Source: Bacteroides sp. Marseille-P3684
GTDB taxonomy: Bacteria > Bacteroidota > Bacteroidia > Bacteroidales > Bacteroidaceae
NCBI RefSeq assembly: GCF_900291465.1
Contig: NZ_LT985808.1
Span: 1-64,000 of the forward strand
Length of the DNA stretch: 64,000 nucleotides
Reading direction: 5' to 3'
Both the position numbers and the translations under genes were made by a program. Every line of letters begins with the position of its first letter. Position 1 is the stretch's first letter. Positions 1 to 64,000 of the stretch are shown here, one piece after another. Below the pieces are notes generated by a model. That model searched no databases and was not told where the DNA came from. It was given only the letters and a program-made list of their open reading frames with translations.

Positions 1-122
1 TGCCGACGGCTTCCTTCAGATTTCACCTCGCGATGAACACCCTTGCCTGGGGCTATGTAATTCCCGCTATTAGGGCTTACTCGGGACTTGCACCCGTTAG
101 ACAACACTCATGCCGAGCGTAC
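1..122 (-). ncRNA. Group II intron, 5' end of domain I (runs off the window)
   Basis: Read on the minus strand, this stretch matches from memory the conserved start of bacterial group II intron RNAs: a GTACGC-like 5' end, then GGGTGCAAGTCCC (about 82-95), and further in CTGAAGGAAGC (9-19). The rest of the ribozyme and any reverse transcriptase would lie left of base 1. The 5' end sits directly after the terminator hairpin and T-run of the FKBP gene, which is the classic target of class C introns. The class is inferred from that placement. The usual 5' end is GTGYG, so GTACG is slightly atypical. Confidence 0.75.
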
Positions 123-123
123 T

Positions 124-166
124 AAAATGACGTCCCGGCTGTTCTGTTCCAACAACCGGGACGTCA
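124..166 (-). terminator. Rho-independent terminator of the glyS-FKBP transcript
   Basis: An 11-bp perfect stem, TGACGTCCCGG (128-138) with CCGGGACGTCA (156-166), is extended inward by TGTT/AACA after one mismatch. On the minus strand it is followed by TTTT (124-127). It lies 36 bp past the stop of the FKBP gene and abuts the group II intron. Confidence 0.85.
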
Positions 167-202
167 AATGCGATCAGTACGCTATCTATATACTCAGAAA
201 AG

Positions 203-895
203 TCAATTCATCCACACCGGCTTTTCCTCCCCTGCACTCCAGATACCGCACAGGGCGATGTCAAACACAAGCACCGAGTGGGCGGGGATGTTGTCGCGGT
301 CGGTGGTGCCATACCCCAAGGCTGCGGGAATATAGACCAACCAACGGTCGCCCTTGTATTGCCAGTCGGACAGGCGACGGTCGCCTTCGTACATCTCCTG
401 CAAGGCTGTGGTAAAACCGGTGACCAGTCCACTTACGGCGAACGTGGAGGGAGTGGTAATCTCATAGTCCAAGTCGGAAGTGAACGTTCCGTCGAAACGC
501 TCGCCATTGATAAGGGTACCCTTGTAGTGCACGTACACCGAGTCGGTATACAGCACGGAGCGGCAGTCAGACGCCCCCAAGGCCGCATCGGCAAGTTTCC
601 GGGCGTCCTGTAATACCTTCACGTAGATATAGTCATCCACCTCACCTTCCGCCACGGGAACATTGACGCCCGTGGAGCCGGTGCCCGAAGTATAATCCTG
701 CAAATAGGAGCGGAAGATCTTCCATTCTCCCGAAGCCTCATGGGCATGCGCCACATCGGCAATGGAGTCCAGAAAATGTTCGTTGCGCACTTTCCAGTCG
801 GCGTACGGGTCAGCCTCCTTGGTCTCATCGCAGGATGTCAATGCTCCCATACTCAACAACAGCAGCCCAATCAGCAGAAACAAACTTTTCTTCAT
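203..895 (-). CDS. FKBP-type peptidyl-prolyl cis-trans isomerase lipoprotein
   Basis: A 230-residue predicted lipoprotein. An N-terminal hydrophobic stretch ends in LTSC, with Cys22 as the likely lipidation site, so it should be anchored in the cell envelope. Residues about 116-218 form an FKBP domain: VHYKGTLINGERFDGTF at the start, LVTGFTTALQEMYEGD in the middle, and a IPAALGYG loop before IPAHSVLVFDI. Such proteins catalyse proline isomerisation and help fold exported proteins. The gap to glyS upstream is only 10 bp, so the two genes are probably cotranscribed, and a strong terminator follows. The client proteins cannot be told from the sequence. Confidence 0.88.
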   Translation of the reverse strand: MKKSLFLLIGLLLLSMGALTSCDETKEADPYADWKVRNEHFLDSIADVAHAHEASGEWKIFRSYLQDYTSGTGSTGVNVPVAEGEVDDYIYVKVLQDARKLADAALGASDCRSVLYTDSVYVHYKGTLINGERFDGTFTSDLDYEITTPSTFAVSGLVTGFTTALQEMYEGDRRLSDWQYKGDRWLVYIPAALGYGTTDRDNIPAHSVLVFDIALCGIWSAGEEKPVWMN

Positions 896-905
896 AGATT
901 CATCC

Positions 906-2450
906 TTAAATCAGTGTCTTCAACAGACTGGTTATACTTACCTTGTCGGCGATGATGCCGTTCAGCTCTGCAATGGGCACACGCTCCTGCTGCATCGTGT
1001 CGCGGTCACGCAGCGTCACGCAGTTGTCTTCCAGCGTCTGATGGTCGACGGTGATGCAATAGGGGGTACCGATGGCATCCTGACGGCGGTAACGCTTGCC
1101 GATGGAGTCCTTCTCGTCGTACTGGCAGTTGAAGTGGAAGCGCAGGTCGCTGATGATTTCGCGCGCCTTCTCAGGCAGACCGTCTTTCTTCACCAGGGGG
1201 AGCACCGCCAACTTCACGGGAGCGAGTGCGGCAGGCAGTTTCAGCACGACGCGGGTCTCACCGTTCTCCAGGGCCTCTTCCTTGTAGGAAGCACACATCA
1301 CACTCAGGAACATGCGGTCTACACCGATGGAAGTCTCGATGACGTACGGGGTATAGGACTCGTTCAGCTCGGGGTCGAAGTACTTGATGCTCTTGCCGCT
1401 GTACTTCTCATGCTGGGACAGGTCGAAGTTGGTACGCGAATGGATACCCTCCACCTCCTTGAAGCCGAAGGGCATCTTGAACTCGATGTCCGTAGCGGCA
1501 TTGGCGTAGTGGGCCAGCTTCTCGTGGTCGTGGTAACGGTAGTGGTCTTCGCCGAAGCCCAGTGCCTCGTGCCATTTCAGACGGGTCTCCTTCCACTTCT
1601 TGAACCACTCCAGCTCGGTGCCGGGGCGAACGAAGAACTGCATCTCCATCTGCTCGAACTCGCGCATGCGGAAGATGAACTGACGTGCCACAATCTCGTT
1701 ACGGAAGGCCTTGCCGATCTGGGCAATGCCGAAGGGCACTTTCATGCGGCCGGTCTTCTGCACATTGAGGAAGTTCACGAAGATGCCCTGCGCCGTCTCG
1801 GGGCGGAGGTACACTTTCATGGCACCGTCAGCCGTCGAGCCCATTTCGGTGGCGAACATCAGGTTGAACTGACGCACCTCGGTCCAGTTCTTGGTACCGG
1901 AGATGGGGCAGACGATTTCCTCATCGAGGATAATCTGGCGCAACTCGTTCAGGTCGTTGGCGTTCATTGCCTTCGAATAGCGTTCGTGCAAGGCGTCGCG
2001 CTTTGCCTGGTGTTCGAGCACGCGTGCGTTGGTGCTGCGGAACTGAGCCTCGTCAAAGGCGTCACCGAAACGCTTGGCTGCCTTTGCCACTTCCTTGTTT
2101 ATCTTCTCGTCGTATTTGGCTATTTGGTCTTCAATCAGGACATCCGCCCGGTAGCGCTTCTTCGAGTCGCGGTTGTCTATCAACGGGTCGTTGAAGGCAT
2201 CCACGTGACCCGAGGCCTTCCAGATGGTAGGATGCATGAAGATGGCCGAGTCGATGCCCACAATGTTCTCGTGGAGCAGCACCATGCTCTGCCACCAATA
2301 TTGCTTGATGTTGTTTTTCAACTCTACACCCATCTGACCGTAGTCGTACACTGCGCCCAGACCGTCATAGATGTCGCTTGACGGAAATACGAAACCGTAC
2401 TCCTTGCAGTGCGACACGATCTTCTTGAATACATCTTCTTGTTGTGCCAT
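906..2450 (-). CDS. glyS: Glycine--tRNA ligase (dimeric class II type)
   Basis: 514 residues, the length of the homodimeric alpha2 glycyl-tRNA synthetase that charges tRNA-Gly in the cytoplasm. Visible landmarks are the N-terminal GLGAVYDYGQMGVELKNN (30-47), the RPETAQG motif (216-222), class II motif 2 around FRNEIVARQF (249-258) and REFEQ (263-267), and a motif 3 region with ETSIGVDRMFL. A C-terminal anticodon-binding domain follows. The frame is open 14 codons further upstream, but the ATG at 2450 begins the conserved MAQQED start and is preferred. The FKBP gene follows after 10 bp. The enzyme is not the separate alpha/beta-chain form found in many proteobacteria. Confidence 0.95.
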   Translation of the reverse strand: MAQQEDVFKKIVSHCKEYGFVFPSSDIYDGLGAVYDYGQMGVELKNNIKQYWWQSMVLLHENIVGIDSAIFMHPTIWKASGHVDAFNDPLIDNRDSKKRYRADVLIEDQIAKYDEKINKEVAKAAKRFGDAFDEAQFRSTNARVLEHQAKRDALHERYSKAMNANDLNELRQIILDEEIVCPISGTKNWTEVRQFNLMFATEMGSTADGAMKVYLRPETAQGIFVNFLNVQKTGRMKVPFGIAQIGKAFRNEIVARQFIFRMREFEQMEMQFFVRPGTELEWFKKWKETRLKWHEALGFGEDHYRYHDHEKLAHYANAATDIEFKMPFGFKEVEGIHSRTNFDLSQHEKYSGKSIKYFDPELNESYTPYVIETSIGVDRMFLSVMCASYKEEALENGETRVVLKLPAALAPVKLAVLPLVKKDGLPEKAREIISDLRFHFNCQYDEKDSIGKRYRRQDAIGTPYCITVDHQTLEDNCVTLRDRDTMQQERVPIAELNGIIADKVSITSLLKTLI

Positions 2451-2545
2451 TGTATTTAAATCTTTTTCTTTGCCCGTATGCTCGGTGGGCAAGCTGGCCT
2501 CTACATAAGGTCCGGACTTGCCGCCCCTTCGTATGGAAGGAAGTG

Positions 2546-2553
2546 CAAAGTAA
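2546..2553 (-). promoter_or_regulatory. Candidate -7 box for glyS
   Basis: On the minus strand TTACTTTG, followed by C, matches the Bacteroidetes -7 element TAnnTTTG except at its second base. It lies about 95 bp upstream of the glyS ATG. No good -33 TTTG is seen. Confidence 0.4.
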
Positions 2554-2846
2554 ATGATTTTTTTCGTATCCGTCCGTATCTCCTTGCCAGTCTTATTATT
2601 CTTTCACACTAGAATGGCAGTAAATAAGGGCTTTTCGTTACAATCTCACACATCGGGACCGTACCGGATGACAACTGCGAAACGACTTCCGGCTCCTGCT
2701 TGCACCGCTGCCCAAGGGGCGGCGGAATGCTATATATAATAAGGTATAGGAGGACGGAGTTCCCTCCACCGGCATGCCTCCCGGTCCGTCCGATATTAAA
2801 ATTCCCTAAAAAGGGCAATGCCGGCTGATTTTCAGGCGGACGTCCT

Positions 2847-2876
2847 TTTGCCGGTTGGAGAAAAGCGATACATTTG
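2847..2876 (+). promoter_or_regulatory. Promoter of the TetR/exporter operon
   Basis: TTTG at 2847-2850 and TACATTTG at 2869-2876 are separated by 18 bp, close to the Bacteroidetes consensus. The start of transcription should fall near 2883, about 40 bp before the tetR ATG. Confidence 0.68.
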
Positions 2877-2879
2877 CAT

Positions 2880-2893
2880 TAACAACATTGTTA
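2880..2893. promoter_or_regulatory. Candidate operator dyad at the TetR promoter
   Basis: TAACAA, two bases, then TTGTTA forms a perfect 6-bp inverted repeat. It sits immediately after the -7 box, over the expected transcription start. That is the position expected for an autoregulating TetR repressor. The half-sites are short, so the assignment is tentative. Confidence 0.42.
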
Positions 2894-2924
2894 GTCACTT
2901 CAGTTAAACCAATCTGACAGCACC

Positions 2925-3557
2925 ATGCAGACAACAGACAGACACACGGAAGACACTGAGACCAAAATCCTTAAGGCTGCCGAGAGGGAGTTCCTGGAAA
3001 AGGGCTACGGAGGAGCGAGGACCACATCCATCGCCGAGGCCGCCGGCGTCACGCACGCCATGCTTCACTACTATTTCCGTACGAAGGACAAGCTTTTCGA
3101 ACGGATTGTCACCGAGAAGATGGGACTGCTGAGCGAAATCATGCTGAGCGCCATCGAGGAGAGCGACCTGCCCCTGCCTGACAAGATACGGCAGGGGGTG
3201 GAGCGGCACTTCGACTTCCTCACGGCAAACCCGGACCTGCCGCGCTTCATCGTGAACGAAATCTACAGCCGTCCGGAACGTATCAAACTGATGACGGGGG
3301 AGCTGCAGCCGACTGCCACCCGGGTGCTGCACAACTTGCAGACGGAAATCGACCGTTGTGCGGCACAGGGACTTTGCCGACGGGTGGACGCACGGATGCT
3401 GCTCGTCGACATCGTGTCTCTCAATGTATTCCTGTTCATCGCCACCCCAATCCTGCAGGGGGCGCTGGGAGGTCTCTTCGGGAGCAGGGAGGAATTTTTC
3501 CGGATGCGCAGGGAGGAGAATGTACGGACCATACTGACTAAACTGGGAATCGAATGA
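2925..3557 (+). CDS. TetR/AcrR family repressor of the exporter operon
   Basis: 210 residues. The N-terminal DNA-binding domain is clear: helices around TKILKAAEREFLEKGYGGARTT-type residues 13-34, a helix-turn-helix at about 33-52 (SIAEAAGVTHAMLHYYF), then the KDKLFE segment. The rest is the divergent ligand-binding, dimerising domain. It is the first gene of a seven-gene unit whose other members build an exporter. Its stop overlaps the next start by 4 bp (ATGA). This suggests a local repressor released by the exported compound, as known for CecR beside ybhGFSR in E. coli. The ligand cannot be predicted. Confidence 0.88.
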   Translation: MQTTDRHTEDTETKILKAAEREFLEKGYGGARTTSIAEAAGVTHAMLHYYFRTKDKLFERIVTEKMGLLSEIMLSAIEESDLPLPDKIRQGVERHFDFLTANPDLPRFIVNEIYSRPERIKLMTGELQPTATRVLHNLQTEIDRCAAQGLCRRVDARMLLVDIVSLNVFLFIATPILQGALGGLFGSREEFFRMRREENVRTILTKLGIE

Positions 3558-4846
3558 ATACGCTCAGACATTACTGGCTCCTGGCACTGATGTGCTGCAC
3601 CGCCATACACCTCGCGGCGCAGGAGCTGACCCTGGAGGAATGTGTCGGACGGGCGCAGGCGAACTACCCGCTCATCCGCAAGTACGACATCCTGGAACGG
3701 ACGACCGCGGTCAACCTCTCGGACATCCGCAAGGGCTGGCTGCCGCAGCTGTCGGTCTACGGACAGGGCACCGTGCAGAACGAGACGCCTTCCTTCCCGG
3801 ACGCGCTCGCAGGGATGCTCCGACAGAACGGGATGAACCTGGAGGGACTGGACAACTGGCAGTACAAGGTCGGCGCGGACCTCAGCCAGACCGTGTGGGA
3901 CGGCGGGGCGTCCCGGTCGCAACGGAACGTCGAACGGGCACGCGAGGCGGAGCGGCGGACGTCGGTGGACGTGCAGCTCCATGCCGTCCGGCAACGGGTG
4001 GAGGACCTCTTCTTCGGCATCCTGCTCGTGGAGGAACAGGTGCGTCAGACGGAAGCCACCCTGTCGCTGCTCCGGAGCAACCTGGAGCGGCTGAGGGTGA
4101 TGCACCGCAACGGCACCGCCATGCAGTGTGACGTCGACAGGATGGAAGCGCAATGTCTCGTCTCCCGGCAACAGCTGACGCAGGCGGAGAGCACGGCGGC
4201 AACCTTCCGCAGACTGCTCGGACTCTTCGTCGGGGAGCCGCTGGAGGGACGGACGCTGGCGCTCCCGGACGCGGAGCTTCCCACGGACCTGACGCCGGCA
4301 CGCCCCGAGCTGAAGCTGTTCGACGCACGGTTGCTCACCAACGAGGCGCGGCAGGCGGACGTCACGGCGGGCGTCATGCCCCGTGTCGGACTGTTCGCCC
4401 AGGCGTACTACGGCTATCCGGGATTCAACTACTTCGAGAGCATGATGCAGCACGACCTCTCGCTCAACCTGCTGGCAGGCGTAAGAGTCTCCTGGAACAT
4501 CGGGGCGCTCTACACGAAGCGGAACGCCCGGCAACGGCTGCGCCTCTCGTCCGCCGACATCGCTGCCGAGCGGGATGCCTTCCTCTTCAACAACCGGCTG
4601 GAGGTGCGGGAACAGCTCGACCGCATCGACGAGCTGAAGAGGGTCATGGAGGACGACAGCCGCATCGTCGAACTGCGCACCAACGTGCGGCGGGCTGCCG
4701 AGTCACAACTGACGAACGGGGTCATCGACACCACCGACCTGCTGGGCAAGCTGACCGACGAGAACCGGGCACGGCTCGACGCGTCCTACCACCGCATCCA
4801 GCTGCTGCAACACATTTACCAACTTAAACACACCGTGAACCAATGA
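3554..4846 (+). CDS. TolC-family outer membrane efflux protein
   Basis: 430 residues with a signal peptide ending near LAAQ (about residue 22), followed by the ELTLEECVGRAQANYPLIRK start typical of the outer-membrane efflux family. Long amphipathic helices rich in Arg, Glu and Gln, plus a second repeat beginning near SWNIGALYTKRNARQRL, fit the two-repeat alpha-barrel/beta-barrel channel. It overlaps tetR by 4 bp and the next gene by 4 bp, so translation is probably coupled. It should form the outer-membrane exit duct of the ABC exporter encoded downstream. Confidence 0.9.
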   Translation: MNTLRHYWLLALMCCTAIHLAAQELTLEECVGRAQANYPLIRKYDILERTTAVNLSDIRKGWLPQLSVYGQGTVQNETPSFPDALAGMLRQNGMNLEGLDNWQYKVGADLSQTVWDGGASRSQRNVERAREAERRTSVDVQLHAVRQRVEDLFFGILLVEEQVRQTEATLSLLRSNLERLRVMHRNGTAMQCDVDRMEAQCLVSRQQLTQAESTAATFRRLLGLFVGEPLEGRTLALPDAELPTDLTPARPELKLFDARLLTNEARQADVTAGVMPRVGLFAQAYYGYPGFNYFESMMQHDLSLNLLAGVRVSWNIGALYTKRNARQRLRLSSADIAAERDAFLFNNRLEVREQLDRIDELKRVMEDDSRIVELRTNVRRAAESQLTNGVIDTTDLLGKLTDENRARLDASYHRIQLLQHIYQLKHTVNQ

Positions 4847-5730
4847 AACAGACTGCCTTTCTCCTTGCTGTCGCCTGCCTGGCGGGTGCCTGCGGGAACG
4901 ACCGGGACTATGATGCCACGGGCATCTTCGAAGCCAACACCGTGACCGTCTCCGCCGAGACGGCGGGGAAGATTCTCCGCCTCGACCTCGACGAGGGCGA
5001 CAGCCTCACCATGGGACAATCCGTCGGCATCGTCGACACCACTCAGCTCGCCCTCCGGCGGAAACAGCTGCAAAGCCGGCAACGGGCCGCCGAACAGACC
5101 TCGCCCGACATCGCCGCACAGGCGGCAGCCCTGCGTGCACAGATTGCACACCAGCAGGAGGAGTGCGCCCGCATCGGACGGCTGCTGGCGGACGGAGCGG
5201 CGACCGGGAAACAGGCGGACGATGCACGCGCCCGGCTGAACGTCCTGCGCGGACAGCTCGATGCCCTCCTCTCCACCCTCGGCAAGAACCGCAGCTCCAT
5301 CAGCGAGAATGCGTCCGCCTTGCAGTATGAACGGGAGGAGGTCGAGGAACAGCTGCGGAAGAGCCGCATCACCGCCCCGCTCACGGGGACAGTCCTGCTC
5401 AAGTATGCCGAAGCGGGGGAATATGCCACGCCGGGGCGTCCGCTGTTCAAGATGGCGGACCTCGACAAGGTCTACTTCCGCTGCTACTTCACCGCCGCCC
5501 AGCTCGCCCACCTCAGGTTGGGACAGGAGGTGACCGTCATCGCGGACTTCGGCGGGGACGAACAGTACGAATACCCGGGACGTGTCACCTGGATTGCGCA
5601 GGAGAGCGAGTTCACGCCCAAGGCCATCCAGACCCGCGACTCCCGGGCGAACCTGGTGTATGCCGTCAAGGTAGCCGTGAAGAACGACGGACGGCTGAAG
5701 CTCGGACAATACGGGGAAGTGCGCCTATGA
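4843..5730 (+). CDS. HlyD/EmrA-type membrane fusion lipoprotein
   Basis: 295 residues. The N-terminus ends in LAGAC, giving a lipidated Cys17. A biotinyl/lipoyl-like segment follows (GKILRLDLDEGDSLTMGQ), then a long Gln/Arg/Glu-rich coiled hairpin at about 70-170. The returning lipoyl half (RITAPLTGTVLLKYAEAGEYATPG) and a beta-barrel domain with YFRCYFTAAQLAHLRLGQEV complete the family architecture. This adaptor should bridge the inner-membrane ABC-2 permeases and the TolC-like channel across the periplasm. It overlaps both neighbours by 4 bp. Confidence 0.9.
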   Translation: MKQTAFLLAVACLAGACGNDRDYDATGIFEANTVTVSAETAGKILRLDLDEGDSLTMGQSVGIVDTTQLALRRKQLQSRQRAAEQTSPDIAAQAAALRAQIAHQQEECARIGRLLADGAATGKQADDARARLNVLRGQLDALLSTLGKNRSSISENASALQYEREEVEEQLRKSRITAPLTGTVLLKYAEAGEYATPGRPLFKMADLDKVYFRCYFTAAQLAHLRLGQEVTVIADFGGDEQYEYPGRVTWIAQESEFTPKAIQTRDSRANLVYAVKVAVKNDGRLKLGQYGEVRL

Positions 5731-6641
5731 ACAGCCTCATCGACATCCGCGGACTCACCAAGGACTACGGACGGACCACCGCCCTCCGCGAGGTGACCTT
5801 CTCCGTCCCCGAGGGGAGCATCTTCGGGCTCATCGGACCCGACGGAGCCGGGAAGACCACCCTCTACCGCATCCTTGCCACCCTGCTCACCCCCGACCGG
5901 GGTACGGCGACCGTCGCCGGACTGGACGTAGCCCGTGAGTTCAGACAGCTGCGCACGCTCATCGGCTACATGCCCGAACGCTTCTCACTCTACCCCGACC
6001 TGACCGTCGACGAGAACCTGCACTTCTTCGCCTCGCTCTTCGGCGTGAAGGTCAGGGACCACTTCGACCTCATTGCCCCGATATTCAGCCAGCTCGCCCG
6101 CTTCCCCAACCGCAGGGCAGGAGCCTTGTCCGGCGGCATGAAGCAGAAGCTGGCACTGAGCTGCGCCCTCATCCACCGTCCGCGCATCCTGCTGCTCGAC
6201 GAGCCCACCACCGGGGTGGACGCCGTGTCGCGCAGCGAGTTCTGGGGGATGCTCGCCACCCTGAGGGAGAAGGGCATCACCATCCTCGTCTCGACCTCCT
6301 ACATGGACGAGGCAGCGCGTTGCGACCGGATTGCCCTGCTCCACCGGGGACGCATCCTCGGCATCGACACGCCCACGCGCCTCACCGCCCGGCTCGGGGA
6401 CCCGCTCTACGCCGCTTCCGCCGGGGAGATGTACCCACTCCTGCTTGCCCTGCGCGGCATGCCGGACGTGAAGGACTGCTACACCTTCGGGGCGACACTC
6501 CACGTGGTCGCCGACGAAGGGTTCGACCCGGACGGGACGGAGACCGCCCTCCGCCGGCAGGGACTGGCGGACGTCCGCATCCGTCCGGTGGAAGCCACCA
6601 TCGAAGACCTGTTCATCAAACTTGCACAACATGAAGACTAG
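5727..6641 (+). CDS. ABC transporter ATP-binding protein (first half, YbhF-like)
   Basis: 304 residues of a DrrA/YbhF-type ATPase. Walker A is GPDGAGKT at about 37-44, the signature LSGGMKQ is at 134-140 and Walker B ILLLDE at about 154-159, followed by TTGVD and a switch Ser in STSYMDEAARC. All catalytic motifs look intact. The C-terminal 80 residues form the accessory region usual in ABC-2 exporter ATPases. In E. coli YbhF the two nucleotide-binding domains are fused; here they are separate overlapping genes. It should energise the two permeases encoded downstream, working as a heterodimer with the next protein. Confidence 0.92.
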   Translation: MNSLIDIRGLTKDYGRTTALREVTFSVPEGSIFGLIGPDGAGKTTLYRILATLLTPDRGTATVAGLDVAREFRQLRTLIGYMPERFSLYPDLTVDENLHFFASLFGVKVRDHFDLIAPIFSQLARFPNRRAGALSGGMKQKLALSCALIHRPRILLLDEPTTGVDAVSRSEFWGMLATLREKGITILVSTSYMDEAARCDRIALLHRGRILGIDTPTRLTARLGDPLYAASAGEMYPLLLALRGMPDVKDCYTFGATLHVVADEGFDPDGTETALRRQGLADVRIRPVEATIEDLFIKLAQHED

Positions 6642-7374
6642 CGAAAACGTCATCTCCGTCCGCCACCTCACGAAGCGGTTTGGCGACTTCACCGCCGTCG
6701 ACGACCTCAGCCTCGACGTCCGGAAGGGGGAAATCTTCGGCTTCCTGGGCGCCAACGGAGCCGGCAAGACCACCGCCATGCGCATGCTCTGCGGACTCAG
6801 CCGCCCCACGTCGGGCAGCGGCACGGTCGCCGGGTTCGACATCGTCCGCCAACCGGAGGACATCAAGCGGCACATCGGCTACATGAGCCAGAAGTTCTCA
6901 CTCTACGGGCAGCTCACCGTCCGCGAGAACCTCACCCTCTTCGCCACCATCTACGGCATGCCGGCATCCGACATCCGACGGAAGGCCGACGAAGCCTGCC
7001 GCGCCCTGGGCATGGACGGCGTCCGCGACCGCCCCGTCAGAGACCTGCCCCTCGGCTGGAAGCAGCGGCTCGCCTTCACCGCCGCCACCCTGCACACCCC
7101 GGACATCGTCTTCCTCGACGAGCCGACGGGCGGAGTCGACCCTGCCACCCGCCGGAAGTTCTGGGAGATGATTTACCGGGCTTCGTCCGAGGGTATGACC
7201 CTCTTCGTGACGACCCACTACCTCGACGAGGCGGAGTACTGCCACCGCGTGTCCATCATGGTCGACGGACGCATCCGGGCGCTCGACAGTCCTGCCGGGC
7301 TCAAGCAGCAGTTCCGCGCCGCGACCATGGACGAGGTGTTCCGCATCGTGGCACAGGATGCCCGTCGCACGTAA
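6631..7374 (+). CDS. ABC transporter ATP-binding protein (second half, YbhF-like)
   Basis: 247 residues. Walker A GANGAGKT lies at about 40-47 and Walker B IVFLDE near 159-164, followed by PTGGVDP and TTHYLDEAEYC. The signature motif is degenerate: LPLGWKQR (139-146) replaces LSGGQ. This is typical of the second domain of such pairs and suggests one of the two ATP sites is weak. The ATG at 6631 overlaps the previous stop by 11 bp. A TTG nine bases earlier is in frame but less likely. Partner of the preceding ATPase. Confidence 0.9.
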   Translation: MKTSENVISVRHLTKRFGDFTAVDDLSLDVRKGEIFGFLGANGAGKTTAMRMLCGLSRPTSGSGTVAGFDIVRQPEDIKRHIGYMSQKFSLYGQLTVRENLTLFATIYGMPASDIRRKADEACRALGMDGVRDRPVRDLPLGWKQRLAFTAATLHTPDIVFLDEPTGGVDPATRRKFWEMIYRASSEGMTLFVTTHYLDEAEYCHRVSIMVDGRIRALDSPAGLKQQFRAATMDEVFRIVAQDARRT

Positions 7375-7418
7375 GCCCGTCCCCGTTCACCGATTGCCAA
7401 CAACCAAACAGCCAAGCC

Positions 7419-8465
7419 ATGTCCATCTTCCGCTCACTCATCCGGAAAGAGGTGCTCCACCTCCTGCGCGACCCGCGCACGGTCACCGTCGTGCTCGTCA
7501 TGCCCGTCGTCCTGCTGCTGCTCTTCGGCTTCGCCATCTCGACCGAAGTCAACGGCGTCCGGCTCCTCGCCGTCGTCGGTCAGCACACCGACGAGACCCA
7601 CCGCCTGCTCGAACGCTTCCGCTCCAACCCCTGTTTCACGCTCGAAGGCATCGTCGCCCCACACGAGGCGGACGACCTGCTGCGGCAGGGGAAGGCGGAC
7701 GCCGTCCTCGTCCTCCGCACCGACGGCGGACAGCTCACCCATCAGGTCATCACCGACGCCTCGAACACCAACCTGGCGCAGACCGCCACCGCCTACATCG
7801 AGAGCGTCGCATCCGGCGAGTCCTCCTCGCCCATCGTCCTCCATACGCTCTACAATCCGCAGCTCAAGAGCGCCTACCAGTTCGTACCCGGCATCATGGG
7901 GATGATATTCATCCTCATCTGCTCCATGATGACCTCCGTGTCCATCGTCAGCGAGCGGGAGTCGAGCACCATGGACCTGCTGCTCGTGTCGCCCGTCCGT
8001 CCGCGGACCATCATCCTGGGCAAGCTCGTCCCCTACTTCCTGCTCTCGTGCCTGCTCCTCGGACTGATGCTCACCCTGAGCTACACCGTCCTCGGGCTTC
8101 CGTTCTCACCGAGCGCACTGCACGTCGTCTGGCTGAGCCTCCTCTACATCATCCTCGCCCTCGGACTGGGGATGCTCGTCTCCACGCTCGTCTCGACCCA
8201 GGTGGCGGCACTCCTCGTGTCGGGCATGCTGTTCATGGTGCCTGTCATCATGCTCTCGGGCATGATTTTCCCCGTCGAGAACATGCCGGTGGCGCTGCAG
8301 GGCGTGTCCTGCCTCATCCCGGCACGCTGGTACATCTCCGCCCTGCGCGTACTGATGATCCAGCAGCTGCCCGTCCGCCACATACTGCCCCAGACCGCCG
8401 TCCTCGCCCTCATGACGCTCGTCGTCCTGACGCTGGCTGCCAAGAAGTTCAACCTACGAAAATGA
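7419..8465 (+). CDS. ABC-2 type permease 1 (YbhS/YbhR-like)
   Basis: 348 residues. A cytoplasmic N-terminus (FRSLIRKEVLHLLRDPRTV) leads into a first membrane helix (about 24-42). A large periplasmic loop of about 130 residues follows, then five more hydrophobic segments starting at GIMGMIFILICSMMTSVSIV. The ERESSTMDLLLVSPVRP coupling segment after the second helix is characteristic of ABC-2 membrane proteins. It follows the ATPase by 44 bp and precedes its paralogue by 7 bp. Probably pairs with permease 2 to make the drug- or lipid-exporting channel. Confidence 0.9.
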   Translation: MSIFRSLIRKEVLHLLRDPRTVTVVLVMPVVLLLLFGFAISTEVNGVRLLAVVGQHTDETHRLLERFRSNPCFTLEGIVAPHEADDLLRQGKADAVLVLRTDGGQLTHQVITDASNTNLAQTATAYIESVASGESSSPIVLHTLYNPQLKSAYQFVPGIMGMIFILICSMMTSVSIVSERESSTMDLLLVSPVRPRTIILGKLVPYFLLSCLLLGLMLTLSYTVLGLPFSPSALHVVWLSLLYIILALGLGMLVSTLVSTQVAALLVSGMLFMVPVIMLSGMIFPVENMPVALQGVSCLIPARWYISALRVLMIQQLPVRHILPQTAVLALMTLVVLTLAAKKFNLRK

Positions 8466-8472
8466 CCCGCCC

Positions 8473-9585
8473 ATGCAGACTCGAATCCTACGCATCCTCC
8501 TCAAGAAGGAACTCACACTGATGCTGCGCAACCCGCTCATCCCCCGCCTCATCGTGGCCATGCCGCTGCTCGTCATGCTCGTCATCCCCCTGGTGGCGGA
8601 CCTCGACGTGAAGGACGTCGGCGTGGCGGTGGTCGACCGTGACCACAGCCTCCTGTCACGCCGCCTGGTGGCGGACATGGACGCCTCGGCATCCCTCACC
8701 GTGACGGCAGTCTGCGACACCTACGACGAGGCACTCCGCCACATCGAGCGAGGCGACGCGGACGTCGTGCTGACCATCCCCTCCGGCTACTTCCGCGACC
8801 TCAGCGGGGGCAAGTCTCCCCACCTCGACCTGAGTGCCAACGGGGTCAATGCCACCAAGGGCATCCTCGGCGCCCAGTACGCATCCCGTTCGCTCCTGCA
8901 GACGCTCACACGGTGGTCGGCGGAAGAAGGGACGGCTCTCCCCGAAGCTGCGACCGCCAGCGTCCTCAACCGCTACAACCCGACGCTCAACTTCCGCAAC
9001 TACATGATACCCGCTCTCATGGTGGTGCTGCTCATCCTCATCTGCGGCTTCCTGCCCGCGCTGAACCTCGTGAGCGAGAAGGAGAGCGGGACCATCGAGG
9101 CGATGAACGTCACCCCCGTGGGGCGGTTCACCTTCGTCCTCTCCAAGCTCATCCCGTTCTGGGCGATCGGCCTGCTCGTCGTCACGGTCGGGATGCTCGT
9201 CGGCTGGCTGGTCTACGGACTCGTCCCTGCGGGGCACATCGCGTACATCTACCTTGCCGCCATCCTGTTCACCCTCGTCATGTCGGGGCTTGGCGTGAGC
9301 ATCGCCAACCGTTCGTCGACCCTTCTGCAAAGCATCTTCGTCATGTTCGCTTTCATCGTCATCTTCCAGCTGATGGGCGGTCTGTTCACCCCCATCGCCT
9401 CCATGCCCCGTTGGGCACAGGTCCTCACCTACGCCATTCCCCCACGCTACTTCATCGAAATCATGCGTGCGGTCTACCTGAAGGGCGCCGGCATCGCCGA
9501 CCTGTGGCAGCAATACGCCGCCCTCGCCGCCTTCGCTCTCCTGTTCTGCCTCGTCGCCGCGAAAACATACCGGAAGAGAGAATGA
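8473..9585 (+). CDS. ABC-2 type permease 2 (YbhR/YbhS-like)
   Basis: 370 residues with the same plan as permease 1: an N-terminal KKELTLMLRNPLIP segment, a first helix, a periplasmic domain to about residue 175, and five C-terminal helices. EKESGTIEAMNVTPVGR is the coupling helix region. It ends KTYRKRE and is the last gene of the operon. No strong terminator follows, only a repeat-rich region. The substrate is unknown; YbhFSR relatives export drugs or ions. Confidence 0.9.
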   Translation: MQTRILRILLKKELTLMLRNPLIPRLIVAMPLLVMLVIPLVADLDVKDVGVAVVDRDHSLLSRRLVADMDASASLTVTAVCDTYDEALRHIERGDADVVLTIPSGYFRDLSGGKSPHLDLSANGVNATKGILGAQYASRSLLQTLTRWSAEEGTALPEAATASVLNRYNPTLNFRNYMIPALMVVLLILICGFLPALNLVSEKESGTIEAMNVTPVGRFTFVLSKLIPFWAIGLLVVTVGMLVGWLVYGLVPAGHIAYIYLAAILFTLVMSGLGVSIANRSSTLLQSIFVMFAFIVIFQLMGGLFTPIASMPRWAQVLTYAIPPRYFIEIMRAVYLKGAGIADLWQQYAALAAFALLFCLVAAKTYRKRE

Positions 9586-9832
9586 AGCAATTGACAAGGG
9601 ACAATGGACTAGGAACAATTGCCTTTCGGCATGAGGTTGTTTCCACCCGACCATGAATGTAGGGGCGACATAACACAATTGACAATTGACAATGGACAAT
9701 TGACAATTACCTTGCGGCGTGGGGAATGTGACTGCAAGGCGATAATTGTCCATTGTCAATTATCAATTGTTAATTGAATATGTTGGACCGGGCGACCAGA
9801 CCGGTCGCCCCTACACCGTGGGTATTTCCCTA
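9586..9832. repeat. Intergenic repeat cluster with TTGTCAATTGTC and GTAGGGGCGAC motifs
   Basis: Four or more tandem or inverted copies of ACAATTGACAATTG-like units (about 9674-9708 and 9752-9778) lie between inverted copies of an 11-mer, GTAGGGGCGAC (9659-9669) and GTCGCCCCTAC (9804-9814). A GC-rich hairpin, GGGCGACC/GGTCGCCC, lies at 9790-9810. The same combination reappears at 62519-62574 beside the other 564-bp element. No coding potential is seen. Short traces (CAATTGACAAGGAACAATTGACC) also occur at 43119-43140. Confidence 0.7.
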
Positions 9833-10396
9833 TTGTCACAATGACACCGTTTTCCCGGTTTTAACATCACATTTTCCCGATTTGCCGTTTTTAGCTAACG
9901 CACAAATCCGCAAATTCGTCCCTTCTGGAAAATCGCGCGTTAAATATTTTAAGAAAGGCCCGTCAGAACGTGCCTAAATAAACGTAAGTTTACACAAATA
10001 CATCCTTTCTAACATGAAAAGAGCATCCGCCTCCCCCCTTTTTACGGTCAAAAGCACCTGTGACTGGCTTCGTACGGACGCGTCCGCACCACCGTACCGA
10101 CGTGTCCGCACGCTCGTAGTCGTTCGTCCGTACGAAAACAGGCACCTGTCCCCATTTTTTAGCGACCGAAGGGGCACGATTTCCGATGTGTGAAATTGCG
10201 TCCTTCCGTATGAAAAGACCGACGGAAGGGAATAAATACGGAGAAGAATACGGCAAAAGGGAAGGGAACAGTCGGAAAAACCGTCCATGTGCATTTCACG
10301 AATCGCCCGAGAAGCCCCTTCCCGGTCACCAACTCGTATTTTGCCGCAACGAAGGCCCTTCACGGACGGTTCGTTTGACGTTTTGACAGAATGACA
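9833..10396 (+). repeat. 564-bp intergenic element, subtype A, copy 1
   Basis: The whole segment is matched in reverse orientation by 61945-62508, which has the same length. It begins TTGTCACAATGACACCG, contains TTTTTAGCTAACGCACAAATCCG near 9889 and ends TTTGACGTTTTGACAGAATGACA, so its ends are roughly complementary around TTGTCA/TGACA. A block near 10300-10375 (CGAATCGCCCGAGAAG, then TATTTTGCCGCAACGAAGG) is shared with the subtype B elements. No frame looks like a gene. It fills the space between the exporter operon and an outer-membrane protein gene. Confidence 0.85.
10072..10133. repeat. Array of three 18-bp near-palindromes with 22-bp period (subtype A)
   Basis: Units start at 10072, 10094 and 10116: GTACGGACGCGTCCGCAC, GTACCGACGTGTCCGCAC and GTAGTCGTTCGTCCGTAC. 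Each is separated by 4 bp (CACC, GCTC), so the repeat length is exactly 22 bp. The outer arms TTCGTACGGACG and CGTCCGTACGAA also make a 12-bp inverted repeat over the whole array. Confidence 0.85.
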
Positions 10397-10487
10397 ATCG
10401 GGGGTGATTGGATTAAAAAATCTTATCGGCCGGGGTCACCCTTGCACAATCACTTGCCACCACTTATTTTTACGCCCAAAAAAGAAT

Positions 10488-11192
10488 ATGAAACGTTGTG
10501 TGCTTCAGGCTCTCACGCAGAGCCTTTCTCGCCCCCTCCTCGCCCTCGCAGTGTTGGGACTCCCCCTCCTCCCCGTCCGTGCCACCACCGGGAACGAAGA
10601 TGACATACCACACCACCGCATCGACCTGACAGGCAACATCCTGACAGCAGACCTCTGGCAGGTCGGAGTGGGTTATCACTGGATGGCGCTGCCCTACGTC
10701 GGTGTCGGCGGTTCCGTCGGTTTCTGGGGAGCGTTGCACATGGAAGGTACCCCACGCGGCAAAGGGTGGACAGTCACCGACGACCCTGAGTCCCCCACCA
10801 ACCTCTACCTCCGTCCGTCGGTCTTCCTCGTGTCCCCGCCCCTCCTGCGGACACACTTCACGAACTTCCATCTCACCGGAGAAGCCGGACTGCTGCTGAA
10901 CATCCCCTACGAACGGGTAGACATCACACGCTACGACAGGGTACCGGGCATCCCGACCGACTATGACCACATCAGCAGCCACAAGGGGCGCATCCATGCC
11001 TTCGAGCTGCGCGTGGGCGTCTCCTCCGGCATCGACGACGGACTGACCCTCTCCGTCGGCTACCAGCTCTCCACCCTCGACCCCTACGCCATGCGGCGGG
11101 ACCTCTCCTACGAAGGGGTGCGGTTCGACACGTTCTACCCCAAGGCGCGTGTCCTGCACGGTGCCTACCTCTCGCTCTCGATTTACCTGTAA
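10488..11192 (+). CDS. Predicted outer-membrane beta-barrel protein, family not recognised
   Basis: 234 residues. A signal peptide (hydrophobic LLALAVLGLPLLPVRA) is followed by a mature part rich in alternating hydrophobic and polar residues with many Tyr and Gly, ending in ...AYLSLSIYL. A terminal aromatic/hydrophobic strand like this is usual for outer-membrane barrels. The frame is open upstream, but the ATG at 10488 gives a proper signal peptide (MKRCVLQ). No motif identifies a substrate. It stands alone between the 564-bp element and the topoisomerase gene; function unknown. Confidence 0.65.
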   Translation: MKRCVLQALTQSLSRPLLALAVLGLPLLPVRATTGNEDDIPHHRIDLTGNILTADLWQVGVGYHWMALPYVGVGGSVGFWGALHMEGTPRGKGWTVTDDPESPTNLYLRPSVFLVSPPLLRTHFTNFHLTGEAGLLLNIPYERVDITRYDRVPGIPTDYDHISSHKGRIHAFELRVGVSSGIDDGLTLSVGYQLSTLDPYAMRRDLSYEGVRFDTFYPKARVLHGAYLSLSIYL

Positions 11193-11356
11193 GCCCTCCC
11201 GATGCGGTGTCCGCTTCTTTCTCCAACGGAAGAGGCGTCCCGTCACCCCGTCTGCCGCTTTCTTCCCGACATGCCCTGCGCCCGTCGGGATGCTAATATT
11301 CCTTCATTTTCCCGAAAAGACGGACGAAAAAGCAAGGGATTCCGCGACAAATTGAC

Positions 11357-11364
11357 TATTTTTG
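11357..11364 (+). promoter_or_regulatory. Candidate -7 box for the topoisomerase gene
   Basis: TATTTTTG followed by C fits TAnnTTTG. It is 32 bp before the chosen ATG at 11396, and this placement is the reason for preferring that ATG over the in-frame one at 11375, which would leave almost no leader. Confidence 0.5.
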
Positions 11365-11395
11365 CGCAATATACATGAACAGTGGAACAACAGCT

Positions 11396-14050
11396 ATGAG
11401 CGATAACATCCAAGACACAGAGACACCAACCAACGAACATTCGGACTATCGGCCTGCCGACACACGCGATGACAACGTGCGCCACCAACTGAGCGGCATG
11501 TACCAGAACTGGTTTCTGGACTATGCCTCCTACGTGATTCTGGAACGTGCCGTGCCGCACGTGAACGACGGACTGAAGCCCGTGCAGCGCCGTATCCTCC
11601 ACTCCATGAAGCGGCTCGACGACGGACGCTACAACAAGGTGGCAAACATCGTGGGACATACGATGCAGTTCCACCCGCACGGCGACGCCTCCATCGGCGA
11701 CGCCCTGGTGCAGCTGGGTCAGAAGGAGCTCCTTATCGACCATCAGGGAAACTGGGGAAACATCCTCACGGGCGACGATGCAGCGGCTCCGCGTTACATA
11801 GAGGCACGCCTGTCGAAGTTCGCCCTCGACGTGGTGTTCAACCCGAAGACGACGGAATGGAAGCTGTCCTACGACGGACGCAACCGCGAGCCCATCACGC
11901 TCCCGGTGAAGTTCCCGTTGCTGCTGGCGCAGGGTGTGGAAGGTATCGCCGTGGGACTCTCGTCGAAGATACTGCCCCACAACTTCAATGAGCTGTGCGA
12001 CGCCGCCATCGCCTACCTGCACGGCCAGCCGTTCCACCTCTATCCGGACTTCCAGACGGGCGGTTCCATCGACGTGTCGCGGTACAACGACGGCGAACGG
12101 GGCGGCAGCGTGAAAGTCCGTGCGAAAATCAACAAGCTGGACAACAAGACGCTCGTCATCACGGAGATTCCCTATGGCAAGACCACTTCGACCCTGATAG
12201 ACTCCATCCTCAAGGCAGTGGAGAAGGGCAAAATCAAGATACGGAAGGTGGAGGACAACACGGCGGCACATGCCGAGATACTTGTCCACCTGGCACCGGG
12301 CGTGTCGTCGGACAAGACGCTCGACGCGCTCTATGCCTGCACTGACTGCGAGGTGAACATCTCGCCCAACTGCTGCGTCATCGACGACAAGAAGCCCCAC
12401 TTCCTCAGCGTGAGCGACGTGCTGCGCAAGTCGGTGGACAACACCCTCAACCTGCTGCGGCGCGAACTGGAGATACGCAAGGGAGAGCTGCAGGAAAGCC
12501 TGCACTTCGCCTCCCTCGAGAAGATATTCATCGAGGAGCGCATCTACAAGGACCGTCCGTTCGAACAGGCGGAGGACATGGATGCCGCCTGCGCACACAT
12601 CGACAAGCGTCTGACTCCCTTCTACCCGCAGTTCATCCGCGAAGTGACAAAGGACGACATCCTCCGCCTGATGGAAATAAAGATGGGACGCATCCTCAAG
12701 TTCAACAGCGACAAGGCGGACGAGGCCATCGCACGCATGAACGAGGAGATAGCCGAAATAGACAAGGAACTGGGCAACATGGTCGAGGTCACCTCGCGCT
12801 GGTTCCGGATGCTCAAGCAGAAGTACGGCAAGGACCATCCCCGCCTCACCGAAATACGCAGCTTCGACACCATCGAGGCTACCAAGGTGGTGGAGGCGAA
12901 CGAGAAGCTGTACATCAACCGCGACGAGGGCTTCATAGGCACGAGTCTGAAGAAGGATGAGTTCGTGGCGAACTGCTCGGACATCGACGACGTCATCCTC
13001 TTCTACAGCACGGGCAAGTACAAGATTGTCCGCGTCCCCGACAAGATGTTCGTGGGGACGGACCTCATACACATCGATATCTTCAAGAAGAACGACAAGC
13101 GCACCATCTACAACGTGGTCTACCGGGACGGTGCCCAAGGCGACTACATGATCAAGCGCTTCTTCATCACCGGCATCATACGCGACCGCGAATATGACTG
13201 CACCTACGGCAAACCGGACTCGAAAGTGGTTTACTTCACGGTCAACCCGAACGGGGAGGCAGAGGTCATCAAGGTCACGCTGAAGCCTGTCCCCCGCCTG
13301 CGACGCATCACCTTCGAACGCGACTTCGCCGAGGTCCCCATCCGTGCGCGTGGTGCCCGCGGCAATCTGCTGACGCGGAACGAGATTCACAAGATTGCGC
13401 TGAAGCAGCGTGGCGGTTCGACGTTGGGCGGACGGAAGGTGTGGTTCGACACCGACGTGCAACGCCTGAACTACGACGGACGCGGCAAGTACCTGGGAGA
13501 GTTCCAGAACGACGACCAGATTCTCGTGGTGCTCAAGAACGGCGACTTCTACACGACGGACTTCGACGAGAACAACCACTTCGAGCGTAACCTGAGCTTC
13601 CTCGAGAAGTTCGACCCGACGAAGGTGTGGACGCTCGCCCTCTTCGACCACTCCCAGAAGGGACACCTCTACCTGAAACGCTTCGTCTTCGAGAGCACGG
13701 CACGTCACCTGAACTACATGGGCGACAACAAGCGCAACGAACAGGTACTCCTCACCGACGAGTGTTATCCGCACCTGCAGGTGGTCTTCGGGGGCGAAGA
13801 CAGCTTCCGCGAACCGCTCGACATCGAGGCGGAAGAGTTCGTCGCCCAGAAAGGCTTCCGTGCAAAAGGCAAGCGGGTGACCTCCTACCAGGTCGCCGCC
13901 GTCAATGAGCTGGAGCCGACACGCAAGCCCGAGCCCAAGCCTGAACCGGAAAAGAAGGAAGAGCCCGAGCCTGTGAACGAGGACCCCGACGCACACAAGA
14001 GTGACAGCGACATCATCGACGAAATCACCGGTCAAATGAAACTGTTCTAG
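11396..14050 (+). CDS. parC: DNA topoisomerase IV/gyrase subunit A (ParC-like)
   Basis: 884 residues. After a polar N-terminal tail the breakage-reunion domain begins at about residue 30 (MYQNWFLDYASYVILERAVPH). The quinolone-determining region includes VGHTMQFHPHGDASIGDAL (86-104), and Tyr134 in APRYIEARL is the expected DNA-linking tyrosine. The C-terminal half carries beta-pinwheel-like repeats and ends in a Pro/Glu/Lys-rich tail. It relaxes and decatenates DNA together with a ParE-type ATPase not present here. The sequence is the divergent type usually annotated topoisomerase IV A in Bacteroidetes. A DUF3316-like gene starts 2 bp after its stop. Confidence 0.88.
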   Translation: MSDNIQDTETPTNEHSDYRPADTRDDNVRHQLSGMYQNWFLDYASYVILERAVPHVNDGLKPVQRRILHSMKRLDDGRYNKVANIVGHTMQFHPHGDASIGDALVQLGQKELLIDHQGNWGNILTGDDAAAPRYIEARLSKFALDVVFNPKTTEWKLSYDGRNREPITLPVKFPLLLAQGVEGIAVGLSSKILPHNFNELCDAAIAYLHGQPFHLYPDFQTGGSIDVSRYNDGERGGSVKVRAKINKLDNKTLVITEIPYGKTTSTLIDSILKAVEKGKIKIRKVEDNTAAHAEILVHLAPGVSSDKTLDALYACTDCEVNISPNCCVIDDKKPHFLSVSDVLRKSVDNTLNLLRRELEIRKGELQESLHFASLEKIFIEERIYKDRPFEQAEDMDAACAHIDKRLTPFYPQFIREVTKDDILRLMEIKMGRILKFNSDKADEAIARMNEEIAEIDKELGNMVEVTSRWFRMLKQKYGKDHPRLTEIRSFDTIEATKVVEANEKLYINRDEGFIGTSLKKDEFVANCSDIDDVILFYSTGKYKIVRVPDKMFVGTDLIHIDIFKKNDKRTIYNVVYRDGAQGDYMIKRFFITGIIRDREYDCTYGKPDSKVVYFTVNPNGEAEVIKVTLKPVPRLRRITFERDFAEVPIRARGARGNLLTRNEIHKIALKQRGGSTLGGRKVWFDTDVQRLNYDGRGKYLGEFQNDDQILVVLKNGDFYTTDFDENNHFERNLSFLEKFDPTKVWTLALFDHSQKGHLYLKRFVFESTARHLNYMGDNKRNEQVLLTDECYPHLQVVFGGEDSFREPLDIEAEEFVAQKGFRAKGKRVTSYQVAAVNELEPTRKPEPKPEPEKKEEPEPVNEDPDAHKSDSDIIDEITGQMKLF

Positions 14051-14052
14051 CC

Positions 14053-14895
14053 ATGAGACGTAGTATCCTGCTCCTCGCCATCCTCTTCACCTGGGCGGTC
14101 TCCGCGCTGAGTCAAGAGAACAACAGCCTCCCCATCAACCACTTCGTGACACGCTCCACGCTGGTGGGCGTCGGTTACACACAGATACTGGACACCTACC
14201 TGTCCCCCGCCGAATATGCGGGCATCGAAGGACGCTTCCTGCACGAACGCATGCGCATGACCAAGCTGTTCGGCGGACGTGTCTCCACCCAAAGCATGGT
14301 GCAGAGCAACCTCGCCTACACCGAGAATCGGTCCGGCTCCGGCAGCGAGTTCGCCGGGATGGTGAACTGGACCTACGGACTGCACTACCACTTCCCGATA
14401 AACGGGAACCTGCGTATCCTCGTGGGCGGACTGGGCGACGGAAACCTGGGCTTCATCTACAACACGCGCAACTCCAACAACCCGGCACAGGCCAAGGCAT
14501 ACATCAACCTCACTGCCTCGGCGATGGCGTTCTACAAGTTCCGCATCGGACAACGACCCTTCTCCGTACGTTACCAGGTGAACGTCCCCTTCATAGGGGC
14601 GATGTTCTCCCCGGGTTACCAACAGTCGTACTACGAAATCTTCACCCTGGGCAACCACGACAAGGTGGTACGGTTCACCTCCCTGCATAACCAGCCGTCG
14701 ATGCGTCAGCTGCTCACCCTCGACATCCCGGTTGGAGGGACGACCCTCCGCGTGGGCTATCTGGGCGACTACCAGCAGTCGAAGGTGAACAACATCCGCT
14801 GCCACACATACTCCCACGCCTTCATGGTGGGCTTCGTGAAGAACTTCTATCTCATCAAACACAAAGACCCGTTGCGCAAGCAACTGCCGTTCTAA
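14053..14895 (+). CDS. Outer-membrane protein, DUF3316-like
   Basis: 280 residues with a signal peptide ending near VSALSQ (about residue 20). The mature protein is rich in aromatic and Gly residues in beta-strand patterns (for example VGVGYTQILDTYLSP and AGMVNWTYGLHYHF) and probably forms a barrel. Layout and length recall the DUF3316 family, but this is from memory. It starts 2 bp after the topoisomerase gene and 12 bp before the S41 peptidase, so the three are likely one transcript. Function unknown. Confidence 0.65.
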   Translation: MRRSILLLAILFTWAVSALSQENNSLPINHFVTRSTLVGVGYTQILDTYLSPAEYAGIEGRFLHERMRMTKLFGGRVSTQSMVQSNLAYTENRSGSGSEFAGMVNWTYGLHYHFPINGNLRILVGGLGDGNLGFIYNTRNSNNPAQAKAYINLTASAMAFYKFRIGQRPFSVRYQVNVPFIGAMFSPGYQQSYYEIFTLGNHDKVVRFTSLHNQPSMRQLLTLDIPVGGTTLRVGYLGDYQQSKVNNIRCHTYSHAFMVGFVKNFYLIKHKDPLRKQLPF

Positions 14896-14907
14896 TCCTC
14901 CTGCAAC

Positions 14908-15936
14908 ATGAAACATTCACATGGACTTTTTCATACCTTATTCTATCTGCTGACTCTCGGACTGTTCTCGTGTATTGACGCCGAAACGTACAACGACAGC
15001 CCACGGGGCAACTTCGAGGCATTGTGGCACACCATCGACGAGCAGTACTGCTTCCTGGACTACAAGGCACAGGAGTACGGGCTTGACTGGGACGAAGTGC
15101 ACGAACGTTACAGCCGCGATATCGTCGACAACATGACGGACAAGGACCTGTTCAATGTGTTCGACCGGATGCTTGCCGAACTGCGCGACGGACACGTCAA
15201 TCTCTACACGGGCTTCGATGTGGCACGTTACTGGGACTGGTACGAGGACTACCCGAAGAACTTCAGCGACAGCATTCAGCGCATTTACCTCGGCAAGGAC
15301 TACCACATCGCCTCGGGACTGAAGTACAAGGTGCTCGACGACAACATCGGCTACATCTACTACGAGAGCTTCAGCGATGCCGTGGGCAACGGCAACCTGA
15401 GCGACATGTTGCAGGAGCTCGCCATCTGCAAGGGGCTCATCATCGACGTACGCAACAACTCCGGCGGACAGCTGACCAACGCCGACCGCATTGCCGCCCG
15501 CTTTACCAACAAGAAGGTATTGACCGGCTACATCTGCCACAAGACCGGTCCGGGGCACAGCGACTTCTCCGAACCTTATCCGGTCTACCTGGAGCCATCG
15601 GGCAGCGTGCGCTGGCAGAAGCCCGTCTGTGTGCTGACAAACAGAAGCTCCTACAGCGCCACCAACGACTTTGTCAACACCATGAAGCAACTGGAGAACA
15701 TCACCATCGTGGGCGACCGCACGGGAGGAGGCTCCGGTCTCCCCTTCTCCTCGGAACTTCCCAACGGGTGGTCCATCCGTTTCTCTGCCAGCCCCATGTA
15801 CGACCCGCAGATGAACCACCTGGAGTTCGGCATCGATCCGGATGTGCAGGTGGACATGAGTGCCGATGACATGCGGCGCGGCAAAGACACGATAATCGAG
15901 ACCGCACGCCGCATTTTGAATGAAAAGGCTTTGTGA
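14908..15936 (+). CDS. S41-family peptidase lipoprotein
   Basis: 342 residues. The N-terminal hydrophobic segment ends in GLFSC, a likely lipidation site at about residue 22. An N-terminal helical domain precedes the S41 core: GYIYYESFSDAVGNG, GLIIDVRNNSGG, then NRSSYSATNDFV with Ser250 as the probable nucleophile, and GDRTGGGSGLP. No clear PDZ domain is visible, which fits the shorter S41 group common in Bacteroidetes. It should cleave proteins or peptides in the periplasm. Last gene of the topoisomerase cluster. Confidence 0.85.
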   Translation: MKHSHGLFHTLFYLLTLGLFSCIDAETYNDSPRGNFEALWHTIDEQYCFLDYKAQEYGLDWDEVHERYSRDIVDNMTDKDLFNVFDRMLAELRDGHVNLYTGFDVARYWDWYEDYPKNFSDSIQRIYLGKDYHIASGLKYKVLDDNIGYIYYESFSDAVGNGNLSDMLQELAICKGLIIDVRNNSGGQLTNADRIAARFTNKKVLTGYICHKTGPGHSDFSEPYPVYLEPSGSVRWQKPVCVLTNRSSYSATNDFVNTMKQLENITIVGDRTGGGSGLPFSSELPNGWSIRFSASPMYDPQMNHLEFGIDPDVQVDMSADDMRRGKDTIIETARRILNEKAL

Positions 15937-15960
15937 TAAAGAAAAATCCGTTTATCTTTG
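15930..15960 (+). promoter_or_regulatory. Promoter of tRNA-Leu
   Basis: TTTG at 15930-15933, 19 bp, then TATCTTTG at 15953-15960: an exact match to the Bacteroidetes promoter. It overlaps the end of the S41 peptidase gene and lies 29 bp before the tRNA. Confidence 0.8.
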
Positions 15961-15989
15961 CACCGCTAAATAAGGTAATATGCCTTCCT

Positions 15990-16071
15990 GCGCTTGTGGC
16001 GTAATTGGTAGCCGCGCCAGACTTAGGATCTGGTGTCTTACGACGTGTAGGTTCGAGTCCTATCAAGCGCA
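15990..16071 (+). tRNA. tRNA-Leu (anticodon TAG)
   Basis: The 82-nt sequence has a perfect 7-bp acceptor stem GCGCTTG/CAAGCGC, a CCAGA/TCTGG anticodon stem with loop CTTAGGA (anticodon TAG), a variable arm TGTCTTACGACG and a GGTTCGAGTCC T-arm. CCA is not encoded; the discriminator base is A. Confidence 0.95.
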
Positions 16072-16077
16072 CTTCAT

Positions 16078-16119
16078 AAAAACGCCGAGTAGATATTCAT
16101 TAACTACTCGGCGTTTTTT
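16078..16119 (+). terminator. Terminator after tRNA-Leu
   Basis: AACGCCGAGTAG pairs with CTACTCGGCGTT across an 11-base AT-rich loop and is followed by TTTTTT. The A-run on the other side would allow it to act in both directions. Confidence 0.88.
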
Positions 16120-16158
16120 ATTGGCAGGAGCTTTACCTTTTTTGACACAATCGATGGA

Positions 16159-16209
16159 ATGACCTACTACCTAACCATCAATAACAGGCTGAGAGACGAA
16201 GAATATTGA
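16159..16209 (+). other. Possible 16-codon leader ORF before the helicase gene
   Basis: ATG at 16159 opens a short frame (MTYYLTINNRLRDEEY) ending 30 bp before the helicase ATG. There is no independent evidence that it is translated. It is the only feature I see in the leader. Confidence 0.2.
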
Positions 16210-16239
16210 TAAAAACCATAAGACCTAAAATAAGAACCC

Positions 16240-19200
16240 ATGGCACGAAATTTTGGAAAAACCTGGTGGGGAGAACAGTGGCTGGGTGCATTGACGCACA
16301 TCGACTACGCCAACCGTATTCCACGCGGGGCTTCGTATGCACGCAAAGGAGCTGTAACAAAGCTTGCAATCAATAAAAATAAAGGAGAAATCAAAGCGAC
16401 TGTCCAAGGAACACGCAAATACAAGGTCCTCCTATCCCTTCCTCCTTGTTCTCCTACGAAAGTGAAACAACTGATTAACAAGATACTTTCCCAACCCATG
16501 ATCCTTTCACGCCTGTTGAATCGTGAGCTGGACCCAGCATTGTTGCAGATAGCTCAATCGATTCATCTCAATCTGTTTCCCCGGACGTGGAATGACCTTA
16601 AAATGAGTTGTAGCTGTCCGGACTGGGCTGTGCCGTGCAAGCACATTGCTGCAGCCATCTATAAGGTGAGCCAGGAAATCGATAACAATCCTTTCCTGAT
16701 CTTCGAATTGCATGGGGTCGATTTACTACAAGAGATACGAGACAGAGGCATTCGTCTGGATACGAAAGAGCTCCTGTCTCCCGTGGAATGGCACACATTG
16801 GTGCATCCGGATAAAGAGAGAGAAAGGACTTCAGTGCCCGAAAGATTCACGCCAGATATGTCCAACCTCCCTCCGATGGGAAAATTGCAATGCAAACTAT
16901 TGCAACCGTCCCCTGCATTTTATGACGCTGGAGATTTCCTGTCCATTTACCAGAAGGGCACGGAACGGTGCAGCCGGTTAGCAGCAAAACTCCAGAGGTA
17001 CGGAGTTCAGGCACTACCTCCCGAAGCTTACCAACAGGAAACGATATACCCATCCACAAAGTTACAAGTTCGTTTCAATGACCACGACCAGCCCTCCGCC
17101 CAGTTGTCAGACAATGCTATGGATGAGTCCCGAACCATATCTTTCTCTACACTGTTTGCCTCGCTGCTGAGCCTGAATCCTGATGACCTGGGTCGCTATC
17201 AACCCGAAGTGGAGCTACTCTATCAGGTAGCCCAGTGGGCACTGGGACTGTGGACTATGGGAGCCGTGGTTCCCCAAATAGTAAGCCTGCGGGAACAGAG
17301 CTATGTCGTCCGCTGGCTACCTACGCCACTGAACGAATATGTCTCCCGATGCTCGACCGAGCTTGACCGCGTACTGCCTGCAGGTCTAGTTGAGTATCAA
17401 GAAGGCGACCAAGCCCTGCCAGTGGAACATCCTGAACAGTGGCTGACATCGTTCTTCTTGAAACAAGTGCAGACATGGGCTGCTCCCACCACTTTGATTC
17501 ATCCAGTCAGCAACCTGTTCTTCGGGACAGGACCTGTATCATTCTCACAAATCGGAGAGAAGAACATTCCTGGTGGTATAAAAGCATGGACAGATTGCCT
17601 TTTCATGGGGAATCAACGTTTCCGCCCGCTTCTCCAAGTCGATGAGACCTCACACGGATTTGCTTTGTCCATCCAGGTAACGGATACTTCCTCTCAACAG
17701 TCCTTGCCAATCCCGCTATCCGTTATACTGTCAGACAAACAGTACGAAACCAGCCGCTATGAGATTCTGAAAGATTTATCCGTCTTGACCAAGAAGATTC
17801 CCAAGCTTACGGCTTACATGAATGAAGGGGCGACAGAACCTGTATTTCTCTCCATGCAGGATATCGTTCCTTTCCTTTTTGAAACAGTCCCCTTCATACA
17901 GCTCTTACAGGCTAAAGTCCTCCTTCCCCAATCCATGAAGCATCTGATACGGCCCAAAGTGTCGGTGCAGTTGTCAAAACGCGCTACGGACAGCCGAGCA
18001 TTTATCCGATTGGATGACCTGCTGACTTTCCACTGGCAGATAGCCTTGGGTGATGATTGCCTGCCGCCTTCAGAGTTTGAGAAGTTGTTAGGCAATGCTT
18101 CAGGCCTTATCCGCTATAAAAAGCAATACATCTATGTCGATGCCAATGATTTGGCACGTATCCGGAAGACAGTCAACGAAAGCAAACCGCTGTCCACCGC
18201 ACAGATGCTACAGGTAGCTCTGTCGGGCGAGTATGATTCCGCACCCGTCTTACTGACCCCTGAAGTGAAACAGCTGATTCAAGGATTAAGGGAACAGCGC
18301 GAAATAGCCCTTCCGGACAATCTGCATGCAACACTTCGCCCTTACCAACAGCGAGGATACGAGTGGATGTACCGCAACCTCCAACTGGGCTTTGGCTCCA
18401 TAATAGCTGATGACATGGGATTGGGGAAGACCTTGCAAGTAATCACATTGCTGTTGAAATTAAAGCAGGAAGGTGCACTTGTACAGAAAAAGGCCCTGGT
18501 AGTGGCTCCTACTGGATTGCTCACCAACTGGCAACAGGAAATCAAGCGTTTCGCTCCTTCATTGTCGGTCATGATGTATCACGGAGGAAAACGTTCTGTT
18601 GACACATTCACTGCTGATATCCTATTGACATCCTATGGCGTGCTACGCTCGGATTCCGCCCTCATAAAGAAAGAGCGATGGGAAATCATGGTCATTGACG
18701 AAGCGCAAAACATCAAGAATCACACGGCAGCCCAAAGCAAGGCAGTACGCAGCATTCCTGCAACTACCTACATTGCCATGAGTGGCACACCCGTCGAGAA
18801 TCGGTTATCGGAATTTTGGACACTGATGGACTTTGTAAATCATGGCTATCTGGGGACAGAGAAACAATTTAGTTCACAATATGCACAGCCCATCCAGTGC
18901 CATGGTGATCAGCAGGTCTGTGAACGATTCAAGAAAGTGACGGCTCCCTTCATCATGCGACGGTTGAAAACCGACAAATCCATCATCAGCGACTTGCCTG
19001 ACAAGATAGAACATGATGAATATATCCTACTGACACCCGGCCAGGCAGCACTCTACCAACAGACCTTGGAAGAGGCCATGAAAGGCATAGAAGACATCAA
19101 GGAGGGAGAAGACACCCAGGCAATGTTCAAACGACAGGGATTGATCCTCCAAATGATTATGGCCCTGAAGCAGATTTGTAACCACCCCACTCAGTTCTTA

Positions 19201-19743
19201 AAAGATGACAACAGAAAGGCAGAACTTTCAGGCAAGACGATGTGGCTCCTCGATTGGGTACAGAGTATTGTGGAGAGTCATGAGAAGGTGCTCATCTTCA
19301 CCCAATTCAAAGAAATGGGAGATCTGTTGTCGACTTTCATACAAGAGCGCTTGGGACAAGCCCCGATGTTCTATCACGGCGGTTGCACCATCAAACAACG
19401 CAACTCGATGGTGACTCGTTTCCAAAACGACCGCACCGAACAGGTATTCATCCTTTCACTCAAAGCGGCAGGGACTGGCCTAAATCTGACAGCTGCCACT
19501 CACGTCATCCATTATGATTTGTGGTGGAACCCGGCTGTAGAGGCACAAGCTACAGACCGTGCCTACCGCATTGGGCAACATAAGAATGTACAGGTACATC
19601 GCTTGATAACCCGAAATACTTTTGAGGAAAAAATAAGCCGGATGATTCAGGAGAAACGGCATCTCGCCGAATGGACTGTAACCTCCGGTGAGAACTGGAT
19701 AGGCAAACTTTCCAACCAAGAACTACGTGAGCTCTTCGGATAA
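16240..19743 (+). CDS. SWIM zinc-finger SNF2-family DNA helicase/translocase
   Basis: 1167 residues. The N-terminal part has a SWIM zinc finger, Cys124-x-Cys126-x6-Cys133-x-His135 (SCSCPDWAVPCKH). The C-terminal half is a SNF2 motor: LRPYQQRGYEWM, Walker A DDMGLGKT at about 722-729, VVAPTGLLTNW, the DEAQ box at about 818, SGTPVENRLSEFW, the YHGG region, LKAAGTGLNLTAA and the RIGQ motif VI near the end. Such proteins move along duplex DNA and remodel DNA-protein complexes; the SWIM finger may bind nucleic acid or protein. It is a single-gene unit between tRNA-Leu and rpoC and is less GC-rich than the operons to its left. A role in repair, transcription or defence cannot be separated by sequence. 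Confidence 0.88.
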   Translation: MARNFGKTWWGEQWLGALTHIDYANRIPRGASYARKGAVTKLAINKNKGEIKATVQGTRKYKVLLSLPPCSPTKVKQLINKILSQPMILSRLLNRELDPALLQIAQSIHLNLFPRTWNDLKMSCSCPDWAVPCKHIAAAIYKVSQEIDNNPFLIFELHGVDLLQEIRDRGIRLDTKELLSPVEWHTLVHPDKERERTSVPERFTPDMSNLPPMGKLQCKLLQPSPAFYDAGDFLSIYQKGTERCSRLAAKLQRYGVQALPPEAYQQETIYPSTKLQVRFNDHDQPSAQLSDNAMDESRTISFSTLFASLLSLNPDDLGRYQPEVELLYQVAQWALGLWTMGAVVPQIVSLREQSYVVRWLPTPLNEYVSRCSTELDRVLPAGLVEYQEGDQALPVEHPEQWLTSFFLKQVQTWAAPTTLIHPVSNLFFGTGPVSFSQIGEKNIPGGIKAWTDCLFMGNQRFRPLLQVDETSHGFALSIQVTDTSSQQSLPIPLSVILSDKQYETSRYEILKDLSVLTKKIPKLTAYMNEGATEPVFLSMQDIVPFLFETVPFIQLLQAKVLLPQSMKHLIRPKVSVQLSKRATDSRAFIRLDDLLTFHWQIALGDDCLPPSEFEKLLGNASGLIRYKKQYIYVDANDLARIRKTVNESKPLSTAQMLQVALSGEYDSAPVLLTPEVKQLIQGLREQREIALPDNLHATLRPYQQRGYEWMYRNLQLGFGSIIADDMGLGKTLQVITLLLKLKQEGALVQKKALVVAPTGLLTNWQQEIKRFAPSLSVMMYHGGKRSVDTFTADILLTSYGVLRSDSALIKKERWEIMVIDEAQNIKNHTAAQSKAVRSIPATTYIAMSGTPVENRLSEFWTLMDFVNHGYLGTEKQFSSQYAQPIQCHGDQQVCERFKKVTAPFIMRRLKTDKSIISDLPDKIEHDEYILLTPGQAALYQQTLEEAMKGIEDIKEGEDTQAMFKRQGLILQMIMALKQICNHPTQFLKDDNRKAELSGKTMWLLDWVQSIVESHEKVLIFTQFKEMGDLLSTFIQERLGQAPMFYHGGCTIKQRNSMVTRFQNDRTEQVFILSLKAAGTGLNLTAATHVIHYDLWWNPAVEAQATDRAYRIGQHKNVQVHRLITRNTFEEKISRMIQEKRHLAEWTVTSGENWIGKLSNQELRELFG

Positions 19744-19794
19744 TCCCCAATCGGTCATTAAGAACTTTGAGCGGTTCGATGGCCTATTCAGATT

Positions 19795-19832
19795 AAAAAA
19801 AGGCTGCCCCGAACGAACGGGACAGCCTTTCT
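19795..19832. terminator. Shared terminator between the helicase gene and rpoC
   Basis: AAAGGCTG-C-CCCG pairs with CGGG-A-CAGCCTTT around a 6-base loop. An A-run flanks the left side and TTTCTGTCTT the right. The two genes converge here and the hairpin can serve both. Confidence 0.85.
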
Positions 19833-19893
19833 GTCTTCAAATATATTACTGTAAATCGTGAGTTTTCACAAACTCGGTATGCGGTGTGAGGAG

Positions 19894-22800
19894 TTACTCC
19901 ACTTCGCTGTAGTCAAGCACATTCTTGCGGTTGGCAAGGATACGGTCGTATTCCTCTTTCGAGCCTACGATGATTTTGTCATACTCGCGCAAGCCCGTAC
20001 CGGCAGGAATCAGGTGACCGCAGATAACGTTCTCCTTCATACCTTCCAGCTTATCCACCTTACCGTTAATGGCAGCTTCGTTGAGCACCTTGGTCGTCTC
20101 CTGGAAGGAAGCGGCTGACATGAAGCTCGAAGTCTGCAATGCGGCACGTGTGATACCTTGCAGAATCTGCGTCGAGGTAGCAGGCACAGCGTCGCGCACT
20201 TGCACGAGACGGAGGTCACGACGCTTCAGCATACTGTTCTCATCGCGCAGCTTGCGTGCTGTGACAATCTGGCCCGGAACGAGTGTCTCTGAGTCACCCG
20301 CATCGGTAACGACTTTCTTGCCCCAGATGCGGTCGTTCTCCTCCATGAATTCGAACTTGTCGACAATCTGTTGTTCCAGGAAGCGGGTATCACCCGGCTC
20401 GTTGATTTCCACCTTGCGCATCATCTGACGCACGATGATTTCGAAGTGCTTGTCGTTGATCTTCACACCTTGCAGACGGTATACGTCCTGTACCTCATTG
20501 ACGATGTACTCCTGTACTGCCGTGGGACCCTTGATGGCAAGGATGTCAGACGGCGTGATGGCACCATCGGACAAAGGCGTACCGGCACGCACATAGTCGT
20601 TCTCCTGAACAAGGATCTGCTTGGACAACGGCACGAGGTACTTGCGGACATCACCGACCTTCGAGGTCACGATGATTTCACGGTTACCACGTTTCACCTT
20701 ACCCATGGTCACCTCACCGTCAATTTCGGAAACCACGGCGGGGTTCGACGGGTTACGTGCTTCGAACAACTCGGTAACACGGGGAAGACCACCGGTGATA
20801 TCGCCTGCCTTACCTACGGCACGCGGAATCTTCACAAGGATGTCACCCGGCTTCACGGTCTGGCCGTTCTCGACTACCACGTGACCGCCCACCGGCAAGT
20901 TGTACGTACGGATGAGCGAACCTTCTTCAGACATGATACGTACGGAAGGCACCTTGGTCTTGTCTTTCGACTCGGTGATGATGATTTCACGCAGACCGGT
21001 AGCTTCGTCCGACTCCACCTTGTAAGTCACACCTTCGATAACCGATTCGAACTCAATCTTACCGGCAGCTTCGGTGATGATTACGGCGTTGAACGGATCC
21101 CACTTGGCAATCAACTTGCCTTTCTCTACCACTTCGCCGTCGTTGGCATAAAGCTTCGAGCCGTAAGGCACGTTGTGGGTCGAGAGTACAATGTTGGTAT
21201 TCGGGTCGATGAAGCGTACTTCAGCCAGACGGCCTACGACAATCTTCACCGGTTCACCAGTCTCTTCTACGGTATCCACCGTACGCAGCTCCTCAAACTC
21301 CAGACGGGCGTCATGTTTTGCCACAATGCTGGCATTGGCAGCCAAGTTACCGGCGATACCACCGGCGTGGAACGTACGCAGCGTCAACTGTGTACCCGGC
21401 TCACCGATGGACTGTGCAGCGATGACACCGACAGCCTCTCCCTTGTGTACCATCCGGCTGGTGGCGAGGTTACGTCCGTAGCACTTCGCACACACACCCT
21501 TCTTGGACTCACAGGTCAATACCGAGCGGATTTCAACGCTCTCAATCGGGGAGTCTTCAATCTTCTGGGCAATCTCTTCGGTGATTTCTTCACCGGCTGC
21601 CACAATGAGTTCACCCGTAGTCGGGTGGATAATATCGTGAACGGAAACACGTCCGAGGATGCGTTCATACAGGGTAGCGATGACCTCATCGTTGTTCTTC
21701 AACGCGGTACATACCAAGCCACGGAGTGTTCCACAGTCTTCTTCATTGATAATCACGTCGTGCGACACATCGACCAGACGACGAGTCAGGTATCCGGCAT
21801 CGGCAGTCTTCAATGCAGTATCCGCCAAACCCTTACGGGCACCGTGGGTAGAGATGAAGTACTCCAACACGGACAAACCTTCCTTAAAGTTCGAAAGAAT
21901 CGGGTTCTCGATGATCTGTGCACCTTCTGCACCGGCCTTCTGCGGCTTGGCCATCAAACCACGCATACCGGACAACTGACGAATCTGCTCTTTAGAACCA
22001 CGGGCTCCGGAATCCAACATCATGAATACGGAGTTGAATCCCTGGTCGTCGGCAGAAATGGTCTTCATCAGGATGTTCGACAAGTCGTTGTTGACGTGTG
22101 TCCATGTATCGATGACCTGGTTGTAACGTTCGTTGTCGGTGATGAAACCCATGTTGTAGTTCATCATGATTTGCTCCACCTCCTCGTTTCCTCGTTTTAC
22201 CAGTTCTTCCTTCTCCTTTGGGATGATGATATCGCCCAAGTTGAACGACAGACCTCCCTTGAATGCCATGTAGTAACCCAGGTTCTTGATACCATCCAGG
22301 AAGTCGGCTGCACGTGCCACACCGACGCGCTTGATTACGTCGCTGATGATGTCGCGCAAAGATTTCTTCGAAATGATGGTATTGATGAATCCGGCTTCAA
22401 CAGGAACAATCTCATTGAAGATGACACGACCGACCGAAGTCTCACGCATCACTTTGACAATGTTGCCATTCTCGTCCAGGTCTTCTACGATGACTTTCAC
22501 CGGAGCATGGATATCGACCTTGCCCTCGTTGTAAGCAATCAAGGCTTCTTCCGGACCATAGAAAATCAGGCCTTCGCCCTTGGCACCCTTACGCAGCTTG
22601 GTGATGTAGTACAGACCAAGCACCATATCCTGTGCAGGCACAGTAATAGGCGCACCGTTGGCAGGGTTGAGGATGTTGTGCGACTGGAGCATCAGCATCT
22701 GTGCTTCCAGGATAGCCTCGTTGCTCAGCGGCAAGTGGACCGCCATCTGGTCACCGTCGAAGTCGGCGTTGAACGCCGTACATGCCAACGGGTGCAGCTG

Positions 22801-24177
22801 GATAGCCTTGCCTTCAATCATCTTCGGCTGGAATGCCTGGATACCCAGACGGTGCAATGTCGGCGCACGGTTGAGCAATACCGGGTGACCCTTCATCACA
22901 TATTCCAGGATGTCCCAGATAATCGGTTCCTTGCGGTCTACAATCTTCTTGGCAGACTTCACGGTCTTCACGATACCGCGCTCGATCAGCTTACGGATGA
23001 TGAACGGTTTGTAGAGTTCGGCAGCCATCAGCTTGGGAATACCGCACTCGCCCATCTTCAACTCCGGACCAACGACAATAACCGAACGTGCGGAGTAGTC
23101 GACACGCTTACCCAACAGGTTCTGACGGAAACGTCCCTGCTTACCCTTCAAGCTGTCGGAGAGTGATTTCAACGGACGGTTGGCATCCGTCTTCACCGCA
23201 CTCGACTTACGGGAGTTGTCAAACAGAGAGTCCACAGCCTCCTGGAGCATACGCTTCTCGTTACGCAGAATGACTTCAGGTGCCTTAATCTCAATCAGAC
23301 GTTTCAGACGGTTGTTACGGATGATGACACGACGGTAGAGGTCGTTCAAGTCGGAAGTGGCGAAACGTCCGCCATCCAACGGAACCAAGGGGCGCAATTC
23401 AGGCGGGATGACCGGCACGATGCGGATAATCATCCACTCCGGCTTGTTGCGTCCACGCGATGCACGGAACGACTCAACCACCTGCAGACGTTTCAAGGCT
23501 TCCGTCTTGCGCTGTTGGGAAGAATCACTGTTGGCACGGTCGCGCAACTCATAGGACAGTGCATCCAGGTCCAGCGAAGCCAGCAGGTCATAGATGGCTT
23601 CCGCACCCATTTTAGCAATGAACTTGTTGGGGTCAGTGTCTTCGAGCATCTGGTTCTCCCGGGGAAGGGTATCCAGAATGTCCAGATATTCCTCTTCAGA
23701 GAGGAGGTCATATTTGTTGATGCCGTCTTCAGCCTTCACACCCGGCTGAATGACAACGTAACGTTCGTAGTAGATAATGGAATCAAGCTTTTTGGTCGGC
23801 AATCCGAGCAGGTAGCCAATCTTGTTGGGCAATGAGCGGAAATACCAGATATGTGCCACCGGAACGACGAGCTGGATGTGTCCCATACGCTCACGACGTA
23901 CTTTCTTCTCGGTCACTTCCACACCACAACGGTCGCAGACAATGCCCTTGTAACGGATACGCTTGTACTTTCCGCAATGGCATTCATAGTCTTTCACCGG
24001 ACCGAAGATACGTTCGCAGAACAGACCGTCGCGTTCCGGTTTGTAAGTACGGTAGTTAATGGTTTCAGGTTTCAGCACCTCGCCGCTCGAATTCTCAAGG
24101 ATTTCTTCGGGAGAAGCCAAACCGATGGAGATTTTAGTAAAGTTACTCTTTATCTTTGTTTCTTTTCTGAAAGCCAT
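19894..24177 (-). CDS. rpoC: RNA polymerase beta' subunit
   Basis: 1427 residues. The N-terminal zinc site is visible ([13 protein letters not shown] then CDRCGV). The catalytic magnesium loop [12 protein letters not shown] lies near residue 470. A second zinc site, [14 protein letters not shown], lies near 900, and the trigger-loop region [16 protein letters not shown] follows. With rpoB it forms the catalytic core that transcribes all genes. The frame is open further upstream, but [13 protein letters not shown] at 24177 is the conserved start and lies in the 102-bp gap after rpoB. Last gene of the ribosomal-protein/rpo operon. Confidence 0.97.
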
Positions 24178-24279
24178 ACTTGTTTGATTATAATGTAAAG
24201 AGTTTAAAGAGTTGTATATTGGTAGAAGATTGGGATTCGGAAGGATCCCGTCACTTCCGAATCTCAATCACATATCAGA

Positions 24280-27200
24280 TTATTCCAGCGTGATGCTCAA
24301 AGCCAGACCTCTCAACTCATGCAGCAATACGTTGAGCGACTCGGGGATACCCGGGGTAGGCATCGGCTCGCCCTTCACAATGGCTTCATAAGCTTTCGAA
24401 CGTCCAACGACATCATCGGACTTAATGGTCAAAATCTCTTGCAGGATATGGGCAGCACCGAAGGCTTCAAGTGCCCAAACCTCCATTTCTCCGAAACGCT
24501 GACCACCGAACTGTGCTTTACCACCCAAAGGCTGTTGGGTAATCAATGAGTACGGACCAATGGAACGTGCGTGCATCTTGTCTTCAACCATGTGACCGAG
24601 CTTCAGCATGTAGGTCACACCGACGGTTGCCTGTTGGTCAAATGCCTCACCGGTTCCACCGTCATACAAGGTCGTCTTGCCATAGCGGGGCAGACCGGCC
24701 TTATCGGTCCATTCATTCAGGTCATCCAGGGTAGCACCGTCGAAAATCGGTGTTGCAAACTTCACACCGAGCTGCTTTCCGGCACGTCCGAGAACTGCCT
24801 CGAAAATCTGACCGATGTTCATACGCGAAGGCACACCCAGCGGGTTCAGTACGATATCTACCGGAGTACCGTCTGCCAGGAACGGCATGTCTTCCTGACG
24901 AACCACACGTGACACGATACCCTTGTTACCGTGACGTCCGGCCATCTTGTCACCGACACCGATCTTACGCTTCTTGGCAACGTATACCTTCGCCATCTGC
25001 ACGATTCCGGCAGGAAGTTCATCACCGATTGTGATGGCAAACTTCTTGCGCTTCAACTCTGCATCCAGCTCTTTGTATTTCTTCAGGAAGTTGATGATCA
25101 AGTCGCGGATCATGTCGCTCTTGTGCTCATCAGCCACCCACTTGCTCAACTGAACGGCGGTGTAGTCCAAGCCTTCCAGGTCGCGACGGACAAACTTGGC
25201 ACCCTTGGCAATGATTTCCGTACCCAGGTAATCCTTCACGCCCTGTGACACCAGACCGTCGGTCAACGTCATCAGCTTGTCTACCAGGATACCCTTCAGG
25301 TCAGCCACCTTGGCATCAAACTCTTCATCGATTTTCGGCAACAGGGCCTTGTCTGCCATCTTCGAGCTACGGGTCTTGATTGCACGCGAGAACAGGCGCT
25401 TGTCGATAACCACACCCTTCAACGACGGAGAAGCCTTCAACGAGGCATCCTTCACGTCACCTGCCTTGTCACCAAAGATGGCGCGCAGCAGTTTCTCTTC
25501 CGGTGAGGGGTCAGACTCACCCTTCGGCGTAATCTTACCAATCAGGATATCGCCCGGCTCGATGCGTGCACCGACACGTACGATACCGTTCTCATCCAAA
25601 TCTTTGGTGGCATCTTCGCTCACGTTGGGGATATCGGAAGTCAATTCCTCCATACCGCGTTTGGTCTCGCGCACTTCCAATGAGAACTCTTCCACATGGA
25701 CGGAAGTCAGGATATCTTCACGGACAACACGTTCGTTCAGCACGATGGCATCCTCATAGTTATATCCCTTCCAAGGCATGTAAGCCACCAGCAGGTTCTT
25801 ACCCAAAGCCAGCTCACCGTTCTCGGTAGAGTATCCCTCGGTCAGGATATCGCCTTTCTTCACACGTTGACCCTTGTCGCAAATCGGACGCAAGTCAATG
25901 GTCATATTCTGGTTCGTACGACGGAACTTGGGAATGCGGTATTCCTTCAAGGCCGGTTCGAAACTTACAAACTCTTCATCCTCCGTCCGGTCATAAAGGA
26001 TGCGGATGGTCGTGGCATCCACGAACTCGATCACACCATCTCCCTCGGCTGTAATCTGCGTACGGGAATCCTCACACAACTGCTTCTCGATACCGGTACC
26101 CACAATCGGAGCCTCGGTACGGAGCAAAGGTACTGCCTGGCGCATCATGTTCGAGCCCATCAATGCACGGTTCGCATCGTCATGCTCCAAGAAGGGAATC
26201 AACGAAGCTGCGATAGAGGCAATCTGCTGGGGCGACACATCCATCAGTTCTACCTGTCCCGGTTCAACTACCGGATAATCTGCATCCTGACGAGCCTTGA
26301 CCTTGCTGCGGATGAACGTACCGTCGTCATTCAACGGCGCGTTGCCCTGAGCAATAATCTTGTTCTCCTCTTCTTCAGCAGTCAGATAGACAATATGTTC
26401 ATTATCCAGGTCCACCTTGCCGTCACCGACTTTACGGTAAGGCGTTTCGATGAAGCCCAGATCGTTAATCTTAGCATAAACACACAACGAAGAAATCAAA
26501 CCGATGTTCGGTCCTTCCGGTGTTTCAATCGGACACAAACGGCCGTAGTGGGTATAGTGCACGTCACGCACCTCGAATCCTGCACGGTCACGCGACAGAC
26601 CGCCGGGACCCAACGCAGACAGACGACGTTTGTGGGTAATCTCGGCCAGCGGGTTTGTCTGGTCCATGAACTGTGACAAGGCGTTAGTTCCGAAGAAGGA
26701 GTTGATCACCGAAGAAATCGTCTTCGCATTGATCAGGTCTGTCGGAGTAAACACCTCATTATCGCGTACGTTCATGCGCTCACGAATCGTACGTGACATA
26801 CGAGCCAGACCGATGGCAAACTGGTTGGCGAGCTGTTCACCAACCGTACGCACACGACGGTTGCTCAAGTGGTCGATATCATCAACGACGGCTTTCGAGT
26901 TGACAAGCTCGATAAGGTACTTGATGATTTCGATAATATCTTCTTTCGTAAGCACTCTGACATCCATATCGGTGGAGAGGTTCAGCTTACGGTTGATTCT
27001 GTAACGTCCTACGTCACCCAAGTCATATCTCTTCTCCGAGAAGAACAGGTTGTTGATGACCTCACGTGCACTGGCATCATCAGCCGGGTCAGCGTTACGC
27101 AACTGACGATAAATGTACAGGATGGCTTCCTTCTCCGAGTTGCTCGGGTCTTTCTGGAGCGTATTGAAAATGATGGAATAGTCCGACTGGTTAGCCTCCT

Positions 27201-28092
27201 CCTTATGAATCAGCACCGTGGATACGCCCGATTCGATGATTTCATCAATGTGCTCCTGTTCCAAGATGGTCTCACGGTCAATGATGACCTCGTTACGTTC
27301 AATGGAAACCACCTCGCCGGTATCTTCGTCTACAAAGTCTTCCACCCATGTCTTCAATACACGAGCAGCCAGCTTACGCCCAATATATTTCTTTAAGGTT
27401 GTCTTGTTGACCTTGACTTCTTCCGCCAGATTGAAGATTTCAAGAATATCCTTGTCATTCTCAAAACCGATAGCTCTCAACAACGTGGTGACAGGCAGTT
27501 TCTTCTTACGGTCGATGTAAGCATACATCACATTGTTGATGTCTGTGGCAAATTCAATCCAAGAACCTTTGAAGGGGATGATACGTGCCGAATAAAGTTG
27601 GGTACCATTGGCGTGTACGCTCTGTCCGAAGAACACGCCGGGCGAACGGTGCAGCTGTGAAACGACAACACGTTCGGCACCATTGATAATGAACGTTCCA
27701 TTATCCGTCATGTAAGGAATGGGGCCCAAGAAGACATCCTGTATCACTGTGTCGAAATCCTCATGATCCGGGTCAGTACAATACAATTTCAGTTTGGCTT
27801 TCAAGGGCACACTATATGTCAGTCCACGCTCCAGACATTCAGCGATAGAGTAACGGGGCGGGTCAATGTAGTAGTCCAAGAACTCAAGAACAAAATTATT
27901 TCTTGTGTCAGCAATGGGGAAGTTCTCCGCAAAGACCTTATACAAGCCGTCATTTTTACGCATTTCAGGAGGCGTATCCAGCTGCAAAAAGTCGCGGAAT
28001 GACTTCAATTGTACTTCCAAGAAATCCGGATAAGGCATCGGATTTTTGATAGAAGCAAAATTAACTCGTTGATTTACAGTATTTGAAGACAT
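24280..28092 (-). CDS. rpoB: RNA polymerase beta subunit
   Basis: 1270 residues with the family's full architecture. The rifampicin-binding region is clear ([26 protein letters not shown]), as are FIETPYRKV, the EGYNYEDA-like stretch [15 protein letters not shown], and the C-terminal [21 protein letters not shown]. It pairs with rpoC. The gap after rplL is 105 bp and holds a terminator-like hairpin that may set how much transcription enters rpoBC. Confidence 0.97.
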
Positions 28093-28137
28093 CTGTTAAT
28101 GAATTTGTAGAACTTAATTTAATTATAGACACAAAAA

Positions 28138-28171
28138 GGTTAAGAACCCCTAAGTAGTGAGGTTCTTAACC
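28138..28171 (-). terminator. Attenuator-like hairpin between rplL and rpoB
   Basis: On the minus strand GGTTAAGAACC and GGTTCTTAACC make a perfect 11-bp stem with a 12-base loop, directly followed by TTTTTG. It looks like a rho-independent terminator inside the operon. In E. coli partial termination in the same gap lowers rpoBC relative to rplL; the same role is inferred here. Confidence 0.75.
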
Positions 28172-28197
28172 GAGTTACCTGATTACTCAGGCTATTC

Positions 28198-28575
28198 TTA
28201 TTTAAGTTCAACTTCAGCGCCAGCTTCTTCCAAGGTCTTCTTCAATGATTCAGCTTCGTCCTTAGCAAGACCAGCCTTCACTGTGCTAGGAGCACCGTCT
28301 ACCAAGTCTTTAGCTTCTTTCAAGCCAAGGCCGCAAGCTTCTTTCACAGCCTTAACGACTTGCAATTTAGCTGCGCCTGCGCTCTTCAACACTACGTCGA
28401 AGGAAGTCTTCTCTTCAGCAGCAGCGGCACCACCGGCAGCGGGACCAGCAGCAACTGCTACAGCTGCAGCAGCAGGTTCAATACCATATTCTTCTTTCAG
28501 GATAGTTGCCAGTTCATTAACTTCTTTTACTGTCAAGTTAACCAATTGTTCTGCAAAAGCTTTCAAATCTGCCAT
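28198..28575 (-). CDS. rplL: 50S ribosomal protein L7/L12
   Basis: 125 residues. The N-terminal dimerisation helices ([21 protein letters not shown]) are joined by an Ala/Gly-rich hinge (about 35-55) to the C-terminal factor-binding domain ([40 protein letters not shown]). It forms the ribosomal stalk with L10 and recruits EF-Tu and EF-G, the former encoded in the same block. It follows rplJ by 43 bp. Confidence 0.97.
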
Positions 28576-28618
28576 TTTTGTATGATTTTAATTGTTTATT
28601 ACTAATTGATTTTGATAA

Positions 28619-29137
28619 TTATTCGGGTCTTTCACCAAGAGTCTTAAGAACTCCGTGAAGGGTGTTGCCACCTGATTGAAGAGCAGAGATAACGTTCTTC
28701 GCGGGCGATTGCAGCAATGCAATGATTTCTGCGATAACTTCGTCCTTGCTCTTGATATTGGTAAGAGTATCCAACTGATCAGCTCCTACGTAGAAGCTTT
28801 CCTCAGCATAAGCTGCTTTCAGGCCCGGAATGCCATCTTTAGCTACTTTCTTGAGCAGCTTGGCGGGAGCATTTGCTACATTGGCAAACAATACAGCAGT
28901 GGTACCTTTCAAGCAATCATATAACGGAGAGTAATCTTCCTCCAAGCTCTCAAGGGCCTTGTGAAGCAACGTGTTCTTCACAACCACCATCTTGATTTCC
29001 TGCTTGAAGCATTCTCTTCTCAAGGCTGCGGTTTCACCTGCCGTCATGGCAGTCACGTCAACCAGGTAGAAATGTCCGTATTCCTTTACAGTCTCAGCCA
29101 GCTGAGTTATAATCAAACTTTTATCTTCCTTTCTCAT
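28619..29137 (-). CDS. rplJ: 50S ribosomal protein L10
   Basis: 172 residues. It starts MRKEDKSLIITQLAETVKEYG and contains the rRNA-binding domain with MVVVKNTLLHKAL, plus a C-terminal helix (ALLQSPAKNVISAL region) that holds L7/L12 dimers. It anchors the stalk to 23S rRNA. In many bacteria L10-L12 represses its own operon by binding the leader; no such leader structure is obvious in the 15-bp gap to rplA. Confidence 0.97.
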   Translation of the reverse strand: MRKEDKSLIITQLAETVKEYGHFYLVDVTAMTAGETAALRRECFKQEIKMVVVKNTLLHKALESLEEDYSPLYDCLKGTTAVLFANVANAPAKLLKKVAKDGIPGLKAAYAEESFYVGADQLDTLTNIKSKDEVIAEIIALLQSPAKNVISALQSGGNTLHGVLKTLGERPE

Positions 29138-29152
29138 GATTCCTCCTTGTTA

Positions 29153-29851
29153 TTAGTTTTCCTCTACTGATTTCGGGTCAACCTTAATGCCCGGACTCAT
29201 TGTACTAGAAAGATAAATACTCTTGATATATGTACCTTTAGCCGCAGCAGGTTTCAGCTTGATGATTGTAGCCAGGAACTCTTTCGCATTCTCACGGATT
29301 GCATCAGCAGAGAATGAAATCTTACCGATGGAAGCGTGAACGATACCGCTCTTGTCTACCTTGAAGTCAATCTTACCTTGCTTAACCTCTCTGACAGCCT
29401 TGGCAACATCCATAGTTACAGTGCCACTCTTGGGGTTCGGCATCAATCCACGCGGACCGAGGATACGACCCAGAGCACCAATCTTACCCATGATAGACGG
29501 CATGGTGATGATCACATCAACATCAGTCCATCCACCTTTGATCTTTTCGATATATTCATCAAGACCAACATAGTCAGCGCCTGCCTCTTGTGCAGCAGCT
29601 TCAGCATCCGGTGTACACAGAACAAGGACTCTTGTAACCTTACCTGTACCGTGAGGAAGTGAAACGACACCTCTCACCATCTGGTTTGCCTTACGAGGGT
29701 CAACACCTAGACGTACATCAATATCGAGTGAAGCGTCGAACTTGGTATAGGTCACTTCCTTCACCAACTCTGCAGCTTCCTTCAGTGAGTATGCTTTCCC
29801 TGCTTCAATTTTCGATGCAGCCAACTTTTGATTTTTTGTCAGTTTACCCAT
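29153..29851 (-). CDS. rplA: 50S ribosomal protein L1
   Basis: 232 residues, standard length. Hallmarks include [34 protein letters not shown] and the [12 protein letters not shown] loop that contacts 23S rRNA at the L1 stalk. It follows rplK by 15 bp in the usual order. Confidence 0.97.
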
Positions 29852-29866
29852 TGTAATTGAAGTTTA

Positions 29867-30310
29867 TTAGTTATTACCCGGGAAATCCCCTTTAATACTG
29901 ATACCCATACTTCTAGCTGTACCGGCAACCATAGTCATGGCAGCTTCTACAGTAAAGCAGTTCAAGTCTACCAACTTGTCCTGAGCAATTGCGCGAACTT
30001 GATCCCAAGTCAGCTCAGCCACCTTCTTACGGTTGGGTTCTGCAGAACCGCCCTTAATCTTGGCAGCTTCGAGCAATTGAATTGCTACAGGAGGAGTTTT
30101 GATTACGAAATCAAAAGACTTGTCCGTGTAGTAAGTTATGATTACAGGCAAAATCTTGCCTGCCTTGTCCTGGGTTCTGGCGTTGAATTGCTTGCAAAAC
30201 TCCATGATGTTGATTCCCTTGGAACCCAAAGCAGGACCTACGGGAGGTGACGGATTTGCAGCGCCTCCTTTAATCTGTAATTTGATTAATCCAGCAACTT
30301 CTTTAGCCAT
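29867..30310 (-). CDS. rplK: 50S ribosomal protein L11
   Basis: 147 residues. The N-terminal [26 protein letters not shown] is the conserved factor-interacting domain, and the C-terminal domain ([23 protein letters not shown]) binds the GTPase centre of 23S rRNA. It follows nusG by 58 bp, the conserved order secE-nusG-rplK-rplA. Confidence 0.97.
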
Positions 30311-30368
30311 TGTCTTCTTGTTTTATATAAATGTTTATTGTAAAGAACGACATACGTAACAGGATACG

Positions 30369-30905
30369 TCATTCTTTCTCTACTTGCATAAAGCCTAATT
30401 CAAGCGGTGTCTTACGCCCGAATATCTTTACCATCACTTTCAGCTTCTTCTTTTCGCTGTTCACTTCTTCGATCAATCCGCTGAAACCACTGAAGGGACC
30501 TTCCGTCACCTTGACAGTCTCACCGATTTCATAGGGGATGTTCTCCTCCATTTCCGGTTGTCCGTCAACGATACCCAGGATACGGTTTACTTCAGATGTT
30601 CTCAAAGGAGTCGGGTTATCCATGCCACCTAGGAAGCCAATCACATTGGGAGTGTTTCTCAAATGATGAGTGACTTCACCCACCAAAGCTGCTTCCACCA
30701 AAACGTAACCGGGGAGATAGCTCCGTTCCTTCACAATCTTCTTGCCATTGCGAACCTGGTATACTTTTTCGGTCGGAATCAGTACCTGAGATACATACTC
30801 GCCCAGGTCACTATTGCGGATATCTGCCTCGAGATATTCCTTGACCTTGCTTTCTTTTCCACTGACGGCACGCAGTACGTACCACTTCTTTTCAATCTCA
30901 GACAT
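30369..30905 (-). CDS. nusG: Transcription termination/antitermination factor NusG
   Basis: 178 residues. An N-terminal NGN domain starts KKWYVLRAVSGKESKVKEYLE and includes ERSYLPGYVLVEA. The C-terminal KOW domain carries IGETVKVTEGPFSGFSGLIEEVN. NusG binds RNA polymerase and couples it with Rho or ribosomes. It starts 11 bp after the secE stop. A paralogue (UpxY type) is excluded by the operon context. Confidence 0.96.
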   Translation of the reverse strand: MSEIEKKWYVLRAVSGKESKVKEYLEADIRNSDLGEYVSQVLIPTEKVYQVRNGKKIVKERSYLPGYVLVEAALVGEVTHHLRNTPNVIGFLGGMDNPTPLRTSEVNRILGIVDGQPEMEENIPYEIGETVKVTEGPFSGFSGLIEEVNSEKKKLKVMVKIFGRKTPLELGFMQVEKE

Positions 30906-30916
30906 ACTTTTTCAGA

Positions 30917-31108
30917 TTAATGCGGGTAGACAAGTTCCATAACCCATTGGAAGAAAGAATCCATAGCGAAAACCACCAGCGCGATGAGCAGGGAAGCATA
31001 TAAAACAACTACCGCACTGTTAGTAAGTTCTGAACGAGTTGGCCAAGACACTTTATGGACAAGTTCGTCATAAGATTCCTTACAATAATTCACTAAACTC
31101 TTAAACAT
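30917..31108 (-). CDS. secE: Preprotein translocase subunit SecE
   Basis: About 63 residues with the single-helix SecE form. An amphipathic N-terminal part holds the HKVSWPTRSEL motif and is followed by one membrane helix (VVVLYASLLIALVVFAMD). It stabilises SecY in the inner membrane. I chose the ATG at 31108 (MFKSLVNYCKES); an ATG two codons earlier at 31114 is equally possible. Upstream codons would run into tRNA-Trp and are excluded. Confidence 0.92.
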   Translation of the reverse strand: MFKSLVNYCKESYDELVHKVSWPTRSELTNSAVVVLYASLLIALVVFAMDSFFQWVMELVYPH

Positions 31109-31125
31109 ATTCATTTTGTATTTAG

Positions 31126-31198
31126 CACGGGAAGAGAGGCTCGAACTCCCGACACCCGGTTTTGGAGACCGGTGCTCTACCAACTGAGCTATTCCCGT
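31126..31198 (-). tRNA. tRNA-Trp (anticodon CCA)
   Basis: 73 nt on the minus strand. The acceptor stem is ACGGGAA/TTCCCGT, the D-arm contains AGCTCAGTTGGTAGAGC, the anticodon loop is CTCCAAA within CCGGT/ACCGG, and the T-arm is GGAGTTCGAGCCTC. It lies between tuf and secE, a common Bacteroidetes arrangement. Confidence 0.95.
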
Positions 31199-31202
31199 AA
31201 AT

Positions 31203-31232
31203 AAACTCCCGACTAGGACCAGTCGGGAGTTT
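31203..31232 (-). terminator. Hairpin after tuf
   Basis: AAACTCCCGACT and AGTCGGGAGTTT form a 12-bp stem with a 6-base loop, 20 bp past the tuf stop and just before tRNA-Trp. The following T-tract is short on the minus strand, so readthrough into tRNA-Trp and secE or RNA processing is plausible. Confidence 0.6.
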
Positions 31233-31252
31233 ACCTATTCTATTCTTATGGA

Positions 31253-32437
31253 TTAGTCGAGGATTTCAGTAATCTGACCTGCACCTACCGTACGACCACC
31301 TTCACGGATAGCGAAGCGGAGACCTACGTTCAATGCAACCGGATAGATCAACTCAACAGTGATAGTTACGTTATCACCCGGCATTACCATTTCAGTTCCT
31401 TCCGGCAAAGTGATTTCACCGGTACAGTCCATGGTACGGAGGTAGAACTGAGGACGATATTTGTTGTGGAACGGAGTGTGACGACCACCTTCCTCTTTCT
31501 TCAAGATATAAACCTCTGCCTTGAACTTAGAGTGAGGCTTAACCTGACCCGGGTGGCAAAGAACCATACCACGTTTGATTTCGTTCTTGTCAACGCCACG
31601 GAGCAACAGACCTACGTTATCGCCGGCTTCACCCTGATCCAACAATTTGCGGAACATTTCAACACCGGTAACAACAGTCTTCTTGTCTTCACCAAGACCG
31701 AGGATTTCAACTTCGTCACCAACCTTAACAACACCGGTTTCAATACGGCCAGTAGCAACAGTACCACGACCAGTGATTGAGAACACGTCTTCAACCGGCA
31801 TCAAGAAAGGTTTATCAACATCGCGCGGAGGCAGAGGAATCCAAGTATCAACAGCATCCATCAACTCCATGATCTTCTCTTCCCATTCAGGAACACCGTT
31901 CAAGGCACCGAGGGCAGAACCACGAATGATAGGAGTGTTGTCGCCGTCGAAATCGTAGAACGAAAGGAGCTCACGCATTTCCATTTCTACCAATTCCAAC
32001 ATTTCCTCATCATCAACCATATCGCACTTGTTCAAGAATACGACCAAACGAGGAACGTTTACCTGACGAGCCAACAGGATGTGCTCACGAGTCTGAGGCA
32101 TCGGACCGTCGGTTGCAGCAACTACGATGATAGCACCATCCATCTGAGCGGCACCAGTTACCATGTTCTTCACATAGTCGGCGTGTCCCGGACAGTCTAC
32201 GTGAGCGTAGTGACGGTTTGCAGTTTGGTATTCAACGTGAGAAGTGTTGATAGTGATACCTCTTTCCTTCTCTTCAGGAGCGTTATCGATCTGATCGAAA
32301 GACTTAACTTCAGAAAGACCTTTCTTTGCCAACACAGTCGTGATAGCAGCAGTCAAAGTAGTCTTACCGTGGTCAACGTGGCCGATCGTACCGATGTTAA
32401 CGTGCGGTTTTGAACGTTCAAATTTCTCTTTAGCCAT
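31253..32437 (-). CDS. tuf: Translation elongation factor Tu
   Basis: 394 residues, full length. The GTPase motifs are intact: GHVDHGKT (19-26), [12 protein letters not shown] and NKCDMVDD, with ERGITI in the switch region. Domains 2 and 3 follow, with the conserved [18 protein letters not shown] and GRTVGAGQI at the C-terminus. It delivers aminoacyl-tRNA to the ribosome. It lies just after four tRNA genes, the same arrangement as thrU-tyrU-glyT-thrT-tufB in E. coli. Confidence 0.97.
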
Positions 32438-32490
32438 AGCTTTATTGTTTTTTATCGATTAGTAATTCAAAAATAAGCTGCATTTATAAG

Positions 32491-32562
<72 letters not shown>

Positions 32563-32579
32563 AGGATTACAAAGAAAAG

Positions 32580-32652
32580 AGCGGAAGACGGGACTCGAAC
32601 CCGCGACCCTCAGCTTGGGAAGCTAATGCTCTACCAACTGAGCTACTTCCGC
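32580..32652 (-). tRNA. tRNA-Gly (anticodon CCC)
   Basis: 73 nt. The acceptor stem is GCGGAAG/CTTCCGC and the anticodon stem TTAGC/GCTGA encloses the loop TTCCCAA, so positions 34-36 read CCC. In E. coli the tRNA-Gly at this place in the tufB cluster has TCC. The T-arm is GCGGGTTCGAGTCCCGT. Confidence 0.92.
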
Positions 32653-32662
32653 GTTTTTCCTG

Positions 32663-32745
32663 TGGGCAAAGATGGATTCGAACCACCGAAGGCGTAAGCC
32701 AGCAGATTTACAGTCTGCCCCATTTGGCCACTCTGGTATTTGCCC
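32663..32745 (-). tRNA. tRNA-Tyr (anticodon GTA)
   Basis: 83 nt with a long variable arm. The acceptor stem is GGGCAAA/TTTGCCC with discriminator A. The anticodon stem GCAGA/TCTGC encloses CTGTAAA (GTA). Confidence 0.95.
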
Positions 32746-32755
32746 GTTTCTTCTG

Positions 32756-32829
32756 AGCCTCTTGTCGGATTCGAACCAACGACCCCGAGATTACAAATCA
32801 CGTGCTCTGGCCAACTGAGCTAAAGAGGC
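32756..32829 (-). tRNA. tRNA-Thr (anticodon TGT)
   Basis: 74 nt. The acceptor stem is GCCTCTT/AAGAGGC, and the anticodon stem CGTGA/TCTCG (one mismatch-like pair) encloses TTTGTAA (TGT). First tRNA of the tuf operon. Confidence 0.94.
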
Positions 32830-32839
32830 GTTTATGCAT

Positions 32840-32869
32840 AGCCGTTCCACTAGTCCTAGTGAAACGGCT
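32840..32869 (-). promoter_or_regulatory. Leader hairpin at the start of the tRNA-tuf transcript
   Basis: AGCCGTT-C-CACTAG and CTAGTG-A-AACGGCT pair around two bases. The hairpin falls right after the predicted transcription start and 10 bp before the first tRNA. It may mark the 5' end for processing or be a leftover terminator for hpf; no T-run follows. Confidence 0.5.
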
Positions 32870-32870
32870 G

Positions 32871-32900
32871 CAAATTTAGGTATTTATTTTGAATCACAAA
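32871..32900 (-). promoter_or_regulatory. Promoter of the tRNA-tuf operon
   Basis: On the minus strand TTTG (32897-32900), 18 bp, then TAAATTTG (32871-32878). The -33 element sits inside an 18-bp perfect palindrome (32894-32911, TCACAAAAGCTTTTGTGA) located just past the hpf stop. Confidence 0.7.
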
Positions 32901-32917
32901 AGCTTTTGTGAACTTTT

Positions 32918-33217
32918 TTACTTACCGCGCTGTTTTTCCTTGAATTTCTGTAACTGCTTGGCCAGCGCATCCAAACTCAAATCAACGGCTTCTTCAAATG
33001 TGTCGCAAACCTTCTCCGCATACAGGTCCGAGTTGGGTACATAAACCTTGATACCCGCTTCCTTATTTTTGGCAGTTTCGGGCTTCACGACTTTCAGTGA
33101 CACCTCTACCTTTCTTATTTCATCGCAATACTTCTCTAGCTTGGCAACTTTCTTCTGGATAAAAGCTTGCAGTTGTTCCGAAGCATCAAAATGAATTGAT
33201 TGAATTCTGATTTCCAT
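32918..33217 (-). CDS. hpf: Ribosome hibernation factor (HPF/RaiA family)
   Basis: 99 residues, the short form. It begins MEIRIQSIHFDASEQLQAFIQKKVAKLEKY and contains VEVSLKVVKP and GIKVYVPNSDLYAEKVCDTFEEAVDLSLDAL, the pattern of proteins that bind the 30S decoding site and inactivate ribosomes in slow growth. No long C-terminal dimerisation domain is present. It follows the recombinase gene by 16 bp and is probably on the rpsU transcript. Confidence 0.92.
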   Translation of the reverse strand: MEIRIQSIHFDASEQLQAFIQKKVAKLEKYCDEIRKVEVSLKVVKPETAKNKEAGIKVYVPNSDLYAEKVCDTFEEAVDLSLDALAKQLQKFKEKQRGK

Positions 33218-33233
33218 ATAAACCTCCTTTTCT

Positions 33234-34118
33234 TTAGGCTCTAGGATGAGCTTGTTTATAAATCTGTTTCAGTTCCTCGAAACTCGTGTGCGTATAGATT
33301 TCCGTAGTCTTCAGGCTCGCATGTCCGAGCAGTTCCTTCACCACTTCCAGATTGACATCATGATTCAACATCGAGGTGGCAAATGTATGCCGTAATACGT
33401 GCGGACTGCGTTTCTTCAACGTAACGACTTCCGACAAACTTCTTTTCACCAAATTATACACAAGTCCGGGATATAGCCGCCGACCGTCCGTCCTGACAAA
33501 CAGGGCATCGGAGTCGCGCACCGGAACAGCTTCGTTTCTGAGTTGGATATAGGCCTCCACATCATGGCGAAGCTCTTCGCCAAAGGGGATCAGGCGTTGT
33601 TTGTTTCTTTTTCCTGTCACCTTGATTACGGAAGCACTGAAATCGACGTCCTTGTCATCCAGCCCGATGAGCTCGGCCTGACGCATGCCCGTCAGATAAA
33701 AGGTCTCCAGAATCAAGTGGTCGCGAACGCTTTCAAAGTCGCCTTCGTCCGGCGTCTCGTCCAGAAGTCTGTCCATGTCCTGCTCTTTCACAAAAACAGG
33801 CAAAGGCTTTTTCTTCTTCGGACCGACCATCTTCAGCATGGGATTCTTCGTCACCAAGCCTCGGAGAAGCAGGAACCTGTAGAATGAGCGCAAGGCACTC
33901 AGCTTACGGTTCACCGAAGTTGCCGTGTAGTCATCATCCATCAGTGTCATCACCCATTGGCGGACAACATCCACATCCATCGTCTGCCACGTCAACTCCG
34001 CATCCACATTCGCGAAGTATGCTTCAAACTGCCGCAAGTCATTCCCGTAACTCAACAACGTGTCCGGTGAATAGTTGCGTTCCACTCGAAGATACTCCAA
34101 GAAAGAATCTACCAACAT
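33234..34118 (-). CDS. Tyrosine recombinase, XerC/XerD-like
   Basis: 294 residues. A core-binding domain (FLEYLRVERNYSPDTLLSYGNDL) precedes the catalytic domain. All six catalytic positions can be placed: Arg146 (TGMRQAEL), Lys170 (VTGKRNK), His240 and Arg243 (SPHVLRHTF), His266 (LLGHASLKTT) and Tyr275 (EIYTHTS). Length and context (rpsU upstream, hpf downstream) point to the housekeeping Xer protein that resolves chromosome dimers rather than a phage or transposon integrase. Whether it is XerC or XerD is not decided. Confidence 0.88.
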   Translation of the reverse strand: MLVDSFLEYLRVERNYSPDTLLSYGNDLRQFEAYFANVDAELTWQTMDVDVVRQWVMTLMDDDYTATSVNRKLSALRSFYRFLLLRGLVTKNPMLKMVGPKKKKPLPVFVKEQDMDRLLDETPDEGDFESVRDHLILETFYLTGMRQAELIGLDDKDVDFSASVIKVTGKRNKQRLIPFGEELRHDVEAYIQLRNEAVPVRDSDALFVRTDGRRLYPGLVYNLVKRSLSEVVTLKKRSPHVLRHTFATSMLNHDVNLEVVKELLGHASLKTTEIYTHTSFEELKQIYKQAHPRA

Positions 34119-34193
34119 AAGAATCGTTGCTACTATAATTCAGCAACGAATATATGGAAATTCGGCAATAAATTCAAGAATTTTGCGAAATAA

Positions 34194-34385
34194 TTATTCT
34201 TCTGTTTGCTGAAGTTTCTGTACGTAGATGGCATGTTCCATCTTAAGTCTTTTAAGTACAGACGGTTTGTCATACTGTTGTCTGCTTCTCAGCTCTTTGA
34301 TGACACCGGTCTTTTCAAATTTTCTCTTAAACTTCTTCAGCGCTTTCTCAATGTTTTCGCCTTCTTTTACAGGTACTACAATCAT
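34194..34385 (-). CDS. rpsU: 30S ribosomal protein S21
   Basis: 63 residues, very basic, with the S21 pattern MIVVPVKEGENIEKALKKFKRKFEKTGVIKELRSRQQYDKPS. It belongs to the 30S platform near the anti-Shine-Dalgarno end of 16S rRNA. It has its own consensus promoter and lies 75 bp upstream of the recombinase gene. Confidence 0.96.
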   Translation of the reverse strand: MIVVPVKEGENIEKALKKFKRKFEKTGVIKELRSRQQYDKPSVLKRLKMEHAIYVQKLQQTEE

Positions 34386-34440
34386 TTTGCTTTTGTTTTT
34401 ATAGAGTTAGTTATTAATTATATGCATTGCAAAGTGGGCG

Positions 34441-34471
34441 CAAAATTACATATACTTTCCTTATTTACAAA
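34441..34471 (-). promoter_or_regulatory. Promoter of rpsU
   Basis: On the minus strand TTTG (34468-34471), exactly 19 bp, then TAATTTTG (34441-34448). It lies about 55 bp before the rpsU ATG and just after the mdh terminator. Confidence 0.78.
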
Positions 34472-34502
34472 ACATTCCTTCACTTTTCTGAAAAAAGGAT
34501 GC

Positions 34503-34545
34503 AAAAAGGCTCCCGCCTGCCTCTCATGCGAGGCGGACGGGAGCC
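34503..34545 (-). terminator. Terminator of mdh
   Basis: GGCTCCCG pairs with CGGGAGCC, extended by the partly paired CCTGCCTC/GAGGCGGA, around TCATGC. On the minus strand the stem is followed by TTTTTG. It lies 28 bp past the mdh stop. Confidence 0.88.
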
Positions 34546-34573
34546 CTATCTGCAAAAACGACAGTATGCAAGT

Positions 34574-35575
34574 TTATTTGATGTTCGGGTTCAGCTTGTT
34601 CCACTCGGAGATGGCAGGAAGAACGCCCATGGCGATCACTTCGTCGCGCAACTCGCAGAGGTGAGCATAGCTCTTGTCCAGAGCAGCCTGCTCTTCAGCA
34701 GTTCCGTTCAAGGCATTGCAGTGGCAGCCATCAGCCGTGATGGAAGTTTCCCATGCCATCATGATGTGGTCGTATTTTTCATTGGAAACATACGTACCTG
34801 CCGGCCAGCGGAAAGCCTTGCCACCCATGGCAGCTGCAATCATCTCGATGGAAACGTATGCCGGGCTCTGGAAGGAAGAACGGCCACGAAGTGCGATGAT
34901 GTTGGCACCACCCTTGGTCACCTTCTGCTGGATTTCAGCCCATTGCTCTTTGGTCAGCGCATCGGTACCGATGATGTCGGTCAACGGCTTGCCATTCACC
35001 TTGGCAGTAGAGGCAAACACAGCCATCTGCTCGCCGTGACCACCGTATGTACGGCAGTTTTCAACAGCATCCATGGCTACACCGAAGTGTTTTGCCAGTT
35101 CGCTGCGCAGACGGGTTGAGTCGAGGGCAGCAAGTGTAGTCACCTGAGAAGGTTTCAAACCGGAATATAACAAGGTAATCAAACCGGTGATGTCAGCGGG
35201 GTTGAAGATAACCACAATGTGTTTTACATCGGGGCAGTATGCCTTTACGTTCTTACCGAACTCTTCGGCAATAGCAGCATTACCTTTCAACAAATCCTCA
35301 CGGGTCATACCGGCCTTACGGGCAGCACCACCTGAGTTCACGATATATTTAGCACCGGTCAAAGCTTCCTTGATGTCAGAAGTGAAAGTCACATTCACAC
35401 CTTCAAAGCCGCAGTGGTACAGTTCTTCAGCCACACCTTCCAAACCCGGAGCATAGGGGTCATACAGACAGATGTTTGAAGTTAAACCCATCATGATAGC
35501 TGTTTGAGCCATGTTTGAACCGATCATGCCGGCTGCACCTACGATAGTAAGTTTTTCGTTTGTCAAGAAATTCAT
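34574..35575 (-). CDS. mdh: Malate dehydrogenase
   Basis: 333 residues. The Rossmann glycine motif is GAAGMIGSNM (13-22), and Asp39 in LYDP probably selects NAD. Substrate-binding Arg residues fall in RKAGMTRED (86-94). The active-site pair is Asp152/Arg155 (LDSTRLR) with His180 in YGGHGEQM. It interconverts malate and oxaloacetate; in these anaerobes it feeds the reductive branch towards fumarate and succinate. Monocistronic, with its own promoter and terminator. Lactate dehydrogenase is a related family, but the sequence around GGHGEQMAVF fits malate dehydrogenase. Confidence 0.93.
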   Translation of the reverse strand: MNFLTNEKLTIVGAAGMIGSNMAQTAIMMGLTSNICLYDPYAPGLEGVAEELYHCGFEGVNVTFTSDIKEALTGAKYIVNSGGAARKAGMTREDLLKGNAAIAEEFGKNVKAYCPDVKHIVVIFNPADITGLITLLYSGLKPSQVTTLAALDSTRLRSELAKHFGVAMDAVENCRTYGGHGEQMAVFASTAKVNGKPLTDIIGTDALTKEQWAEIQQKVTKGGANIIALRGRSSFQSPAYVSIEMIAAAMGGKAFRWPAGTYVSNEKYDHIMMAWETSITADGCHCNALNGTAEEQAALDKSYAHLCELRDEVIAMGVLPAISEWNKLNPNIK

Positions 35576-35615
35576 AGTCTATCTATTTTGATTACATTTT
35601 GTCTAATTCTGTTCG

Positions 35616-35623
35616 CAAATTTA
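35616..35623 (-). promoter_or_regulatory. Candidate -7 box for mdh
   Basis: TAAATTTG on the minus strand, followed by CG, about 40 bp before the ATG. No clear -33 TTTG is found at the right distance. Confidence 0.5.
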
Positions 35624-35757
35624 GCCATTTATTTGAATTGTGTCCGTCAGCAAGATTTAATAATTTATAAATGTAAGTCCAAGTGTCGCTCGTGGAACGG
35701 ACGTATGCCATCAGCCTGCCATTTTGTTCAGACGAGTTGGCAATCCGGCGGCATTCC

Positions 35758-36876
35758 TCACTCTTTGTCAAACCGACGGAAAGCTTCGGCAACGGCATGA
35801 AAGGCTTCCTTGGGTGCCCAGGGAGGCATCCTGCGTGAACGCGCATCGTCTGACGGATAGGTCTTTACCAGGCTGTAAGAGGTCATATCGGGGTCGAAGC
35901 CCTGTTCACGGTAAGGGGAGATGGGAAAGGAGAAAACATAAATGAACAATCCCTGAATGCCTGAATCCTGCAACAGACTGATTTGCGTCCGGACATAGTC
36001 CGCCTGTTCCCGTTCACTTCTTGTCGGGGTGACGCCTCCTTCATACACAGGCGCCCCTTCGGCATCCGTTCCCTGCAGGATGGCATATCCGGCTCCTCCC
36101 CTTTTGGCAGCCCCTTCATAGGCACAACAACCGACCTCCATCACGATGACCGGCTTGCCCTGTTCCTGATAACGGCGGATGCCTGCCACATAGTCCGCAT
36201 CGGTCTGCACATCACGATAGTAATCCACCCCAATCAGGTCAAACATTTCCCAGTTTACGGTTTCCCAGGTACCGGAAGAATAGGTCACACGCCCTTTGAA
36301 GTGCGAACGGACGGCACGGCAGACAGCACTCAGAATCCGGTTCAACGTCGCAATGCTCGCTTTCGCCTTCCCCACATAGGCTTCTCTTTCCTGGATATCG
36401 GACGGAGGCATCAGGGAGCTCACCCTTTCTGCAATGTTGTTACCGGGGAGCACCCCTTCATTGAACAACGAGTATTCACATCCTGCCACGAACACCAGGT
36501 CGATGCCTTTGCTTCGTAATTCCTCCGCGGCCTTCGCTGCTTCAGTCATGTAGGCCACCGTTTCCCCGGCTCCTACATTCATCTTCCACGGATTGAAGAA
36601 CACGGTCAGTCCGGCTGCATGTGCGATTTCAGTCGCCATCTTCAGACGCTCTATATCCTCACCTTCAATCCGCACGGCATTGGCATGCAACGTATGGGCT
36701 ATCACACCCATGTCATATTCCACCAAAGCGGCATCAAACGTATCCACCGAGCAGGACTCGGGGGTAAATTTCAATCCGACATCATAGACCACGCCTCGCC
36801 AGCCCAACGTCGTCTGCGCCAGACTGCCCGTACATAAAAAGGGGAGCATCATGATTAAAAGTTTTTGAAGATTCAT
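35758..36876 (-). CDS. Secreted TIM-barrel-like protein, possible glycoside hydrolase (unassigned)
   Basis: 372 residues with a signal peptide ending near GSLAQ. After it, GWRGVVYDVGLKFTPES leads into a repeating beta-strand/helix pattern: ANAVRIEGEDIERL, LTVFFNPWKMNVG, LVFVAGCEYSLFNEG, VTYSSGTWETVNWEMFDLIGVDYYRD, KPVIVMEVGCCAYEG, GLFIYVFSF. The Glu residues in GCEYS and VMEVG are placed as in (beta/alpha)8 glycosidases, so a sugar-hydrolase activity is possible but not shown. The frame extends three codons upstream; MNLQKLLIM at 36876 makes the better signal peptide. It is isolated, downstream of a long noncoding gap. Confidence 0.6.
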   Translation of the reverse strand: MNLQKLLIMMLPFLCTGSLAQTTLGWRGVVYDVGLKFTPESCSVDTFDAALVEYDMGVIAHTLHANAVRIEGEDIERLKMATEIAHAAGLTVFFNPWKMNVGAGETVAYMTEAAKAAEELRSKGIDLVFVAGCEYSLFNEGVLPGNNIAERVSSLMPPSDIQEREAYVGKAKASIATLNRILSAVCRAVRSHFKGRVTYSSGTWETVNWEMFDLIGVDYYRDVQTDADYVAGIRRYQEQGKPVIVMEVGCCAYEGAAKRGGAGYAILQGTDAEGAPVYEGGVTPTRSEREQADYVRTQISLLQDSGIQGLFIYVFSFPISPYREQGFDPDMTSYSLVKTYPSDDARSRRMPPWAPKEAFHAVAEAFRRFDKE

Positions 36877-37070
36877 AGTTTCCAAATCTGTTAGAGTTGG
36901 TCCTCAACCAGCAAAAGCCAAACAGGTTCTTTTATCTGTATGGGATTCTTCCTGCTGAAAGTCCTCACAAAGGTATCAAATAAAGTCCTCAATACAAACT
37001 GCCATATTAGTTGTAAAAGAGAAGTCTATTCCACAGACAATCACATTGCAAGCAAAAGCGCCCTTATACC
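36877..37070. other. Noncoding spacer upstream of the TIM-barrel-like gene
   Basis: About 190 bp of AT-rich sequence with no gene, RNA or clear promoter that I can support. The repeat element begins at 37071. Confidence 0.5.
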
Positions 37071-37606
37071 TTTCACAAATTCCCATTTTCCCGTTTTCAG
37101 CTAACGTGCATTCTTGAATAAAGAGACAAAACAGCAAGCGAATGCAAAAGAACGCTAACAGAAACGCCCGAAAAAGGCTTTGATTTTAGAAAACTATACA
37201 TTTCGTTTTCGGAATATTGCCCAAACGTGCCCGGAACAATAGTGTTTCGCGAGCCAAACAATATAGTTTGAGGCGTCAAACAATATAGTTTCACCTGCCA
37301 AACACGATTGTTTCGTGCCCGGAAGTCAAATCTTTGGAAAATAAAAGAGAAAAATTCGGAGTTTCACTCTCTGGAAGAAGTGCTGTGTCAACAAATCAGA
37401 AGGTAATAAAAGAGCAGGGGAACAGCCAAGGCAGGTATCAGAAAGAGATGCCACAGACTTTATTCTGTCCGTCGGTCAACCGGAACAGGGACAAAGCCGA
37501 CAATGTGTATTTTGCGAATCGTTTGAGAAGGCCTGTTTTGGGCACGAAGCTGCATTTTGGTGCGAAGAAGGGCACTGTAGAAGGCTTCATTTGACATTTT
37601 GTCAAA
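37071..37606 (+). repeat. ~536-bp intergenic element, subtype B, copy 1
   Basis: Begins near TTTCACAAATTCCC, contains CCGTTTTCAGCTAACGTGCA at about 37091-37110 and ends CATTTGACATTTTGTCAAA. The 3' block TGTATTTTGCGAATCGTTTG (from 37505) matches 47398 onward, and a looser form occurs in the subtype A copies. The middle holds a 22-bp-phased palindrome array. No coding frame is credible. Confidence 0.78.
37234..37314. repeat. Array of four 15-bp near-palindromes with 22-bp period (subtype B)
   Basis: Units start at 37234, 37256, 37278 and 37300: GAACAATAGTGTTTC, AAACAATATAGTTTG, AAACAATATAGTTTC and AAACACGATTGTTTC. The 7-bp spacers differ (GCGAGCC, AGGCGTC, ACCTGCC). Confidence 0.85.
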
Positions 37607-37690
37607 CTGGGGAAACAGCTCCCGTCGGTCGGGGAAACACGAACAGGGACAGGTGCACCCTCTCCGCAAAAGGGAGAGGGCGACACCGGA

Positions 37691-38971
37691 TCAGTTTCCG
37701 TCGGGCTTTTCAATCTCCGTGAACGGAGAGAGGCTCCACTTGAACGTCTCGAAGCTGTCAGGATGGGCGGGGTCAAAACTCTTGTAGTCACTCCGCAGGT
37801 ATTGGACTAGGGGCAGGCCGGCTTTCTTCATGCCTTCGATGACACACTTCGCCACTTCATAGGCACCGAAGGCATTGAAGTGGGTGTTGTCCTTCAGCTC
37901 TCCGGTCTGACCGGGATAGGTATTGGCAGGATAGTGAACATAGAGCTGCCTGGAGTCTTCCTCTCCCAGTGTCTCACAGAGCACCTTGGTCATCTCCTGC
38001 AGGTCGATGAGGGGCAGGTGCTCGCGGGCTGCAATGTCGCGGATGGCAGCAGGATAATCCTCGTGGGTGTCCAGAATGTGTCCGTCTGCAGAGAACTGGC
38101 GGCGGCGCGTCGGTGTAATCAGCACAGGATAGGCGCCCCGGGAACGTGCCTCGTCAATGAACTGCTTGATGTAATAGGAGAAGGAGTAATAGGCACCGAT
38201 GCCGGGACCGCGCTGTTTCTGGTCGTTATGTCCGAACTCCACCAGCACATAGTCGCCTGCCTTCAGTTGGGTGAGCAGTTTCTCCAGACGGAAGCCTGCG
38301 ATGAAGGTGTTGGCAGCCAGTCCCGACTCGGCATAGTTGGCGATGCAGACCTTGTCGGTGAAAAAACGGGGAATCATCTGTCCCCAACTTGCCCACGGTT
38401 CGTTGTCGTTGTCGACAACCGTGGAGTTGCCGCAGAGGAACACCGTCGGCACATCATCCACCCGTTCGATGACGAGCGAATGCAGGCGGGGTGCGTCTCC
38501 GTTGAACTCCAGTGTCAGCTTGTCATCCCAGTTAAGCTTCTTGCGTTCGCGAGGTTTGATTTTCACCCGACGGTCGCCTGCTATCAGTGTGTTCCGCTTG
38601 TTGACGGTGAAAGACTCGGTACGCAATTCCCCCTTCCGTGTCGGGATGTTCTCGAGGAACAACCGACGGGACTCGCCACGGACGGTCGTCATGCCTGCCG
38701 ACTTCCGGCTGCCCAGTGTCACCGTCACACGATAGTTGCCGTCGGGCACTTCGACTGAAAAGAAGAAGGGAACATTCCCCTTACCGTCCCAGGCAGGCTG
38801 GAGGTCATAGCCATAGCCCTTCTCATCGGAATAGACACTCTCGGACGTCACCTTGGTGAAGCCCTTCTCCGTCTTCTTCCCCGTGGAGAAGTCAAAACGG
38901 AACGTCTGTGCCTGGACAAGGACAGAGCCAGCCACCAGCCACACAAACAACAGAAACTTTTCTTTTTTCAT
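37691..38971 (-). CDS. Rhamnogalacturonan acetylesterase (CE12-like, SGNH hydrolase)
   Basis: 426 residues with a signal peptide ending near VQAQ (residue 22). Residues about 23-170 form a beta-rich domain of the galactose-binding type (FRFDFSTGKKTEKGF, VPDGNYRVTVTLGS). The catalytic SGNH domain follows, with Ser183 in CGNSTVVD, Gly217 in the AESG block, Asn249 in EFGHND and the Asp361/His364 pair in DNTHFNAFGA. It should remove acetyl groups from rhamnogalacturonan I so that lyases can act. The frame is open 92 codons upstream, but only MKKEKFLLF at 38971 gives a signal peptide. Divergent from the PL11 lyase gene. Confidence 0.88.
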   Translation of the reverse strand: MKKEKFLLFVWLVAGSVLVQAQTFRFDFSTGKKTEKGFTKVTSESVYSDEKGYGYDLQPAWDGKGNVPFFFSVEVPDGNYRVTVTLGSRKSAGMTTVRGESRRLFLENIPTRKGELRTESFTVNKRNTLIAGDRRVKIKPRERKKLNWDDKLTLEFNGDAPRLHSLVIERVDDVPTVFLCGNSTVVDNDNEPWASWGQMIPRFFTDKVCIANYAESGLAANTFIAGFRLEKLLTQLKAGDYVLVEFGHNDQKQRGPGIGAYYSFSYYIKQFIDEARSRGAYPVLITPTRRRQFSADGHILDTHEDYPAAIRDIAAREHLPLIDLQEMTKVLCETLGEEDSRQLYVHYPANTYPGQTGELKDNTHFNAFGAYEVAKCVIEGMKKAGLPLVQYLRSDYKSFDPAHPDSFETFKWSLSPFTEIEKPDGN

Positions 38972-39307
38972 ACTTGTACAGGTTAAGTTCGCATGCGTCC
39001 CGCTCGTCAGCGGACAAGCCGTCAGTGAACAGACCTGCCTGCCGCAACCCGGACTTGCGAAAGTTGAATACATGAGGGTCACAACGCTTGAGTCCTCCTT
39101 CCTCCACATCCGGACGAAAGAGGCTTCACCCTGCAAATTTACAGGTTCGTCCTCATCCCTTCCATGTATATTTCCTCCCTTTCCCTGCAAAATACTCCTT
39201 TCCCGTCCGTGATTTGTGCTAAATTCCATCAATGCGTACGGAGACACATCCCTCTTTCTGCAGAATAGCCCTACCTTTGGTCATCGAAATCAAAAACCAT
39301 ACGACCC
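38972..39307. promoter_or_regulatory. Divergent promoter region of the rhamnogalacturonan pair
   Basis: 336 bp without a supported gene. It carries TAAATTTG on the minus strand at 39134-39141 (about 165 bp before the esterase ATG) and TACCTTTG on the plus strand at 39272-39279 (29 bp before the lyase ATG). Neither has a good -33 TTTG, which would fit promoters needing an activator. Confidence 0.55.
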
Positions 39308-41206
39308 ATGAAGAAATCTTTATTAGCCCTGACGGCATGCCTGCTGAGTGCAGTTACCCTGACGGGACAACCCCGATACGACTACGACAAGCTGCAACGC
39401 GAAGACCTGGGACGCGGCGTCGTAGCCATCCGCAAGGACGCTTCCACCGTCTGCCTTTCCTGGCGCTACCTCTCCTCCGACCCGACAGACACCGGCTTCA
39501 ACATCTATCGCAACGGACGGAAAGTGAACACGGCTCCCGTCACGGCCTCGACCTTCTTCGAGGATACATACACCGACGACAAGGCGGCAGTCTACGAGGT
39601 GCGCCCCGTAAACCAAGGCAGGGAGAACCACCGCAAACGGGGACAATATACCCTCCCGGCACATGCCCCGACAGGCTATGTGAATATCCCTCTCAACCGT
39701 CCGTCTGACGGAACGACTCCCACCGGGGATACCTATACTTATATACCCAACGATGCTTCCGTCGGTGATGTTGACGGAGACGGGGAATATGAAATCATCC
39801 TGAAGTGGGACCCGAGCAATGCCCACGACAACTCCCACGACGGCTATACGGGGGAGGTGCTGCTCGACTGCTACCGCCTCAACGGTGAACAGCTCTGGCG
39901 CATCAACCTGGGACGGAACATACGCGCCGGGGCACACTATACTCCCTTCATCGTCTATGACCTCGACCACGACGGCAAGGCTGAAGTGGTCGTCCGCACA
40001 GCCGACGGGACTACTGACGCAAAAGGAAACATCATCGGCAATGCCCGGGCAGACTACCGTTTTGCCGGAGAACCCGGACGCACAGCCAAACACTCTACCC
40101 TCCCCTACAACCAGGGACGCATCTTCGAGGGGAAGGAATATCTCACGGTATTCTCCGGACTGACGGGAGAGGCACTGCACACCATCGACTACATTCCGCA
40201 ACGGGGTGACCCGCAGAGTTGGGGCGACAGCCGTGCCAACCGTAGTGACCGTTTCCTGGCAGCCGTAGCTTATCTGGACGGCATTCACCCCAGCGTCATC
40301 ATGTGTCGCGGCTATTACACCCGTACCGTCCTTGCCGCCTTTGACTGGGACGGCAGGCAGCTGCACGAGCATTGGGTGTTCGACACCGACCAACCGGGCA
40401 ACGAGGCGTATGCCGGACAGGGGAACCACAACCTGCGTGTAGGGGATGTCGACGGCGACGGATGCGACGAGATTGTCTACGGTTCCATGACCGTCGACCA
40501 TGACGGACGGGGACTTTATTCCACCGGTATGGGACATGGCGACGCCCTCCACCTCACGCAGTTCTCTGCCGATGACCCGCACCTCCAGGTATGGGCCTGC
40601 CACGAGAACAAGCGCGACGGCTCCACCTTCCGCGATGCTGCTACCGGAAAGGTCATCAGCCAGGTACCCTCGGACATCGACGTGGGACGTTGCATGGCTG
40701 CCGACATCGACCCGGTCAACCCGGGTGTGGAGATGTGGTCCATCCGTTCGGGAGGCATCCTCAACGTCAAGGGGGATGTGGTGGCACGTCGCCCCCGGAG
40801 ATTGCCCATCAACATGGCGGTATGGTGGGACGGTGACCTGCTGCGCGAGATGCTCGACGGCAACACCGTGAGCAAGTATGACCGGAACACCGGAGAATGC
40901 CGTCCGCTCATCACTTTCGACGGGACGCTGAGCAACAACGGAACGAAGAAGAATCCCTGTCTTCAGGCGGACATCGTGGGTGACTGGCGGGAGGAGGTGC
41001 TCCTGCGTTCGGCAGACAACGCATCGCTCCGGCTGTACGTCAGTCCCATTCCAACAGCCTACCGCTTTCACACCTTCCTGGAAGACCCGGTATACCGCAT
41101 CAGTGTCGCAACCGAGAACGTAGGCTACAACCAACCGACGCAACCGGACTTCTACTTCGGACCGGACCTGAGAGGGACCTTCCGTGGATGCCGACTCGAT
41201 GACTAA
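39308..41206 (+). CDS. Rhamnogalacturonan lyase (PL11-like)
   Basis: 632 residues with a signal peptide (LLALTACLLSAVTLTGQ). An N-terminal fibronectin-like domain (VCLSWRYLSSDPTDTGFNIYRNGRKVN) precedes a beta-propeller with repeated calcium-binding Asp clusters, such as VGDVDGDGEYEIILKWD, DLDHDGKAEVVV and VGDVDGDGCDEIVYG. This is the YesW/YesX architecture of polysaccharide lyase family 11, which cleaves the rhamnose-galacturonate backbone of pectin by beta-elimination. The full length suggests an active enzyme. It stands divergently with the CE12 esterase; no SusC/SusD pair is adjacent. Confidence 0.92.
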   Translation: MKKSLLALTACLLSAVTLTGQPRYDYDKLQREDLGRGVVAIRKDASTVCLSWRYLSSDPTDTGFNIYRNGRKVNTAPVTASTFFEDTYTDDKAAVYEVRPVNQGRENHRKRGQYTLPAHAPTGYVNIPLNRPSDGTTPTGDTYTYIPNDASVGDVDGDGEYEIILKWDPSNAHDNSHDGYTGEVLLDCYRLNGEQLWRINLGRNIRAGAHYTPFIVYDLDHDGKAEVVVRTADGTTDAKGNIIGNARADYRFAGEPGRTAKHSTLPYNQGRIFEGKEYLTVFSGLTGEALHTIDYIPQRGDPQSWGDSRANRSDRFLAAVAYLDGIHPSVIMCRGYYTRTVLAAFDWDGRQLHEHWVFDTDQPGNEAYAGQGNHNLRVGDVDGDGCDEIVYGSMTVDHDGRGLYSTGMGHGDALHLTQFSADDPHLQVWACHENKRDGSTFRDAATGKVISQVPSDIDVGRCMAADIDPVNPGVEMWSIRSGGILNVKGDVVARRPRRLPINMAVWWDGDLLREMLDGNTVSKYDRNTGECRPLITFDGTLSNNGTKKNPCLQADIVGDWREEVLLRSADNASLRLYVSPIPTAYRFHTFLEDPVYRISVATENVGYNQPTQPDFYFGPDLRGTFRGCRLDD

Positions 41207-41295
41207 ACGGCCCATCCCGGAATACGGGATAGCCAAATAGTCAAAAAAAGAGGGTGGAATGGGAGCTTCAGGACTTGCCGTTCTTGCTAATTTGC

Positions 41296-41303
41296 TATTT
41301 TTG
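41296..41303 (+). promoter_or_regulatory. Candidate -7 box for the aminopeptidase gene
   Basis: TATTTTTG followed by T, 28 bp before the ATG at 41332. A partial -33 (TTG of CTTGCCG) lies about 19 bp upstream. Confidence 0.5.
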
Positions 41304-41331
41304 TAGCCTTGGAACCATAACTGAAGCAACC

Positions 41332-43122
41332 ATGAAAGAAGCGATCATCGAACGACTGGAGCAGTTGCGCCGCTGCCTGCGCGAACACTCCTTATCCGCA
41401 TTTATCATTCCCAGCACCGATCCTCATTCGGGTGAATACGTCCCCGACCATTGGCAGACCCGTGAATGGCTCACGGGGTTCAACGGCAGTGCGGGTACTG
41501 CCGTGGTGACTCTCGACGATGCAGCCCTCTGGACCGACTCCCGCTATTTCCTCCAGGCTGCTGAACAGCTCGAAGGGACAGGCATCCGACTCATGAAGGA
41601 CCGTCTGCCTGACACACCTTCCATCCCCGCATGGCTGGGCGACACCCTCTCAGCTGGAGCTACGGTGGGCATTGACGGATGGGTGAACTGCATCGCCGAC
41701 GCTGAGGAGCTGCGCCACGAGCTGTCCGCTTACGGACTTCATCTGCGCACGGATTACGACCCCGTGCAGGAGTTGTGGGACAACCGTCCAGCCCTCCCCG
41801 ACTCTCCCGTCAACATCCATCCGCTGGAATATGCAGGCGTGAGCTGCCGGGAGAAGTTGGCAGCCATCCGTCAGACCATCCAAAGACAAGGCGCGGAAGG
41901 CATCCTGCTCTCCACGCTCGACGACATAGCCTGGACACTCAACCTGCGCGGCAACGACGTGCATTGCAACCCCGTCTTCGTGAGCTATCTGCTCATCACC
42001 GGACACGAAGCGGTCCTCTACATCAACCCGAAGAAACTGACACCCGACGTGAAAGCCTACCTCTCCGAAGAAGGAGTCATGACGGAAGACTACACCGACC
42101 TGTGTGACGACCTGCACGACTATCCGTATGCCACACTCAGCCTGGACCCCGCACGTACAAGCGAGGCCGTCCGCCAGTCAGCAGGCACGGCACACACGCA
42201 GGTCCTGCTCCACACATCGCCCGTTCCACTGATGAAGGCTGTCAAGAACGATGCTGAAATAGCAGGATTCCATGCAGCCATGCTGCGCGACGGCGTGGCG
42301 ATGGTACAGTTCCTCAAGTGGCTGGAAGAGGCTGTTCCGCAAGGTGGGGAGACCGAGATGAGCATCGACCGCAAGCTCCATGCGTTCCGTGCCGGACAAG
42401 CCCGGTTCAAGGGAATCAGCTTCGACACCATTGCCGGCTACAAGGAGCATGGCGCCATCGTCCACTATGAAGCGACACCGGAGACCGACAAGGCATTGGC
42501 TTCCGAAGGACTGCTGCTGCTTGACAGCGGTGCACAGTACGCCGACGGCACCACAGACATCACCCGCACCCTTGCACTCGGACCGGTGAGTGACGACGAG
42601 ATGCGGGACTACACCCTGGTGCTGAAAGGGCACATCGGACTGACCCGTGCCTGCTTCCCCCAAGGAACATGCGGCACCCAGCTCGACGTACTGGCACGAC
42701 AAGCCATGTGGCGTGAAGGGGCAAACTTCCTGCACGGCACCGGACACGGCGTCGGTGCTTACCTGAATGTGCACGAAGGTCCTCACCAGATACGCATGAA
42801 TCATGTCCCCACCCCACTCCGTCCGGGTATGACTGTGACCGATGAGCCGGGCATTTACCGGGACGGACGCTATGGCATCCGTACGGAGAACACCCTGCTG
42901 GTCGTCCCCTACCGCACCACGGAGTATGGCGAATTCTATACCTTCGAGCCGCTGACACTCTGTCCCATCGACACACGTCCCATCGTCCGCTCACTCCTGA
43001 CGGAAGAGGAAACGGAATGGCTCGACAACTACCACCGGACCGTGTATGAGAAGCTCTCTCCCCTGCTCGACGAGGAGCACCGCGTCTGGTTGAAAGAGAA
43101 AACTAAACCGCTTGGCAATTGA
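41332..43122 (+). CDS. Xaa-Pro aminopeptidase (M24B, aminopeptidase P-like)
   Basis: 596 residues, the long three-domain form. Two creatinase-like N-terminal domains (SAFIIPSTDPHSGEYVPDHWQTREWLTGFNGSAGT) precede the pita-bread catalytic domain. The metal ligands are visible: the Asp pair in LLLLDSGAQYADGTTDITRT, His in GTGHGVGAYLNVHEGPH, Glu in TDEPGIYRDG and Glu in GIRTENTLLV. It removes N-terminal residues preceding proline. No signal peptide, so cytoplasmic. The frame is open upstream of 41332, but the promoter lies inside that stretch. The carbonic anhydrase gene follows after 41 bp. Confidence 0.93.
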   Translation: MKEAIIERLEQLRRCLREHSLSAFIIPSTDPHSGEYVPDHWQTREWLTGFNGSAGTAVVTLDDAALWTDSRYFLQAAEQLEGTGIRLMKDRLPDTPSIPAWLGDTLSAGATVGIDGWVNCIADAEELRHELSAYGLHLRTDYDPVQELWDNRPALPDSPVNIHPLEYAGVSCREKLAAIRQTIQRQGAEGILLSTLDDIAWTLNLRGNDVHCNPVFVSYLLITGHEAVLYINPKKLTPDVKAYLSEEGVMTEDYTDLCDDLHDYPYATLSLDPARTSEAVRQSAGTAHTQVLLHTSPVPLMKAVKNDAEIAGFHAAMLRDGVAMVQFLKWLEEAVPQGGETEMSIDRKLHAFRAGQARFKGISFDTIAGYKEHGAIVHYEATPETDKALASEGLLLLDSGAQYADGTTDITRTLALGPVSDDEMRDYTLVLKGHIGLTRACFPQGTCGTQLDVLARQAMWREGANFLHGTGHGVGAYLNVHEGPHQIRMNHVPTPLRPGMTVTDEPGIYRDGRYGIRTENTLLVVPYRTTEYGEFYTFEPLTLCPIDTRPIVRSLLTEEETEWLDNYHRTVYEKLSPLLDEEHRVWLKEKTKPLGN

Positions 43123-43163
43123 CAAGGAACAATTGACCATTTAAATCTGTATACCTATTATTT

Positions 43164-43685
43164 ATGGCACTGATCAAATCTGTACGGGGCTTTACGCCCC
43201 AAATCGGGGAGGACTGCTATCTCTCCGAGAACGCGACGGTTGTGGGTGATGTGGTAATCGGCAACCATTGCAGCATCTGGTTCAACGCCGTGCTGCGTGG
43301 CGATGTGAACAGCATCCGCATCGGCAACAATGTGAATATCCAGGATGGCAGCGTGCTCCATACGCTCTATCAACGTTCGACCATCGAAATCGGCGACTAT
43401 GTCTCCGTGGGGCACAACGTGACCATCCACGGTGCACGGGTCGACGACTATGCACTCATCGGCATGGGCTCCACCCTGCTCGACAATGCCGTGGTAGGCA
43501 AAGGCGCCATCGTGGCTGCCGGTGCACTGGTGCTGAGCAACACCGTCATCGAACCCTACACTTTGTGGGCAGGTGTTCCTGCCAAGTTCGTCAAGAAGGT
43601 ATCGCCCGAGCAATCGCAGGAACTGAACAAGAAGATTGCGGAAGGCTACCTGATGTATGCCGGATGGTATAAGGAAGAAGAGTGA
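43164..43685 (+). CDS. Gamma-class carbonic anhydrase family protein
   Basis: 173 residues of left-handed beta-helix hexapeptide repeats (ENATVVGDVVIGNHCSIWFNAVLRGDV onward), closed by a C-terminal helix. The three zinc histidines of the gamma class can be placed at His66 (GSVLH), His84 (VGHN) and His89 (TIHG). The YrdA/PaaY-like group has the same residues, so CO2 hydration is possible but not certain. It is followed by a strong hairpin terminator and is probably transcribed with the aminopeptidase gene. Confidence 0.85.
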   Translation: MALIKSVRGFTPQIGEDCYLSENATVVGDVVIGNHCSIWFNAVLRGDVNSIRIGNNVNIQDGSVLHTLYQRSTIEIGDYVSVGHNVTIHGARVDDYALIGMGSTLLDNAVVGKGAIVAAGALVLSNTVIEPYTLWAGVPAKFVKKVSPEQSQELNKKIAEGYLMYAGWYKEEE

Positions 43686-43715
43686 TTCCCCGTCATCGGG
43701 GAACCGTAACATGCA

Positions 43716-43758
43716 ACCGGCGCTGACTCTGCGTAGATGAGAGCCAGCGCCGGTTTTT
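43716..43758. terminator. Terminator between the carbonic anhydrase gene and trpB
   Basis: ACCGGCGCTG (43716-43725) pairs with CAGCGCCGGT (43745-43754), with inner CTCT/AGAG pairing, then TTTTTAT. The two genes converge here; the plus strand has the better T-run. Confidence 0.85.
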
Positions 43759-43786
43759 ATTTTCTGCGGAAGGACGGAAGGAAGGG

Positions 43787-45151
43787 TCAGAGATTTCCTA
43801 TCTCGTCCAGGTTCTTCTGAATGTCCGCATCACTCAAGGTGTAGTTCTGCAAGTCCCCGGAGAGGTACTTGTCATAGGAAGCCATGTCGATGAGTCCGTG
43901 ACCGGAGAGATTGAACAGGATGACACGCTCCTCGCCCGTCTCGATGCACTGCTTGGCCTCGTTGATGGCGGCGGCAATGGCATGACAGGATTCGGGAGCG
44001 GGGATGATACCTTCGGTGCGTGCGAAGAAGCAACCTGCCTCGAATGACTCCAGCTGGTTGATGTCGACAGCCTCCATCATCTTGTCCTTCAGCAATTGCG
44101 AAACGATGACACCGGCACCGTGGTAGCGCAAGCCACCGGCATGGATGTTTGCCGGAGCAAAGTTGTGCCCGAGCGTGAACATGGGCAGCAACGGCGTATA
44201 GCCTGCCTCATCTCCAAAGTCATACTGGAACTTGCCGCGTGTCAGCTTCGGGCAGGATGCAGGTTCCGCAGCGACAAAACGGGTCTTCTTTCCTTCCAGG
44301 ATATTGTGACGCATGAAGGGGAAGGAGATGCCGCCGAAGTTGGAACCTCCGCCGAAGCAACCGATCACCACATCGGGATACTCACCTGCCAGTTCCATCT
44401 GCTTCTCGGCTTCCAGACCGATGACAGTCTGATGCAGGGTGACATGGCTCAAGACGGAACCGAGCGTGTATTTGCAGTTGGGTGTCATGCGTGCCAGCTC
44501 GATGGCTTCGGAGATGGCAGTACCCAATGAACCCTGGTAGTTGGGATGTGCGGTCAGAATGTCTTTTCCGGCACGGGTTGACATCGAAGGCGACGGAGTG
44601 ACCTGTGCCCCGAAGGTCTGCATGATGCTACGCCGGTAAGGCTTCTGCTCATAGCTGATTTTCACCTGATAGACAGCAGACTCCAGTCCGAAGACCTTTG
44701 CCGCATAAGACAGGGCGGCTCCCCACTGTCCGGCACCGGTCTCTGTGGTGACGTTCGTCACACCCTCCTTCTTGCAGTAGTAAGCCTGTGCCAAGGCGGA
44801 ATTGAGTTTGTGGGAACCCACAGGGCTGACGCTCTCGTTCTTGAAATAGATATGTGCCGGGGTCCCCAATGCCTTTTCCAGTCCGTAGGCGCGCACCAGA
44901 GGTGTGCAACGATAGTACTTATACATCTCACGGACTTCTTCGGGTATTTCAATCCAGGCATCTGTCTGATTCAATTCTTGCCGACAAAGTTCCTCGGCAA
45001 AGATGGGGTACATATCCTCCGGCTTCAACGGCTGCTTGGTTGCAGGATTCAAGGGTGGCAACGGCTTATTCACCATGTCTGCCTGAATGTTGTACCAGTA
45101 GCGGGGAATCTCGTTTTCAGGCAGCATGTAACGTTTCGTTTTTTCTTTCAT
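43787..45151 (-). CDS. trpB: Tryptophan synthase beta-like protein (TrpB2 type)
   Basis: 454 residues, longer than canonical TrpB and with the TrpB2 features: an extended N-terminus (MLPENEIPRYWYNIQADM), RCTPLVRAYGLEKALG and no trpA neighbour. The PLP lysine is Lys115 in GSHKLNSA, and the phosphate-binding GCFGGGSNFGG loop is intact. TrpB2 enzymes condense indole and serine to tryptophan, probably as a salvage reaction or with a partner other than TrpA. It is the last conserved gene before an AT-rich accessory stretch. Confidence 0.9.
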   Translation of the reverse strand: MKEKTKRYMLPENEIPRYWYNIQADMVNKPLPPLNPATKQPLKPEDMYPIFAEELCRQELNQTDAWIEIPEEVREMYKYYRCTPLVRAYGLEKALGTPAHIYFKNESVSPVGSHKLNSALAQAYYCKKEGVTNVTTETGAGQWGAALSYAAKVFGLESAVYQVKISYEQKPYRRSIMQTFGAQVTPSPSMSTRAGKDILTAHPNYQGSLGTAISEAIELARMTPNCKYTLGSVLSHVTLHQTVIGLEAEKQMELAGEYPDVVIGCFGGGSNFGGISFPFMRHNILEGKKTRFVAAEPASCPKLTRGKFQYDFGDEAGYTPLLPMFTLGHNFAPANIHAGGLRYHGAGVIVSQLLKDKMMEAVDINQLESFEAGCFFARTEGIIPAPESCHAIAAAINEAKQCIETGEERVILFNLSGHGLIDMASYDKYLSGDLQNYTLSDADIQKNLDEIGNL

Positions 45152-45359
45152 TGTTCTTATTATTTACAAATTTCATTTACAATATGCAAGGCATCTCATC
45201 ATTTTTGCCAACAGGTTGCAAGTTTAAGTAATAATTGTGGGAATGGCAAGAGCTGGAGGGAAAATGTGTATATTTGCACAAGTTGGGTTGAAGATATGTG
45301 GAAAATAGACATAAAATAGGAGTATAACAGGAAGGTATAAGTATTGCTAAATAACAACT

Positions 45360-45455
45360 ATGATTTACGGTTACATACGTGTCAGCAGTGATAAAGAACT
45401 TAATATTAGAACTTTTGAAAGCTGGCGTATCACGCCGAAAAATAGCTCCAAATAA
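45360..45455 (+). pseudogene. Remnant of a serine recombinase (resolvase/invertase) N-terminus
   Basis: The frame begins MIYGYIRVSSDKE, which is the catalytic start of serine site-specific recombinases (Tyr-x-Arg-Val-Ser with the nucleophilic Ser), then diverges and stops after 31 codons (ending NSSK). Full proteins have about 190 residues or more. I read it as a decayed fragment marking past mobile DNA. Confidence 0.6.
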
Positions 45456-45473
45456 AGAAGTATATGAATAAGC

Positions 45474-45538
45474 ATCGTTTATAAACGATATTTATACACA
45501 CTTTATATCGTATATAAACGATAAAATGTATATCTTTA
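45474..45538 (+). promoter_or_regulatory. Tandem palindromic operators and promoter of the ATPase gene
   Basis: A perfect 16-bp palindrome ATCGTTTATAAACGAT (45474-45489) is repeated with one mismatch as ATCGTATATAAACGAT (45507-45522), exactly 33 bp apart, about three helical turns. TATCTTTA, a near match to the -7 box, follows at 45531-45538, 31 bp before the ATG. The binding protein is unknown and no regulator gene is adjacent. Confidence 0.6.
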
Positions 45539-45569
45539 CACTAGATTTTAGTATTAATGCGAAAGGTAT

Positions 45570-46826
45570 ATGACAAAAGATTTGATAAAACTGCTTATTT
45601 CGGAATATCAATCATATGTATCAGGAGTTGAACTCATCCCTCGTGATGTGGAACTTGTGGACGGACTTAATTATGTATTTGTGGGATTGAGGCATGCCGG
45701 TAAATCATACTTGATGTTCCAACGCATAGCGCAATTGATAGAGCAAGGGCATAAAAAAGAGGAAATATTATATTTCAATTTTGAGGATGACCGAATAGAT
45801 TCCTTGGAGGTAAAAGATCTCGACTTAATAAAAACATGCTATGAGGAAATGTATGACTCTCGTCCAATATTCTTCTTGGACGAGATACAATTGGTGGATA
45901 GATGGGAAAAGTTTGCGCGTAGGTTGGCAGACCAAAAATATCAAGTATACATCACTGGCAGCAATGCAAAAATGCTGAGTAGCGAGATTGCAACCACACT
46001 TGGAGGCAGGTATATGATATATGAAGTGTACCCTTATTCTTTGAAAGAATATCTGAAAGCCAGTGGTATTGATATATTTGAAAAGAATGCAATGTTTGTA
46101 TTTGGAAAACAGATTGTGAAGTTGACGAATACTTATTTTCAACATGGTGGGTTACCGGAAACTGTAGGCATGAAAGAAACACGTTCATGGATGAGCAACC
46201 TGTTCAGCAAAATATTCTTCGGCGATTTAGTGGCAAGATACAGAATACGCAATGATTATGCGTTGCGTGTGATGATACGCAAAATGGCTGAAAGCGTGAA
46301 GCAGCCTCTTTCATATAACAGAATTGCAAGCATTGTCAGTAGTACAGGCAAAAAACTAAGTACAGATGCAGCTATCGATTATATAGGATATATGACAGAC
46401 ACTTGGCTCATATTACCCTATGAGAATCTGTATGGCAAGTTACAAGACAAGGAGACAAATCGCAAATATTATTTCACGGATAATGGCCTGCTCCATCTTT
46501 TCCTTGTTGATGCCAATACTTCTTTGCTTGAAAACATTGTAGCAGTAACCCTCCGACGCAAATATGGTGATGGAAGTTATTTTTGGAATAGCAAGAATGC
46601 AGAAGTCGATTTTGTAGTTCCTGAAGAAAAACTGGCTGTACAGGTGTCATATTCCATGACTGATGCAAACACATCTAAACGTGAGATAGATGGACTAATA
46701 AAGCTACATTCGATTCAACCAATCAGCACAATGATTGTCGTAACGATGGAAGAAGAGAACATTATTGAAAAAGATGGTTTTCATATAGAGCTTGTCCCTT
46801 TATGGAAATGGTTGCTTAAATTCTAA
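45570..46826 (+). CDS. AAA_14/DUF4143-type ATPase
   Basis: 418 residues. The P-loop is a variant, GLRHAGKS at about 38-45 (Arg-His in place of the usual Gly-rich residues). Walker B IFFLDEIQ comes near residue 97-104 and the sensor Ser in YITGSNAKML. The C-terminal DUF4143 half has YFTDNGLLHLFL, then a nuclease-like fold segment, FWNSKNAEVDFVV and LAVQVSYSM. The D...E...Q spacing resembles a degenerate restriction-like domain. Family members are common in anaerobes; their biological role is largely unknown to me. The gene is AT-rich compared with its neighbours and sits in the accessory patch. Confidence 0.85.
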   Translation: MTKDLIKLLISEYQSYVSGVELIPRDVELVDGLNYVFVGLRHAGKSYLMFQRIAQLIEQGHKKEEILYFNFEDDRIDSLEVKDLDLIKTCYEEMYDSRPIFFLDEIQLVDRWEKFARRLADQKYQVYITGSNAKMLSSEIATTLGGRYMIYEVYPYSLKEYLKASGIDIFEKNAMFVFGKQIVKLTNTYFQHGGLPETVGMKETRSWMSNLFSKIFFGDLVARYRIRNDYALRVMIRKMAESVKQPLSYNRIASIVSSTGKKLSTDAAIDYIGYMTDTWLILPYENLYGKLQDKETNRKYYFTDNGLLHLFLVDANTSLLENIVAVTLRRKYGDGSYFWNSKNAEVDFVVPEEKLAVQVSYSMTDANTSKREIDGLIKLHSIQPISTMIVVTMEEENIIEKDGFHIELVPLWKWLLKF

Positions 46827-46961
46827 CATATTTGGAGGATTACATTCTCTATATGATTCATTAAGGTTTAGAAGACTCACCAAACCACAAGCAGCTTTTC
46901 CTATAAAAGCAATTCACAGAGATATGACACTATCTTTTTGCAACCAGTTCTTCACTTCTGC
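46827..46961. other. Spacer after the ATPase gene
   Basis: 135 bp of AT-rich sequence without a recognisable gene or terminator. The next repeat element starts at 46962. Confidence 0.5.
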
Positions 46962-47496
46962 TTGACAAATTTACCCAAAACATACGTTTCAGCTAACGCG
47001 TATTTTTGAGGAATCGGGCAAAGTAGGTTATTTTAGGAATATTCATGCGAGACGGAACGCATAGATATTCAGAAGCAGGGGCAAAAACGAATATTTATAC
47101 TGCGAAACAATATTGTTTGAGAAGTCAAACACTTGTGTTTGGCACGTGAAACAATATTGTTTGACGACCCAAACAATATTGTTTCGTCCGTCGAATAAAA
47201 ATGTTTGGAGTAAAAAAGACCTGTTTTACGGTTCTTATACATTAATTTATGTTCATTCACCTTTAGTTTATCCGTCAGGACGCACAATGCGAGCGTGTGA
47301 TTATGCACAGCTTTCGGCTGAAGGAAGAACTCACCGCGGCTATATCCAATCAATACATAGACAAAAGACAGGCAAATGCGGTCCTATCATTTCAAAGTGT
47401 ATTTTGCGAATCGCCTGAGAATTCAAAAAAATCCAGCAAGCCGTATTTTGGCGCGAGCATCGCCGTTTTCAGGGCATTCGTTTGACAAATTGACAA
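46962..47496 (+). repeat. ~535-bp intergenic element, subtype B, copy 2
   Basis: Begins TTGACAAATTTACCC, has CGTTTCAGCTAACGCG near 46985 and ends CGTTTGACAAATTGACAA, so the two ends are both TTGACAAATT-like. The 3' block AGTGTATTTTGCGAATCGCC (from 47397) and CGTATTTTGGCGCGAGCATCG match the other three elements. It carries the clearest palindrome array of the four. Confidence 0.8.
47105..47185. repeat. Array of four 15-bp palindromes with 22-bp period (subtype B)
   Basis: Units start at 47105, 47127, 47149 and 47171: AAACAATATTGTTTG, AAACACTTGTGTTTG, AAACAATATTGTTTG and AAACAATATTGTTTC, with 7-bp spacers AGAAGTC, GCACGTG and ACGACCC. The second unit changes both arms together (AAACAC/GTGTTT), which keeps the dyad. 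Confidence 0.88.
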
Positions 47497-47562
47497 CACC
47501 GTCTTTCAGATGAGAGGGAAGTGTCAAAATGATAATATCGCTTTCAGAAAAGTGTTAGACAA

Positions 47563-47594
47563 TTTGCGAATATAGGAATAAGGAAGTATCTTTG
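47563..47594 (+). promoter_or_regulatory. Promoter of the toxin-antitoxin pair
   Basis: TTTG at 47563-47566, 20 bp, then TATCTTTG at 47587-47594, followed by the toxin ATG 21 bp later. It begins about 65 bp outside the repeat element. Confidence 0.75.
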
Positions 47595-47615
47595 TACACA
47601 TAAAGACAAGGCATT

Positions 47616-47933
47616 ATGTATATCGAGTTCGATAAAGACTACTTGCGTGAGTTGTACGAGCTAGGACGCACAAACGACAAGAGGCACCGCTACCAACCTG
47701 AAGTAATAAGGGGCTACCAGAAAGCTGTTTTTCTGCTTTCATCTGCCAATGCTATTACTGACTTGTTCCAGAACAATGCTCTAAATTATGAAGTCTTGCA
47801 AGGTGATAAAAAGGGTATCTCTTCCGTGAGAATAAACCGCAAATACAGGCTTGAATTTACCGTACATGAAGTCTTTAACGAGCAAATAATTACACTTTGC
47901 CGTCTATTGGATATCAGCAACCATTACAAATGA
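47616..47933 (+). CDS. HigB/RelE-superfamily toxin
   Basis: 105 residues with the compact RelE-like pattern. An N-terminal helix (FDKDYLRELYELGRTNDKRHRY) is followed by a beta-rich half with YEVLQGDKKGISSVRINRKYRLEFTV and a final strand ITLCRLLDISNHY. The conserved SVRINRKYRL motif holds the basic residues expected for cutting mRNA on the ribosome. It precedes its antitoxin, the HigBA order. An intact short pair in an AT-rich stretch suggests acquisition by transfer. Confidence 0.85.
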   Translation: MYIEFDKDYLRELYELGRTNDKRHRYQPEVIRGYQKAVFLLSSANAITDLFQNNALNYEVLQGDKKGISSVRINRKYRLEFTVHEVFNEQIITLCRLLDISNHYK

Positions 47934-48277
47934 CATTCGATATGGAAACAGCAAAGAAAACATATGCACCGCATGAGTTACAGCCGTCCACACCAATACA
48001 CCCCGGTGAAATACTGAAAGACGAGTTAGAGGCTCGCAACATATCGCAAAGGAAGTTCGCCGCCCTCATCGGCGTTTCTTACTCCGTACTTAACGAAGTT
48101 GTGAACGGTAAACGCCCAGTAACAACTGAATATGCATTGAAAATCGAGGCGGCAACGGGCATCCCTGCCCATGTATGGGTAAACATGCAGTCTGCCTACA
48201 ATATGCAGACTGCACGGCGAAACAGTAAACTTGCCGCTGTGCTTGAAAACATACGCAAAGCTGTTGCAGTTCTCTGA
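47930..48277 (+). CDS. HigA-type antitoxin, XRE helix-turn-helix
   Basis: 115 residues from the ATG at 47930, which overlaps the toxin stop by 4 bp (ATGA); an ATG at 47942 is an alternative. It contains IHPGEILKDELEARNISQRKFAALIGVSYSVLNEVVNGKRPVT, the VapI/HigA-type DNA-binding domain starting with the diagnostic HPGE. It should neutralise the toxin and repress the shared promoter. Confidence 0.88.
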   Translation: MTFDMETAKKTYAPHELQPSTPIHPGEILKDELEARNISQRKFAALIGVSYSVLNEVVNGKRPVTTEYALKIEAATGIPAHVWVNMQSAYNMQTARRNSKLAAVLENIRKAVAVL

Positions 48278-48349
48278 CAGGGTATAGGTAATCCTCCCAC
48301 CTGCCTCCTCCCCTAAGCCCGGGAATATTCCTGCTTATCGTATGTGTGC

Positions 48350-48394
48350 AAAAAAGCCGTGCATCCATGTACAACGTACATGAGACACACGGCT
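48350..48394 (-). terminator. Terminator of the sugar transporter gene
   Basis: AGCCGTG (48355-48361) pairs with CACGGCT (48388-48394), with an inner ATGTAC/GTACAT stem. On the minus strand it is followed by six T. It lies 36 bp past the transporter stop. Confidence 0.88.
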
Positions 48395-48429
48395 ATGTTT
48401 GTGTTGCATGCGTCGAACACACCACTGCC

Positions 48430-49788
48430 TTACTTCTGCTCCCGCACAAAGACCACGCAACAGGTGCCCACCAGCAGCAACAGACCTGCCAGCAGGAGCA
48501 TGCTGCCTTCCGGTGCCAACCCATCGTCAGGGGTAAGGACACGCAGAATCAAGCCACCGGTAGCTGCCGCCACAATCTGCGGCACACAAATCGTTCCGTT
48601 GAACAAACCGAGGTAGGTGCCCATGTGTCCACCGGAAAGGGAGTTCGTCAGGATGGTGAAAGGCAGGGCAAGCATGGCTGCCCAGGCGCAACCTATCAGC
48701 AGGAAGGACACGAAGAGAGCATAGACATCGTGCATGAAAAAGGTGGAGATGAAACCGGCAGCACCCAGGAACAGGCTCAATGAATAGACGAAGCGCCAGT
48801 TCTTGAACAGGGGGATGACGGCAGCCCAAATCACGGAACCGACGGCTTGCACGGCAAAGTAGACACCGACCCAGTCGCCTGCCGTCTGATATTCCACCGA
48901 ACTGGTGTCGAGCACCACACGGTTCACACCGTCGATGACACGTTCCACCACGGGGGCATCGAAGACATTGGCGGCAATCGCCCCGTTGGTGTAGGTCCAC
49001 ATGAACATGAAGGCTGACCAGCAGAAGAACTGTACCAGTCCTACGGTCCAGAAGGCTTTGGGGGCACGACGCAGGAGGGTGAAGACACCAACCTTTTCCG
49101 TCCGGGTGTCGTCGGCTATCCCGTGGTATTCGGCATAGAGAGCGGGAGGATACTCCTTGACCTTTGCCGTGGTGTAGACCACGCAGAGGATAAGGATGAA
49201 GGCACCTATATAAAAGGAATAGATGACGGAGTCGGGTATCACACCTTCGGGTGCAACCTTGCTGATGCCTACGGTTGCAAACAGGAAGGGAAAGAGGTAG
49301 CCTGCCAGGCTGCCGGCATTGCAGAGGAAGCTCTGGATGGAATATGCCAGCCCCTTCTGCTTCTCATTGACCATGTCGCCCACCATCATCTTGAAGGGCT
49401 GCATCGCCATGTTGATGGAGGTGTCGAGCAGCATCAGCGAGAGCAGTCCGAAAATCATGGCAGTGGAGACGGTCATGCCGAAACTGCCGGCATTGGGAAG
49501 GAGGCACATGACCAGTACCGCCACCAGTGCCCCCACAAACAGGTAGGGGATACGACGTCCGAAGCGCGTCCAGGTGCGGTCGCTCAATGCACCGACGACG
49601 GGTTGGACCAGGATGCCCGCCAGCGGCGGAAGAATCCAAAAGAAACTCAGGCTGTGAGGGTCTGCACCCAGGGTTGAAAAGATACGGCTGATATTTGCAC
49701 TCTGCAAGGCGTAGGCTATCTGCACGCCAAAAAATCCAAAGCTGATGTTCCACAACTTCCAGAAACTTAAATCCGGCATTACTTTCAT
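48430..49788 (-). CDS. MFS/GPH-like sugar transporter of the starch locus
   Basis: 452 residues with about 12 hydrophobic segments. The N-terminus (FWKLWNISFGFFGVQIAYALQSANISRIFSTLGA) and the SDRTWTRFGRRIPYLFVGA loop are characteristic of the sucrose/maltose permease group related to SLC45 and GPH carriers. A large loop around residues 260-290 separates the halves. It should import maltose, maltooligosaccharides or glucose across the inner membrane. It lies 105 bp downstream of susR on the same strand and ends in a strong terminator. B. thetaiotaomicron susA-G lacks such a gene in the core cluster. Confidence 0.85.
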   Translation of the reverse strand: MKVMPDLSFWKLWNISFGFFGVQIAYALQSANISRIFSTLGADPHSLSFFWILPPLAGILVQPVVGALSDRTWTRFGRRIPYLFVGALVAVLVMCLLPNAGSFGMTVSTAMIFGLLSLMLLDTSINMAMQPFKMMVGDMVNEKQKGLAYSIQSFLCNAGSLAGYLFPFLFATVGISKVAPEGVIPDSVIYSFYIGAFILILCVVYTTAKVKEYPPALYAEYHGIADDTRTEKVGVFTLLRRAPKAFWTVGLVQFFCWSAFMFMWTYTNGAIAANVFDAPVVERVIDGVNRVVLDTSSVEYQTAGDWVGVYFAVQAVGSVIWAAVIPLFKNWRFVYSLSLFLGAAGFISTFFMHDVYALFVSFLLIGCAWAAMLALPFTILTNSLSGGHMGTYLGLFNGTICVPQIVAAATGGLILRVLTPDDGLAPEGSMLLLAGLLLLVGTCCVVFVREQK

Positions 49789-49893
49789 GGCTGAACAAAA
49801 CGGTTTTAGTTTGATAATATATAAAGGTGTATATAAAGAGAGACTTTATTGAGTTGCAGTGGGAAAGTAATGGAGATGACGGCGGGCGACGTG

Positions 49894-51504
49894 TCAGAGG
49901 TTCATCACCTGCTGTTCGAAGGTATCCTTGTCGCCCCGGGCCTTGCCCCGTATCTTGCTGCGGTAGTTGTAGACCGTCGCCAGGGAGTAGCCCAGGAAGT
50001 GGGCGATGCTGTTGGCGTCGGTCACTCCCAGTCGGATGAGCGCAAAGATACGAAGTTCTGTATTGAGTAGTTCATTCTGTTTGGGATAAATTTTGCCCTC
50101 ATCGGTCAAAAGTTGGTTAAAATCGGTGATAAAATTGGGGAAAAGGTCAAGAAATGACTTGTCAAACTCCTTGTAGAACGCTTTCCGCTCGTCTTGCAGG
50201 AAGTTGTCCGAGCGTACCAGCTTGACCAGCTCGTCCATCTTCGAGGCACGCAAGAGCTTGTCGAGCGAGAGTCGGTATTGCTCCAGCTTCTCCAGGTACA
50301 TCACGCAGCGGTCCAGGTAACGGGCAATGTAGACCTCCTTGATTTTGCCTGTTTCTTCCAGCGTACGGTTGGCAGCCATCAGCTGTCCGTTGGCAATCGA
50401 GAGGTTCTGACGCATCTGCGCCAGCTTCTTCATGCTGATATAGAGGTAGACGGCAAGCGTGATGAAGAGAATCGCCAGTATGCTCACACTCACGGAGATG
50501 ACGTACTGAAGGTCGTGCTTCTTCTCTTCCAGGTCACGGTAAGCGCGTTCGACGATTGGGTAGAATTCCGTGACTTCGAGGAAACGCAGACGGGCGTTGC
50601 ATGCCACCGCATCCTCCATGGAGCATGCCATATAGCGGTATGCCCGTGCCAGGTCTCCCTGTTCATACATCAGCCTTGCCAACCGTTGGAGGGAGGCATA
50701 TTCGCGGGCAGCCATACGGATGTCAACCAGTGCAGTACGGGCAAGGTAGTAGATTTCGTGCTCCACATCCCCCTTCTTCTGCCAGGCCTCGAACAGCGTG
50801 TAGTTCAGGTAGGCACGGTTGGGCATGGTCATTCCGTCTTCATCATGCGACGCCAACAGCGACAGCGCCTCGTCGGGGTTGCCGGCAAGCAGGAGCCTTT
50901 CTGCACGGACGATGTCGGTGGAGAGTCCCGGACCAATGATGCTGAGGATGGAGTCGCGATAGGCTTCCGTGATTTTCAGGTATTTCTCCTTGGCAGGTTG
51001 GTAGGCGGTGTAGTCGGCAAGCCAACCGTGATACGCCCGTTGGGTGTGGTAGTAGTAGAGCAGTCCGCCTGTCGAGAGAGCATCTTTATGCACGCGTGCC
51101 AGTTCGGTGCCTGCCTCGTTGTACATGCCCATGACACCCATCACTTCGGCACGGTTGATGCGCACTTCGTTTTCCAGGTCGAGACGGTTCAGCCGGGGCA
51201 GCAGCCGGGCTTTGCGTTCGACATAGGCAAGGGAGGAATCTGCCTGGTAATGCAGGTATTCATAGAACAGTGAGCCACAAAGGTCGCATTGCTCCTGTGG
51301 GGTGGTTGCCGTCTGCAGGACTTGCTTCAGGCTGTCAATCCTCGCTTCCTTCAGACGGTGGTAGTCGCTCTTGTGACGGATGGTCCGGTCCAGTTGTTCC
51401 AATATTTCTTTGGTCTGACGGTCGTAATCCTGTCCGAAAAGTGGAGCCGCCGTCCACCCGAACAGCATCCCCATCAGGAGAAAACAGGTCTTCATGGCTT
51501 TCAT
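49894..51504 (-). CDS. susR: SusR-like transmembrane transcriptional regulator
   Basis: 536 residues. A signal-anchor-like start is followed by a periplasmic TPR-like helical domain (to about residue 330), one membrane helix at about 333-357 (VISVSVSILAILFITLAVYLYI), a coiled segment and a C-terminal DNA-binding helix-turn-helix (LRIFALIRLGVTDANSIAHFLGYSLATVYNYRSKIRGKA). This is the plan of SusR of B. thetaiotaomicron (DUF6377 family), which senses maltose or longer oligosaccharides and activates sus genes. It is divergent from susA. Several Met codons are possible; MKAMKTCFLL at 51504 gives a good membrane-targeting start. Confidence 0.88.
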   Translation of the reverse strand: MKAMKTCFLLMGMLFGWTAAPLFGQDYDRQTKEILEQLDRTIRHKSDYHRLKEARIDSLKQVLQTATTPQEQCDLCGSLFYEYLHYQADSSLAYVERKARLLPRLNRLDLENEVRINRAEVMGVMGMYNEAGTELARVHKDALSTGGLLYYYHTQRAYHGWLADYTAYQPAKEKYLKITEAYRDSILSIIGPGLSTDIVRAERLLLAGNPDEALSLLASHDEDGMTMPNRAYLNYTLFEAWQKKGDVEHEIYYLARTALVDIRMAAREYASLQRLARLMYEQGDLARAYRYMACSMEDAVACNARLRFLEVTEFYPIVERAYRDLEEKKHDLQYVISVSVSILAILFITLAVYLYISMKKLAQMRQNLSIANGQLMAANRTLEETGKIKEVYIARYLDRCVMYLEKLEQYRLSLDKLLRASKMDELVKLVRSDNFLQDERKAFYKEFDKSFLDLFPNFITDFNQLLTDEGKIYPKQNELLNTELRIFALIRLGVTDANSIAHFLGYSLATVYNYRSKIRGKARGDKDTFEQQVMNL

Positions 51505-55813
<4,309 letters not shown>

Positions 55814-55869
55814 GCCACGGCACATACATTCTTACTTTACTATCGGATTCTTAACTTAAACACAATAGC

Positions 55870-58800
55870 ATGAAGATGAACTCAATCATTCAAGTCTCCA
55901 GCAGACAACTCATGGTCCCGGCAGCATGCCTGATGCTCTCCGTGCAGGCTTTCGCACAGCAAGCCATCACGGTGAAGGGCGTTGTCAGAGATAAGGCCGG
56001 CATGGAACTCATCGGCGCAAGCGTCGCCGTCAAGGGTTCGACGAAGGGTGTCATTACCGACATCGACGGACGCTTCACCTTGAAAGCCAACCAAGGTGAT
56101 GTCCTGGTCATCTCCTTCCTGGGCTACCGCACCCGGGAGGTCCCCGTCTCTCCCACGATGGATGTTACCCTGGAAGAGGCAACTGAATTGCTCGACGACG
56201 TCGTGGTCATCGGCTACGGTACGGTGAAGAAGGACGATGCCACCGGCTCGGTGAGCGCCATCAAGCCCGACGAACTGAGCAAGGGTATCACCACCAGCGC
56301 ACAGGACATGCTCGCCGGCAAGGTCGCCGGTGTGAGCGTGATAAGCAACGACGGCGCTCCGGGCAGCAGTTCGACCATCCGCATCCGAGGCGGCTCGTCG
56401 CTCAACGCATCGAACGACCCGCTGATTGTCATCGACGGACTACCCATCGACAACAGCGGCATCAAGGGTATGCCCAACGGACTCTCCATGGTCAACCCGA
56501 ACGACATCGAGACCTTCACCGTCCTGAAGGATGCTTCTGCCACCGCAATCTACGGTTCGCGTGCCTCCAACGGTGTCATCATCATCACCACCAAGAAGGG
56601 CAAGAGCGGTTCGGGACCGAAGGTGAGCTACAACGGCTATGTCTCCATGGCAACCGCAACCAAGAAATACGACGTCCTCAGCGGCGACGAATACCGTGCC
56701 TACATCCAGCACCTGAAGGACAACGGCGCACAGCTCGACACCCCGCTGGGCGATGCGAACACGGACTGGCAGGACGAAATCTTCCGCGAAGCCGTGAGCA
56801 CGGAGCACAACATCTCCGTCACCGGAGGCTTGAAGAACATGCCTTACCGCGTCTCGATGGGATACAACTACAACGACGGCATCATCAAGACGTCCAACTA
56901 CCAGCGGTTCACGACCGCAGTAAACCTCGCCCCGTCGTTCTTTGACGACCACTTGCGATTCAACATCAACGCGAAATACATGCACGGGAAGAACCGGTTC
57001 GTGGACGCCGGCGTCATCCTGGGTTCGGCACTCGCCATGGACCCGACACGCCCGGTCTACTCGGACGACCCCGACGCCGTGAAGTTCTTCGGCGGCTATT
57101 ACCAGAAGTCGGTGGGCTTTGCCGTGTCCGACCCCAACTGGACCGCCAAACCCTATGAGAACTCTCCGCGCAACCCGGTCGCCGAACTGCATCAGAAGAA
57201 CGACGGCTCCCGCAGCGACGACTTCATCGGCAACATCGAGATGGACTACCGCGTGCACTTCCTCCCCGACCTGCGCATCCATGCCAGCCTCGGCGGTGAA
57301 TATGCAGAGGGCACGCAGCGCACCGTCATCTCGCCCTACTCCTACAGCAACAACTACTACGGATGGGACGGCATGCAGACGGAGTTCAAGTACAGCACGA
57401 CGCTCAATGCCTACGCCCAGTATGTCAAGGAGCTGGGCAACCACACGCTCGACGTGATGGTCGGCGGCGAGGAACAGCACTTCCACCGCACCGGCTACTC
57501 GCAGGGCGCCGGCTGGGACAGCTACCTCCAGCAGAAGTACAAGGAGGAGAAGCGCAGCGAGAAGGCATACGGCACCCACAACTCCCTGGTGTCCTACTTC
57601 GGCCGTCTGAACTACACGCTCCTCAACCGATACCTGCTCACCTTCACGATGCGCTTCGACGGTTCCTCCCGTTTCTCGGACGACAACCGCTGGGGCAAGT
57701 TCCCCTCGGCAGCCTTTGCATGGAAGATGAAGGAGGAAGGCTTCCTGCGCGACGTCGAGGCCCTCTCCGACCTGAAGCTCCGTCTGGGCTGGGGTATCAC
57801 CGGGCAACAGGCGGTCGTAGACCAGGACTTCCCGTACCTGCCGACTTATAACATCAGCAACCAGTACTCGCAGTACCTCTTCGGTGACGAGGGTTACAAC
57901 ACCCTGCGCCCCAACGCCTACAACCAGAACCTGAAGTGGGAGCAGACCACCACGTGGAACGCCGGATTCGACTTCGGCTTCCTCAACGGACGCATCTCCG
58001 GCAGCCTCGACGGATACTACCGCGAGACCAAGGACCTCATCAACAAGGTGAAGATTCCCGTGGGCACCAACCTCAGCTCCAGCCTCATCAAGAACATCGG
58101 TTCGCTGGAGAACTACGGCGTGGAGTTCAGCATCAACACCAAGCCCGTCGTGACCAACGACTTCACGTGGGACCTCTCCTTCAACGCCACCTGGAACCAC
58201 AACGAAATCACCCGGCTGACCGATGCCGACAACGACTCCTACTACGTGGACAGCGGCGACGACGCCCCGCGCGGCAACGGCAACAAGGCACAGGCACACA
58301 AGGTGGGCTACCCTGCCGGCTCGTTCTACGTCTACCAGCAGGTGTATGACGCCGACGGCAAACCCATCCAGGGCATGTTCGTCGACCGCAACGGCAACGG
58401 GGAAATCGACCTCGACGACCGCTACATGTACAAGAAACCGGCAGCCGACGTCCTCATGGGCCTCACCTCGAAGATGCTCTGGCGCAACTGGGACTTCAGC
58501 TTCGCCCTGCGTGCAAGCCTCAACAACTACGTCTACTACGGACGCCTGGCAGAGAACGCCAACGTGGCAGCCGACGGTCTGTTCGCCAACAACACCTACG
58601 TAAACGTCATCAAGGAAGCCATCGACCTGGGCTGGACCGACTTCAGCAACTACCGCTCGGACTACTTCGTGCAGAACGCTTCCTTCCTGCGCTGCGACAA
58701 CATCACCCTGGGCTACTCGTTCAAGAACCTCTTCAAGAGCATCTACTACGGAGGAGCCACGGGCCGTCTGTATGCCACCGTGCAGAACCCCTTCCTCATC

Positions 58801-58902
58801 ACCAAGTATGACGGACTCGACCCGGAAGTATCCAGCGGCATGGACAAGAACCCCTATCCGCGTGCCACGACCTTCCTGCTCGGTCTGAGCCTGCAATTCT
58901 AA
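55870..58902 (+). CDS. susC: SusC-like TonB-dependent starch oligosaccharide transporter
   Basis: 1010 residues. A signal peptide ends at AFAQ, followed by a carboxypeptidase-regulatory-like domain (ITVKGVVRDKAGMELIGASVAVKGS...GVITDIDGRFTL), a TonB box/plug (ELLDDVVVIGYGTVKK, GSSSTIRIRGGSSLN, AIYGSRASNGVIIITTKKG) and a long beta-barrel ending in LLGLSLQF with a C-terminal Phe. It imports maltooligosaccharides using TonB energy together with the next protein. Context with susA, susB and susR supports starch as substrate. Confidence 0.93.
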   Translation: MKMNSIIQVSSRQLMVPAACLMLSVQAFAQQAITVKGVVRDKAGMELIGASVAVKGSTKGVITDIDGRFTLKANQGDVLVISFLGYRTREVPVSPTMDVTLEEATELLDDVVVIGYGTVKKDDATGSVSAIKPDELSKGITTSAQDMLAGKVAGVSVISNDGAPGSSSTIRIRGGSSLNASNDPLIVIDGLPIDNSGIKGMPNGLSMVNPNDIETFTVLKDASATAIYGSRASNGVIIITTKKGKSGSGPKVSYNGYVSMATATKKYDVLSGDEYRAYIQHLKDNGAQLDTPLGDANTDWQDEIFREAVSTEHNISVTGGLKNMPYRVSMGYNYNDGIIKTSNYQRFTTAVNLAPSFFDDHLRFNINAKYMHGKNRFVDAGVILGSALAMDPTRPVYSDDPDAVKFFGGYYQKSVGFAVSDPNWTAKPYENSPRNPVAELHQKNDGSRSDDFIGNIEMDYRVHFLPDLRIHASLGGEYAEGTQRTVISPYSYSNNYYGWDGMQTEFKYSTTLNAYAQYVKELGNHTLDVMVGGEEQHFHRTGYSQGAGWDSYLQQKYKEEKRSEKAYGTHNSLVSYFGRLNYTLLNRYLLTFTMRFDGSSRFSDDNRWGKFPSAAFAWKMKEEGFLRDVEALSDLKLRLGWGITGQQAVVDQDFPYLPTYNISNQYSQYLFGDEGYNTLRPNAYNQNLKWEQTTTWNAGFDFGFLNGRISGSLDGYYRETKDLINKVKIPVGTNLSSSLIKNIGSLENYGVEFSINTKPVVTNDFTWDLSFNATWNHNEITRLTDADNDSYYVDSGDDAPRGNGNKAQAHKVGYPAGSFYVYQQVYDADGKPIQGMFVDRNGNGEIDLDDRYMYKKPAADVLMGLTSKMLWRNWDFSFALRASLNNYVYYGRLAENANVAADGLFANNTYVNVIKEAIDLGWTDFSNYRSDYFVQNASFLRCDNITLGYSFKNLFKSIYYGGATGRLYATVQNPFLITKYDGLDPEVSSGMDKNPYPRATTFLLGLSLQF

Positions 58903-58926
58903 CCACCCCAAAAGCACATCATGATT

Positions 58927-60609
58927 ATGAAACAAAGGTACTTCAAGCATATCCTTCCGGCTGTCCTCCTTACGGCGGCCGGACTGGGGATGGGCTCCTG
59001 CGTCAACGACCTCGACATACAGCCCATCGACCCCCAACAGCCTGCCTACAACATCGACCAGAACTTCGCGTTCGCCTACTCCCTGCTGGGCAGCGAGGGA
59101 AACCTGGGACTCAGCTCCGACGAGGACAAGGCAGGCTTCTACCGCACCGTGTTCTCCCTGCAGGAGTATCCTGCCGACGGCGTCATCTGGCAGTGGCAGG
59201 AGAATGCCGGCATCCCCGCTCTGACCAACCTCAGCTGGGACAACGGCACGAACATCCCCGAGTGGGCATGGCTCCGCCTCGGATACGACGTGACGCAGTA
59301 CAACCTCCTGCTCGGCAACCTCGCCGGGAAGGACGATGCCGAGAGCGTGAGACGGCGTGCCGAGGTGCGCTTCCTCCGCGCCCTGCACTACTGGTACAAC
59401 CTCGACCTCTGGGGCGTGGCTCCGGTGAAGGAGGTCTTTGACAACAACAACCCCGTGCCCAAGGCAGGACAGGAGCTCTTCGACTACATCGTGGCAGAGC
59501 TGAAAGCCGTCGAGCCGGACCTCTATGCCCCGGGACAGGCTCCCTTCGGACGCGCCGACCGGTCAGCCTGCTGGCTGCTCCTGGCACGCCTCTACCTGAA
59601 TGCCGAGGTCTACACCGGTACCGCCCACTGGGCAGAAGCCCGCGAGTATGCCAACAAGGTGCTCACCGACGGCTACCACCACCTGACGAACAACTACAAG
59701 GCGCTCTTCATGGCGGACAACGATGTCAACATGGCGGTGCGTCCGGAGATTGTCTTCCCCATCCGTCAGGACGGAACACGGATGAAAGAGGCGAGCAGCG
59801 CCGCCAAGTTCCTGGTCTGCGCCTCGCGCGACGGTGCCAAGCCGGTCATGCCCGACCTCAGCTCCAGCACGTGGAACTGCCTCCTGCTGAAGAGCTCGAC
59901 CCTCCTCAAGTTCTTCCCCACGCTCGACGACGTCCCTTACCTCAAACCCGACGACTTCAAGTCGGACTATGAGAACTTCAGCCGTCAGGAAGTCATAGCC
60001 TTCGACCGGGAGCACGGCATCGGCACCGACGACATGGTGGCGAAAGCCGGCGACGACCGCGCCCTCTTCTACGGCGGTGTCGGTGGCGGCAAGCACTCGG
60101 TGAGCAACGACCGCAACGGCGCACAGCCGACCGACAACTTTGCCGGCGACAAGGGACTGCGTGTCGTGAAGTGGAGCAACCTCCGCAGCGACGGCAAGCC
60201 CGCCAGCGACCCCTCGGACCCCGATACCGACGTACCTCTCTTCCGCACGGCAGAGGCACAGCTCATCGTGGCGGAGACCTACTTCCGCGAGGGCAACAAG
60301 GCAGAAGCCGTCAAAGCCATCGCCGCCCTGCAGCAGATGCGCAACCGCAAGGACCTCGTGACGTCCGCCAAGCTCGACGCCGACTACCTGCTCGACGAGT
60401 GGTGCCGCGAGTTCTACTGGGAAGGCAGACGCCGCAGCGACCTGCGCCGCTTTGGCAAGTTCACCTCGTCCGACTACCTCTGGGAGTGGAAAGGCGGCGT
60501 GAAGGAAGGCCGCGGAGTGGACGACAAGTACAACACCTACCCCATCCCCGCTCAGGACTACAAGGACAATCCCAACTACCAGGGCTTCGGAGGAGTATGG
60601 TACAAATAA
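58927..60609 (+). CDS. susD: SusD-like starch-binding outer-membrane lipoprotein
   Basis: 560 residues from the ATG at 58927 (an ATG two codons earlier is possible). The N-terminus ends in MGSC, giving lipidated Cys25, followed by VNDLDIQP. The helical RagB/SusD fold is apparent: VRFLRALHYWYNLDLWG, ADRSACWLLLARLYLNAEVY and, near the end, EFYWEGRRRSDLRRFGKF. It caps SusC on the cell surface and binds starch helices. Gap to susC is about 20 bp. Confidence 0.92.
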   Translation: MKQRYFKHILPAVLLTAAGLGMGSCVNDLDIQPIDPQQPAYNIDQNFAFAYSLLGSEGNLGLSSDEDKAGFYRTVFSLQEYPADGVIWQWQENAGIPALTNLSWDNGTNIPEWAWLRLGYDVTQYNLLLGNLAGKDDAESVRRRAEVRFLRALHYWYNLDLWGVAPVKEVFDNNNPVPKAGQELFDYIVAELKAVEPDLYAPGQAPFGRADRSACWLLLARLYLNAEVYTGTAHWAEAREYANKVLTDGYHHLTNNYKALFMADNDVNMAVRPEIVFPIRQDGTRMKEASSAAKFLVCASRDGAKPVMPDLSSSTWNCLLLKSSTLLKFFPTLDDVPYLKPDDFKSDYENFSRQEVIAFDREHGIGTDDMVAKAGDDRALFYGGVGGGKHSVSNDRNGAQPTDNFAGDKGLRVVKWSNLRSDGKPASDPSDPDTDVPLFRTAEAQLIVAETYFREGNKAEAVKAIAALQQMRNRKDLVTSAKLDADYLLDEWCREFYWEGRRRSDLRRFGKFTSSDYLWEWKGGVKEGRGVDDKYNTYPIPAQDYKDNPNYQGFGGVWYK

Positions 60610-60667
60610 GCAGGCGGGCGCACAACGCCCCGTCAGCTGAATACTAATCCCTAAAAAACAACAAGCA

Positions 60668-61813
60668 ATGAAACGCATCACACTCTATACCCTGCTCGCG
60701 GCAATGACACTGGGCGCACCGCTCTTCACGGCTTGCGACTCCGACCGCGACGACAACCCCATCCTGCGAACGGATGCCACGACCTTCACCGTCGACGAAC
60801 TGGGCACAGCGCCCTACGTCCTCACGGCTGAAGGCGACAACCAGCTCACCCTGAGCTGCACCCAGCCGGACTATGGCTTCCCGGCTGCCGTTACCTACAG
60901 CGTCGACATCTGCCTCAACGACCGGTTTGAGGAAGGCAAGACGCAGGCCCTCGGCGAGTACAAGGGACACAGCTTCACCCTCAAGAACAAGGACCTCAAT
61001 GCCGCCGTGGTCAAACTCTGGCAGGCTGAAAACGAAGGCGACTATGCCGGGAAGGACGCCACCGTCTACTTCCGCGTGAAGGCACGCCTCTCTGCCAACA
61101 ACAGCGGCGAGACGACCGGCAACCTCGTGCACGCCACGGTACGGATGTTTGCCATCCCCGTCACCGTCGAGCTGCCCGAAGCGATGTACCTCGTCGGGGC
61201 TGACATCGGCACGGCATGGAGCACCTGGCAACCGCTGGTTGCCGTCACCGGACTGCCCGGCGAGTTCTGGGGCATGTTCTACTTCAGCGAAGGCGGCGAG
61301 TTCAAGTTCGGCAAGTTCGAAGGCGACTGGACCGGCTACGGCGCCATCAAGAGCCTGAAGGACGAGGCGGACGCCGGCGTGACAGGCTCCGACAACATCA
61401 AGGTGGGCAAGGCTGGATGGTACATCGTCTGCATCACTGCCAAGGCGAACGCCACGGGCGACAACCTCGACTACACGATGACCTTCCTCCGTCCGGAAGT
61501 CTACCTCATCGCCGCCCCGAACGGCACGTGGGGCTACGACGACGCCTGGAAGTTCACGGTGCCTGCGACCAGGGACGGCGAGTTCGTCTCCCCTGCCCTG
61601 GCAGGTCCCGACATGCTGCGCATAGCCGTCAAGGCGGGACAGGACTGGTGGCGCACCGAGTTCACCCTCAAGAGCGGCAAGGAAATCGTGTACCGCGCCA
61701 ACACCGGCGTGGGCGACAACCTCAGCGAGCTGGGTCCCGAGTATGCTGCCAGCGGAAGCAAGGGCAACAAGGTCTACCTGAACTTTGCCAACGGCACAGG
61801 TTCCATCAAATAG
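60668..61813 (+). CDS. susE: SusE/SusF-family starch-binding lipoprotein
   Basis: 381 residues, near the length of SusE (about 387) and shorter than SusF. Lipidated Cys23 (FTAC) is followed by a SusE N-terminal Ig-like domain (LTLSCTQPDYGFPAAVTYSVDICLN). Two beta-sandwich starch-binding domains come next (AMYLVGADIGTAWSTWQPL... and VYLIAAPNGTWGYDDAWKF...), each with Trp-rich binding positions. It adds surface starch affinity. No second copy and no SusG follow; a terminator closes the operon. Confidence 0.85.
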   Translation: MKRITLYTLLAAMTLGAPLFTACDSDRDDNPILRTDATTFTVDELGTAPYVLTAEGDNQLTLSCTQPDYGFPAAVTYSVDICLNDRFEEGKTQALGEYKGHSFTLKNKDLNAAVVKLWQAENEGDYAGKDATVYFRVKARLSANNSGETTGNLVHATVRMFAIPVTVELPEAMYLVGADIGTAWSTWQPLVAVTGLPGEFWGMFYFSEGGEFKFGKFEGDWTGYGAIKSLKDEADAGVTGSDNIKVGKAGWYIVCITAKANATGDNLDYTMTFLRPEVYLIAAPNGTWGYDDAWKFTVPATRDGEFVSPALAGPDMLRIAVKAGQDWWRTEFTLKSGKEIVYRANTGVGDNLSELGPEYAASGSKGNKVYLNFANGTGSIK

Positions 61814-61865
61814 CAAATACAACTAAAATTATTCTTTCAATAGGTATTCATTCTATAGATTGACC

Positions 61866-61922
61866 GACGGAGGGCGAGCGACCGGATGCAGACAACCGGT
61901 TGCCGCCCTCCGTCCCTTTTTC
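61866..61922 (+). terminator. Terminator of the sus operon
   Basis: GACGGAGGGCG (61866-61876) pairs with CGCCCTCCGTC (61904-61914), with an inner CCGG/CCGG stem, then TTTTTT at 61917-61922. It lies 53 bp past the susE stop. Confidence 0.92.
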
Positions 61923-61944
61923 CCCCGCACCGTCCGTCCGCTCC

Positions 61945-62508
61945 TGTCATTTTGTCAAAGTGTCAAACGAAGCCGCCGAGAAGGGCCTTCGTTGCGCCAA
62001 AATACGGAGGGATGACCGGGAAGGGAATTCTCAGGCGATTCGTCCGGTGCACCTTGACGGCATTTTCGTCCGTTTCCTGTCCTCCTGCACTGTTTTTCTC
62101 TTCCTTCGTTCCCTTCCGTTGGTCTTTTCACACGGACGGGCACAATTTCACACCTGCGGAATCGTGTCCCTCCGGGCGCTGAAAAATGAAAACAGGTCCC
62201 TGTTTTCGTACGGACGAACGACTACGACGGTGCGGACACGTCGGTACGGTGGTACGGACGCGTCCGTACGAAGCCAATCACAGGTGCTTTTGACCGTGTG
62301 TATGGGTGCGGAAGATGGTTTTTTCGCGTTAGAAAGAGTGTAATTATACAAACGTATGTTTATTCTGATGTGTTCTGACGGACATCTCTTAAAATATTTA
62401 ACGCGCGTTTTTCTAATTGGGACAAATTTGCAGATTTGTGCGTTACCTGAAAACGTTGAATTGGGGAAATGTGATGTTAAAACCGGGAAAACGGTGCCGT
62501 TTTGACAA
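61945..62508 (-). repeat. 564-bp intergenic element, subtype A, copy 2 (inverted)
   Basis: Reverse complement of 9833-10396 with many scattered substitutions but the same 564-bp length. Minus-strand landmarks are TTGTCAAAACGGCACCG at its start, GTTTTCAGGTAACGCACAAA, the palindrome array, CGAATCGCCTGAGAAT and CGTTTGACACTTTGACAAA at its end. It fills most of the gap between susE and the TonB receptor. Confidence 0.85.
62208..62269. repeat. Array of three 18-bp near-palindromes with 22-bp period (subtype A)
   Basis: Plus-strand units start at 62208, 62230 and 62252: GTACGGACGAACGACTAC, GTGCGGACACGTCGGTAC and GTACGGACGCGTCCGTAC. The last is a perfect 18-bp palindrome. Spacers are 4 bp (GACG, GGTG). 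Confidence 0.85.
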
Positions 62509-62518
62509 ACGGGGAAAA

Positions 62519-62574
62519 ATCCATTGTCCATTGTCCATTGTCCATTGTCAATTGACAATTGTCGCCCCTACATT
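62519..62574. repeat. Short repeat cluster TCCATTGTCCATTG with GTCGCCCCTAC
   Basis: Four tandem CCATTGT units run into CAATTGACAATT and then GTCGCCCCTAC (61-mer region 62519-62574). The same motifs make up the 9586-9832 cluster, and in both places they abut the TTGTCA end of a 564-bp element. Confidence 0.7.
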
Positions 62575-62640
62575 CACTGCCCGATGGGTTCGGGCAGAAA
62601 ATCACCATTTTTAGGTATTTCATACCGTCCTGTACGCCTG

Positions 62641-62648
62641 TACCTTTG
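62641..62648 (+). promoter_or_regulatory. Candidate -7 box for the TonB-dependent receptor
   Basis: TACCTTTG followed by C, 42 bp before the ATG at 62691. No clear -33 TTTG. Confidence 0.55.
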
Positions 62649-62690
62649 CATCCGCAAAAAAGAACGATTATCAACACACACAAGCTCAAT

Positions 62691-64000
62691 ATGGACAACG
62701 CATTCAAGCGGATGGTTCCTGCGACGTTCGCCGCAGCCCTCTCCCTCTCCGTGTCAGCGCAGACCGACACGCTCATGTTCGGCAACCAGGAGTTGCAAGC
62801 CATCGAGATTGTAGCAAAATCGAAAGCACGCAAGCTACAGGAACAGGCTTACGCCATCTCCGTGGTCGACCTGAAGGCGAACCACGCCACCTCCACCCCG
62901 ATGAACAAGATTCTCAACACCGTATCCAGCGTCCGCATCCGCGAAGACGGCGGTGTGGGCAGCAATTACACCTTCGCCATGAACGGCTTCTCCGGCAACC
63001 AGGTGAAGTTCTTCCTCGACGGTATCCCCATGGACAACTTCGGCTCCAGCTTCAACCTGGCAAACCTCTCGGCAAACCTCGCCGACCGCGTGGAAGTCTA
63101 CAAGGGCGTGCTGCCCGTCCACCTGGGAGCCGATGCCCTGGGAGGCGCGGTGAACATCGTGTCCCGCATCAACGCCAACTACCTCGACGCCACCTACAGC
63201 GTCGGTTCGTTCAACACCCACAAGGCGAGCGTCAACGGGGCGTACACCAACACACGGACGGGATTCACCCTGCGTGCCAACGCCTTCTTCAACTACTCCA
63301 AGAACGACTATAAGGTCTTTGCCCCCATCGTCGACCTGTCGACGGGACGGAACCTGGGCGACCGCTGGGTGCGCCGTTTCAACGACGACTACCACTCGGC
63401 GGGACTGAAGATGGAGACCGGACTCGTGGGCAGGCCCTGGGCGGACCAGATGCTCGTGGGCGTCATCCTCTCCGAGAACGACAAGCACATCCAGACGGGA
63501 GCGACGATGGACGCCGTGTATGGCAAGGTGAAGTCGAGCAGCTTCAGCCTCATACCTACAATTAGGTATAAGAAGACGAACCTGTTCACGCCGGGACTGG
63601 ACCTGAGCCTCTACGGCACCTACAACGTGGTGAACACGCACAATGTCGACACCGCCGCCGTGGCATACAACTGGCTGGGCGAGTCCGTCCCTGCCACCAG
63701 CCGGGGTGAAGGCTACCTGACCGACGCCCTCATCCAGGAGCGCCAGTGGCAGGGGAACGCCAACCTCAACTACGTCATCAGCGACCACCAGAGCGTGACG
63801 CTCAACCACGTCGTGACCGCCATGCGGCGCAAGCAGGACGACAGGGAGTATCCCGACTACCCGATGAACGGGCAGGCACAGCACCTCACCAAGAACATCA
63901 CCGGACTGGGCTACCAACTCCGCTTCGACCGCTGGAACATGAACATCTTCGGCAAGATGTATGCCCTCTACTCCTCGTCGCACAAGCTGCGCGACCAGTT
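62691..64000 (+). CDS. TonB-dependent outer-membrane receptor, N-terminal part (runs off the window)
   Basis: 436 codons are open to the window edge. A signal peptide ends near SVSAQ (about residue 24). A TonB-box-like stretch (LQAIEIVAKSKARKLQEQAYAISVVDLK) leads into the plug (MNKILNTVSSVRIREDG, FAMNGFSGNQVKFFLDGIPMDNFGSSF, ADRVEVYKGVLPVHLGADALGGAVNIVSR). Barrel strands such as ATYSVGSFNTHKASVNGAYT follow. It lacks the SusC-type N-terminal extension, so it is a classical receptor for iron chelates, vitamins or similar ligands rather than a glycan SusC. The ligand cannot be inferred. It is separated from the sus operon by a terminator and repeats. Confidence 0.88.
   Translation, partial: MDNAFKRMVPATFAAALSLSVSAQTDTLMFGNQELQAIEIVAKSKARKLQEQAYAISVVDLKANHATSTPMNKILNTVSSVRIREDGGVGSNYTFAMNGFSGNQVKFFLDGIPMDNFGSSFNLANLSANLADRVEVYKGVLPVHLGADALGGAVNIVSRINANYLDATYSVGSFNTHKASVNGAYTNTRTGFTLRANAFFNYSKNDYKVFAPIVDLSTGRNLGDRWVRRFNDDYHSAGLKMETGLVGRPWADQMLVGVILSENDKHIQTGATMDAVYGKVKSSSFSLIPTIRYKKTNLFTPGLDLSLYGTYNVVNTHNVDTAAVAYNWLGESVPATSRGEGYLTDALIQERQWQGNANLNYVISDHQSVTLNHVVTAMRRKQDDREYPDYPMNGQAQHLTKNITGLGYQLRFDRWNMNIFGKMYALYSSSHKLRDQ

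What the first reader, a model, noticed from the sequence alone, without database searches (positions are those of the whole stretch)
37234..37314. Four 15-bp dyads at 22-bp period with free spacers
The subtype B core has a different dyad (AAACAATATAGTTT type) and different unit length than subtype A, but exactly the same 22-bp period. Conservation of the period across unrelated units means the spacing itself is the constrained feature.
Basis: seen in the sequence. Interest (0 to 1): 0.74.

Follow-up and report, generated by a model that had tools for sequence, protein, structure and literature searches.

The report
Evenly spaced palindrome arrays marking chromosome
The gene-free stretch holds four short DNA palindromes exactly two helical turns apart, one of over a hundred evenly spaced stations on this gut bacterium's chromosome that avoid the replication terminus; related gut bacteria carry arrays with the same spacing but different palindromes, which suggests docking sites for an unknown DNA-binding protein.

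Summary
Observation confirmed: dyads start at 37234, 37256, 37278 and 37300, exactly 22 bp apart. The array sits in a ~0.55-kb intergenic element with ~111 copies in this genome. In 78 B-type arrays, 294 of 303 steps are 22 bp. "Free spacers" is wrong for this copy: its subfamily (B2) conserves them; subfamily B1 varies them.

The period claim holds and generalises. Congeners have unrelated dyads (GAACGTTC; GAAACNNNNGTTTC) at 22 bp, or twice that, although gaps of 4-34 or 4-30 bp were allowed. In 80 Bacteroidales loci (1.39 Mb), similar-palindrome triplets occur 12, 14 and 4 times at periods 21, 22 and 23, and otherwise only twice, at 42. Arrays at the same locus in related species stay conserved while flanks diverge.

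In this genome elements are evenly spaced (2 gaps under 8 kb, ~24 expected), flat in density from the origin, then nearly absent within ~400 kb of the terminus (4 versus 24, p=7.5e-8), with subtypes in different regions.

Best reading (0.5): arrays of sites for an unidentified dimeric protein with a chromosome-scale role, working like SlmA or Noc sites. The protein was not found; a mobile element with target immunity is the main rival.

The parts
37234..37313 (.). core array: four dyads at 22-bp period (the finding)
37234..37247 (.). dyad 1 GAACAATAGTGTTT
37248..37255 (.). spacer 1 CGCGAGCC, conserved in subfamily B2
37256..37269 (.). dyad 2 AAACAATATAGTTT
37270..37277 (.). spacer 2 GAGGCGTC
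37278..37291 (.). dyad 3 AAACAATATAGTTT
37292..37299 (.). spacer 3 CACCTGCC
37300..37313 (.). dyad 4 AAACACGATTGTTT, near reverse complement of dyad 1
37094..37109 (+). conserved left end TTTTCAGCTAACG of the dispersed element; weaker similarity about 55 bp further left
37494..37610 (+). right block (model R1) shared by A, B1 and B2 elements, ending CATTTGACATTTTGTCAAA
47105..47184 (.). second B-type array in the window (subfamily B1), period 22
47389..47497 (+). right block of the 47-kb element
10072..10133 (.). A-type array, three 18-bp dyads at period 22
10278..10396 (+). right block of the 10-kb A-type element
62208..62269 (.). A-type array on the minus strand, three 18-bp dyads at period 22
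61945..62064 (-). right block of the 62-kb A-type element

Best explanation
The array is one station of a chromosome-wide set of cis-acting DNA arrays. Shown: each station is 3-5 or more short palindromes whose centres are 21-23 bp apart (22 here), the sequence differs by subtype and species while the period does not, arrays at the same locus are conserved between related species, and in this genome the elements carrying them are evenly spaced and nearly absent around the replication terminus. Inferred: a homodimeric DNA-binding protein occupies each dyad; two-turn spacing puts neighbouring dimers on one face of the helix so they bind cooperatively and the array acts as a strong nucleation site; the stations mark the non-terminus chromosome for an organisation, segregation or division-control function, working like SlmA or Noc sites. 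In this species the arrays ride in a ~0.55-kb dispersed element with at least three core subtypes, probably read by paralogous proteins or one protein with shifting specificity.
For: Period: (shuffled Bacteroidales 0 hits at every period; 250 kb of E. coli one hit at 21 and one at 18 by the same criterion). Dyads near-invariant (1.87 bits) inside B1 elements whose spacers (0.84) and flanks (0.72) vary. Same-locus conservation: B. mediterraneensis strains plus a third genome upstream of mdh, and two Parabacteroides, with nearly intact arrays in diverged flanks; in a B. caecigallinarum group the dyad centres differ in several units together. Evenness: 2 gaps under 8 kb versus 24-26 expected, minimum 5.4 kb versus about 0.3 kb expected, and no second copy within any fetched neighbourhood. 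Terminus avoidance: 4 of 111 elements in 1.90-2.70 Mb versus 24 expected, p=7.5e-8; flat density to ~1.4 Mb from the origin, then a drop. Origin from a parS-like site just after mnmG/gidA at 463.7 kb and the GC-skew minimum. Subtypes segregate by region: median distance to parS 377 kb (A), 837 (B1), 1088 (B2), p=1.4e-7. Mixed gene contexts argue against one promoter role. Published precedent: SlmA binds a 12-bp palindrome found 50 times in E. coli K-12, none in Ter (PMC3116907).
Against: No binding protein identified and no experiment run. Terminus avoidance and even spacing are shown in one genome, for elements carrying the right block; arrays lacking it (type C and others) were not mapped past ~1.54 Mb. 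A sparse zone could reflect recently acquired DNA near the terminus. In G019 only nine arrays were seen in 900 kb; none lay in the sampled regions around the GC-skew maximum, which is weak. The right block is confined to this species apart from one clear hit in congener G003 and two marginal ones, which looks like a lineage-specific spreading element.
Confidence: 0.5

Rival explanations
1. The ~0.55-kb unit is a non-autonomous mobile element (MITE-like, comparable to BrickBuilt). The dyads are sites for a transposase or accessory protein, and even spacing comes from target immunity; terminus avoidance comes from reduced access to that domain.
For: About 111 copies of near-constant length with shared ends and swappable cores, nearly confined to one species; intergenic; minimum spacing and local clustering of subtype A fit immunity plus local spread.
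Against: No target-site duplication and no terminal inverted repeat common to the subtypes; no autonomous relative seen, though none was searched for by family; arrays in G001 stand alone with no homologous flanks and recur across the order with unrelated sequences; arrays at shared loci are conserved between species.
Confidence: 0.25
2. The arrays act locally on transcription: operators, insulators or terminators that isolate neighbouring genes.
For: Intergenic position (25 of 26 arrays in named loci); palindromes resemble operators; BrickBuilt segments have bidirectional promoter activity (PMC4596501).
Against: Divergent, tandem and convergent contexts all occur (35/46/19 in this genome; 9/12/4 plus one coding overlap elsewhere), without a fixed distance to a start codon; local regulation would not by itself give even kilobase spacing or terminus avoidance.
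Confidence: 0.15
3. The arrays work as structured RNA or cruciform DNA, folding into one long hairpin.
For: Single-strand folding of the B arrays is strong (z -5 to -7), as any chain of palindromes would be.
Against: Spacers that would pair across the hairpin are not complementary beyond permuted pairs (3.54 vs 3.92 for B1; 2.55 vs 2.57 for B2); no Rfam family over threshold; no consensus structure in the right block; a folding constraint would not fix a two-turn period.
Confidence: 0.06
4. Neutral minisatellite: replication slippage makes tandem palindromes with no function.
For: Sub-array inversions and reshuffled spacers between B1 copies.
Against: Period confined to 21-23 across unrelated sequences; dyads conserved while spacers vary; conservation at shared loci.
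Confidence: 0.04

Closest known systems
SlmA-binding sites of E. coli (and Noc sites of B. subtilis, from general knowledge)
   Same: Palindromic sites scattered in tens over the chromosome and missing from the terminus region (SlmA: PMC3116907)
   Different: Those are single sites of fixed sequence, SlmA's mainly in coding DNA; here arrays at a two-turn period, intergenic, with species-specific sequence; no binding protein known and no SlmA or Noc relative tested
BrickBuilt MITEs of Porphyromonas gingivalis (PMC4596501)
   Same: Same bacterial order; intergenic elements of up to ~1 kb with leader, tandem 23-nt core and tail; 22- and 23-nt tandem repeats reported in the species
   Different: BrickBuilt has ~19 copies with IS5-like terminal inverted repeats and repeats said to lack spacers; here ~111 copies, dyads with spacers, no consistent terminal repeat or target duplication. 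Whether BrickBuilt repeats are palindromic was not tested
SegB sites of Sulfolobales (PMC12284271)
   Same: 13-bp palindromic motif scattered over the chromosome, with a region poor in sites, linked to organisation and segregation
   Different: Single, mostly intragenic sites of conserved sequence; archaeal; no fixed-period arrays described
REP/BIME elements
   Same: Intergenic palindromes in high copy
   Different: REPs are 20-40-bp palindromes tagged GTAG or CGTC (PMC3733652); here a two-turn periodic chain
Iterons, and 22-bp transposase sites of Mu and Tn7 (general knowledge)
   Same: About 22-bp spaced protein sites acting cooperatively
   Different: Those are direct, sequence-conserved sites at origins or transposon ends; here palindromes of changing sequence, dispersed

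Membership tests
MITE (BrickBuilt type) | short non-coding element in many intergenic copies | tested here: met
   ~111 copies, ~0.55 kb
MITE (BrickBuilt type) | terminal inverted repeats | tested here: not met
   A copies have a short TTTGTCAAAA/TTTTGACAAA; B1 and B2 ends are in direct orientation
MITE (BrickBuilt type) | target-site duplication | tested here: not met
   no offset with consistent duplicated k-mers
MITE (BrickBuilt type) | autonomous relative with transposase | not tested
   no transposase family search was run; the single G003 right-block copy carries no array
SlmA/Noc-type terminus-excluded site set | tens of palindromic sites over the chromosome | tested here: met
SlmA/Noc-type terminus-excluded site set | absence from the terminus region | tested here: met
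   4 versus 24 expected in 1.90-2.70 Mb, right-block elements only
SlmA/Noc-type terminus-excluded site set | cognate DNA-binding protein acting on division | not testable with these tools
   protein unknown
parS (ParB site) | TGTTNCACGTGAAACA | tested here: not met
   one parS-like site in the genome, none in arrays
CRISPR array | conserved repeats with spacers of roughly 25-40 nt | tested here: not met
   whole period is 22 bp, spacers 4-8 bp
CRISPR array | adjacent cas genes | not tested
   no cas family search run; flanking genes tested are a GDSL lipase and an unassigned protein
REP/BIME | single palindrome with GTAG or CGTC tag and RAYT transposase | tested here: inconclusive
   units are 14-18-bp dyads in chains; RAYT not searched
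Known structured RNA (Rfam) | match to a covariance model | tested here: not met
   nothing over gathering score in 36.9-47.7 kb

The most novel reading that the evidence does not exclude
Bacteroidales carry a previously unrecognised chromosome-marking system: arrays of palindromes at a fixed two-helical-turn period, whose sequence turns over between species while the spacing, even distribution and exclusion from the terminus are kept, read by a fast-evolving DNA-binding protein that organises the chromosome or blocks division over it.
Probability: 0.35. Interest if true: 0.95.

Novelty: categorically new. Interest (0 to 1): 0.82.

Why it matters
How Bacteroidales, dominant gut bacteria, organise and segregate their chromosomes and place division away from the nucleoid is largely unknown to me. 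An order-wide set of arrays recognisable by period alone gives bait for fishing out the protein and a testable map of stations. Sites that keep spacing but change sequence across species would also be an unusual case of protein-DNA co-evolution at many loci at once.

Tried and rejected
RNA structure: no consensus fold in the right block, no Rfam match over threshold, no cross-hairpin spacer complementarity. parS or ParB site: only one site, next to mnmG. Target-site duplications and common terminal inverted repeats: none. Local regulation: mixed contexts. Apparent second period of 33: the same arrays read through alternating dyad- and spacer-centred palindromes. Looking for an autoregulated regulator through lone dyads outside arrays: found only further arrays, including an A-type pair at 458.5 kb, 5 kb from the parS-like site, and type C arrays. 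A named-genome scan for an exact 22-bp piece of the right block found nothing in other species. Ten literature searches found no description of these arrays; the library lacks most subscription journals.

Full report
WHAT IS THERE. The four dyads are real and exactly where described, 37234-37313, period 22. They form the core of a dispersed intergenic element of about 0.55 kb: a left end (TTTTCAGCTAACGC-like, 37094), a left arm, the array, a right arm, and a 120-bp right block ending CGTTTGACA..TTGACA (37494-37610). A sequence profile of the right block finds about 111 good copies on the 3.7-Mb chromosome, nearly constant in length apart from 22-bp steps. The copies split into subtypes that share ends but not cores: A (28; three 18-bp GTACGGACGCGTCCGTAC dyads), B1 (43; AAACAATATTGTTT and AAACACTTGTGTTT) and B2 (34; AAACAATATAGTTT, the copy in the finding). 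A further class, C (AAACACNNGTGTTT plus AAGTATAATACTT, about a dozen units), has no right block but runs at about the same period.

IS THE PERIOD THE CONSTRAINT? In the genome 294 of 303 steps are 22 bp. A scan that looks only for three palindromes at a fixed period finds 75 arrays at 22 and none at the other periods from 16 to 32; hits at 33 are the same arrays, because the spacers are themselves weakly palindromic and symmetry centres fall every 11 bp. In congeners the dyads are unrelated: G001 has 20 GAACGTTC pairs, all at 22 although 12-42 was allowed; G010, G012, G005, G014 and G001 have GAAACNNNNGTTTC pairs at 22 or 44. G001's three first arrays share no flanking sequence, so there the array itself is the unit. 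In 80 loci from named Bacteroidales genomes (Phocaeicola, Bacteroides, Parabacteroides and others, fetched by their malate dehydrogenase gene and so not chosen for arrays), triplets of similar palindromes occur 12, 14 and 4 times at periods 21, 22 and 23 and otherwise only twice, at 42. Block-shuffled sequence gives none; 250 kb of E. coli gives one at 21 and one at 18. All but one of 26 arrays inspected are intergenic. G019, another genus, has eight arrays in 900 kb by the same criterion, all at 22, with one stray hit each at 16 and 18.

IS IT UNDER SELECTION? Inside B1 elements dyads carry 1.87 bits per column, spacers 0.84 and near flanks 0.72. In B2 the whole core is conserved (1.86, 1.59, 1.65), so 'free spacers' does not hold for this copy. 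At shared loci, B. mediterraneensis strains and a third genome keep the array upstream of mdh nearly intact in diverged flanks, two Parabacteroides do the same, and in a B. caecigallinarum group dyad centres differ between species in several units together.

WHERE ARE THE ELEMENTS? A parS-like site lies just after mnmG/gidA at 463.7 kb, near the GC-skew minimum (about 0.6 Mb; maximum about 2.4 Mb, from sampled sequence); its antipode is 2.32 Mb. Counted in rings of distance from it, density is flat to about 1.4 Mb (4,7,8,8,10,9,7,8,6,6,8,6,10,6) and then falls (4,1,0,2,1). The 1.90-2.70-Mb zone holds 4 elements against 24 expected (p=7.5e-8; the zone was chosen after seeing the data, but the emptiest 800-kb window in 500 random placements still held 8); only 2 gaps are under 8 kb against about 24 in position-jittered controls, minimum 5.4 kb; no extra copy hides near any element. 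Subtype A makes up 20 of 24 elements at 620-1020 kb, and the subtypes differ in distance from the origin (p=1.4e-7), yet their sum stays flat. An A-type dyad pair at 22-bp spacing also lies 5 kb from the parS-like site.

HOW IT MOST LIKELY WORKS. Palindromes imply a dimer; a two-turn period puts successive dimers on one face of the helix; 3-5 units make a cooperative, high-affinity station (inferred). Turnover of sequence with retention of spacing fits a protein family whose specificity drifts while its packing does not (inferred). Even placement, terminus avoidance and indifference to gene context fit a chromosome-scale role like that of SlmA, whose 50 palindromic sites avoid Ter (PMC3116907). 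The protein is unidentified. The main rival is a mobile element with target immunity; it explains spread within one species but not the order-wide period, the stand-alone arrays or conservation at shared loci, and it lacks target-site duplications and common terminal repeats. Both could be partly true: a functional array carried by a spreading element.

LIMITS. Terminus avoidance and spacing are from one genome and from right-block elements; the right-block search scored 150 of about 1050 first-look candidates. Arrays without the block were listed only to about 1.54 Mb. The 906 kb used for the own-genome period scan was fetched around elements. Gene calls were home-made. The literature library is incomplete.

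Noticed in passing
own genome C1:128404-128690 (L159) and 148565-148800 (L160): Long type C arrays of about a dozen units near 22-bp period combining AAACACNNGTGTTT and AAGTATAATACTT dyads, without the right block.
   Followed up: partly
L010 versus L013; B1 copies generally: Sub-arrays appear inverted or reshuffled between copies: spacer CACTCGTC in one place, its reverse complement GACGAGTG in another, with constant outer flanks.
   Followed up: partly
window 9675-9776 and 62520-62563; also L080, L084: Short 7-bp tandem repeats (ACAATTG, TCCATTG) sit close to A-type elements.
   Followed up: no
own genome C1:458486-458525 (L072): An A-type dyad pair at 22-bp spacing 5 kb from the single parS-like site, which follows mnmG/gidA.
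   Followed up: partly
G003:C52:66014-66130 (L165): The only clear right-block relative in a congener, about 180 bp upstream of a tex-like gene, with no dyad array.
   Followed up: partly
G019 single contig: Two dyad families in separate chromosome regions (CAAATCAACTTGTTTTG at 212-1681 kb, CCAATTCAAGTTAGATTGG at 1930-2589 kb), none in the sampled regions around the GC-skew maximum.
   Followed up: partly
G180:C1:13836-13893 (L163): A 22-bp tandem repeat AAACGTTTCYGTTT-NNACGATC in another genus; possibly of the same class.
   Followed up: no
window 45394-45468: Sub-threshold match to a group II intron domain model (RF02004, 26.9 bits against 34.5 gathering).
   Followed up: no
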